Positions 1 to 38,566 of a stretch of 38,566 nucleotides of DNA are shown here, in pieces. Position 1 is the first letter of the stretch. Every line of letters starts with the position of its first letter. Made by a program: the position numbers and the translations under genes. The notes beneath the pieces were generated by a model. It did no database searches. It had not been told where the DNA came from and was given only the letters and a program-made list of their open reading frames with translations. This DNA is from Deltaproteobacteria bacterium (GTDB taxonomy: Bacteria > Desulfobacterota > Binatia > Binatales > Binataceae): NCBI GenBank assembly GCA_021780225.1, contig JAJXZF010000087.1, positions 1 to 38,566 on the forward strand, read 5' to 3'.

Positions 1-283
1 CCGCAGACGCGGATAGCCGTCGCACGGCGCGCCGGCGAACGGCGGATATCGGGGGCTGCGCGCCGTGGTCTCGGATTTAGCAAGGGCCGCGCCATTGTCA
101 AGTTCGGCGCAGCATCGGCTTCATCGCTGCGGAGAATCGCGCCCGCTTCCATCTGGCGTCCGCCGTCAACGATAATAAATTCGGTTGCGGCTCGGAGACC
201 GGATTTGTGAAATTGGTCATGCCGCATAACCGGTGGGCCGATCGAGCTTTGCAGACGCCCTGAAATGGAGGCCGAATCAAATC
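1..283. other. Upstream region without a recognised gene
   Basis: I see no convincing coding region before the first gene. Long open frames on the minus strand here are shadows of the downstream plus-strand gene. A GATAAT hexamer at 171-176 resembles a -10 box (five of six bases), but I find no good -35 element 16-18 bp upstream, so I do not call a promoter. Confidence 0.4.
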
Positions 284-1093
284 ATGTCTTTCCCATACAG
301 GCGAGTTCTTGTGCCGGTGGATTTCGACGGCCAGTCGATAGCCGCCATCGAGACCGCGGCTCAGGTCGTGCGGCAAAATGACGGCGTCGCGCTGGTGATG
401 CACGTCGTACCGATGATGATCCCGCCCGCCGGGATGCCCGGTTACGTCGATATTTACCGGGGTCAGGAAGAGACCGCGCGCGTCCGTATAACCGAACTGG
501 CGCATCGCCACCTGGCCGGCTTGAAATACGAACTGTTCGTGCATGTGGGAGAACCGGCGGGGTCGATTTTGCGCGCCGAGAAACGTTTGGCCGCCGACTT
601 GATCGTGATGGCGACGCATGGCCGCAAAGGTTTTTCGCGCGTATTTCTCGGCAGCGTCGCCGAAATGGTGCTGCGCGAGGCGGTCTGCCCGGTCCTGACC
701 GTCCATCAGGGAAAGCCGGAAAATCGGACCGTGGAACGCTGGATGACGCGAAATCCGGTCACGGTCACGCTGGGCGACAAACTGGCGGTAGCGGCCACGA
801 GAATGACGGAGGGCGGATTTCGCAGTCTTCCCGTGGTCGACGGCGAAAAGCTCGTCGGAATCATCACGGATCGAGACCTGCGCTCGCATGTCGGCTATCA
901 CGACCACACCGAAGTGAAGCTCGCGATGACCGAGACCGTCCTTACGATTACGCCGGAAACCCCCGTTCATGAAGCGGCGCGCCTGTTGCGCGAGCGAAAA
1001 ATCGGAGCCCTGCCGGTCGTGGAAGACGGCCGTTTGGTCGGCATCATTTCAACCGTCGACGTGATCGAGGCGCTGACCGCGGAAGCGGAATAA
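284..1093 (+). CDS. Universal stress protein domain fused to two CBS domains
   Basis: This is a 269-residue cytoplasmic protein. The first half (about residues 3-145) is a UspA fold that opens with RRVLVPVDF and carries the nucleotide-binding signature GRKG-x6-GS followed by VAEMVLREAVCPVL. The second half is a tandem CBS pair: one repeat starts at MTRNPVTV and ends near GIITDRDL, the other runs from AMTETVLT to GIISTVDV. CBS pairs usually sense adenine nucleotides, so this is probably an energy or stress sensor, though no target is visible. I chose the ATG at 284 because the USP fold begins immediately after it; an in-frame start at 233 would add 17 unrelated residues. A GGAG lies about 14 nt upstream, which is farther than ideal. 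It is followed after 15 nt by the Pat-like acetyltransferase, suggesting an operon. Confidence 0.88.
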   Translation: MSFPYRRVLVPVDFDGQSIAAIETAAQVVRQNDGVALVMHVVPMMIPPAGMPGYVDIYRGQEETARVRITELAHRHLAGLKYELFVHVGEPAGSILRAEKRLAADLIVMATHGRKGFSRVFLGSVAEMVLREAVCPVLTVHQGKPENRTVERWMTRNPVTVTLGDKLAVAATRMTEGGFRSLPVVDGEKLVGIITDRDLRSHVGYHDHTEVKLAMTETVLTITPETPVHEAARLLRERKIGALPVVEDGRLVGIISTVDVIEALTAEAE

Positions 1094-1108
1094 CCAGCGG
1101 CGCCAGAT

Positions 1109-3790
1109 ATGGAAAGCGCAGCGCCCGAGCCGGCTTCAGGTTATGCGGCCGACGCGGTGCTGCGCGACGGGGATTCGATTCATATCCGCGCGATTCGCCC
1201 CGACGATCGGGTGCGCTTGCGGGAGCATTTCCATGGCTTGAGCGAGAAATCGATTTATTTCCGTTTCTTCGGCCTCAAGCGCTCTCTCAATGAAGCCGAA
1301 CTCACCCGGCTCACGAATCTCGATTTCATCGATCACGTGGCGTTGGCGGCGACGCTGCGCGACGATCGCGGCGAACGATTCATCGGAGTGGCGAGATATG
1401 TCCGATGCGCCGATCGGAAGCGGGCGGAGGTCGCATTCGCCGTGCTCGACGAGCATCAAGGACGCGGCATCGGCACGCTTCTGCTGGAGCATCTGAGCCG
1501 GGTCGCGCGCGCCGCCGGAATCGTCGAACTGCAGGCGGACGTGCTCGGCGACAACAATCGGATGCTCGCGGTATTCGGCAAAAGCGGATACAAAGTGACG
1601 CGTTCCGCGGAAGCCGGCGTGATTCATCTCGCGTTCCCGACGGCGGAAACGGAACAATCGGTCGAGGCGGTCGCCGCGCGCGAACGCATCGCGCTGGCGC
1701 ACAGCGTGGAATGGATTCTCAAACCGCGCTCGGTCGCCGTGATCGGCGCCTCGCGGAATTCCGGCAAGCTGGGCGGCGCAATCCTCGCGAATCTGATCCA
1801 GTCGGGGTACAAAGGCAAAATTTTCCCGGTCAACCGCGCGGCCGATCAGGTATTGGGGCTGCGATGCTATTCAAGCGTCGCGGCGATTGGCGGGCAATTC
1901 GATCTCGCGATCGTCGCCGTGCCCGCCGCCGCCGTGGAAAGCGAACTGGCCGCATGCGCGAAAGCTGGAGCGCACGCGGCTATCGTCGTGGCGGCTGGAT
2001 TTGGCGAAAGCGGACCGGAAGGCGCGCTCCGCGAGGAACGCATATTCCAACTCGCACGGCGCTCCGGAATGCGCTTGGTCGGTCCGAACTGTCTGGGCGT
2101 GATCAACACCCACGCCGACGTGCGCCTGAATGCGACGTTCGCGCCGGTGGCGCCGCCGCCGGGCGGCGTCGGAATGTTTTCGCAAAGCGGCGCGCTGGGA
2201 GTCGCGATACTCGATCATGCGCGCCAGCGGCGGCTGGGACTCTCCACCTTCATCTCCGCTGGCAACCGCGCCGACGTTTCGAACAACGACCTGATGGCCT
2301 ATTGGGCCGACGATGCGAATACCGCCGTCGTCGCGCTGTACCTCGAAACGGTCGGCAATCCGCGAACCTTCTCGCGGCTCGCGCGCGACGTTGCGCGCCG
2401 CAAACCGATTATCGCCGTCAAGTCGGGACGCCATGGCGCGGCGGTGCGCGCGGTCGCGGGCCAATCAAGTTCGATTGCGACGGTCGATCTCGCCGTGGAC
2501 GCGCTCTTCGAGCAGGCGGGGGTGATCCGCACGGAAACGCTCGAGCAGATGTTCGACGTCGCGGCTTTGCTAGCTTCGCAACCGCTTCCATGCGGACCGC
2601 GCGTGGGCGTCGTGACCAATGCGCATGGCCCGGCCGTGCTCCTTGCCGACGCCTGCGAATCGCGCGGGCTGGAGTTGGCGGCGCCCGGAACGCCGGCCAA
2701 TGGGCGGCAACTGAATAATCCGATCGATCTTGGCGTGAACGCCGGCGGCGACGAATTCGCAACGGCGATTTCCGAACTTGGACACGACCCCGCCGTCGAT
2801 GCGGTGGTGGCGCTCCATGTGCCGCCGATCGCCTCGTTCGCGCGCGAGATTGCCGCCGGAATCGCCCGCGGCGCGTCCGAGACGCCGAGTCACAAACCGG
2901 TGCTGAGCGTTTTCGTCTCGACCGCCGGCCGCCCGCTCGAGCTCGACGGCGGCAGCCGCGGCGTCATTCCCTGTTACGATTTCCCCGAAAACGCCGCGGC
3001 CGCGCTGGCCTCCGCCTTTCGCTACGGACGCTGGCGCGCGCGCCCCCCCGGCGAGATTCATCGCTTGAGCGCTTTCGCACGCGACGCCACGCGCGCGATC
3101 GTCGAACGATTGATGCGCGAATCGGGCGCCGGCGCATGGCTCAAACCGGATGACGCGGCGGCTTTGTTGCGCACCGCCGGAATCGACGTCGCCCCGGCCG
3201 AGCAAGCCGGTATCGATACAGCGCGCATCGCCGCCGACCGGGTCGGTTATCCTTTGGTGGCGAAAGCGATCGCGCCCGGATTGATTCACAAGAGCGACGC
3301 GGGCGGGGTGATTATGAATCTGCGATCGAGCGACGAGGCCGCCGCGGCGGCGCATCGGCTGGCTGAGCGGATGGAAGCGATCGGCGCGCGGCTCGACGGC
3401 GTGCTTCTGCAAAGACAAATCGACGGCGGACACGAGATGATGGCCGGCGTCGCCAGCGATCCCACTTTCGGCCCCCTGCTGTTCGCCGGCCTGGGCGGAA
3501 TTTCCGCCGAAATCATGAAAGACGTTTCCTTCCGGCTGCATCCGGTTACGGATTCCGACGCGCGCGAGATGGTCGGCGAATTGCGTTCGAGCCCGCTGCT
3601 CGACGGCTATCGCGGCGGTTCCCGCGGCGACCGCGAAGCGTTCGCCGCGCTCGTCGCGAAGCTCTCCGCGCTCGTCGAGCACGCTCCCGAAATCGGCGAA
3701 ATACACCTCAATCCAATCAAGGTTTTGGAGCCCGGACGCGGCGCCGTAGTGGTTGACGCCAGAATTCGACTGGCCGCGGCGTCGCGATAA
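1109..3790 (+). CDS. GNAT acetyltransferase fused to NDP-forming acyl-CoA synthetase-like domains (Pat-type)
   Basis: The protein has 893 residues. A GNAT domain lies at about 20-175, with the acetyl-CoA loop HQGRGIGT near 116-123. A CoA-binding Rossmann domain follows from about 203 (KPRSVAVIGAS), then succinyl-CoA ligase-like domains, and an ATP-grasp domain at about 690-890 with GGHEMMAGV and FGPLLFAGLGG. True ADP-forming acyl-CoA synthetases carry a phosphorylated His in an SHTGS-type loop. Here that loop, near residues 450-456, reads GQSSSIA, so the His is absent. Loss of ligase chemistry is typical of Pat-type protein lysine acetyltransferases, in which these domains act as a regulatory platform. 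GNAT at the N-terminus is the order described for PatA-like proteins, opposite to Salmonella Pat. The upstream USP-CBS protein is a plausible partner in nucleotide or stress control, which is inference. Confidence 0.85.
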   Translation: MESAAPEPASGYAADAVLRDGDSIHIRAIRPDDRVRLREHFHGLSEKSIYFRFFGLKRSLNEAELTRLTNLDFIDHVALAATLRDDRGERFIGVARYVRCADRKRAEVAFAVLDEHQGRGIGTLLLEHLSRVARAAGIVELQADVLGDNNRMLAVFGKSGYKVTRSAEAGVIHLAFPTAETEQSVEAVAARERIALAHSVEWILKPRSVAVIGASRNSGKLGGAILANLIQSGYKGKIFPVNRAADQVLGLRCYSSVAAIGGQFDLAIVAVPAAAVESELAACAKAGAHAAIVVAAGFGESGPEGALREERIFQLARRSGMRLVGPNCLGVINTHADVRLNATFAPVAPPPGGVGMFSQSGALGVAILDHARQRRLGLSTFISAGNRADVSNNDLMAYWADDANTAVVALYLETVGNPRTFSRLARDVARRKPIIAVKSGRHGAAVRAVAGQSSSIATVDLAVDALFEQAGVIRTETLEQMFDVAALLASQPLPCGPRVGVVTNAHGPAVLLADACESRGLELAAPGTPANGRQLNNPIDLGVNAGGDEFATAISELGHDPAVDAVVALHVPPIASFAREIAAGIARGASETPSHKPVLSVFVSTAGRPLELDGGSRGVIPCYDFPENAAAALASAFRYGRWRARPPGEIHRLSAFARDATRAIVERLMRESGAGAWLKPDDAAALLRTAGIDVAPAEQAGIDTARIAADRVGYPLVAKAIAPGLIHKSDAGGVIMNLRSSDEAAAAAHRLAERMEAIGARLDGVLLQRQIDGGHEMMAGVASDPTFGPLLFAGLGGISAEIMKDVSFRLHPVTDSDAREMVGELRSSPLLDGYRGGSRGDREAFAALVAKLSALVEHAPEIGEIHLNPIKVLEPGRGAVVVDARIRLAAASR

Positions 3791-3869
3791 CGCGTTCCCG
3801 AGACGCCGCCGCGCGCTTGCTTTCCGTCTTCAAAATGGCGCGTTATGCGGCAATGGAGGAACAGAGCCG

Positions 3870-4652
3870 ATGCCGCTGACGCGCCTTAATGGAATCGACC
3901 TCTATTACGAGGTTCACGGTGAAGGCCCTGCGCTGGTGCTCGCGCACGGCGGCGGAGGCAGCCATCTGAGCTGGTGGCAGAACGTGCCCGCACTCGCAAA
4001 ACGCCACCGATGCGTGACGTTCGACCATCGCGGCTTCGGCGCCTCGCGCGACCTCGCTGACGGACCGGGACCCGCCGCGTTCGTCGAAGATCTGCGGCAG
4101 TTGCTGGACCATCTTGGCGTCGAACGCGCCGCGCTGGCCGGGCAATCGATGGGCGGTTGGACCGTGCTCGGCTTCGCCGCGCGGTATCCCGAACGGGTAA
4201 GCGCGCTTGTGCTCTGCGATACCACGGCGGGGATGGACGACCCCGAGGTCATCCGCGAACAGTCGAAATTGCGCGAATCCGGCAAAGGCGGCCTGGCGCA
4301 GATTTTGATGCGCGCCTACGCTCCCGATTTTCCCGTACGAGAGCCGGCGCGATGCTTCCTCTATCAACAGATTTCGGGCCTCAACGCGAACGTGCCCGCG
4401 AATCTTCTGCAGATTCTGATGAGCCTGCGGCACAACGTCGAACCGATCATCCGTCATCGCATACCAACGATGCTGCTGGTCGGCGAACTGGACGCGCTCG
4501 CGCCGATGCCGGTGATGAAGCTGATGGCGCAGCGGATTCCGCACGCGCGCTTCGTCGCCGTTCCCGGCTCGGGACATTCCGTCTATTTCGAAAAGCCCGA
4601 AGAATTCAACCGCGAGCTTGGCGATTTCCTCGCGGCCGCCGGCGTCGGCTGA
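3870..4652 (+). CDS. Alpha/beta-fold hydrolase
   Basis: This 260-residue hydrolase has a complete triad: nucleophile Ser93 in GQSMGG, acid Asp208 in GELDALAP and His236 in GSGHSVYF. The oxyanion motif HGGGGS lies near 26-31 and DHRGFGAS at 52-59. It belongs to the broad family of esterases, C-C bond hydrolases and 3-oxoadipate enol-lactonase-like enzymes; the substrate cannot be told from sequence. I chose the ATG at 3870 because GGAGGA at 3855-3860 sits 9 nt upstream. Longer in-frame starts inside the previous gene lack such a site and would add an Arg-rich tail. It lies 79 nt downstream of the Pat-like gene on the same strand and ends at a hairpin shared with the convergent LLM gene. Confidence 0.9.
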   Translation: MPLTRLNGIDLYYEVHGEGPALVLAHGGGGSHLSWWQNVPALAKRHRCVTFDHRGFGASRDLADGPGPAAFVEDLRQLLDHLGVERAALAGQSMGGWTVLGFAARYPERVSALVLCDTTAGMDDPEVIREQSKLRESGKGGLAQILMRAYAPDFPVREPARCFLYQQISGLNANVPANLLQILMSLRHNVEPIIRHRIPTMLLVGELDALAPMPVMKLMAQRIPHARFVAVPGSGHSVYFEKPEEFNRELGDFLAAAGVG

Positions 4653-4668
4653 TGCGGCCTACCGCATC
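4651..4668. terminator. Hairpin between convergent genes
   Basis: A perfect 7-bp stem (GATGCGG / CCGCATC) with a CCTA loop overlaps the hydrolase stop codon and lies 11 nt from the end of the opposing LLM gene. There is no T-tract on either side, so it may only help termination or protect 3' ends. Confidence 0.4.
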
Positions 4669-4679
4669 GCCGGCGACGC

Positions 4680-5753
4680 TCAGATTCGATCGATCAGTTC
4701 GCGCGAAATTTCGTCGAGACATTCCTCATACCGATCGATCGGCGGATTGATCACCAACTGATTCAGGCCGGCTTGTTCCAACGCCCGGATCCGATCGACT
4801 AGCTCGTCGCGCGAACCAACCAGCGTGGTCGAACGAATCGCCTCGGCGGTAATAAACCGCCGCTCTTCAGGAAGCAGATAAATCACGTGCCCGCGGTGCA
4901 AATGCAGATGGCGTTCGTCCGGCGGAATTTCCATCCGCTTGAACGCTTCGCCGTAAGCCTCGAACACGGGGCGCGCGGCTGGCGGAATCGTGAGGGCGTT
5001 AACGTATCCGGCCGCGACTCCATGCAGCGCCGCGGCAACCCAATGGCCCGTCATGTCAACGACGCGGGGCGAATCGACCGCCTCGCCCGGTCGCAGCACG
5101 CAGATATGGGTCAGCGAAATGCACGGCATCCGTTCATTCCACGCGCGGCCCGCCGCACGCGCGCCGGCGCCCGCCTGCGCGAAGATGGCTTCCATCCGCG
5201 CCGGCGTCGTCACCCGGCCGGTCATGATTCCGTCGCCGAACTCGCCCGCGAGCGCCAAAGCCTTGGGCGCGTTGGCCGCGACGTAGAGCGGAATCGGAAC
5301 GTCAAGGTTGATGAAATGGCGATCGCGATGGAGAAACCGGATCTTGCGGTCCAGACCTTCAAGGCGGTTGATCGTTTCGCCGCGTTGCAGAAGGTCGTGG
5401 ATAACGCGAGCCTGCTCGCGGAACTCCGCATGCTTGACGGGCTTCAGACCCATCACGCGCCGTCCGGTATGCCCGGCGCCGAAACCGAGATCGACGCGGC
5501 CGGGCGCGATTTCATTGATCGTCGCTATGGAGTGGGCGGTGACCGGCGCGATGCGGTTCGACGCCACGGAGATTCCGGTTCCGATTCGTATCCGGCCGGT
5601 GGCCGACGCCGCAAGCGCCATGCATGCGTAAACGTCGCCGTAGATCATGTGCGAGTCGGGGAACCACGCTTCGGCGAAACCGCGCGACTCGGCATGGCGC
5701 GCGTCAACCGCCGCGCGTCCAGGCCGCGGCATCACCAGCGTTCCAAATTTCAC
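4680..5753 (-). CDS. LLM-class flavin/F420-dependent oxidoreductase (paralogue 1)
   Basis: This 357-residue TIM-barrel protein is of the bacterial luciferase-like superfamily, which includes methylenetetrahydromethanopterin reductase and F420-dependent dehydrogenases. Family signs are the early strand MKFGTLVMPRPG, a conserved IRIGTGISV segment, the APVTAHSIATI stretch with APGR after it, and a late LVGSRDELVDRI segment. The cofactor (FMN or F420) and substrate cannot be set from sequence. The start is GTG at 5753, preceded by a very strong AGGAGGAGGG purine run about 3-5 nt upstream. It is the last gene of a nine-gene minus-strand group, 34 nt after the M20 deacetylase gene. A close paralogue lies at 28266-29348. 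Confidence 0.88.
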   Translation of the reverse strand: MKFGTLVMPRPGRAAVDARHAESRGFAEAWFPDSHMIYGDVYACMALAASATGRIRIGTGISVASNRIAPVTAHSIATINEIAPGRVDLGFGAGHTGRRVMGLKPVKHAEFREQARVIHDLLQRGETINRLEGLDRKIRFLHRDRHFINLDVPIPLYVAANAPKALALAGEFGDGIMTGRVTTPARMEAIFAQAGAGARAAGRAWNERMPCISLTHICVLRPGEAVDSPRVVDMTGHWVAAALHGVAAGYVNALTIPPAARPVFEAYGEAFKRMEIPPDERHLHLHRGHVIYLLPEERRFITAEAIRSTTLVGSRDELVDRIRALEQAGLNQLVINPPIDRYEECLDEISRELIDRI

Positions 5754-5787
5754 GGCCCTCCTCCTGAGATTTGCTGGCGCACGCCGC

Positions 5788-6978
5788 TCAGGCGGCGTGC
5801 GCGCACATCCGTTGAATTATATCGAGTATCAAATCGGTTCCGCGCTCGAATGCGGCGCGCGGAATTGATTCGTTCGGCTGATGCGCCTGCGCATAGTCGC
5901 CCGGACCACAGATCAGCGTCGTGATTCCAGCCTCGGCAAACCATGCGCCATCGGTCGCGAATGGCGCGCCGCCCGACTCGCTCGCGCCCGTCACCGCGAA
6001 CAAAGCGCTTTCAAGCGCGCAGCCGGACGGCGCCAGCATCGCCGGAGCGATCACGGGATGTCCCACTTCGATCGTCGCTTGATGGTTCTCCGAAGCGTAA
6101 TCGTGCGGATCGATCTCCCGCAGCCGTGCTTGAACTTCGCTGTAGAGCGCCAGCGGATCGCGCTTCGGCAGCGATCGGTAGGTCACCTTCAGCGAACATT
6201 CTTCGGCGATGATATTCGTCGCGAGCCCGCCGTTGATCACGCCGAAGTTCATCACGTCGTGCGGCGAATCCGGAAACAGCGCGGCGAATTCTTCATCGCG
6301 CTCCAATCGGCGCTCCGCCTGCAGGCGGCCAATCGCGCCGACAACTTTGCCCATCACCGCGATCGCGTTGACGCCCATGTGGGGCGCTCCGCTATGCCCG
6401 CCGCGGCCGCGCACGCGAACGTCAAATGCGCAAATGCTTTTATGGGCTCTCAGCACCGCGAACGACGTCGGTTCGCCGATCCACGCCAAATCCGGCCGCG
6501 GAATTTCGCCCAACAATTCAGGCAACGCCGGCGCCGCCCGTTGCGCGCCAAGCATCCCGATTTCCTCGTCGGCGGTGAAAACAAAAACCAGCGGGCGCTT
6601 CAGCCGGTTCCGATCCACGGCGCGCGCCGCGGTCGCGCATTGCGCAAGAAAGCCCTTCATGTCCGAGGAGCCGCGGCCGTAAATGCGATCTTGATCCATT
6701 TCCATCTGGAACGGATCGCGGGTCCATCCGGGCTGTCCCGCGGCAGGCACGGTGTCGAGATGGCCGGAGATTATCACTCCGCCCGGCCGCGGTTCGCCCG
6801 CCCACGCCACCAGATTCGCCTGCGCGACGCCGGCAATTTGAAGCCGCTGCAAAGCCGTATGAAATCCCGCGCCGTCCATCAGGTCGGCGAGATATTCCAT
6901 CGCCGGAACGTCGGTATTGATGCTGACCGTATCGAACGCGATCAGCCGCTTGAGAATTTCGTATTGGCCTTTGTCCAT
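5788..6978 (-). CDS. argE: M20 family metallo-deacetylase, acetylornithine deacetylase-like
   Basis: This 396-residue dinuclear zinc amidohydrolase shows the full M20 metal and catalytic set: His73 and Asp75 in GHLDTVP, Asp106 in GRGSSDMKG, Glu138-Glu139 in ADEEIG, Glu169 in IGEPTSF and His366 in AQAHQPNES. The length and the C-terminal GPGDYAQAHQP match ArgE, which releases acetate from N-acetylornithine. Related M20 enzymes cleave other N-acyl amino acids. The context (peptide-type transporter, thiolase-like protein, no other arg genes) leaves a catabolic N-acyl amide role open. The ATG at 6978 has GGAGG about 8 nt upstream and starts 18 nt after the thiolase-like gene. Confidence 0.82.
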   Translation of the reverse strand: MDKGQYEILKRLIAFDTVSINTDVPAMEYLADLMDGAGFHTALQRLQIAGVAQANLVAWAGEPRPGGVIISGHLDTVPAAGQPGWTRDPFQMEMDQDRIYGRGSSDMKGFLAQCATAARAVDRNRLKRPLVFVFTADEEIGMLGAQRAAPALPELLGEIPRPDLAWIGEPTSFAVLRAHKSICAFDVRVRGRGGHSGAPHMGVNAIAVMGKVVGAIGRLQAERRLERDEEFAALFPDSPHDVMNFGVINGGLATNIIAEECSLKVTYRSLPKRDPLALYSEVQARLREIDPHDYASENHQATIEVGHPVIAPAMLAPSGCALESALFAVTGASESGGAPFATDGAWFAEAGITTLICGPGDYAQAHQPNESIPRAAFERGTDLILDIIQRMCAHAA

Positions 6979-6996
6979 GGCTGACGCCTCCGCATC

Positions 6997-8190
6997 CTAC
7001 GGATCGCGCGTGACGATGATTCCGCTGCCGCGCAGCATCGGCGAACCATCGATCGCGCAGACCGCGGACGCGCCGGGGATTTGGCGCTTTTCCGCGCGGT
7101 CCGTCACCTGGCGCACCGCCTCGGCTATATGCCCCATCCCGTGCATCCGCCCTTCGCTCAGGCTGCCGCCGAAAGTATTGACCGGCAGTTCTCCGCCCAG
7201 CGCGATTCGGCCGCCGGTCACGAAATCCGCCCCCTCGCCCTCGCGGCAAAATCCAGCCGCCTCAAGCCAATACAGGGTGGATGGATTGAAGCCGTCGTAG
7301 AGCTGCGCCGCGTCCATCTCTTGCGGTCCGAGCCCGGCCGCCGACCAAAGCTTTTGCGCGAGCGATCCGCCGCACGCCATATAGTCGTCAAGCGTATAGT
7401 AAAGCAGGGCGCGGCGCCGCGCGGTATTTTGGCCGTATCCGGCGAGGTATGCAGGTCGATTGCGCAGGTCGCGGGCGCGGTCCGCGGTGGTGACGATTAA
7501 GGCGACGCATCCGTCCACCGGCACGTCGCAATCGTACAGGCAGAGCGGCTCGGCGATCATGCGGGCGTTGAAATAATCGTCGCGCGACATCGGCGTGGAA
7601 TGGAAGAACGCGCGCGGATTCAGATTCGCGTTGCGGCGGCTGTTCAGCGCGAGCGCCGCCAGCGCTTCGCGCGTCGCCCCGTGGCGATGCATATATCGGC
7701 GCCATGCGATTGCGTGCGTCTGTACGATCGACGCCGCTCCGTATGGCGCGATGAATTGCGCGTCTCCGCCGGCGCGCGGCGCGCCTTTGCCCGCGCCGCT
7801 CCCGCTCGTCGGGGCGGGGCGATGCAGCGCACGCCATACGAGCGCATAATCGCACGCGCCCACGATCAGCGCGTTCGCCGCTTCGATCACCGGACTCGCG
7901 ATCATCCCGGTTTCGATCTGCGCGTACCAATTCACGTCGGCCGCAACGCCGAGATGGTTCAGCACGAACGATACGCTGACGACATCCTCGCCGTCGCGAT
8001 TCCCCGCGCCCGCGAACGGCGATTCCGGATAGGTCGCAAGCCCGTCGATCTGCCGCGCTTGAAGACCTGCGTCCGCGATCGCCGCCCGGCACGCATCGAT
8101 CGCGAGCAGGCCCAGCGGCTTTTCCGGTTTGCGCGTGATTTCCGAATAGCCAATTCCGGCGATCGCCGTTTTTCCGCGTCCTTGCCACAT
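6997..8190 (-). CDS. Thiolase-like protein (SCP-x/Ltp2 type)
   Basis: This 397-residue thiolase-fold protein starts with the usual KTAIAGIGYSE strand and ends with the NTFGGSLSEG...HGMGH region typical of lipid-transfer/thiolase proteins. The nucleophilic Cys loop of true thiolases (C-x-S-G type) is replaced here by IETG, with Ile92 at the Cys position, so normal thiolytic chemistry is unlikely. In steroid catabolism, related Ltp2-type proteins act as retro-aldolases on acyl-CoA side chains and need a DUF35 partner. Just such a gene lies 33 nt upstream at 8224-8649. I therefore favour an acyl-CoA aldolase or thiolase-like lyase in degradation, as inference. It starts with ATG; its stop is 18 nt before the M20 gene. 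Confidence 0.82.
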   Translation of the reverse strand: MWQGRGKTAIAGIGYSEITRKPEKPLGLLAIDACRAAIADAGLQARQIDGLATYPESPFAGAGNRDGEDVVSVSFVLNHLGVAADVNWYAQIETGMIASPVIEAANALIVGACDYALVWRALHRPAPTSGSGAGKGAPRAGGDAQFIAPYGAASIVQTHAIAWRRYMHRHGATREALAALALNSRRNANLNPRAFFHSTPMSRDDYFNARMIAEPLCLYDCDVPVDGCVALIVTTADRARDLRNRPAYLAGYGQNTARRRALLYYTLDDYMACGGSLAQKLWSAAGLGPQEMDAAQLYDGFNPSTLYWLEAAGFCREGEGADFVTGGRIALGGELPVNTFGGSLSEGRMHGMGHIAEAVRQVTDRAEKRQIPGASAVCAIDGSPMLRGSGIIVTRDP

Positions 8191-8223
8191 TTTTCGTTAC
8201 CGTTTGAATCGCCGGAGCTTCTC

Positions 8224-8649
8224 TTAAACGATTCGGAACTGCGGCACGACCACGCCGCCGCCGCGATCCTCGAACCAGACTTCAACCGGCGCGCCGATCC
8301 GGACCCGCTCCCGTTCGCCAATTGGAAGATTCCCAACCATCAGCAGCATCGGCTGCTCGGCCAGTTCGACCACGATATTGATAAACGGCGCCTCGCCTTC
8401 GAAGCCGGCGACGTCGCGCTGATGCATCACCGTGTACGAAAACACCGCGCCACGCCCGCTCGCCGGCGCGAACGCGAGTTCGCGCGCGAGACAGGCGTCG
8501 CAAAATTGGCGCGGCGGATGATTGTAATATCCGCACGCGGAGCATCGCTGGATTACGAGCCGGCGCGCGCGCGCCGCTTCCCAAAACGGCGCCGTCAGTT
8601 CGTCGGCGGCGGGAATCGGCTTGCTCGATTTTTCAACTTCCGCATTCAT
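8224..8649 (-). CDS. DUF35 zinc-ribbon/OB-fold protein
   Basis: This small 141-residue protein has an N-terminal helix (about 14-32, LTAPFWEAARARRL), a rubredoxin-like zinc ribbon with Cys36, Cys39, Cys50 and Cys53 (CSAC...CDAC) and a C-terminal OB fold (about 65-135, GRGAVFSYTVMH onward). DUF35 proteins bind acyl-CoA and form obligate complexes with thiolase-like partners, which matches the next gene. The ATG at 8649 is the natural start, because the helix begins soon after; an upstream in-frame start at 8727 would add 26 residues rich in Arg and Pro. A GAGG lies about 12 nt upstream. It follows the dipeptide-type permease gene by 141 nt, the widest gap in the nine-gene group. Confidence 0.87.
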   Translation of the reverse strand: MNAEVEKSSKPIPAADELTAPFWEAARARRLVIQRCSACGYYNHPPRQFCDACLARELAFAPASGRGAVFSYTVMHQRDVAGFEGEAPFINIVVELAEQPMLLMVGNLPIGERERVRIGAPVEVWFEDRGGGVVVPQFRIV

Positions 8650-8790
8650 GTTTCGCAATCGCCTCGGATCCGGTTTACGCCGGCCAACATCGCCCGCGAC
8701 GCCCTCGGCCGCGCGTCGGCGCGGCACAATCGGTTTCTAGCAACAGGCGCGGCCGCCGGACAATCCGCCAAGCATGGCGTCAACCGGCGC

Positions 8791-9876
8791 TCACGCCGCA
8801 TTCGACGGATCGAAACGGTCGCGCAGATGGTCGCCGAGAAAATTGAACGCCATCACCGCGGCCGAAATGAAAAGTCCCGGTATCAGTATCCATGGGAAAT
8901 AGGCGATCGTCTGCGGATCCATCGCCTGACTCAGCAGATTTCCCCAGCTCGCCGCCGGCTCCTGAATTCCAAGCCCGAGCAGCGAGAGCGCGCTTTCGCC
9001 GAGAATGTATCCCGGAATCGACAATGACGCGTTCACGGCCGCGAAACCGATCACGGCCGGGATGATGTGGCGGAACAGGAGCCGGCGGCGCGATCCGCCC
9101 AATGCCCGCGCCGCCTCGACGTACGGCGCCGACCGCACCGACGCCGCCATGCCGCGAATCACCCGCGCGAACCCCGCCCAACTGATAAACGCCATGATCG
9201 CGACGATCAGGAAGAAAGTCGCGGTCGTGCTCAGTCCCGACGGAATCACCGCCGCGAGCGCGAGCAGGAAATAAAAACTCGGCAGCGACATCTCGATTTC
9301 GCACAGCCGCATGATCGCGCTGTCCGCGAATCCGCCCATCAGCCCGGAAAACGCGCCCACCATGATTCCCAGCGAAAAACTAATCGCCACGCCCACCAGC
9401 CCGATACACATGCTGACGCGCGCGCCATAGACGATTCGCGAGAACAGGTCGCGGCCCAGATTTTCGCTGCCCATCAGGAAAAACGGCGGCGCGTCCGGCG
9501 CCGTCGTGAACAGATGCCCGCGATAGAAGAGCCGCACGAAGGTCCGGCGCGATCGATCCTCCGCATAATGCCGCGCTATCGGATTATCCAACCGCATCGG
9601 ATACGCGTACAGAAAACCATGGCTCCATTCGGAGGGCGGCGCCGGATGGAGCCGCATCGGCGGGCAATCCGGCATCGTGCGCCATTGCTGCGCCGGATCA
9701 TACGGCGCGACGAGCGGCGACGCCGCGGCGAAAACATAAAACGCCAGCAGCAGAATCGCCGACAGCTTCACCGTCAGCGCCGCCGCGCGCCATTCCCGCC
9801 CGACCGCCGCGGTCCATCCGCGCCGCTCCGCGACGGCTCGATTTTCCGCCCGAAAAGTCGCCGCCGGCGCGTTCAT
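8791..9876 (-). CDS. ABC transporter permease, DppC/OppC type
   Basis: This 361-residue inner-membrane permease of the peptide/nickel importer family has one N-terminal membrane segment (about 30-50, LSAILLLAFYVFAAASPLVA), a long outward loop to about residue 135, then the core with GSENLGRDLFSR. The EAA loop that docks an ATPase is present (EAARALGGSRRRLLFRHIIP). The loop after the first segment is rich in Pro, Arg and Tyr and somewhat longer than in E. coli DppC. The ATG at 9876 overlaps the stop of the DppB-type gene (ATGA), so the two are translationally coupled. The open frame continues far upstream of 9876, but that part is a shadow of dppB. No ATPase gene is in the window. Confidence 0.92.
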   Translation of the reverse strand: MNAPAATFRAENRAVAERRGWTAAVGREWRAAALTVKLSAILLLAFYVFAAASPLVAPYDPAQQWRTMPDCPPMRLHPAPPSEWSHGFLYAYPMRLDNPIARHYAEDRSRRTFVRLFYRGHLFTTAPDAPPFFLMGSENLGRDLFSRIVYGARVSMCIGLVGVAISFSLGIMVGAFSGLMGGFADSAIMRLCEIEMSLPSFYFLLALAAVIPSGLSTTATFFLIVAIMAFISWAGFARVIRGMAASVRSAPYVEAARALGGSRRRLLFRHIIPAVIGFAAVNASLSIPGYILGESALSLLGLGIQEPAASWGNLLSQAMDPQTIAYFPWILIPGLFISAAVMAFNFLGDHLRDRFDPSNAA

Positions 9877-10853
9877 TGCGCCTCGAGCGTCGTAAAATTC
9901 ACGCGCGGATCGACCGCGGCCAGCGCCATGTCGGCGAGCAGGTTGCCCACCAGCAGCAGCACCGTCCCCATCAGCACCGAGCCCATCACCAGCGGCACGT
10001 CGCGCTTCATCACCGCGTTCAGCAGCAATAATCCGAGTCCCTGCAGGTTCATCACCGACTCGACCAGCGCGGCGCCGCCGAGCAGGTCGGCCAGACCGTA
10101 GCCCGCCATCGTCACGAACGGATTCAGCGCGTTGCGCAGCACGTGCTTGTAGAGCACGATCGATTCCGGCAGCCCCTTGGCGCGCGCGGTGCGGACATAA
10201 TCGGCATTTTTGATTTCGAGAATCTGCGACCGCATCAGCCGCATCAGCGACGCCACTCCCGCCAGCCCCAGCACCAGCGCCGGCAGAATCAGATGGTCCG
10301 CGCGGTCGGCGATGCGGCTCCATAAATCCAGCGCCGCGTAGTCCGGCGACATCGTCTGTCCGACCGGAAACCATCCGCTCCACAACGCGAAATCGATCGC
10401 CAGAAACGCCAGAAAAAACGCCGGCACCGACATCCCGAGGAACGACAGGAACGAAAGCGTCCGGTCGAGAATCGAGTTTTGCCGCACGGCGACGATAACG
10501 CCGATCGGTATCGCCAGCAGCCACGTCAACGCCATGCTGCTCAGCGCCAATAGCACGGTGTTCAGCACGCGCGGACCGATCAGATGAATCACGTCGACGC
10601 GGTACGCCAGCGACACGCCGAGCCTGAGATGCGCGATTCCCCACAGCCAGCGCGCATAACGCAGCATCAGCGGCTGGTCGAGGCCGAATTCCGCCTCCAT
10701 CTGTTTGAGCACCTGCGGCGAAATTCTCGGATCGAGCGCGAGGTTGGCGACGAAATTGCCCGGTATCAGCGACATCGCGGCGAACGAAATAAAAGTGATT
10801 CCGATGGTCAGCGGAATCATGATCAATATTCGCCGCGCCAGAAATCTCAGCAT
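9873..10853 (-). CDS. ABC transporter permease, DppB/OppB type
   Basis: This 326-residue protein is typical of the DppB family. It has an N-terminal membrane segment (RRILIMIPLTIGITFISF), a periplasmic region with FGLDQPLMLRYARW, then about five more membrane segments. The ATPase-docking loop reads NADYVRTARAKGLPE...HVLRNAL, and the C-terminus ends in VDPRVNF. Together with the DppC-type partner it would form the membrane channel for import of peptides or peptide-like compounds. It starts with ATG 21 nt after the stop of the solute-binding protein gene and overlaps the next permease by 4 nt. Confidence 0.93.
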   Translation of the reverse strand: MLRFLARRILIMIPLTIGITFISFAAMSLIPGNFVANLALDPRISPQVLKQMEAEFGLDQPLMLRYARWLWGIAHLRLGVSLAYRVDVIHLIGPRVLNTVLLALSSMALTWLLAIPIGVIVAVRQNSILDRTLSFLSFLGMSVPAFFLAFLAIDFALWSGWFPVGQTMSPDYAALDLWSRIADRADHLILPALVLGLAGVASLMRLMRSQILEIKNADYVRTARAKGLPESIVLYKHVLRNALNPFVTMAGYGLADLLGGAALVESVMNLQGLGLLLLNAVMKRDVPLVMGSVLMGTVLLLVGNLLADMALAAVDPRVNFTTLEAQ

Positions 10854-10874
10854 CGCAATGTTCGCACAGCCGCG

Positions 10875-12596
10875 CTATCGGGCGCGGAACTCGATCCACT
10901 CCGGATGGTACAAGCCCCAGACCGTCGGATAGTAATTTTCCAGCGAATTGCGATAGGCGACATACGTGACCGCGCGCACGGTTTCGATCATCGGCAATTG
11001 GTCGTGCAGGATTTGCTGGATTTGCCAGTAATATCGCGCCCGCTTGTATGGATCGACGACCATCGTGCCCTCGTCCATCAGATGATCGATTTGCGCCTCC
11101 CACGGCGTCGCGGGTTTGGGCTGCGCGGGATCCCAGATATGCAGATTGCCGGAGGAGCGCAGAAAGTCCGAGGCGTCATTCGGTTCGATCGCGCCGGTGA
11201 ATCCGATCAGCACGCAGTCCCAATCGAATGACAAATCCAGCGCCTTGACCAGCGTGATGAAGTCGAGCGGCCGGTAGTTCACCGTGATGCCGAGCTTCTG
11301 CAGATCCTGCTTGAAGATCGCGCACATCTGATCGCGCACCGGCACGCCCGTATTGGTCGTCAACCGAAAGACCAGCGGACGGCCCTCCGGGTCGCCGCGC
11401 ACGCCGGGCCGGATCATCCGATAACCCGCGCGATCGAGAATTTGCGCCGCCAGTTCAAGATTGTAGCCGTAATCCTTCAGATTGGGATTGTGGTAAATTT
11501 TATTCTCCGGCGAGACGTCCGAAACCGCCGGAACCGCAAGCCCCCGATAGCACAGATCGATCATGCCCTGCTTGTCCACCGCATGGGCCAGCGCGCGCAT
11601 GAAATTGACGTCGGTGAACCATTGGTAGCGCGGATCGGCGACGCCGTCATGCACGTAATGGCGCGGATTGCGGTTGAACGCGAAAAACAGCGAGCCCGTG
11701 TCGATACCGACTTTCGCCACGGTGATATTGAGCCGCTTCGCCGCCTGCTCCAGCGGCCAGACCTCTTCGGGCCGCGGATGGTACACATCGGTCATGCCGC
11801 TCTGAAATTGCAGGTACTGCGCGTTCTGATCCGGCACGATCAGATGGACTTCGCCTTTGAGCCGGGGGAGCGGAGCACCCTGTTCGTCGCGCATCCAATA
11901 ATCGGAATTTCGCCGGTACGCGATTAGCTGCGCCGGCACGTAGCGCGTCATCAAAAACGCTCCGAGTCCGATCAGCCGGTCCGGCGGCGTGTCGATTCCC
12001 CACGTTCGGTTGAAGCGGCCGGCTTCGTACGCGCCGGCCAGCACATGGGCGGGCAAAATCGCGAACTGCATCGACGACAATATCGGCGCGAACGGCCGCG
12101 GCATCCGCACCACGACGGTATAGTCGTCCGGCGCCGACGCCGCGATCGGCTTTCCGTCGATCATCATCGCCGAAACCATCGAATTGGGAATTTTCGGATC
12201 GTAAATCACGCGCATCGTGAACAGCACGTCGCGCGCCGTGAAAGGCGCGCCGTCCGACCACTTCACGTCGTGGCGCAGATGGAAGGTCAGGGTCTGGTCG
12301 CCGTCGCTGAATTCCCAGCTTCGCGCCAGCCCCGGCTCAAACAGCGTGGTGCGCGGATTCACCCGCGTGAGGCTCTCGAACATGTCGCCGATCGCGACGG
12401 CCGAGGCGGAATCCGTGATCAGAACGGGATTGAAGGTGCCCGGATCGCTGACCATCGAATCGTACAGCGTCTGCGTCGCCGCATGGTCGTTGCGCGGCCG
12501 GTTCACCCGGCATCCGCAGATCGCGGCGACGGCCGCAACCGCAATCGCGAAAGCCGCCATCCGCGGACCGCGCGCACCCGCATCCGTTTCAGCCAC
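10875..12596 (-). CDS. ABC transporter solute-binding lipoprotein (SBP_bac_5, peptide/nickel type)
   Basis: This 573-residue family 5 extracellular solute-binding protein has an N-terminal hydrophobic stretch (about 13-27) ending in ICGC, which suggests a lipoprotein anchor, although Cys at the -2 position of the lipobox is unusual. Family markers include the DPGTFNPV region, LARSWEFSDGDQTLTFHLRHDVKWSDG and the TARDVLFT segment that follows. It would bind oligopeptides or related solutes and deliver them to the two permeases encoded next. The start is GTG at 12596 with GGAAG about 6 nt upstream. It overlaps the end of the upstream lipoprotein gene by 8 nt, implying coupled translation. A downstream ATG at 12560 is an alternative start. 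Confidence 0.9.
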   Translation of the reverse strand: MAETDAGARGPRMAAFAIAVAAVAAICGCRVNRPRNDHAATQTLYDSMVSDPGTFNPVLITDSASAVAIGDMFESLTRVNPRTTLFEPGLARSWEFSDGDQTLTFHLRHDVKWSDGAPFTARDVLFTMRVIYDPKIPNSMVSAMMIDGKPIAASAPDDYTVVVRMPRPFAPILSSMQFAILPAHVLAGAYEAGRFNRTWGIDTPPDRLIGLGAFLMTRYVPAQLIAYRRNSDYWMRDEQGAPLPRLKGEVHLIVPDQNAQYLQFQSGMTDVYHPRPEEVWPLEQAAKRLNITVAKVGIDTGSLFFAFNRNPRHYVHDGVADPRYQWFTDVNFMRALAHAVDKQGMIDLCYRGLAVPAVSDVSPENKIYHNPNLKDYGYNLELAAQILDRAGYRMIRPGVRGDPEGRPLVFRLTTNTGVPVRDQMCAIFKQDLQKLGITVNYRPLDFITLVKALDLSFDWDCVLIGFTGAIEPNDASDFLRSSGNLHIWDPAQPKPATPWEAQIDHLMDEGTMVVDPYKRARYYWQIQQILHDQLPMIETVRAVTYVAYRNSLENYYPTVWGLYHPEWIEFRAR

Positions 12597-13491
12597 GCGG
12601 CGCTTCCGGCCTGGTCCCGGCCATGCCGAGACTCATCGTTTTCGTTACGCCGCTTGGCGCGAGCACAAATGCGCCGCCGGGAATCCGCGGATCGGCGGTC
12701 GGATTTTCATAGGTAAACGCCACCTTGGCGCCGGTGCGGGGAAATTCCGCCTTGATCGAGCAGGGCGTTTCGATTCCTTTGCCCGCCTCGCGCCAGTCGC
12801 CGTATGCGACGCGGTAGCTGACGCGGCCGTCGGCCAGCTTTTCGGTGACGCTGGCGAGTTTGCGATCCGCGCCGATTCCGATTTCATCGGTAACGCCGTC
12901 CGGCTCGCGATAGACGAGGATCGTCTGATTGTCGCTATGCGGTCCCGGCAAGGTCATCGAAGCGGGCGGCGAAGCAAGCGCCGATCCATCGGGAACGAGT
13001 CCCAGCAGCAGCCTGACCGCAGCCTGCGGCGGCAGCGGTATCCGCGCGTATCGTTCGAGCGTCGCGGCGGTCGCCGGTCCGCGCATCAAAAGGCCCTTCG
13101 CCGGATCGAAGACGGCGGTCTGACCGCCGTCGGTCGCGACCACCAGCACCACGCCGGCCGCCGACATCACTTCGACCCGGATATTCGCCGGGCGTTGAAT
13201 CAGCAGATTTTCGCGCGCGCGGAAATGCTCGCCGCCGCCGGAGTAATCCATTATCGCCGACGTGCCGAGCGCCTGCTGCGCCGCTTCGCGATTGCCGAGT
13301 TCGTCCGCGTAGCCGCGCGCCTCGGCCAGATAGAGATTGGGGTTCGGCTGGGTCGCGCAACCCGCGAGAGTCAACGTAAGAAGCGCCACGCTCAGCGCGA
13401 TCGGCGCCAGCGCAATCAGCCGGAGCGCGCCGGCGCGGCGATCAATGTTCCGCGTGCTGTTCGTATCCGCCCAGCGCGGCAAGCTTGTCAT
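12589..13491 (-). CDS. Small lipoprotein, DUF4292/LolB-like
   Basis: From the ATG at 13491 this is a 300-residue protein. A hydrophobic segment (LRLIALAPIALSVALLTLTLAGC) ends in a good lipobox, LAGC. The body has alternating strands such as ANIRVEVMSAAGVVLVVATDGGQTAVFD and RVSYRVAYGDWR, which resemble the half-barrel fold of LolB/DUF4292 outer-membrane lipoproteins. A role in lipoprotein or lipid handling at the outer membrane is plausible but not proven. The start is uncertain: 13491 overlaps the end of the TPR gene by 50 nt and has no strong ribosome site, while 13560 would overlap by 119 nt. TPR lipoproteins and DUF4292-type proteins are often neighbours in delta-proteobacteria-like genomes. 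Confidence 0.72.
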   Translation of the reverse strand: MTSLPRWADTNSTRNIDRRAGALRLIALAPIALSVALLTLTLAGCATQPNPNLYLAEARGYADELGNREAAQQALGTSAIMDYSGGGEHFRARENLLIQRPANIRVEVMSAAGVVLVVATDGGQTAVFDPAKGLLMRGPATAATLERYARIPLPPQAAVRLLLGLVPDGSALASPPASMTLPGPHSDNQTILVYREPDGVTDEIGIGADRKLASVTEKLADGRVSYRVAYGDWREAGKGIETPCSIKAEFPRTGAKVAFTYENPTADPRIPGGAFVLAPSGVTKTMSLGMAGTRPEAPRG

Positions 13492-15235
13492 GCAATCGAT
13501 GGATCTGGTCCGCATCCTGGGCCTTCTTGAGCGCGTCCTGATACTCATGGCGGGCGTCAAGGCGCTTGCCGATCCGGCGGTAGGCGTCGCCCAGATGCTC
13601 GGTGATCGTCGGGTCGCTGCCGGTCAGATTGACCGCGCGTTCGAGTTGATCGACGGCGCGTTGATACTCGCCCTTCTGGTAGTAAACCCATCCGAGGCTG
13701 TCAACGTAATAGCCGTCATCCGGCTCGACCGCGAGCGCCCGCTTGATCAGGGTTTCCGCCTCGCCAAGATTCTTGCCGGCTTCGGCGTAAGTGTAGCCGA
13801 GATAATTCAGCGCGGGCGCATTGGCCGGATTCAGCTCGATCGCCTTGCGCATCTCCGCGACGCTCTTGTCCTTCTGCTTGTCTTCGTCGTAAAGCGCGCC
13901 GAGCGTGAAATGAAACTTGTCGTTGCGCGGTTCGAGCGCGACCATCCGCTCAGCCAGCGCGATCGCGTCGGGATAATCCTTCTTCTCCTGATAGACGCCG
14001 ACCAGATAGCTCATGATTTCGGTGTCGTTCGGCTTGACCGCGAGCGCCTGCTTGAGATTTTCGATCGCCGCGTCGTAGTCGTTGCGCTTGTCGTTCAAAT
14101 ACGCGAGCTGCAAGCGCGCCTCGACATAATGGCCGCCGCTTTCGGGAATCGATTCGAATTCCCGCCGCGCCCGTTGGTTCTCGCCCAGCTCCGAGTAAAC
14201 CGTGCCGAGATAATAGCGCACCCGGTAATTCTTCGGCTCGGACCCGAGCACCAGGTTGAATTCGGTCGCCGCACGGTCAAAATCGCCGCGCTCGAAGAAC
14301 AACAGTCCGATTTTGGTGCGCGTGTCGGCCGGAGTTGTCTCCAGCCGCTCCTGCCGGCTCAATTCGCGGCCCACCGCCGCGTCCACGCTCTTGTCGCCGC
14401 CATAGAGTTCGGCCAGCCGCTTGCGCACTTCGTCATTTTTCGGATCGAGCTGCAGGATTTTCTGGTAAAGCTCGATCGCCTCTTTGGGCCGGTTCTCCAG
14501 TTCGCGCAGCACGGCCATATCGGTAAGCACGAGTTGCGATTGGGGATTCAGGTCGAGCGCTTTTTTGTAGTAGGTCTCGGCCGCCGGATAGTCTTTCGCC
14601 TCGGTGGTCACGCGGCCGGCGTAGTAGTAGCCAAGGAACGATCCGGGGTCGAGCGCAATCAGCTGTTTGAAAGTGTCTTCCGCGTTTTTGTAATCGCCGT
14701 TCTTGGCGTAGAGCGTGCCGAGGAAGAGAAACGCCTCCTGATTCGCCGGCTCCAGCTTCAGGACCTGCTGATACTGCGCGATCGCGCTCTTGTCGTCGCC
14801 GGTCGCGCTATCGATTCCGGCCGCGAGCAGCCGCGGACGCACGTAAGCCGGATCGAGCGCAATCGCCTCGTCGCACTGCTCGAGCGCATCCGGCAGCCGT
14901 CCGTCGCGCACGTAAAGCGTGGCCAATTCGACATGCAGAGCGGCGTTATGCGGATCGTATTTGACGGCGTTCTCGTACTCGTCGAGGGCCCGCCGGCGAT
15001 CCCCGTTTTCAGCGGCAACCTCGGCTTGCAAATACGCTCCCATCGCGCGCGCCGACGGTGGAATTTCCACCGGTTCGGCGCCGCCGAACGGATGGCTGCC
15101 GTCGGCGCTTACCGCCTCGACCGCACCGCCGCGCGCTCCCAGCGCGCCGCATCCGGCCGCGCCGACCGCCATAGCGGCGGCAGCGGCGATTGCGATTCCC
15201 AGAATTGCCGATGCGGCTTGCGACAACTTCAACAC
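13442..15235 (-). CDS. TPR-repeat lipoprotein
   Basis: From a GTG at 15235 this encodes 597 residues. A signal sequence (LSQAASAILGIAIAAAAAM) ends in a lipobox, GAAGC, so the protein is probably anchored in the outer membrane or periplasm. The rest is a near-continuous array of tetratricopeptide repeats, each ending with the usual ALxLxP or ALDLNP type turn (EYENAVKYDPHNAA, QVLKLEPANQEA, KKALDLNPQSQL, KRALAVEPDDGYY). Such solenoids act as protein-interaction scaffolds, for example in outer-membrane assembly or secretion. An open frame extends upstream to 15352 without a signal-like start. An extended -10 sequence lies only 7 nt before the GTG, so the transcript may be nearly leaderless. It is the first gene of the nine-gene minus-strand group. 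Confidence 0.85.
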   Translation of the reverse strand: MLKLSQAASAILGIAIAAAAAMAVGAAGCGALGARGGAVEAVSADGSHPFGGAEPVEIPPSARAMGAYLQAEVAAENGDRRRALDEYENAVKYDPHNAALHVELATLYVRDGRLPDALEQCDEAIALDPAYVRPRLLAAGIDSATGDDKSAIAQYQQVLKLEPANQEAFLFLGTLYAKNGDYKNAEDTFKQLIALDPGSFLGYYYAGRVTTEAKDYPAAETYYKKALDLNPQSQLVLTDMAVLRELENRPKEAIELYQKILQLDPKNDEVRKRLAELYGGDKSVDAAVGRELSRQERLETTPADTRTKIGLLFFERGDFDRAATEFNLVLGSEPKNYRVRYYLGTVYSELGENQRARREFESIPESGGHYVEARLQLAYLNDKRNDYDAAIENLKQALAVKPNDTEIMSYLVGVYQEKKDYPDAIALAERMVALEPRNDKFHFTLGALYDEDKQKDKSVAEMRKAIELNPANAPALNYLGYTYAEAGKNLGEAETLIKRALAVEPDDGYYVDSLGWVYYQKGEYQRAVDQLERAVNLTGSDPTITEHLGDAYRRIGKRLDARHEYQDALKKAQDADQIHRLHDKLAALGGYEQHAEH

Positions 15236-15242
15236 GCTTTTA

Positions 15243-15251
15243 AGTATAGCA
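15243..15251 (-). promoter_or_regulatory. Extended -10 promoter for the TPR-led gene group
   Basis: On the minus strand the sequence reads TGC followed by TATACT, an extended -10 element with five of six consensus bases. The -35 region is weak (GTCACG at 17-bp spacing), as is common for extended -10 promoters. Transcription would begin at or just before the GTG start at 15235. No other candidate promoter for the nine-gene group was found in the 206-bp gap to the divergent permease gene. Confidence 0.45.
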
Positions 15252-15441
15252 GAGTCGTTTCTCACCGTGACACTCTGATGCCGCGCCGCCAGGATTGGCC
15301 TGCCCTCGTGACCCGACGCCTTAGTGTTGCCCCGCGACGGCAAGCCGCGCAATCCCAGGCCGCGCCGAAGGAAACCGGCCGCGCCTTGGCCATCGATCGC
15401 ATTTTGAAATTCGCCGCCGACGCCGAAAGGCCCGCACGAGC

Positions 15442-16806
15442 GTGAACGCCAGGCCGCACTCCACTTCCGGCGCCGCGAACGGCGCGATCGCGCCGCCGCC
15501 CGCGCGCCGCCTTGGCGTGCCGGCGCTGGTCGCCCTGACCTATCTGGTCGTGAGCGGCGGCGCGTACGGAATCGAAGACGCGGTCCGGATCGCGGGCCCG
15601 CGCCTGACGCTGCTGCTCTGCGTCGTGACGCCGCTCGCGGTCAGCCTGCCGACGGCGTTGATGGCGGCGGAACTGGCGGCGCTGATGCCGCGGGAGGGCG
15701 GCTTTTATTTTTGGGTAAAAGAGGCGTTGGGGCCATTCTGGGGTTTTATCGAAGCGTGGCTCACGATGCTTTACACCGCCGTCGATATGGCGATTTACCC
15801 GGTGTTGTTCGCTTCTTATCTGAGTTTCATTGTGCCGCTCACGCCGCTGGAGCAGGTCGCGGCCGGCGCGGCGCTGGTATGGCTCGCCGGCGCGCTCAAC
15901 GCGACGGGCGTGAAGCCGGTCGGCGCGGTCTCGATCGCATTGACCGTCGCCCTGCTTGCGCCGTTCGCCGCGCTGGTCGCGGTCGGCGCGCCCCGCCTGA
16001 TCCATTGGCGCCTGCCGGTCAACGGCCACCTGGACCATCCTTGGGCCGCGCTTGGCGGCGGCCTCGCGATCGTAATCTGGAATTACAGCGGATGGGAAAA
16101 TCTAAGCGTCGTCGCGGGCGAGATCGACCGTCCGCGGCGAACTTACCCGCGTGCGATGATGATTGCGCTGCCGCTGGTCGCCGCAGGGTATCTGCTGCCG
16201 CTTGCCGTATGCCTGTCCGGCGCGAGTTCCGCCGCGGAGTGGCGGACGGGATTTTTCGCCGCCGAGGGCGGCCGTCTGGCCGGCCCGGCGCTCGAATTGG
16301 CGCTCGCGGCGGGCGGCGCCGTCTCCGCCTTTTCGATTTTCGCGGCCGCGATGCTGTGGGTGTCGCGGATGCCTTACGTGCTGGCGCGCGAAGGCTATCT
16401 GCCGGCGGGATTACGGCAGGTATGGGAGGCGCGGGCCACGCCCGTACGCTCGATCGTCGCGTGCTGCGTCGTTTTCTCCCTGCTGGTCCCGTTTGGATTT
16501 GTCGCGCTCGTAACGCTCGACGTTTTCTTTTATATGGGCGCGTTGGCGCTTGAGATGATGGCTTTGCTCAAACTGCGCCGTCTTCGGCCTGAACGCGACG
16601 GACTTTTCATGATTGCAGGCGGGAGCCTTGGACTGCTCGCCGTCGCAATTACTCCAGTCGCGCTATGGCTCGCCACCTTCGGCGTCGGCTTCTCGTCGGG
16701 CGAAGGCCACATCGAATTTCTGCTCGGCGTCGTTCTGGCGGCGGCCGGCGGTCCGGTTTATCTAATGCTGCGCCGGCGCTACGGCGGCCCGCCCGCCCCC
16801 CTTTGA
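15442..16806 (+). CDS. APC-superfamily amino acid/polyamine permease
   Basis: This 454-residue inner-membrane transporter has about twelve predicted helices. The first helix contains the substrate-binding signature VSGGAYGIEDAVR, typical of amino acid-polyamine-organocation carriers. The region WNYSGWENLSVVAGEIDRPRRTYPRA matches the helix 6/loop signature of this superfamily, and VSRMPYVLAREGYLP marks helix 8/9. It should exchange or import amino acids or amines; the substrate is unknown. The start is GTG at 15442, and the first 25 residues are a polar, Ala/Pro-rich tail. It is divergent from the TPR-led group. Its TGA (16804-16806) directly abuts the stop of the convergent Nudix gene. Confidence 0.9.
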   Translation: MNARPHSTSGAANGAIAPPPARRLGVPALVALTYLVVSGGAYGIEDAVRIAGPRLTLLLCVVTPLAVSLPTALMAAELAALMPREGGFYFWVKEALGPFWGFIEAWLTMLYTAVDMAIYPVLFASYLSFIVPLTPLEQVAAGAALVWLAGALNATGVKPVGAVSIALTVALLAPFAALVAVGAPRLIHWRLPVNGHLDHPWAALGGGLAIVIWNYSGWENLSVVAGEIDRPRRTYPRAMMIALPLVAAGYLLPLAVCLSGASSAAEWRTGFFAAEGGRLAGPALELALAAGGAVSAFSIFAAAMLWVSRMPYVLAREGYLPAGLRQVWEARATPVRSIVACCVVFSLLVPFGFVALVTLDVFFYMGALALEMMALLKLRRLRPERDGLFMIAGGSLGLLAVAITPVALWLATFGVGFSSGEGHIEFLLGVVLAAAGGPVYLMLRRRYGGPPAPL

Positions 16807-17376
16807 TTATCGGCGGCGCGGCTTGACGGGCGGATTGTAAACGTCAAGATACGAAAACGCCGCGATCACCAGCGCGTGAGTGATTTTTCCGGACGCAATC
16901 AGGCTGCGGATGCTTTCGCGCGGAACGATGACCACTTCGGTCTCTTCGGAACTGTCGGGATTGCCGTGCGCGGCGGCGATCTTGCGCACGTTTCGCGCGA
17001 GGAACGAATAACAGAAATTGGGCTGAATGGCGGGATTCGGATGGACCCGGCCAAGCGGCACAATATCCTCCGAATCGTACCCGCATTCCTCGATCATTTC
17101 GCGCCGTCCGGCGGCGCCCGGCGACGGATCGTCCGGATCGATCATCCCGCCCGGAATCTCCAGCGTGAACGCCCCGATACCGTGGCGAAACTGGCGCACC
17201 ATGATCACTTCCCGTTTGGGCGTGAGCGGAATGATGTTGACCCAATCGGCGGGATCGATGACGAAGAAATCGCGTTCGCCGCGGCGCGGATGGGCGGAGC
17301 GGCGGCGGTGAAGATCGAAAATCGGAGTTTCGAAAACCCGCTCGCTGTTGAGCGTCCGCCAGCGTCGGGCCTTCAT
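16807..17376 (-). CDS. Nudix hydrolase, ADP-ribose pyrophosphatase-like
   Basis: This 189-residue cytoplasmic enzyme contains a Nudix box, GGMIDPDD...RREMIEECGY, with the REUxEExGU core intact. The spacing before it follows the GDxSP-type variant, one residue longer than canonical. Upstream residues such as VNIIPLT and VRQFRHG match ADP-sugar/ADP-ribose pyrophosphatases, which cleave nucleoside diphosphate derivatives. I chose the ATG at 17376 because GAGGG sits about 7 nt upstream; a GTG at 17394 would add six residues. It is the last gene of a four-gene minus-strand group after the CoA-binding protein (76-nt gap). Confidence 0.87.
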   Translation of the reverse strand: MKARRWRTLNSERVFETPIFDLHRRRSAHPRRGERDFFVIDPADWVNIIPLTPKREVIMVRQFRHGIGAFTLEIPGGMIDPDDPSPGAAGRREMIEECGYDSEDIVPLGRVHPNPAIQPNFCYSFLARNVRKIAAAHGNPDSSEETEVVIVPRESIRSLIASGKITHALVIAAFSYLDVYNPPVKPRRR

Positions 17377-17452
17377 CGCCAGCCCTCGGAACACCCGCCG
17401 GAGGTCTGCAGCCGCGCTTGCGGTAAATTCCAGAGGTCTTGAAGCCGTGCGA

Positions 17453-17881
17453 TCAAAACAGCCGCCGGTATTCGATCGCCGGGCATCGATCCATTACGAC
17501 CGTCAGCCCAGCTTCGCGCGCACGGCGCGCCGCGTCGGGATCGATCACGCCCAGTTGACACCACAAGACCCGTGCGCCTTTTGCGATCGCTTCGCGCGTG
17601 ACCTCGGCGACGAACTCCGAGCGCCGGAATACGTCCACGATTTCGACCGGTTCCGGTATCGCTTCAAGGCTCGGATAGCATCGTTCGCCCAGCGCGCCGA
17701 TCAAGGCGTCCGGTTTGAGCGCCGGGTTTACCGGAATCACGCGATAGCCCTTGTTCCGCCACAGCATCGCGATTCTCAAGCTGTCGCGCGCCGGATTATC
17801 CGAGCATCCGACCACTGCGACGGTGGCCGGGCGCGACAGAATCGTGCGGATTTCGGCGTCGTTTGGATTGACGATTTCCAT
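17453..17881 (-). CDS. CoA-binding domain protein (YccU-like)
   Basis: This 142-residue protein is made of one CoA-binding Rossmann fold. The nucleotide loop is VAVVGCSDNPARDSL, followed by the YRVIPVNP strand, the VEIVDVFRRSE motif and ARVLWCQLGV, all diagnostic for the YccU/CoA_binding_2 family. Members bind CoA or acyl-CoA; their physiological role is poorly defined. It starts with ATG 22 nt after the phosphatase gene and lies 76 nt before the Nudix gene, so it is probably co-transcribed with both. The SDR at the head of the group also handles acyl-CoA-type substrates, which fits a CoA-linked theme. Confidence 0.9.
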   Translation of the reverse strand: MEIVNPNDAEIRTILSRPATVAVVGCSDNPARDSLRIAMLWRNKGYRVIPVNPALKPDALIGALGERCYPSLEAIPEPVEIVDVFRRSEFVAEVTREAIAKGARVLWCQLGVIDPDAARRAREAGLTVVMDRCPAIEYRRLF

Positions 17882-17903
17882 CGTGCCAGCCTTTCGCGCG
17901 AAT

Positions 17904-18437
17904 TTAGCCGAGCGCGAACAGTTTTTCGACCACCATCGGCGTCAGCCGCTCGATTTCGCGCCGGCACTCGGCGAATGCGCGCTCGCCCTGCTCGAAGGGA
18001 TCGTCGATATCGCCGGTTTCGCCCGCGAATTCGCGCAGGGTGTGCACGGCGTGCAGTTCGGTAACCGCGAACCGTTCGCGCAGTTCGCGCGCCTGCTGCG
18101 ACGTCATCGCGATTACGAGATCCGCCTCGGCAAGCAGTTCCGGATGCCGTTTCAGGTCCGTCGACGTCGCTTCTTCGCCCAAATCGATGCCGATGTCGCG
18201 AAGCGCCATCCGCGTGTCGAGCGAAATCAGCGCGCCGTCGCGGGCGTAAGGCGCGATTCCAGCGGAACGCAGGCGCACCTGATGCGCCCGGCCGCGCAGG
18301 CGCAGCTCCCGCACCATCAGGTGTTCAGCCATCACGCTGCGCGCGGTGTTGGCGGCGCAAATCAACAGAATTGAACGAAAGCGCGGCCCGCCGGGGGCCG
18401 CGCTTTCGCGACGCTTCGAGGCGCTCGCCACCGGCAA
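17904..18437 (-). CDS. Low-molecular-weight phosphatase, possibly arginine-phosphatase type
   Basis: This 177-residue LMW-PTP fold enzyme has the P-loop CAANTARS: Cys27 is the nucleophile and Arg33 binds phosphate. The general acid is Asp146 in DIDDPFEQG. In tyrosine phosphatases the residue four after Cys is usually Ile; in protein-arginine phosphatases such as YwlE it is Thr. Here it is Thr31, hinting at phospho-arginine specificity, although no McsB-like kinase is in the window. The N-terminal 20 residues are polar and may be partly untranslated. The start is uncertain: a TTG at 18437 directly follows the SDR stop, and a GTG at 18431 is equally possible; both sit near a GGGG run. Confidence 0.82.
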   Translation of the reverse strand: MPVASASKRRESAAPGGPRFRSILLICAANTARSVMAEHLMVRELRLRGRAHQVRLRSAGIAPYARDGALISLDTRMALRDIGIDLGEEATSTDLKRHPELLAEADLVIAMTSQQARELRERFAVTELHAVHTLREFAGETGDIDDPFEQGERAFAECRREIERLTPMVVEKLFALG

Positions 18438-19379
18438 TCAGACCCCGCCGGCCAGTACTTCCGCAAGTCCCTCTTTCTTGGTGACGCTGCGGGCCAATTG
18501 CTCTTTGACTTTCGCGCCGAGTTCGGCCGGATCCCAGAATTTCAGCGGTCCGGTTTGAGAAACCTTGGCGGCGCTATGCCAACCCTTCATCAGCCATACC
18601 GTGCCCAATCCTGCCCGGAAGACTTCGCCATGGACGTCCTTGGCGTCGTCGCTCGCCAGCCATGCCACCAGCGGAGCCACATGCGCGGGACTGTACTTGT
18701 CGACTTCGCCGGCCTTCGGTCCGGGCATCGTGGCGGCGGTTTGCGGCGTCGCATCGATCGTCAGACGGGTGCGCGCGACCGGCGCGATCGCATTGGCGGT
18801 GACGCCGTAACGCGCCATTTCGCGGTCCACGATTATCGCAAACGTCGCGACCGCGGCTTTCGCCGTTCCGTAATTGCTTTGACCGGCGTTGCCGAGCAGG
18901 CCCGAATCGGAACTGGTGTTGATCAAGCGTCCATTCAGGAGGTTGCCGTTCTTGTGCTGTTCCCGCCAGTAGGAAGCGGCGTGCCGGGCAAGGTTGAATG
19001 TGCCCTTAAGATGTACGGCCAGCACGGCGTCGAAATCCTCTTCGCTCATGTTGAAGATCATGCGGTCGCGCAGGATTCCGGCGTTGTTCACCACGATATT
19101 CAGCTTGCCGAAATTGTCGATCGCGCATTCGAGAATCCGCTTCGCGGACTTGAAATCGGAAACGCTCTCGAAATTGGCGACCGCTTCACCGCCCGCCGCG
19201 CGAATTTCTTTTACGACTTCTTCGGCCGGCGAGCGGGACTGGCCGGTGCCGTCGAAATGGCCGCCGAGGTCGTTGACGACCACTTTGGCGCCCTGCTTCG
19301 CCATCAGCAGCGCTTCTTCCTTGCCGATACCGCGGCCGGCGCCTGTGATCACCGCAACCTTTCCTTCCAGTAATGCCAT
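18438..19379 (-). CDS. SDR family dehydrogenase, MFE2-type 3-hydroxyacyl-CoA dehydrogenase-like
   Basis: This 313-residue NAD(P)-dependent short-chain dehydrogenase/reductase has cofactor motif TGAGRGIG at 12-19, NNAG at 98-101 and catalytic Ser157, Tyr170 and Lys174. The sequences VVVNDLGG, NNAGILRDR and APLVAWL closely match the (3R)-hydroxyacyl-CoA dehydrogenase part of peroxisomal multifunctional enzyme 2. A role in beta-oxidation or in steroid/fatty acyl-CoA metabolism is therefore likely. It is longer than a typical 250-residue FabG owing to a C-terminal extension (about 255-313), also seen in MFE2. The ATG at 19379 has GGAAG about 8 nt upstream. It heads the minus-strand group SDR, phosphatase, CoA-binding protein, Nudix. 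Confidence 0.9.
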   Translation of the reverse strand: MALLEGKVAVITGAGRGIGKEEALLMAKQGAKVVVNDLGGHFDGTGQSRSPAEEVVKEIRAAGGEAVANFESVSDFKSAKRILECAIDNFGKLNIVVNNAGILRDRMIFNMSEEDFDAVLAVHLKGTFNLARHAASYWREQHKNGNLLNGRLINTSSDSGLLGNAGQSNYGTAKAAVATFAIIVDREMARYGVTANAIAPVARTRLTIDATPQTAATMPGPKAGEVDKYSPAHVAPLVAWLASDDAKDVHGEVFRAGLGTVWLMKGWHSAAKVSQTGPLKFWDPAELGAKVKEQLARSVTKKEGLAEVLAGGV

Positions 19380-19631
19380 CGTGAACGCTTCCTTCTTGGA
19401 GTTCTATTTTTATTTCGTTGCGCGCCAACCGCTGCCGCGGCATGCGCCGCTGTCGCCAAGGCTCTCTCCGGAGCGCCATCCGAGTTTGTCCCGACCATTC
19501 TAGAGAAGCCGGGAATCGGCCGCGCCGCCGGACACCGGCGCTTCAGCGCATGCGCTTCGCGCAAACGTATCAAATCTGGATAAACCCGCCCGCCATCCAA
19601 AGTCAAGCTGGGGTCACGCGCCAAATCTGCG

Positions 19632-19669
19632 CTGACAAGCCAAGCCTCGCTAGGGCGTCGCCGCCCCAC
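19632..19669. repeat. 38-bp interspersed repeat, copy 1
   Basis: This copy begins CTGACAAGCC and ends GCCGCCCCAC, and differs from copy 2 at one base. The 3' half folds into a short GC hairpin (GGGCG / CGCCC around TCGC). The two copies start 78 bp apart. Confidence 0.85.
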
Positions 19670-19709
19670 CTTGCCGGACTATCGGGCGGCGTTCGATGCG
19701 GCGTCTAAA

Positions 19710-19747
19710 CTGACAAGCCAAGCCTCGCTGGGGCGTCGCCGCCCCAC
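19710..19747. repeat. 38-bp interspersed repeat, copy 2
   Basis: This copy matches copy 1 at 37 of 38 bases. The difference extends the hairpin to six pairs (GGGGCG / CGCCCC around TCGC). It looks like a REP-type palindromic element that may occur elsewhere in the genome. Confidence 0.85.
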
Positions 19748-19934
19748 TGACCCCTCTGAATTCACATATCTAACTGAGAAGAACGGCTTCATAGGGAGAT
19801 TAAGAAAGCGACAATACTCAATGATTCGTTCAATATTTCCCTAATAATCCATCAGATTTGCCGCTTTCGTCTATCATTATTTTTTCGTCAAAATTTCGGC
19901 ATCATAAATGCTCACTAAATCCAAAAGCATAATT

Positions 19935-19980
19935 GCGACGGCTGGAACAGTTTCTCCAGTATTGCAGGCAAACCCGTCGC
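19935..19980 (+). promoter_or_regulatory. Possible structured mRNA leader
   Basis: A 7-bp outer stem (GCGACGG at 19935-19941 with CCGTCGC at 19974-19980) encloses a 5-bp hairpin (CTGGA at 19942-19946 with TCCAG at 19955-19959). The unpaired part contains GGCAAAC. It ends 10 nt before the ribosome site of the secreted repeat protein, so it could affect translation. I do not recognise a known riboswitch. Confidence 0.35.
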
Positions 19981-20003
19981 CGATTTGCTGAAAGGATTTG
20001 GAT

Positions 20004-21632
20004 ATGCTTCTTCATTGTGTCCATCCATCCTCTCGCAGGACGCTGTTGACCATCAGCGCAATCTTGGTTGGAGCCCTCGTGGGTTCGCGGCCCGCTTTGG
20101 CTCAGGACAACCCAGCCGCATCCTCGTCAGATGCAGTAAAGGTTCTCAAGTGGAAGACGGTCGTAAATATCGCCGACTCGATTCCCGGAACCGAGACGCC
20201 GTTCAGCAGCTTCAATCAGCCGTCAATCAATAACCGCGGGCTGGTAGTGTTTCGCGGCCGCAGCAAGGGGCCGTCACAACCGATTCGCGGCATCTTCGTG
20301 CGAGACGTCACTCGTTCCAAGGCGCCTATAACGACGATCGCTGACACAAATACGGCCGTACCCGCACCGAACAACACCGGCGCGTCATTTAACGAGACGC
20401 CGGCCTTCCCGCGAATCCCGTTCGGTTCGGACGCGGTGGCGTTCAGGGGAGTCTCTCAGCCGGTTTATGAGTACACGCTGCCGGACGGAACGGACACGAA
20501 GATCGGCACCGCCGGCGTATATATGGTCAATATCTTTCAGAAAAAAACTCTGGTAACGGCGGCCAGCCAATTGGGAGTTGCGCCTGGATTTGAATATTTC
20601 GAGGTTCCCGGCGCCAGCGTTCCCGCCACCAAATTCGATCAATTTCCGGGCGCGCCATCGCCGGCTTACGACAAGATCGTATTTAAGGGAAATTATACCG
20701 ACAACGGCGTCTCAAAGACGGGCGTGTACTATCGCAACATCCGCAACGCGAAAAATCCGCACGCGGTCGTGTTGATCGCGAATTCAGACACGGTTATTCC
20801 GAACCAATCGGACACCAAAATTACTTTCGGTTCAACCGCACCGCCAAGCTCCTATAGTCTCAACATGGTGTTTCTCGGCGTCGATAACGAAGATGCGCCG
20901 ACGATGGGCGGCATTTACCTGTCGAAATTGGTCCAGCAGCCGAAGCTGATCACACTTGTGGCGTTGGGCGCGCCAGTGCCAGGAATCGAGGGAGAAACGA
21001 TCAACCGCCTTGGCGAAGCGATTTCTTTTAATGGTCGCTATATCGCCTTTTGGGGCGCGTGGGGAACGGCAACTCAGACCGTCACGCTGACCTGTCCGAC
21101 GGATGGCAACGCCGATCTCATCAAGTACTGCAATCAGCAATATCCGGGCGGCGTCACCACTGTCGATGAACCGGCAAATCAGGGCATTTTCGTCACCAAT
21201 ATCGTTACCAAAAAGACCAAGTTGGTCGCGATGACGGGAGCCGACAATTTCGCCGATTTTCTCTATTGGACCTATTCCGGCCGGCCACCCGGTTCGAGCG
21301 ATACGGACGACTACGAACCTCCGCGTTGGCGCTCGGCGGCTTTTGCCGCGGGTTACGGCCAAAAGACGGCCTTCAAGGGAACCAAAGCGGACGGAACGGT
21401 CGGAATCTATCTGGCGACCGGCGCAAAGCCTTCGCTGGACGCGCATCAGACGATTATCGACACGACCACCGACGGCACGACAATTGACCCGGAAGCGCCG
21501 TCTGGCGTGGCCGTGACCGCCGTCGGAATCGAGCGCGACGGCTTCCGTAACGGGCGGCTGGCGATCAATGCGAGCATGGCGAACGCCGACGCCACGCTGT
21601 CTTGGGCCGGGATCTATGTCGCCCACCCATGA
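20004..21632 (+). CDS. Secreted protein with seven FxG...GIY-type repeats (beta-propeller-like)
   Basis: This 542-residue protein has a signal peptide: after MLLHCVHPSSRR comes a hydrophobic stretch (LLTISAILVGALVG) and a likely cleavage site in PALA-QDN. I do not recognise a specific function. The mature part repeats a pattern of 60-80 residues, each unit with a strand like VVFRG or IVFKG and, 10-50 residues later, GIFVRD, GVYMVN, GVYYRN, GIYLSK, GIFVTN, GIYLAT or GIYVAH. Seven such pairs suggest a seven-bladed propeller or similar closed repeat fold. No catalytic motif, PEP-CTERM or LPXTG tail is seen, so it is probably periplasmic or released. I chose the ATG at 20004 because AAAGGA lies 7 nt upstream. 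Base composition is less GC-rich than in neighbouring genes, possibly a sign of transfer. It is a single-gene unit with its own terminator. Confidence 0.78.
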   Translation: MLLHCVHPSSRRTLLTISAILVGALVGSRPALAQDNPAASSSDAVKVLKWKTVVNIADSIPGTETPFSSFNQPSINNRGLVVFRGRSKGPSQPIRGIFVRDVTRSKAPITTIADTNTAVPAPNNTGASFNETPAFPRIPFGSDAVAFRGVSQPVYEYTLPDGTDTKIGTAGVYMVNIFQKKTLVTAASQLGVAPGFEYFEVPGASVPATKFDQFPGAPSPAYDKIVFKGNYTDNGVSKTGVYYRNIRNAKNPHAVVLIANSDTVIPNQSDTKITFGSTAPPSSYSLNMVFLGVDNEDAPTMGGIYLSKLVQQPKLITLVALGAPVPGIEGETINRLGEAISFNGRYIAFWGAWGTATQTVTLTCPTDGNADLIKYCNQQYPGGVTTVDEPANQGIFVTNIVTKKTKLVAMTGADNFADFLYWTYSGRPPGSSDTDDYEPPRWRSAAFAAGYGQKTAFKGTKADGTVGIYLATGAKPSLDAHQTIIDTTTDGTTIDPEAPSGVAVTAVGIERDGFRNGRLAINASMANADATLSWAGIYVAHP

Positions 21633-21680
21633 CGCGCCGACCAGCGGCGACTCCTAACCAGACGCCGCGGCAGCAATACC

Positions 21681-21719
21681 AATTCGAGCGCCTCCATTCC
21701 GGGGGCGCTCGAATTTCTT
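21681..21719 (+). terminator. Rho-independent-type terminator after the repeat protein gene
   Basis: A perfect 12-bp inverted repeat (AATTCGAGCGCC / GGCGCTCGAATT) with an 11-nt loop is followed by TCTTC. The T-rich tail is short, but the stem is the strongest in this part of the window and lies 48 nt after the stop codon. Confidence 0.65.
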
Positions 21720-21837
21720 CGGCGCGCATTTTCCCGATCAGGCGCGACGGAGTGAACCCATTGAGATTCGAGGTAAATGATCCGAGTTCCGCAGCGAATT
21801 TGCAGGGATGTAACTAACGGCGCTCCAAGAATCCTAC

Positions 21838-21864
21838 TTGACAGCGACGCTGGCGCCATAGCAT
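21838..21864 (+). promoter_or_regulatory. Putative promoter of the ExbB-ExbD-vWA operon
   Basis: A consensus -35 box, TTGACA, at 21838-21843 is followed after 15 bp by TAGCAT, which has four of six -10 bases. The spacing is shorter than ideal. It lies about 70 nt before the ExbB start and downstream of the terminator of the preceding gene, where an operon promoter is expected. The rest of the 302-bp gap shows nothing else. Confidence 0.45.
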
Positions 21865-21934
21865 TTGAGCAAGCTTGAAGGCGGGACAGATCGCGCCCGC
21901 CGTGCAATTTCTACGCTTCGGGGACGATTGGGGA

Positions 21935-22576
21935 ATGCAAACGCAATTCAGCATTATCGCGATGATCATGCAGGGGTGGTACGCCACCTACCCGCTCCTG
22001 CTGATCTCGGTCGTATGCGTGACCGTAATTATCGAGCGGGTCTGGTCATTGTGGGGCCTGAGCGCGCGCGCCTCTCACGTCGCCGAGGGCCTGGTGGGTC
22101 TTTTGAACCAGGGCAAGTTCGACGAGGCGCTCGAACGGGTAAAAAGTCCCCAAAGCGCCGGCGAACGGGTCTTCCACGAATTGCTGACCGAGGCGCCGTC
22201 GGCCGACCGCGCCCGCCTGGAGGAAGTGGACGAAGAGCGGCGCTTCGCCGAACTGCTGCAATTGCGCGGCCTGATCTGGATACTGGCCACTTCCGGCGCA
22301 TCGGCGCCGTTTATCGGCCTGTTCGGCACCGTCGTCGGCATCCTGGCGGCGTTTCAATCGATGGCTATCATGGGCACGGGCGGCTTTTCGGTCGTCGCCG
22401 CCGGCATTTCGGAAGCGTTGATTTCGACCGCTCTGGGCCTGGCGGTCGCGATTATCGCGGTCATTTTCTACAACTACCTTTCGCAGAAGATCGAACGGAT
22501 CAACGCGACCATCCATATCTGCGCCGCGCGTCTGATCGACGCCGCACTGCGGGGACAACGCGCGAATGGCAATTAA
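21935..22576 (+). CDS. ExbB/TolQ/MotA-family proton channel protein
   Basis: This 213-residue inner-membrane protein has the ExbB layout: helix 1 at about 18-40, a cytoplasmic charged region (about 44-112), helix 2 at about 114-143 and helix 3 at about 152-180. Family hallmarks are GLFGTVVGI with Thr132 and SEALISTALGL with Glu160 and Thr165, which line the proton path. It would form the pentameric ring of a proton-motive-force-driven motor. The ATG at 21935 is preferred; TTG at 21875 or GTG at 21902 would extend the N-terminus without family support. The stop overlaps the start of the first ExbD gene by 11 nt, so translation is coupled. Its effector is probably the vWA protein three genes downstream rather than TonB or TolA. 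Confidence 0.92.
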   Translation: MQTQFSIIAMIMQGWYATYPLLLISVVCVTVIIERVWSLWGLSARASHVAEGLVGLLNQGKFDEALERVKSPQSAGERVFHELLTEAPSADRARLEEVDEERRFAELLQLRGLIWILATSGASAPFIGLFGTVVGILAAFQSMAIMGTGGFSVVAAGISEALISTALGLAVAIIAVIFYNYLSQKIERINATIHICAARLIDAALRGQRANGN

Positions 22577-23003
22577 CGCGCCGTCCGGCGGCAGCGGGAT
22601 GTTCTGGGAAATCAACATCACGCCGCTTACCGATATCTTTCTGGTCCTGCTGATCATTTTCATGGTCACGACTTCGGTCGCAGTCGAATCGGCGACGCAC
22701 GTCAATTTGCCCGATGCGACGAACACCTCGCCGGAAAACAAGGGCGTAATCGTCACTTACACCGCGAATCACGAATTGTTCGTCAATTCGAAGGACGTTC
22801 CGGAAAACGATCTGCAAGAGGCGCTCGGCGACGCGCTCAGCCGGGTGGATGTTAAGACCGTGATTTTTCAGGGCGATCGGACCGTGATACTTGGCGACGT
22901 GGCGCGAATTCTCGACGTCGCGAAGGCGGCGGGCGCAACCCAAATCGCGATCGCGGCCAAGCGCGTGACGAATCTTCCGCCGCTGCCGCAAGCCGGCGGC
23001 TGA
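22566..23003 (+). CDS. ExbD/TolR-family protein, copy 1
   Basis: This 145-residue protein has a single membrane helix. The N-terminal cytoplasmic tail is followed by INITPLTDIFLVLLIIFMV, with Asp23 at the position of the protonated Asp of ExbD, and a periplasmic domain (about 45-140) ending in ILDVAKAAGATQIAIAA, the usual ExbD fold. It forms the plug that sits inside the ExbB ring and couples proton flow to movement. Its start lies inside the end of the ExbB gene. The next gene encodes a second ExbD with the same core, so the operon provides two versions of this subunit. Confidence 0.93.
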   Translation: MAINAPSGGSGMFWEINITPLTDIFLVLLIIFMVTTSVAVESATHVNLPDATNTSPENKGVIVTYTANHELFVNSKDVPENDLQEALGDALSRVDVKTVIFQGDRTVILGDVARILDVAKAAGATQIAIAAKRVTNLPPLPQAGG

Positions 23004-23035
23004 CGCGACCGACGGGCGGATATAGAGCAATTTCG

Positions 23036-23548
23036 ATGGCGATTCAGACCGGCAACGGACAGGGCGGCATCTTCGCCTCGATCAACATCACGCCGCTGAC
23101 CGATATCTTTCTGGTGCTGCTGATCATTTTCATGGTCGCGACGGCGGTGACGATCGAATCGGCCGCACACGTCGATTTGCCGCAGATGCAACAGCAGCAG
23201 GCCAATCAGCCGAACAAGACCGTCACCGTCACCTATACCGCCGACCATCGCATATTCGTGAACCAGCAGCCGGTTATCGAGGGCGACCTCGGCGCGGCGA
23301 TTAAAGAGGCGCTCGGCAAATCGACCGACAAGGTGGTCGTCTTCGACGGCGACGCGCGGGTGATTTTGGGCGACATGGTGCGGATTCTCGATATCGCCAA
23401 GGGCGCTGGAGCGGAACGCGTCGCGCTCGCCGTGTCGGGCGAAGCGGGCGGCGCCGCGACCGAACCGGAACCGCCGGCGGCGCCGATGGCCGAGCCCGAG
23501 GCGCCTGCTCCGGAAGCGGTCGCGCCGGCCGAAGGCGGAATTCAATGA
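23036..23548 (+). CDS. ExbD/TolR-family protein, copy 2, with Pro/Ala/Glu tail
   Basis: This 170-residue paralogue of the preceding gene has the same membrane core (INITPLTDIFLVLLIIFMV, Asp23) and the same periplasmic fold. It differs by a Gln-rich insertion (MQQQQANQ, near 58) and by a C-terminal tail from about 140 rich in Pro, Glu and Ala (TEPEPPAAPMAEPEAP), which looks flexible and could span the periplasm or bind a partner. It starts with ATG 32 nt after copy 1. A tandem duplication followed by divergence is the simplest origin. Two different ExbD subunits could form a heterodimer in one motor, or serve alternative states; this is inference. Confidence 0.92.
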   Translation: MAIQTGNGQGGIFASINITPLTDIFLVLLIIFMVATAVTIESAAHVDLPQMQQQQANQPNKTVTVTYTADHRIFVNQQPVIEGDLGAAIKEALGKSTDKVVVFDGDARVILGDMVRILDIAKGAGAERVALAVSGEAGGAATEPEPPAAPMAEPEAPAPEAVAPAEGGIQ

Positions 23549-23627
23549 ATGCGCGCGCTGGCTGAATTTTTCGGCGCCGGGACGGGTCTAGTCCGAGTGG
23601 CAGTCGATTCGATTAAGGCGGGTTCAG

Positions 23628-24857
23628 GTGATTAGCCTCAAAATGGCCGCGATTTTGGCCGCATCGGTGGTGATCGTGGCGGTCGCGATCTACCTGCTGA
23701 TGGCGCGCAATCGGCGGTCGCTCGCCGAGGCGGCGGGAGAACCGGAGGAACGCTGGGCGGGGATGCGCAACGCGCTCCGTTTTATGGAAGGACCGCTGCC
23801 GATCTCGATCACGATCCACGTGCTGGTGCTGCTTTTCCTCTTCTGGGGCGTGCATTTCGAGGCGGCGCGCAACCTGATTACGGTAAATTTCGAATCCGGC
23901 GGGGGCGGAAACAAGAACGCCGGCGCCGAGTTGAAACAGCTCAATCTGCCCGAAATGAAAATGCCCGAGATGGCGGCGCCGATGCCGATCGCGCGGCCGG
24001 TCGTCGCCATCCACGGTTCGGAAGCGGTGGCCGAAGCGACGCATTACGTGCGCGAAATTTCGGGCGGCGCCGGAATCGGCATCGGCCGGGGCGGCGGCAT
24101 CGGCTCCGGTTACGGCGCGGGCCTCGGTTCGGGTTTCGGCGGCTTTATCAGCGGGCTGCGCAAAAGCGGACTCGACGTCGTTTTGATCATCGACGGCACC
24201 GGTTCGATGAAGCTGATTATCGACGACGTCAAGAACCGCATGAAACAACTGGTGCTCGCGATTCATCGCCTGGTGCCGACCGCGCGAATCGGGATCGTCG
24301 TCTTCGGCGGACGCGGCGAGCCGATCGAAGCGCAGCCGTTGACCATCTCGCCGGGGGTGATGATCCAGTTTCTGAACAACATCACGGCGCATAACGGCGG
24401 CGAATGGCAGGAAGACACGCTTGGCGCGATTCGCGCCGCCGTCGATCGGATGGAATGGCGGCCGTCGGCGCGCAAGGTGATCGTGCTGGTCGGCGACACG
24501 CCGCCGTTCGACGAGGATATGGGGCCGGTGATGTCGGAAATCACCAAGTTCCGGATAGAGAACGGAACCTTCAACACGGTCGATGTAACCAAGGAAGAGC
24601 ACGAGCGCTTCGTCGAAGAATGGGCCAAAAGCGAGGGCATCTCACCGGCGAAAATGCTGTCCCAACCGATGCCCGGCTTCTACATGCAGACCCAACATGC
24701 GTATCAGACGATGGCGAATGCGGGCGGCGGCACCTGGCGCAGCCTGCTGCACGACCAGCAAATCAATCGGCAAGTCCTGATTTTCGCCTTCGGACAGCAA
24801 TGGCAGCGCGAGGTCGCCGCCTTCACCACCGGCATCCCCGCCGACAGCGATCCGTGA
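23628..24857 (+). CDS. Membrane-anchored vWA-domain protein with TonB/TolA-like SxxxH helix
   Basis: The protein has 409 residues. Helix 1 (about 6-25) is followed by a basic cytoplasmic loop (RNRR at 27-30) and helix 2 (about 57-76), which contains Ser60-x3-His64 in SITIH. SxxxH in the membrane helix is the signature by which TonB and TolA engage ExbB/TolQ. A linker follows with a Met/Pro-rich part and a Gly-rich run (about 147-173). The vWA domain (about 182-395) has a MIDAS variant, Asp189-x-Thr191-x-Ser193 (DGTGSM), and a GDTPPFDED loop. By the positive-inside rule the vWA domain should be periplasmic. The start is GTG at 23628, with AAGG about 9 nt upstream, 79 nt after ExbD copy 2. I infer that it is the effector moved by the ExbB/ExbD motor. 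Confidence 0.87.
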   Translation: MISLKMAAILAASVVIVAVAIYLLMARNRRSLAEAAGEPEERWAGMRNALRFMEGPLPISITIHVLVLLFLFWGVHFEAARNLITVNFESGGGGNKNAGAELKQLNLPEMKMPEMAAPMPIARPVVAIHGSEAVAEATHYVREISGGAGIGIGRGGGIGSGYGAGLGSGFGGFISGLRKSGLDVVLIIDGTGSMKLIIDDVKNRMKQLVLAIHRLVPTARIGIVVFGGRGEPIEAQPLTISPGVMIQFLNNITAHNGGEWQEDTLGAIRAAVDRMEWRPSARKVIVLVGDTPPFDEDMGPVMSEITKFRIENGTFNTVDVTKEEHERFVEEWAKSEGISPAKMLSQPMPGFYMQTQHAYQTMANAGGGTWRSLLHDQQINRQVLIFAFGQQWQREVAAFTTGIPADSDP

Positions 24858-24860
24858 GCG

Positions 24861-24903
24861 ATGCGCAGCCGCGGTCGGTACCGCGCGCGGCGCATTTTCA
24901 TTT
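24861..24903 (+). terminator. Terminator of the ExbB-ExbD-vWA operon
   Basis: A two-tier hairpin: ATGCGC (24861-24866) pairs with GCGCAT (24890-24895), and inside it CGCGGT pairs with ACCGCG around a CGGT loop. It is followed by TTTCATTT. It begins 3 nt after the vWA stop codon and lies before the convergent recR gene. Confidence 0.7.
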
Positions 24904-24963
24904 AGATGGAAACGACGCCGACGCTCATTCCGGCCGCGATCGCCAAATCACAATCGAATCAGT

Positions 24964-25590
24964 CTAGAGCTCGCGCCGGCCGCTGATCGCGCTGGTGAGC
25001 GTGGCGGAGTCGCTGTATTCGAGGTCGCCGCCGGCGGGAAGTCCGCGCGCCAGACGGCTCGCTTTGACGCCGAGCGGCTTCAGCGTGCGCGCCAGGTAAA
25101 GCGCGGTCGCCTCGCCCTCGACGGTGGCGTTGGTCGCGATGATGATTTCGCGCACGGCGGCGTCATCGCCCCGCACGCGGGCGATCAATTCCGCGATTTT
25201 GATATCGTCGGGTCCAATTCCGTCGAGCGGCGCGATCGCGCCATGCAGAACGTGATAGACGCCGGCGAAGGTGCGCGCCCGTTCGATCGCCATCAGATCG
25301 GCCGGCCCTTCGACCACGCAAATTAAATCGCGCTCGCGGTCCGGGTCGGCGCAAATCGGACAGCGCGGGGCGTCCGACAGGCCAAAACATTCGCCGCACA
25401 GGCCGACCCGCTCTTTCATCTCGAGCAGCGCCTCGGCCAGCGCGATTACCTCGTCGCGCGGGCGGTTGAGCAAGTTGAAGGCGAGCCGCGAGGCGGTTTT
25501 TTCGCCGATTCCGGGCAGTCGCGACAGCTCCTTCACCAGCCGGGTCATCGCCGGCGGCAGGCCGTCGTTGCGTTTGAGGTTTTCAGCCAT
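24964..25590 (-). CDS. recR: Recombination mediator RecR
   Basis: This 208-residue RecR helps load RecA on gapped DNA as part of the RecFOR pathway. The N-terminal helix-hairpin-helix contains LSRLPGIGEKTASRLAF (about 22-38). The zinc finger has Cys65, Cys68, Cys77 and Cys80. The Toprim domain begins at ICVVEGPADL (about 90-99) and continues with EIIIATNATVEGEATALYL and SRLARGLPAGGDLEYSD. Length and motif order are normal. It starts with ATG 26 nt after ybaB, completing the common dnaX-ybaB-recR cluster. Confidence 0.97.
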   Translation of the reverse strand: MAENLKRNDGLPPAMTRLVKELSRLPGIGEKTASRLAFNLLNRPRDEVIALAEALLEMKERVGLCGECFGLSDAPRCPICADPDRERDLICVVEGPADLMAIERARTFAGVYHVLHGAIAPLDGIGPDDIKIAELIARVRGDDAAVREIIIATNATVEGEATALYLARTLKPLGVKASRLARGLPAGGDLEYSDSATLTSAISGRREL

Positions 25591-25616
25591 CGTGCGGCGG
25601 CTTTCCGCGCAGTCGA

Positions 25617-25949
25617 TTAGCCGCCGCCGAACAGGCCGGGAAGCTTAAGGCCGGGAAACGGCGCGGCTTTGCCCAATTCTTCAGCCATCAACGCCTGCGC
25701 GCGGCTGAGCGCTTCGTTGGCGGCGACCACGATCAAATCCTCAAGCATCTCCTTGTCGTTGGCGGCCAGCAACGCGGGATCGATCGTGACCCGCCTGAGG
25801 CGCATCGCGCCGTCGGCGGTCACACGCACCATCCCGCCGCCGGCGTCGGCGTCAACGGTTTTGGCGGCGGCTTCCTCCTGCAGTTTCTTGAGCTTCTCCT
25901 GCATCGCTTGCGCCTGCTGCATCAGCGCCGACAAATCGAATTCTGGCAC
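25617..25949 (-). CDS. ybaB: YbaB/EbfC nucleoid-associated protein
   Basis: This 110-residue DNA-binding protein has an N-terminal coiled-coil helix (LSALMQQAQAMQEKLKKLQEE), a beta domain (VRVTADG, RLRRVTIDP) and a C-terminal helix (LEDLIVVAANEALSRAQAL), the standard YbaB plan. It forms dimers that bind DNA and is thought to act in nucleoid organisation. I chose GTG at 25949 because AAGGAG sits 8 nt upstream; an upstream in-frame codon at 25979 would add ten atypical residues. It lies 41 nt after dnaX and 26 nt before recR. Confidence 0.95.
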   Translation of the reverse strand: MPEFDLSALMQQAQAMQEKLKKLQEEAAAKTVDADAGGGMVRVTADGAMRLRRVTIDPALLAANDKEMLEDLIVVAANEALSRAQALMAEELGKAAPFPGLKLPGLFGGG

Positions 25950-25990
25950 GGGATTGTCTCCTTGCTCCAAGCATAGCATCGTGCGCCGCC

Positions 25991-27904
25991 CTATGGTTTG
26001 CGCGACGCGGCCGCAGATGGAGCGGCGGCGGAGCCGGTGGCGCGCACTTCGACGAGACGCGCCTGAAATTCATCGAAAATCCGGCGCACGACCGGATCCG
26101 CATAGACCGACTGGCGCAATTCGGCGGCGGTCGGCGCCGACGACGTAACGCTCGCGGCGGCAACGTCCGCGGATTCGCCATTTGGCGTCGCGGATGAGGA
26201 CTCATCCGGTCCGCCGAGCGGCGCCGCGGCTTCCGCGACGATCGCTAGCGCCGAATTCCCGCTCGGCGGCGATTGCGCGCCGGGCGCGCCGACTTCGGCC
26301 CGAATTTTCCGGCCGTAGAGCTCAGTGGCCAGCTCGGCGATTTCGTTGCGCTTGTCGGTCAGGTAGCGAACATAAATGTCGTTGCGCGGCGCGACCATCA
26401 GCAGATCGCCGTCAAGATGGAGGGTCGCGCCCTGTTCCATGAATCCGGCCAGCGCGGCCCGCCGGCCGCGGATGAATTCGCGCAAATCCGGAAGGTCCGG
26501 CGTGGTCGCGGCAGACGGCGCCGCGGTCGCAGCCATATTTTGGCGCGGCGGCGCAGGCGGCTCGCGGCGGCGCGGGGCGTCGGCTTTGACTTCACCCTCG
26601 ACGCGGATTTTGCGCGCCGGCGCCGGAGTAAAAACCGTTTCGGCCGAGGCGCCAGTGGCGCCGCGCGGCCCGGACGATCCCGAGACTGTTCCGCCGGACG
26701 CGAGCGGCGCCGATCGTGGCGTCGATTGTGGAGACGAGCCGCCGCCGTTGCCGCCGCGGATAGCGCGCATCAGTTCGTCCGCGTCGAGCACCGGCGCCAG
26801 CGACGCCATTCGGATGATCGCCATTTCCAAGATCAATTCAGGATAGGGCGAGCGGATGATGCGCTCCTGCGCGTCGGCCATCAGCCGGAACAGGCGCATC
26901 AGGTCGCGGCCGCTCGGAGCGGACGCAAGCCGCTTCAACTCCTCGGCTTCCTGATCGGGCAGATCGGCGAGCGGGCTTTCGCCGCCGCTGCCGCCGGGAA
27001 GTTTCGCGACGGCGAGATTGCGCAACACCTCAAGCAAGTCGCGCCCGAGCGATTCGAGATTGGCGCCGCGCCGATGAAGCTCGCGGACCGCGCCGAGCGC
27101 GGCGGCGGCGTCATGCGCCAAAACCGCCTCGACGGTTTGGAAGACCCGGCCGCGGCTGGCGACGCCGAGTATCGACGCGACCTCGGTTTCCGTGACCTTG
27201 CCGTCGAGCGAGGCGATCGCGGTTTCGAGCATCCGCTCGGCGTCGCGCATGCTGCCGCCGGCTTCGCGCGCGAGCAGACGCAGGGCCGCAGGCTCGGCCG
27301 CGACCGTTTCGCGCGACGCCAGCTCGGTCAGCCGATTGACGATCGCGGCGAACGGAATGCGCCGGAAGTCATAACGCTGCAGCCGCGACAGGATGGTCTC
27401 GGGCATCTTCTGCGGCTCGGTGGTCGCCAGGATGAACTTGACGTGGGGCGGCGGCTCTTCGAGCGTCTTCAGCAGCGCATTGAAGGCTTGATCGGTGAGC
27501 TGATGCGCCTCGTCGATGATGTAAACCTTGAAGCGATCGCGGGCGGGCCGATAACTCAGGTTTTCGATAATCGCGCGGGCGTCGTCGATTTTGCGGTAGG
27601 TGGCGCCGTCGATTTCAACCACGTCGAGCGCGGCGCCGGCGCGAATCTCGACGCAGGCGGCGCATGTGCCGCACGGCTCGGGCGTCGGGCCTTCGGCGCA
27701 GTTGAGGCATCGCGCCAGAATCCGCGCCGCCGTCGTCTTGCCGACGCCGCGGATACCGGTGAAGAGAAACGCGTGCGCGATCCGGCCGCTCTTGAGCGCC
27801 TGCATCAAAGTGCGGGTGACATGCTCCTGGCCGACCAGCTCGCTGAAGCGTTCCGGACGCCATTTGCGGGCGAGCACCAGATGTGAGGACGGATTCGCGG
27901 CCAT
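25991..27904 (-). CDS. dnaX: DNA polymerase III subunit gamma/tau
   Basis: This 637-residue clamp-loader ATPase has Walker A GIRGVGKT (50-57), a zinc module with Cys69, Cys78, Cys81 and Cys84, Walker B DEAH (130-133), sensor 1 ATTEPQKMP and sensor 2 GGSMRDAERML. Domain III follows, then a Pro/Ala/Gly-rich linker (about 385-475) and a C-terminal tau-like domain. I see no clear slippery A-run with which to make a short gamma form by frameshift. It starts with ATG at 27904, only 18 nt after the 3' end of the SRP RNA, and has no strong ribosome site. It is the first protein gene of the dnaX-ybaB-recR cluster. Confidence 0.96.
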   Translation of the reverse strand: MAANPSSHLVLARKWRPERFSELVGQEHVTRTLMQALKSGRIAHAFLFTGIRGVGKTTAARILARCLNCAEGPTPEPCGTCAACVEIRAGAALDVVEIDGATYRKIDDARAIIENLSYRPARDRFKVYIIDEAHQLTDQAFNALLKTLEEPPPHVKFILATTEPQKMPETILSRLQRYDFRRIPFAAIVNRLTELASRETVAAEPAALRLLAREAGGSMRDAERMLETAIASLDGKVTETEVASILGVASRGRVFQTVEAVLAHDAAAALGAVRELHRRGANLESLGRDLLEVLRNLAVAKLPGGSGGESPLADLPDQEAEELKRLASAPSGRDLMRLFRLMADAQERIIRSPYPELILEMAIIRMASLAPVLDADELMRAIRGGNGGGSSPQSTPRSAPLASGGTVSGSSGPRGATGASAETVFTPAPARKIRVEGEVKADAPRRREPPAPPRQNMAATAAPSAATTPDLPDLREFIRGRRAALAGFMEQGATLHLDGDLLMVAPRNDIYVRYLTDKRNEIAELATELYGRKIRAEVGAPGAQSPPSGNSALAIVAEAAAPLGGPDESSSATPNGESADVAAASVTSSAPTAAELRQSVYADPVVRRIFDEFQARLVEVRATGSAAAPSAAASRKP

Positions 27905-27922
27905 CAGCGGCTATTCTTAAAC

Positions 27923-28053
27923 GACTGCCCGTCGAATGATAGCCAGGCGCCCCTGCGGCACAGGGTGACAGCCGGTACCGTTGCTTCCTTCCGGACCTGG
28001 CGGGGTTCGCGGCCTTCCCTTGCGCAGGACCCGGCTATCAGCGGCGGGCAGTC
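27923..28053 (-). ncRNA. ffs: Signal recognition particle RNA (4.5S type)
   Basis: On the minus strand the conserved domain IV core GGTCCGGAAGGAAGCA (plus-strand complement at 27982-27997) is present, with the GGAA tetraloop and the asymmetric bulge bound by Ffh. The outer ends pair: GACTGCCCG at the 5' end with CGGGCAGTC at the 3' end, and GATAGCC with GGCTATC further in. This gives the expected single long hairpin of about 131 nt. The Alu-type domain of Firmicutes is absent, so this is the short form with a somewhat extended stem. Its position directly upstream of dnaX is common in bacteria. The ends are set by the pairing and may be off by several nt. Confidence 0.93.
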
Positions 28054-28265
28054 GCATCGGTCGATCGTCGGCCGGCTCGTCATGGAGCGCGGCGCTGCGG
28101 AAAATCGTCATTACCCGGAACGCGCGCGGCGCGTCCAAAGCGTCGGTCCATTTAATTATCCCACGCGCACGGTTGCAACCAGCCGCCGGCTGGGGCGGAA
28201 TTGACGATGCCGCGATGCGCCCGGTAAGGTGCGCGCGCGGAATCGGACCGCAGGGAGCAATCACG

Positions 28266-29348
28266 ATGGAATTCGGCGTTTGCGTCGACACGCATATCGA
28301 TAAATGGGACCTCATCCGTTACGCCGAAGAACTCGGCTACGAACGCGCCTGGGCGCCCGATTCGCAAATGATCTGGTCGGACTGCTACGCCGTGATGGCG
28401 TTGGCGGCGCAGGCGACCAAGCGAATCAAAATCGGCACCGGCGTGGCGATTCCGGGCACGCGGATCGCGCCCGTCACCGCGCATTCGATCGCGACGATCA
28501 ATCAAATCGCGCCCGGCCGCATCTTCCTCGGCATCGGCACCGGGCATACCGCGATGCGCGTTATGGGGCAGGAGCCGATGCGGATCAAGGATTTCCGCGA
28601 ATATCTGCGCGTCACGCGCGCGCTGCTGCACGGCGAAACGGTCGAATATACTTACGATGGACGCACCCGCGAAATTTCGTTTCTGCATCGCGACCGCCAT
28701 TACATCAACGTGGAAAATCCGGCGCCGATTTACGTCGCGGCGAACGGACCGCGCGCCTGCGACGCGGTCGGCGCATACGGTGACGGCTGGGTCACCGCCG
28801 TGGGGACGCCGGCCGACGTCAAGGCGCAGTTCGCATTGATCGAAGCCGGCGCGAAAAAGACCGGCCGCAAACTGCCGCGGCCGTTTCTGACCACCGCGCT
28901 AATCAGCGCCTGCGTTTTGCGTCCGGGCGACAAGCTGACCGACGACCGGGTAATCGAGGAGACCGGATCGTGGGTCGCGGCGATTCTGCATTTCGCCTAC
29001 GAAATCTGGGAGCAGTCGGGCCGCAAGGACGAAATGATCCCGGCGTATTTCGCCAACGTCTGGGATCGATACCTTGCGCGAGTGGAGGATTTCAGCCTGC
29101 CCAAGGACGCCCGCTTCCGCCAGATTCACGACGGCCATTGCACGTTTCTGCAGCCGGGCGAGCGCAAATTCATCACGCCCGAGGCGATTCGAGCGACCTG
29201 TCTGGTCGGCCGGCCCGAAGAGATCGTCGCGCAGGTGCATGAACTGGAGCGCGCCGGCATCCATGGCGTGAGCCTGCTCCCGCCCGCGGAGTATCAGCGC
29301 AAGGTGCTGCGCGACTTCGCCGAGCAGGTGATGCCGCTGATGCGCTAG
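28266..29348 (+). CDS. LLM-class flavin/F420-dependent oxidoreductase (paralogue 2)
   Basis: This 360-residue luciferase-like TIM-barrel protein has the same landmark segments as the gene at 4680-5753: an opening MEFGVCVD strand, AWAPDSQMIWSD, IKIGTGVAI, APVTAHSIATI and GTGHTAMRVMG. The C-terminal CLVGRPEEIVAQVHELE is also shared. The two are clear paralogues that diverged throughout. Cofactor and substrate are unknown; F420-linked dehydrogenases and FMN monooxygenases both belong here. I chose the ATG at 28266 because GGGAG lies 8 nt upstream; the open frame extends to 27981 only because it runs across the SRP RNA region. It stands alone, followed by the repeat-rich gap. Confidence 0.9.
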   Translation: MEFGVCVDTHIDKWDLIRYAEELGYERAWAPDSQMIWSDCYAVMALAAQATKRIKIGTGVAIPGTRIAPVTAHSIATINQIAPGRIFLGIGTGHTAMRVMGQEPMRIKDFREYLRVTRALLHGETVEYTYDGRTREISFLHRDRHYINVENPAPIYVAANGPRACDAVGAYGDGWVTAVGTPADVKAQFALIEAGAKKTGRKLPRPFLTTALISACVLRPGDKLTDDRVIEETGSWVAAILHFAYEIWEQSGRKDEMIPAYFANVWDRYLARVEDFSLPKDARFRQIHDGHCTFLQPGERKFITPEAIRATCLVGRPEEIVAQVHELERAGIHGVSLLPPAEYQRKVLRDFAEQVMPLMR

Positions 29349-29402
29349 TGTGGCGTCCCCTGAATAAGTTTGCACTCCGCGTCTATCTTGCGCGCCGCGT
29401 GG

Positions 29403-29425
29403 ATGCCCGGATCAAGTCCGGGCAT
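29403..29425. repeat. Palindromic element, ATGCCCGGA type
   Basis: A perfect 9-bp stem, ATGCCCGGA / TCCGGGCAT, encloses loop TCAAG. A degenerate copy lies near 29610-29635. Confidence 0.85.
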
Positions 29426-29442
29426 GACCAACGCTGTTCGTC

Positions 29443-29466
29443 ATTGCCGGGCCCAGACCCGGCAAT
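29443..29466. repeat. Palindromic element, ATTGCCGGG type
   Basis: A perfect 9-bp stem, ATTGCCGGG / CCCGGCAAT, encloses a 6-nt loop. A copy with one stem mismatch lies at 29581-29603. Confidence 0.85.
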
Positions 29467-29474
29467 CCATCCCT

Positions 29475-29495
29475 GGCCGCCCCGCGTGGGCGGCC
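29475..29495. repeat. Palindromic element, GGCCGCCC type
   Basis: A perfect 8-bp stem, GGCCGCCC / GGGCGGCC, encloses a 5-nt loop (CGCGT). Confidence 0.8.
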
Positions 29496-29646
29496 TGCGC
29501 GCCGAGCTGATAAGGCATCAGGTGGAAGTTATTTGCGGGACGCCGCACCAGGCGCGGATGTTCCCGCTCTTTTGTCCGTCATTGACGGGCTTGGTCCGGC
29601 AATCCGATCGATGCCGGGAGCGAGTCCGGTTATGACGAGGCAGTGG

Positions 29647-29669
29647 ACCCTCGGGTCAAGCCCGAGGGT
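29647..29669. repeat. Palindromic element, ACCCTCGGG type
   Basis: A perfect 9-bp stem, ACCCTCGGG / CCCGAGGGT, encloses loop TCAAG, the same loop as the element at 29403. Both probably belong to one repeat family. Confidence 0.85.
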
Positions 29670-29688
29670 GACTGCTAATAGTCTCCTG

Positions 29689-29844
29689 AGAGCTTGTGAA
29701 TTTTTTGAGGCACGGACGCTTTTATGACGTTAGCCGGCAAAAATACTTCAAGCTTCAAACCTGTTTTTGTCATTCTGAGCGCAGCGAAAGCCTGCCCTGA
29801 GTCCATCGAAGGGAATCCCTGCTCCCGGAAAATTCACAAGCTCT
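29689..29844. mobile_element. MITE-like unit with 16-bp terminal inverted repeats
   Basis: Perfect 16-bp inverted repeats (AGAGCTTGTGAATTTT at 29689-29704, its complement at 29829-29844) bound a 156-bp unit with no gene. The inside carries CATTCTGAGCGCAGCGAA, a sequence that I recognise as part of a widespread bacterial intergenic repeat. Imperfect pairing continues outside the ends. The size and structure fit a non-autonomous element, but the target duplication is not clear and no transposase is nearby. Confidence 0.5.
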
Positions 29845-29966
29845 GAGAGTGACTGCGAACGGGCGCTATCAGATGACTCGAATAAGCTCCTGATTGTGAC
29901 TGCCGACACTCGCGCGGGCGAGGGGATGGTGGCGCGGGCCGCGTGCGGCTGTTATCTCGTTAATGG

Positions 29967-30836
29967 ATGGAAGCCGGGCATCTTCGGATTGGCCTTGTGC
30001 AGATGGCGTGCGCGGCCGATCCGGCGCGCAATCTCGAGCGCGCCGCGGAGCGTATTGAAGACGCCGCGGCGCGCGGCGCCGAGGTCGTCTGTCTGCAGGA
30101 GCTGTTTCGCTCGCGCTATTTCTGCCAGTCCGAAGACGCCGCGATGTTCGATCTGGCGGAGCCGATTCCCGGCCCGACGAGCGCGGCGCTCGGGCGCGCC
30201 GCGGCGGCGCGGAAAGTGATCGTGATTGCGCCGATCTTCGAGCGGCGCGCGGCGGGCGTCTATCACAATTCCGCGCTGGTGCTCGACGAACGCGGCGAAA
30301 TCGCCGGCGTTTACCGGAAAATGCACATCCCGGACGATCCGGGCTACTACGAAAAATTCTATTTCGCGCCCGGCGATCTCGACTTCGTGGCGCATCCGAC
30401 GGCGCGCGGCAGGTTGGGCGTGTTGATTTGCTGGGACCAATGGTTTCCCGAAGCGGCGCGGCTCACGGCGATGGCGGGCGCGCAGGCGCTTTTCTATCCC
30501 ACCGCGATCGGATGGAGTCCCGAGATGCCGCCGCAAACGCGCGAGCGGATCCGCGGCGCGTGGGAGACGGTTCAACGCGGCCACGCGATCGCTAATGGCG
30601 TTTTCGTGGCGGCGGTGAACCGCGTCGGCATCGAGAACGACCTTGAGTTCTTCGGCAATTCATTCGTCGCGGATCCATTCGGCGAGGTGATCGCGCGCGC
30701 CTCGACCAGCGCGGAAGAGACGCTGGTGGTCGATTGCGATCTGAGCCTGATCGAAAAAACCCGGCGCGACTGGCCGTTCCTGCGCGATCGCCGGATCGAC
30801 GCGTACGGCGATTTGACGCGGCGTTATCGCGGTTGA
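29967..30836 (+). CDS. aguB: N-carbamoylputrescine amidase
   Basis: This 289-residue nitrilase-superfamily amidase has the triad Glu45 (CLQELF), Lys118 (YRKMHIPDD) and Cys155 (LICWDQWFPE). The segments KMHIPDDPGYYEKFYF and WDQWFPEAARL are diagnostic of AguB, which hydrolyses N-carbamoylputrescine to putrescine, CO2 and ammonia in the cytoplasm. The next gene, 1 nt after the stop, is the agmatine deiminase that makes its substrate, so the pair forms a complete agmatine-to-putrescine route. The ATG at 29967 has no strong ribosome site. An arginine decarboxylase to supply agmatine is not in the window. Confidence 0.93.
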   Translation: MEAGHLRIGLVQMACAADPARNLERAAERIEDAAARGAEVVCLQELFRSRYFCQSEDAAMFDLAEPIPGPTSAALGRAAAARKVIVIAPIFERRAAGVYHNSALVLDERGEIAGVYRKMHIPDDPGYYEKFYFAPGDLDFVAHPTARGRLGVLICWDQWFPEAARLTAMAGAQALFYPTAIGWSPEMPPQTRERIRGAWETVQRGHAIANGVFVAAVNRVGIENDLEFFGNSFVADPFGEVIARASTSAEETLVVDCDLSLIEKTRRDWPFLRDRRIDAYGDLTRRYRG

Positions 30837-30837
30837 G

Positions 30838-31932
30838 ATGGCCGGCCCGCGGCTCGAGCATACGCGCCGGCTGCGCGGCTATCGGATGCCGGCGGAATGG
30901 GAGCCGCATCTGGCGACCTACCTGGTATGGCCGCACAATCTCGACACATGGCCGGGAAAATTCGCGCCGATTCCCGGAATTTTCGCCCGGATGGCGGCCG
31001 CGATCGCGGCCTTCGAGCCGGTGCGGATTCTGGTCAACGACGAAACCGCGGCCGCCGAAGCGCGCCGCTTGATAGAGTTGGCGCCGGTCGAAGCCGCATC
31101 CGCGCGGCTGGATCGAATCGAATTCGCGGCAATTCCGACGAACGATTCGTGGATCCGCGATCACGGACCGATTTTCGTCAATCGCGGACCCGCGGCGGAC
31201 GGCGCCGGCCCCGCGCAAATCGCGCTCGACTGGCGTTTCAATTCATGGGGCGAAAAATACGGCCGCTTCGATCTCGACGACGTCGTGCCGCAGCGGCTCG
31301 CGGAACGCTACGGCTTCGAGGCGATCGAGCCGGGAATCGTGCTCGAAGGCGGATCAATCGAGGTCAACGGCGCGGGCGCCCTGATGACGACCGAATCGTG
31401 CCTGCTCAATCCGAATCGCAATCCCAATCTCACGCGCGGCGAGATTGAGGATTATCTGCGCGCCTACCTGGGCGTCGATAGCGTGCTCTGGCTCGGCGAG
31501 GGCATCGCCGGCGACGACACCGACGGGCATATCGACGACCTGGCGCGCTTCGTCGCCGCCGACACGATTTTAACTGTAATCGAGCGCGATCCGGCGGACG
31601 CGAATTTCGCCGCGCTCGAAGATAACCTGCGCCGGCTCAAGGCTTTGCGCGATCGCGCGGGACGGCCGTTCCGGATAGAGACGCTGCCGATGCCGCCGGC
31701 GCTTCATTACGACGGCGTGCGCCTGCCGGCGTCGTACGCGAATTTTTATATCGTCAACGGCGGCGTGATCGCGCCGATTTTCGATTGCGCCGCCGATGCG
31801 GAAGCGATCGCGACGCTCGAACGTTCGTTTCCAGGCCGCCGCGTGACGGGCGTGCCGGCGACGGACCTCGTCTGGGGCCTCGGCGCGGTGCACTGTCTCA
31901 CGCAGCAGCATCCGGCGCCGTTCCGCGCCTAA
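30838..31932 (+). CDS. aguA: Agmatine deiminase
   Basis: This 364-residue enzyme of the peptidyl-arginine deiminase-type guanidine-modifying superfamily converts agmatine to N-carbamoylputrescine and ammonia. Visible motifs are MPAEWEPH, TNDSWIRDHGPIF, LEGGSIEVNG, GDDTDGHIDDLARF and the catalytic Cys353 in GAVHCLTQQHPA near the C-terminus. Length and motif order match AguA. It starts with ATG a single nucleotide after the aguB stop codon, so the two are certainly co-transcribed and probably coupled. Confidence 0.95.
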   Translation: MAGPRLEHTRRLRGYRMPAEWEPHLATYLVWPHNLDTWPGKFAPIPGIFARMAAAIAAFEPVRILVNDETAAAEARRLIELAPVEAASARLDRIEFAAIPTNDSWIRDHGPIFVNRGPAADGAGPAQIALDWRFNSWGEKYGRFDLDDVVPQRLAERYGFEAIEPGIVLEGGSIEVNGAGALMTTESCLLNPNRNPNLTRGEIEDYLRAYLGVDSVLWLGEGIAGDDTDGHIDDLARFVAADTILTVIERDPADANFAALEDNLRRLKALRDRAGRPFRIETLPMPPALHYDGVRLPASYANFYIVNGGVIAPIFDCAADAEAIATLERSFPGRRVTGVPATDLVWGLGAVHCLTQQHPAPFRA

Positions 31933-32054
31933 TTTTCGACGATCAATCCCGCCTGCTTGAGCGAATCGATCCGGCCGGAGCCGCCGCTTTTCCGCGCACA
32001 GCGTCGAAGTGCTATTGATTAGCCCGCCATTGGAATCAGCTCAGGAGGCCTCAC

Positions 32055-32951
32055 GTGCGCCGCGCCAAACCAATTCGCTCCGCTCTGTTCGTTCCGGGAA
32101 ACCGCGAGGACCGGATTCAAAAAGCGCCGCGCTTCGGCGCGGACGCCCTGATTTTGGACCTTGAAGACGCCGTCGCGCTGTCCGACAAGCCGCGCGCGCG
32201 CGCCACCGTGCGCAAGATGGTCGAAGAGTTGGGCCGCGCCGGACAAAACGTGTTCGTGCGCGTCAACGATTTCGAGACCGGCCTGACCTGGGCCGATCTC
32301 GACGCCGTGGTTTGCCCCGAGCTGTACTGCGTGATGCTTCCCAAGGTGACGGGGCCTGAAGACGTCAAACGCTGCGATACGATCATCGAGTTTCTCGAAC
32401 GCCAGCGCGGATTCGAGGTGGGAACCGTCTTAATCGATCCGGTGCTCGAGACCGCGCAGGGGATGCGTCAGGCGTATGACGTCGCGATCGCCTCACCGCG
32501 CGTCGCGCATCTGGGCGGACTTACCGGCAAGGACGGCGATATCGCGCGGGCGATCGGTTTTCAATGGACGCCCGAAGGGCACGAGGCGTTCTTTTATATC
32601 TCGAAGGTGCTCCTCGACGCGCGCGCAGCGAACATCCCTTATCCGATGGGCGGCCGCGGCTGGTGGGACATCCAGGACCTCGACGGACTGCGCGCCGAAG
32701 CGATTCGCACGCGCGCCTTCGGCTACTCGGGAATGCTGCTGATCCACCCCTCGCACGTGGCGATCGTGAACGAAGTATTCACGCCGTCCAAAGAGGAAAT
32801 TGCGCACTGGAAGGAGTTGATCGCGGCGGTCGAAAAGTGCGAGGCCGAAGGCGGCTCGGTCGTGGTCGTGAGCGGGATGATGGTGGATACGGCGCACGTC
32901 AAGGCCGCGCGCGATCTGCTGAATTGGGCGCGCGAGCTGGGCGTCGCCTGA
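32055..32951 (+). CDS. HpcH/HpaI family lyase, CitE/malyl-CoA lyase-like
   Basis: This 298-residue TIM-barrel lyase resembles the citrate lyase beta subunit and L-malyl-CoA/beta-methylmalyl-CoA lyases. Visible motifs are RSALFVPGN (8-16), LILDLEDAV with Glu37-Asp38, VFVRVN, the metal-binding Glu in VLIDPVLETAQG, and the late GYSGMLLIHPSHVAIVN, where such enzymes bind the CoA ester. It probably cleaves or forms a 3-hydroxyacyl-CoA such as malyl-CoA with Mg2+. The start is GTG at 32055 with AGGAGG 6 nt upstream. The convergent neighbour is a MaoC hydratase of the mesaconyl-CoA type, a natural partner, though the two are on opposite strands. Confidence 0.88.
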   Translation: MRRAKPIRSALFVPGNREDRIQKAPRFGADALILDLEDAVALSDKPRARATVRKMVEELGRAGQNVFVRVNDFETGLTWADLDAVVCPELYCVMLPKVTGPEDVKRCDTIIEFLERQRGFEVGTVLIDPVLETAQGMRQAYDVAIASPRVAHLGGLTGKDGDIARAIGFQWTPEGHEAFFYISKVLLDARAANIPYPMGGRGWWDIQDLDGLRAEAIRTRAFGYSGMLLIHPSHVAIVNEVFTPSKEEIAHWKELIAAVEKCEAEGGSVVVVSGMMVDTAHVKAARDLLNWARELGVA

Positions 32952-32978
32952 GCGGACGGCGATTGCGCAATCGAACGC

Positions 32979-33006
32979 GGCCGATCCGCGCGATTCCGAA
33001 TCGGCC
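32979..33006. terminator. Hairpin between convergent lyase and MaoC genes
   Basis: A 7-bp stem, GGCCGAT / ATCGGCC, has a 14-nt loop and lies in the 73-bp gap between convergent genes. A 12-bp palindrome, GATTGCGCAATC, is at 32961-32972. No T-tract is present, so the terminator role is tentative. Confidence 0.3.
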
Positions 33007-33024
33007 CCTGACGCCGCCCGACGC

Positions 33025-33477
33025 TCAGGCCGGCTTGCGCCGCATCATGCCGGCGCGCCGCGCCTTGACCACGACTTCGCCGCGTTGATTGACGCCGCGA
33101 TGCTCGAACATGACCACGCCCCACTGCGGACGCGATTTAGATTCGCGCACTTCGATAATTTCGGTTTCGGCGGTGATCGTGTCGCCGATAAATACCGGCT
33201 TGGGAAATTCGGTTTTCTCGAAGCCGAGATTGCCGACCGTGGTGCCCAGCGTCAGCTCGCCGACCGACAGGCCCACCACCAGTCCGAGGGTGAAAATCGA
33301 ATTGACCAGCCGCTGGCCGAATTCGGCTTTCTTGGAAAATTCGACGTCAAGATGAAGCGGCTGCGGATTCATGGTGAGCGTCGAGAACAGCAGGTTGTCG
33401 GTTTCGGTCACGGTGCGGCTCGGCTGATGCTTGAACACGTCGCCGACGCGGAACTCTTCGAAATATTTGCCAGCCAT
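33025..33477 (-). CDS. MaoC family hydratase, mesaconyl-CoA hydratase-like
   Basis: This 150-residue hot-dog fold enzyme starts with [15 protein letters not shown]. The hydratase motif covers [16 protein letters not shown] (Asn37, His42, Asp44), followed by [14 protein letters not shown] and [11 protein letters not shown]. These match single-domain MaoC proteins annotated as mesaconyl-CoA hydratase or R-specific enoyl-CoA hydratase. It would add water to a 2-enoyl-CoA. I chose the ATG at 33477 because GAGG is 6-7 nt upstream and the fold begins there; a longer frame to 33681 covers part of the MFS gene. It lies 79 nt downstream of the MFS gene on the same strand. Confidence 0.9.
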
Positions 33478-33556
33478 AAAAGCCTCGCGGTTCTTTGAAA
33501 TCGCGTAAGTGATAGCAGAATCGCGGCGGCGCCGGCGAGTCCGCGCGGAAAACGCG

Positions 33557-34906
33557 CTACGCCTGCCGCCGTCCGCCGCCGCCGATCGCCGCGGCGGCGA
33601 ATGCGGGAGTTTCCGGAGAAAGCTGCTCCAGCGTTTTGCCCCGCGTCTCGGGCACGAAAAACAGAACCAACACCACGCCAATCAGCGGTCCCGCCGCGAA
33701 CAGCGACGCGGCCTTGCCCAGTCCGCCCATCGGCCCCGCGAGCAGTCCCGCGGCCAGCGGCGCCAGCGTCCACCCCAGTTGTCCGAAAACCTGCACCGTG
33801 AGGCTGTAGCCGGTGGCGCGCGCCCCGGTGGGAAACAGTTCCGATGAAAGCGCCGAAATCGCGGTGCGCGCGGCCTGGTAGGCGAACATCGTCGCCATCA
33901 TCGCGGCCAGAATCGCGCGATCGCTCGCGGTGCGAAACAGCGCGTACATCGCGACCGACGACGCCAGAAAAAAAACCGTGGTTGTGGTTCGCCGGCCAAT
34001 CCGGTCGAGCAGGCTGCCGCAAATCAGCGTTCCGAGCGTCCCCATCAGGTACGCAAGCACGATCGCGCCGCCGATCGCGCTCGAACTCCAGTGATGGTCG
34101 CGTTTGGCGTAGAGGCTGAAGAACGAAATCGTGGGTCCGCCGACCAAACCGATCGAATTGCAGAGCGCCGCCACGACCAGCAGGCGCGTCCGATACGGCC
34201 CCTCCGCACAACTGAAACAACGGCGCATCGGCGCAAATATCCCAGGCCGCATGGCGGGCGCCGGATCGTTTCGCGTCGCTTGGAAGCGCGCGGTTTCCCG
34301 CAGACCTCGTCTAAGCCACGCGACGGCCATCAACGGCGCAATCCCGATCAGGTACATCCCCCTCCAGCCCCATCGTGTTTCCGCGACCCGGCCGTAGAGC
34401 AGTCCGGCAATGGCCACTCCGATAAATGCGACCATGTGCAGAATTGAAATTGCGCGTCCGCGCGAATCGTCGGGGAATTCCTCCGAAATTATCGTGACGG
34501 CCAGACAGAATTCCGCCGCCAGAAAAATCTGCGAGCCGCTTTGAAAAAAGGTGAATGTCGCCATGCCCGACGAAATCGCGGTGAGCAGGGTAAACAGCGC
34601 ATAAACCAGCACGGTCGTCGAAATCACCGGCTTGCGCCCGTAGCGATCGGCGAGCGTGACGACAAAGAACGACATGATTCCGCCGACCCGCACGATCGTG
34701 GCGATCGCGCCGATCGCGGCGTTGCCAAGATGGAACGTGCGGGCGATATCGGGCGTGCACAAATGGAAGATCGTTATGTCGTAGCCTTCGAAAATCGTCG
34801 CCGACATGAGCATCGCCAGCAGCGACCAAAGATACCGGCGCGCCGGCGCGGCCGACGCAAAGGACCGGCTGTCATTGATTTCTCCGCTCAACCTCGCAGC
34901 GTCCAT
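33557..34906 (-). CDS. MFS transporter, sugar/metabolite:H+ symporter-like
   Basis: This 449-residue inner-membrane carrier has about twelve helices. The A-like motif DRYGRKPV follows helix 2, and its second-half counterpart, DRIGRRT, follows helix 8. The first helix reads [23 protein letters not shown], where the GYD is typical of aromatic acid and sugar symporters. The end has [17 protein letters not shown], the PETKG-type signature of the sugar porter/aromatic acid group. The substrate is unknown; an organic acid is plausible beside the MaoC and CitE-like genes. I chose the ATG at 34906. A longer frame to 34984 lacks support. No strong ribosome site is visible. Confidence 0.88.
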
Positions 34907-35237
34907 TTTGATTCGCGGCGCACCAATGATTATGGCCGCCGGTTGCGGCCCGGCTAACCTTTCAAACCGATCGCAGGGCCGCAAGCGCTCGCCAATTGAC
35001 GGGCGCGCCGCCGATTTCGCGCCGCCCCTTCGCGCGCGATTCGGCCGGCCGTTCCATCTTGAAGATCGGCCTTTGGCCAGCCGCGCGCAATCCTGAAGAA
35101 AACGCCGCGGCTGCTCGAAAACGGCGTCGGGTCCATTCTTGAAAGCTTGCTGGAAAAGCGATATCGACAGGTCTATACTTATGAATTGTCTGTCTGGAAA
35201 TTAGTTTTACTTCTTTTCGAAAGGCGCCCAAACAATC
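34907..35237. other. Intergenic region between divergent MFS and cupredoxin genes
   Basis: This gap of 331 bp has no gene that I can support. Its right end is AT-richer and contains the promoter listed for the cupredoxin gene. The left part presumably holds the MFS promoter, which I cannot place. Confidence 0.55.
35151..35179 (+). promoter_or_regulatory. Putative sigma70-type promoter of the cupredoxin gene
   Basis: TGGAAA at 35151-35156 (four of six -35 bases) is separated by exactly 17 bp from TATACT at 35174-35179 (five of six -10 bases). The start codon follows at 35238, leaving a leader of about 50 nt. Confidence 0.6.
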
Positions 35238-35633
35238 ATGACCAAACGTTCGATGCTGACTCTGGCCGCCGCGGCCGCGACGTTCTCTCTGGTATTTTGC
35301 TCGCCTCGTGCGCGCGCCGCGGACAAAACCGTGGTGGTCACGATGACCGACAAGCCGCCGCAGTACCATCCCGAGAACCTCAAAATTCCCGTGGGCACGA
35401 CGGTCGAATGGCAAAACACGGCCAAGACGCTGCACGACGTCACCACCGACGCGGATTCGGCGCAGAATCCCGCGGACGTGAAGCTGCCGCCGGGAGCGAA
35501 ACCGTTCGATTCCGGGTTCATGGCTCCGGGCGCCTCGTACAAGTACACTTTCACCGTGCCCGGCGATTACACCTACGTCTGCATCCCGCATGAAAAAGAC
35601 CACATGGTCGGGCACGTCACGGTGACGAAGTAA
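35238..35633 (+). CDS. Secreted blue-copper protein (plastocyanin/amicyanin-like)
   Basis: This 131-residue cupredoxin has a signal peptide (MTKRSMLTLAAAAATFSLVF) ending near ARA-AD. The type 1 copper ligands are His66 (TLHDV), Cys115, His118 and Met123 in CIPHEKDHM, with the C-x2-H-x4-M spacing of plastocyanin-like proteins. It should carry single electrons in the periplasm; partners are not evident from the neighbours. The ATG at 35238 has AAAGG about 13 nt upstream. It is a single-gene unit with its own promoter, and a GC hairpin lies 8 nt after its stop. Confidence 0.92.
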   Translation: MTKRSMLTLAAAAATFSLVFCSPRARAADKTVVVTMTDKPPQYHPENLKIPVGTTVEWQNTAKTLHDVTTDADSAQNPADVKLPPGAKPFDSGFMAPGASYKYTFTVPGDYTYVCIPHEKDHMVGHVTVTK

Positions 35634-35640
35634 TCCAATC

Positions 35641-35663
35641 CGGGCCGGGCGCCGCGCGGCCCG
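35641..35663 (+). terminator. GC-rich hairpin after the cupredoxin gene
   Basis: A 7-bp stem, CGGGCCG / CGGCCCG, has a 9-nt loop and lies 8 nt after the stop. There is only a weak T-rich sequence downstream, so efficiency is uncertain. The rest of the gap to 35898 shows nothing more that I can support. Confidence 0.4.
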
Positions 35664-35898
35664 TTGAATCCTCTTTCCGCGCCGATGCGCAGTCGAAATC
35701 GCCGGGGCGCGCCTTATCCAGCAATTCCGCGGATTTCCCGCTTCGCCAAATCGTCTTTGCGATCGCGCTCTTGCTCGCGATCGGCGCGCCGATCTTCGCC
35801 CGCGGATAACCGCGCCGCGCGGCTTGCTTTGCCGGCCGAATCGCGTGAATGATCCGTTGTTTCCCTGCGCTGCGCGGGATTGAGGGAGCGGGTTCATT

Positions 35899-38566
35899 AT
35901 GATTCTCAGGCGCCTGTTGATCGCCAACCGCGGCGAGATCGCGATCCGCGTGATTCGCGCCGCCGCCGAGATGGAAATTCACACCATCGCCGTCTTTTCC
36001 GAAGACGACGCCCGCTCGTTGCACGTCCGCAAAGCCGACGAGGCGAAACCGCTGCGCGGCGCCGGCGTCGCTCCCTATCTGGATATCGAACAGATTGTCG
36101 CCGTCGCGCAAGCGGCCGGCGCCGACGCGATCCATCCCGGCTACGGCTTCCTCAGCGAAAACGCGAGCTTCGCCCGCCGCGCCGCCGAAGCCGGAATCGT
36201 GTTTGTCGGCCCGCGTCCCGAAGTGCTCGATCTTTTTGGCGACAAAGTGCGCGCCCGCGCCCTTGCGGAACGCGCCGGCGTTCCCGTATTGCCGGGCGCG
36301 GCCGGCCCCACCAGCCTGGCCGGCGCGCGCGAGTTTCTCGCTTCGCTTGGCGCCGGCGCGGCGATAATGATCAAGGCGATCGCGGGCGGCGGCGGCCGCG
36401 GGATGCGCGCCGTGCATCGGGCGGAAGAACTCGAAGAGGCGTACGCGCGATGCCAATCCGAAGCGCGCGCCGCTTTCGGCAATCCTGAGGTTTACGTCGA
36501 GCGCCTGATTCCCCGCGCCCGCCATATCGAAGTGCAGGTGCTCGGCGACGGGGGCGGCAGCGTGAGCCATCTATGGGAGCGCGAATGCACGATTCAGCGC
36601 CGCAATCAGAAGATTGTTGAAATAGCTCCCAGCCCCGGACTTCATCCCGGCCTGCGCGACCGGCTCACCGCGGCGGCGATCCGGCTCGCCGAGGAGGTCC
36701 GTTACGACAATCTCGGCACCTTCGAATTTCTTATCGACTCCGATGACGGCCGCGCCGACGCGGCCTTCTACTTTATCGAGGCGAATCCGCGCCTGCAGGT
36801 CGAACATACCGTGACCGAAGAGGTCACGGGCGTCGATCTGGTCAAGACCCAGCTTGAACTCGCCGGCGGCCGTTCGCTCGCCGATCTCGGCCTGCTGCAG
36901 GCGGACATCGTGAAACCGCGCGGCTTCGCGATCCAACTCCGCATCAACATGGAATCGATGCAGCCGGACGGCTCGGCGAAGCCCGCCGGCGGAACGATCG
37001 CGGCCTTCGAGCCGCCCTCCGGCCCCGGACTGCGCGTCGATTCGTTCGCTTACGCCGGCTATGCGACCAGCCCGCGCTTCGATTCGTTGCTCGCCAAGCT
37101 GATCGCGCATTCGCCGTCGCCGCGCTTCGCCGACGCCGTGCGCAAGGCGCGCCGCGCGCTCGCGGAGTTCCGTATCGAGGGCGTCGCCGCCAATCTTGGC
37201 TTTTTGCGCGCGCTCGTCGAACATCCGGAATTCGCCGCGAACCGCCTCTATACGCGCTTTATCGAGGACCATATCGCCGAACTCGTCGCCGCCGCCGGCG
37301 CAAGCCATCGCCCGCTCTTTTTCGAAACGGCCGCCGCGGCCGCGGCATCCGCGCGCGCGCCGATGCGCGCCGGCGCCAAAATCGATTCCAGCGATCCGCT
37401 CGCCGTGCTCCATCACGGCAAATCTGGCGAGCCTGCCGCCGTCGCCGAGGCCGCGCCCGCACCGCTCCCGTTCGCGAACGGCCATGAAATCGAAACGCCC
37501 GACGGCACGATCGCCGTCGCCGCGCCCATCCAGGGCACGATCGTTGCTATCGACGCCGCCGAAGGCGACGTAATCCATCGCGGCGCCCAGTTGCTCGTGA
37601 TGGAAGCGATGAAGATGGAGCATGTGATCAAAGCGCCGGCGAGCGGGGTCGTGCGCCAGCTTGCCGTCGCCGCCGGCGACGCCGTGTTCGAAGGCGCCGC
37701 GCTCGCTTTCATCGAACCGTCCGAGGGCGAATCGGTCGCAGCGGCCGAGCAGGAAGTCGTCGATCTCGATTACATTCGGCCCGATCTCGCCGAGGTTTAC
37801 GAGCGCCACGAAATCGGCCTCGACGCCAACCGGCCCGACGCGGTCGCGCGCCGCCGCAAGACCGGCCAGCGCACCGCGCGCGAAAATATCAACGACCTTT
37901 GCGATTCCGGCAGCTTCGTCGAATACGGTCCGCTGGTGATCGCCGCGCAGCGCCGCCGCCGCGCGATCGACGATTTGATCCAGCGCACGCCCGCCGACGG
38001 CATGGTCGTCGGCGTCGGCCGCGTCAACGGCGACCTATTCGGCGAGCGCGCCGCGCAGTGCATCGCGATGTCCTACGACTACACGGTGCTGGCCGGCACG
38101 CAGGGCACGCAGAACCATCGCAAGAAGGATCGCATGTTCGAGCTGGCGGCGAAGCTGCGCCTGCCGATCGTCATCTTCGCCGAAGGCGGCGGCGGCCGGC
38201 CCGGCGACACCGACGGCGTCAGCCCCACCGGCCTCGATTGTCCCGCGTTTCATCTGTTCGGACGCCTGAGCGGTCTCGTCCCGCTCGTCGGCATCACGTC
38301 GGGCCGATGCTTCGCCGGCAATGCCGCGCTGCTCGGATGCTGCGACGTGGTGATCGCGACGCGCGGCTCGAATATCGGGATGGGCGGGCCGGCGATGATC
38401 GAAGGCGGCGGCCTCGGCATCTTCAGGCCCGAAGAGGTCGGCCCGATGGAGGTGCAGGCGCCGAACGGCGTGGTCGATATCGCCGTCGCCGACGAAGCCG
38501 AGGCGGTAGCGGTCGCCCGCCGCTATCTCTCCTATTTTCAGGGACGGCTCGAGCGATGGGAGGCCG
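35899..38566 (+). CDS. Single-chain biotin-dependent acyl-CoA carboxylase (BC-BCCP-CT fusion), 3' end cut
   Basis: About 889 codons are visible; the reading frame is open to the window edge. Residues 1-450 are biotin carboxylase: RLLIANRGEIAIR, HPGYGFLSEN, the ATP-grasp loop AGGGGRGMR, ECTIQRRNQKI and EANPRLQVEHTVTE. The biotinyl domain near 535-605 has VMEAMKMEH, with Lys572 as the biotin site. From about 620 a carboxyltransferase domain follows in the same frame (TARENINDLCD, GMVVGVGRV, FAEGGGGRPGD, GSNIGMGGPAMIEGGGLG). I checked that the ATG, the biotin site and the carboxyltransferase share one frame. This order in one chain matches the long-chain acyl-CoA carboxylases described from mycobacteria, which act on a broad range of acyl-CoAs. 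GGGAG lies 11 nt upstream. The C-terminal carboxyltransferase half is missing from the window. Confidence 0.92.
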   Translation, partial: MILRRLLIANRGEIAIRVIRAAAEMEIHTIAVFSEDDARSLHVRKADEAKPLRGAGVAPYLDIEQIVAVAQAAGADAIHPGYGFLSENASFARRAAEAGIVFVGPRPEVLDLFGDKVRARALAERAGVPVLPGAAGPTSLAGAREFLASLGAGAAIMIKAIAGGGGRGMRAVHRAEELEEAYARCQSEARAAFGNPEVYVERLIPRARHIEVQVLGDGGGSVSHLWERECTIQRRNQKIVEIAPSPGLHPGLRDRLTAAAIRLAEEVRYDNLGTFEFLIDSDDGRADAAFYFIEANPRLQVEHTVTEEVTGVDLVKTQLELAGGRSLADLGLLQADIVKPRGFAIQLRINMESMQPDGSAKPAGGTIAAFEPPSGPGLRVDSFAYAGYATSPRFDSLLAKLIAHSPSPRFADAVRKARRALAEFRIEGVAANLGFLRALVEHPEFAANRLYTRFIEDHIAELVAAAGASHRPLFFETAAAAAASARAPMRAGAKIDSSDPLAVLHHGKSGEPAAVAEAAPAPLPFANGHEIETPDGTIAVAAPIQGTIVAIDAAEGDVIHRGAQLLVMEAMKMEHVIKAPASGVVRQLAVAAGDAVFEGAALAFIEPSEGESVAAAEQEVVDLDYIRPDLAEVYERHEIGLDANRPDAVARRRKTGQRTARENINDLCDSGSFVEYGPLVIAAQRRRRAIDDLIQRTPADGMVVGVGRVNGDLFGERAAQCIAMSYDYTVLAGTQGTQNHRKKDRMFELAAKLRLPIVIFAEGGGGRPGDTDGVSPTGLDCPAFHLFGRLSGLVPLVGITSGRCFAGNAALLGCCDVVIATRGSNIGMGGPAMIEGGGLGIFRPEEVGPMEVQAPNGVVDIAVADEAEAVAVARRYLSYFQGRLERWEA

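Follow-up and report, generated by a model that had tools for sequence, protein, structure and literature searches.

The protein described here lies closest to two database families that carry no function, DUF7453 (PF24251) and the NxxGxxAF repeat (TIGR05002). No paper on NxxGxxAF, DUF7453, or 'choice-of-anchor tandem repeat' was found in the open literature searched. As its family name 'choice-of-anchor' suggests, TIGR05002 presumably has a C-terminal sorting anchor of some kind, and the DUF7453 member L129 ends in a tail that we take to be PEP-CTERM-like. S9 peptidases, whose propellers are the best structural neighbors of the protein, carry a catalytic alpha/beta-hydrolase domain beside the propeller.

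In the window (the whole stretch of 38,566 nucleotides that was analyzed), an open reading frame of 542 amino acids starts with an ATG at position 20004, and its stop codon ends at 21632. The gene and its 5' portion are as follows:

20004–21632, plus strand: gene of a secreted, DUF7453-related, predicted propeller protein of 542 amino acids (open reading frame, family, alignment, model)
20004–20102, plus strand: signal peptide, residues 1–33, cleavage site ALA↓Q (read by eye)

A first-pass annotation made from the sequence had described a secreted protein of unknown function. The function label still applies, although a marginal family match exists. A profile search placed the whole protein just above the curated cut-off of PF24251 (hmmscan, 27.4 versus 26.2 bits), with a match to profile positions 36–294 of 460; in a six-frame search of the whole genome, the same copy scored 21.6 bits and thus fell below the cut-off. 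For TIGR05002, the score of 30.2 bits stayed under the cut-off of 50, and the first repeat unit matched positions 1–54 of 57 (E 3.3e-7). At E ≤ 0.01, PF24251 matches 35 and TIGR05002 37 of the 76 rows of the alignment of relatives. We class the window protein at the edge of DUF7453 and treat the 76 rows as an uncurated subfamily of their own. This subfamily differs from DUF7453 in its own motifs (KFDxFPG, FGSTAPPSA, DNE, FWGAWG, RWRS, and ERDGFR) and in an insert with a cysteine pair in the fifth blade. The unit grammar of TIGR05002, i.e., an NxxG turn, a strand ending in F, and then G[IV][FY], can be recognized by eye. A comparison of the subfamily profile with the canonical NxxGxxAF protein L127 gave 12.5% over 61 columns, and the sequence link to NxxGxxAF outside unit 1 appears weak.

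The N-terminus agrees with the signal peptide noted in the first-pass annotation: residues 1–33 comprise, by eye, the hydrophobic stretch TLLTISAILVGALVG followed by ALA↓Q. The sequence SRRTLLT within it bears a weak likeness, by eye, to a twin-arginine motif. A heuristic count of N-termini found a hydrophobic stretch in 64 of the 76 aligned rows, 52 of these with AxA, whereas a lipobox (6/76) and an RR motif (5/76) were rare. The window protein is very probably exported and would be cleaved by signal peptidase I. Its C-terminus, SWAGIYVAHP, extends four residues past the last GIY and has no hydrophobic tail by eye. No C-terminal anchor of the kind presumed for TIGR05002 was seen, and the protein lacks a PEP-CTERM-like tail such as that of L129.

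Repeat units and predicted fold

The seven units described earlier, each with an FRG/FKG/FWG strand and a GIY/GIF strand, were recovered by motif counts. FxG occurs in six of the seven units (FRG 83, FRG 147, FKG 227, FLG 290, FWG 349, FKG 457; INA takes its place in unit 7), and G[IV][FY] occurs in all seven (GIF 96, GVY 171, GVY 240, GIY 303, GIF 394, GIY 467, GIY 536), the two motifs alternating. None of 2000 shuffles of the same residues attained any of the three observed counts (six FxG, against a shuffle mean of 0.46; seven G[IV][FY], against 0.58; and six ordered pairs, against 0.12). When the units were compared as profiles, six of the 21 pairs exceeded 50% probability (1–3 96.8, 1–6 92.6, 2–3 84.6, 1–4 80.9, 3–6 63, and 3–4 58), against a maximum of 6.9% in 21 reversed controls. 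The pair 1–2 reached only 12.7%, and units 5 and 7 stayed below 10% with every other unit. These profiles link units 1, 2, 3, 4, and 6, and units 5 and 7 are too diverged for detection by sequence.

AlphaFold2 with the 76-row alignment gave an all-beta model with a mean pLDDT of 91.0 and a pTM of 0.87. In its strand list, residues 66–486 form six blades, and residues 503–541 form three further strands:

20148–20168, plus strand: N-terminal strand, residues 49–55 (KWKTVVN), putative outer strand of blade 7 (strand list)
20199–20345, plus strand: blade 1, residues 66–114, FRG/GIF (model, conservation, repeats)
20385–20567, plus strand: blade 2, residues 128–188, FRG/GVY (model, conservation, repeats)
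20634–20783, plus strand: blade 3, residues 211–260, FKGNY/GVY, with K228 and N230 invariant (alignment, model, conservation)
20847–20963, plus strand: blade 4, residues 282–320, FLG..DNE/GIY, with D294 and E296 invariant (alignment, model, conservation)
20997–21236, plus strand: blade 5, residues 332–411, FWGAWG/GIF, with the insert that carries Cys364 and Cys376 (model, conservation)
21264–21461, plus strand: blade 6, residues 421–486, RWRS/FKG/GIY (model, conservation, repeats)
21510–21626, plus strand: blade 7, three strands, residues 503–541, IERDGFR/GIY (model, conservation, repeats)

The strand order suggests that strand 49–55 completes blade 7 in a Velcro closure. This fits the likeness, by eye, of WKTVVNIADSIPG around this strand to the last strands of other units (TTIADTNTAVP, VLIANSDTVIP). 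Cys364 and Cys376 are both present in 74 of the 76 rows and probably form a disulfide. The mature protein would be a seven-bladed beta-propeller with a single disulfide, its ring closed by the N-terminal strand.

Structural neighbors of the model were ranked with VIA-align 2, run on the top chains from Foldseek. The first places are taken by propeller domains of S9 peptidases (8wt1_C, Z 22.6, rmsd 3.5, 309 residues aligned; 2gop_A, Z 21.9, rmsd 3.6, 291 residues aligned), at an identity of 7%–16%. WD40/G-beta propeller chains come next, with Z of 18.9–20.5 and about 285–300 residues for most of them. The model ranges aligned to PDB chains begin at residues 28–65 and extend up to 541–542. Foldseek itself returned 77 matches at E ≤ 0.001, which include prolyl peptidases, sialidases, and polysaccharide lyases; TM-scores by query length were low (0.14–0.39), and the rmsd was 8.5–25.6 among the best 50 of the 77. 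Repeats, strand list, and structural neighbors of the predicted model agree with seven four-stranded blades in a closed ring, and a seven-bladed propeller is very probably the fold of the protein. The propeller suggested in the first-pass annotation is in keeping with this prediction; a fold other than a closed repeat, which had been named as speaking against it, was not seen in the model.

The likeness to known propellers is one of structure. In contrast to the S9 peptidases, the window protein ends at its last blade and has no peptidase domain, and no peptidase in Pfam matched at E ≤ 1. WD40/G-beta propellers match over most of the model, but the protein considered here is an exported bacterial one and has no WD40 match in Pfam at E ≤ 1. 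Sialidases appear only as structural Foldseek rows, with no sialidase match in Pfam or NCBIfam at E ≤ 1. Searches of the PDB by sequence and by profile found no relative of solved structure. A chain of a putative sugar ABC transporter (E 0.0015 by sequence) was not recovered with the profile, and an LPXTG-site transpeptidase chain (E 0.18) was the sole profile match; both were taken as chance matches. Propellers resemble one another whatever their function.

For comparison, one canonical DUF7453 protein of the same class (L137, 449 amino acids, PF24251 65.9 bits) was modeled from nine sequences (pLDDT 86.8, pTM 0.82). Judged by strand order and shared neighbors, with the two models unsuperposed, this member has the architecture of the window protein: the model is all-beta, shares the top PDB neighbors, and likewise leaves an N-terminal strand and three C-terminal strands for the last blade. 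For the canonical model only, the matches included the secreted propeller lectins CV39L (6gxs_B, Z 20.2, rmsd 3.0, 277 residues aligned) and PLL3 (8q81, Z 18.9, rmsd 2.8, 246 residues aligned), which were counted in favor of a binding role. A predicted fold can thus be attached to the two function-free labels DUF7453 and NxxGxxAF repeat. The family is a widespread but uncharacterized one of propellers and represents no new kind of system.

Conserved residues, fused domains, and co-encoded partners

Thirty-seven columns are invariant in the 76 rows, among others R137, K228, N230, R244, D294, E296, E338, Q393, E438, W442, R443, D495, E510, and R515. Mean conservation is 0.58 for strands a and b, 0.57 for strand c, and 0.45 for strand d; the a–b turns reach 0.54, and the c–d loops are lowest (0.29). 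In six blades, polar positions conserved in at least 90% of the rows lie at or just past the end of strand b (R84/R86, R148, K228/N230, D294/E296, W350/W353, and K458); others are found in the d–a loops (N123/N124, E438, R441–R443, and D495). Further ones (Q72, S74, N76, R137, and E338) are located in a–b turns on the opposite side. Conserved polar residues make up 16 of 213 positions in the b–c and d–a loops and 6 of 83 in the a–b and c–d loops. Because this density is nearly equal on both faces, loop density alone singles out no one face.

The relatives comprise single-domain proteins and fusions, and seven of ten fusion or long relatives carry extra domains above the cut-off:

L017, L021, L027: TIG/CoaZ fusions, over the cut-off
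L009, L025, L032: Big_3_5 fusions, over the cut-off in L009 and L025, below it in L032
L076: FG-GAP fusion, over the cut-off
L078: fn3/Big_9 fusion, over the cut-off

The domain scan of L023 and L083 detected no further domain. A toxin-named Pfam row in the FG-GAP part of L076 (E 0.016) was below the cut-off and was put down to FG-GAP likeness. TIG/CoaZ, Big_3_5, fn3/Big_9, and FG-GAP domains are usual in secreted proteins, and the fusions were therefore counted in favor of export.

Two types of partner, which appear secreted by eye and show no BLAST similarity to each other, adjoin the propeller gene in some lineages. They account for 12 of 19 hand-picked neighbors and for clusters of seven and six loci in the clustering of neighbors:

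Upstream of the propeller gene, partner type A, secreted by eye: L013 6241–7800, L039 3–554, L050 6062–7834, L051 3–1463, L053 787–2142, L070 498–2198
Beside the propeller gene, partner type B, secreted by eye: L035 6514–7794, L045 1025–2293, L046 541–2007, L054 1–1047, L063 6328–7827, L075 9602–10900

Type A proteins have about 450–590 amino acids where complete, and DUF11 was just over the cut-off in one of three scanned. Type B, from bins labeled Nitrospirota and Proteobacteria, gave no Pfam match over the cut-off in the three proteins scanned. Such fusions and secreted neighbors are typical of extracellular modules for binding or catalysis.

The conserved charged and aromatic residues at the strand b ends and in the d–a loops may form a binding site, whose ligand would probably be a glycan or another polymer. 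We tentatively favor, at somewhat short of an even chance, an extracellular ligand-binding module rather than an enzyme or a scaffold. The main rival, in which the propeller serves as the scaffold of an extracellular enzyme such as a glycan lyase or a glycosidase-like hydrolase acting through the invariant Arg, Asp, and Glu, appears rather unlikely. It would account for the many invariant charged residues, and structural comparison offers candidates in the sialidases, PL24, and rhamnose–glucuronate lyases among the Foldseek rows and in the oligogalacturonate lyases matched by the canonical DUF7453 model (Z 20.6–20.7). However, His is absent from the 37 invariant columns, the likeness to enzymes is one of fold alone, at an identity of 6%–11%, and enzyme families of Pfam and NCBIfam gave neither a match over the cut-off for the window protein nor one at E ≤ 0.01 for the 76 rows. 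A structural or protein-binding scaffold of the surface that works with a co-secreted partner is unlikely. The adjoining genes of types A and B are what such a scaffold would have, but the window gene has no such neighbor, and no neighbor family recurs in more than eight loci, in gene calls that recover the gene of the family at 71 of the 80 loci. The invariant residues and the co-encoded partners are starting points for testing function.

Distribution of the subfamily and probable gain of the segment

A search of genome contigs gave 151 candidate stretches, of which 92 code for a relative; 80 loci were retained. The tree rows carry ten NCBI phylum labels; many rows are metagenome bins, for which the label may be imprecise. 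The subfamily profile found matches in 7 of 148 genomes of the class (including two weak ones at E about 2e-4 and two partial ones), in 3 of 41 of the family, the window's own included, and in one of seven of the genus, that of the window alone; DUF7453 as a whole is present in 45 of the 148 class genomes. In the tree, one group (SH-aLRT 95) unites the window protein, the G029 copy, and a tandem gene pair of a proteobacterial bin, and the copy of G017 falls within a clade of 15 rows mostly labeled Acidobacteriota. A single clade of the three family copies, the window's own and those from two further genera, was rejected (AU p 0.0005; the group was set by host family, but the test followed inspection of the tree). 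The contigs that carry the G029 and G017 copies measure 14 and 13 kb, respectively, and these copies may be mis-binned.

Two tandem copies of the propeller gene were observed in L016 (6026–9548), L020 (5128–9563), and L062 (5826–9731). They are sisters in the tree for L016 and L020 and belong to different branches for L062.

In the window, the gene lies on a segment of about 2.2 kb between a divergent SDR gene (18438–19379, minus strand) and exbB (21875–22576, plus strand), both named by reading of the sequence:

19608–21819, no strand: segment absent at the same site in genomes of the same genus (DNA similarity to G003/G004)
19632–19669, plus strand: first copy of a 38-nt direct repeat, with a GGGCG..CGCCC hairpin within by eye (repeat scan)
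19710–19747, plus strand: second copy of the 38-nt direct repeat (repeat scan, genome pattern search)
19760–20003, plus strand: AT-rich leader, GC 0.39 (composition)
21681–21715, plus strand: strong hairpin with a 15-bp stem and a short T run, likely a terminator (fold statistics)

The lower GC content that the first-pass annotation had seen by eye in the gene and its upstream gap was confirmed. With a GC of 0.576, the coding sequence is the lowest of 26 long open reading frames compared (others 0.587–0.681), and the gap is represented by the leader. The GC3 of 0.680 lies within the range of the others (0.573–0.823); only two are lower, both of which look by eye like wrong frames, and the neighbors have 0.739 (SDR) and 0.782 (exbB). 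Of 739 gene-length sliding windows, 28, some of them overlapping the gene, have a GC as low or lower. The shift in composition is real but mild.

In the leader, AAAGGA (19991–19996) reads like a ribosome-binding stretch. No sigma-70-like site was found there, and 19300–22000 contains two versus 1.5 in shuffles; the leader sequence had no match in any other genome of the genus. The two repeat copies are 97% alike. They were considered as a dispersed element, but a 36-nt pattern taken from them had, with up to three mismatches allowed, no occurrence elsewhere in the genome. The terminator hairpin described 3' of the gene was found (−29.6 kcal/mol, z −5.66), with a stem of 15 bp instead of the 12 bp given earlier. 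It was missed by a simple terminator scan because of its short T run, and its role as a terminator is accordingly putative; the four terminator-like sites in 19300–22000 are all on the minus strand, versus 3.6 in shuffles.

The SDR and exbB genes are adjacent and divergent in five of the six other genomes of the genus (G001, G002, G003, G004, and G006), where their protein matches lie 372–924 bp apart, compared with 2495 bp in the window; in G005, neither orthologue was found. DNA similarity to G003 and G004 extends to position 19607 and sets in again at 21826 for G003 and at 21820 for G004. The site holds 129 bp in G003, 124 bp in G004, 181 bp in G006, 621 bp in G001, and about 360 bp in the more diverged G002, so that 0.12–0.62 kb of other sequence stands at the orthologous site in all five genomes that keep both neighbors. 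A search of these five empty sites with the family profile found neither a copy nor a remnant. The segment seems to have taken the place of about 125 bp of resident sequence. In the tree of each flank, the window shares a clade with G003 and G004 (100/100), within which these two pair as sisters (95/96 and 99/98). The segment sits on a single contig between flanks that are native to the genus, which argues against contamination.

The flank trees call for either one gain on the branch of the window or about four losses. An ancestral origin of the gene in the genus with repeated later losses, the low GC stemming from its protein without any transfer, is very unlikely. The GC3 only mildly below that of the two neighbors would suit such a history, as would the unaligned 621 bp at the site in G001; yet about four separate losses, each free of remnants, would be needed, the family profile came back empty-handed from all five sites, and the G001 stretch is no more similar to the insert than shuffles are. 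Read by eye, this stretch (in L112) appeared to contain codons for LTWKTAVV, which resembles the beginning of the mature protein, but a short BLAST match there had an E of 0.20, and 38 of 100 shuffles attained the best local alignment score; the candidate remnant was dropped. The clean empty sites point to a recent gain. It is highly likely that the host gained the gene by horizontal transfer, which would have taken place after the split from its nearest sequenced relatives. The transfer suggested in the first-pass annotation agrees with the absence of the gene from the six other genomes of the genus and with an empty orthologous site in five of five, as well as with the separation of the family copies in the tree; the same locus with the same composition in all relatives, named there as the contrary outcome, was not seen.

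No tRNA was found in the window, and no target duplication was seen by eye. A tblastn search of plasmids and phages found no relative of the window protein, and none of 33 pattern stretches from viral contigs was confirmed as one. Nothing found marks the route by which the segment entered.

For the locus as a whole, the best explanation, an exported and transferred propeller binding module at the edge of DUF7453 and the NxxGxxAF-repeat proteins, is about evenly poised between holding and failing. It is possible, at a lower probability, that the distinct subfamily is an unknown extracellular enzyme or glycan receptor with its own invariant Arg, Lys, Asp, Glu, and Trp, repeatedly transferred over about ten phyla and working in some lineages with one of the two unrelated, co-encoded secreted partners.

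About 620 bp of unexplained sequence stand at the same intergenic site in G001 (L112, 1873–2493), with no likeness to the insert above chance, and the site between SDR and exbB may be a changeable one. Five of the six other genomes of the genus retain exbB. In the window, this gene opens a run (21875–24857) that reads as an ExbB-like gene, two ExbD-like genes, and a gene for a von Willebrand-type protein. Farther downstream, a small signal recognition particle RNA (27938–28036, minus strand) adjoins, by eye, dnaX-like (25991–27904) and recR-like (24964–25590) genes.
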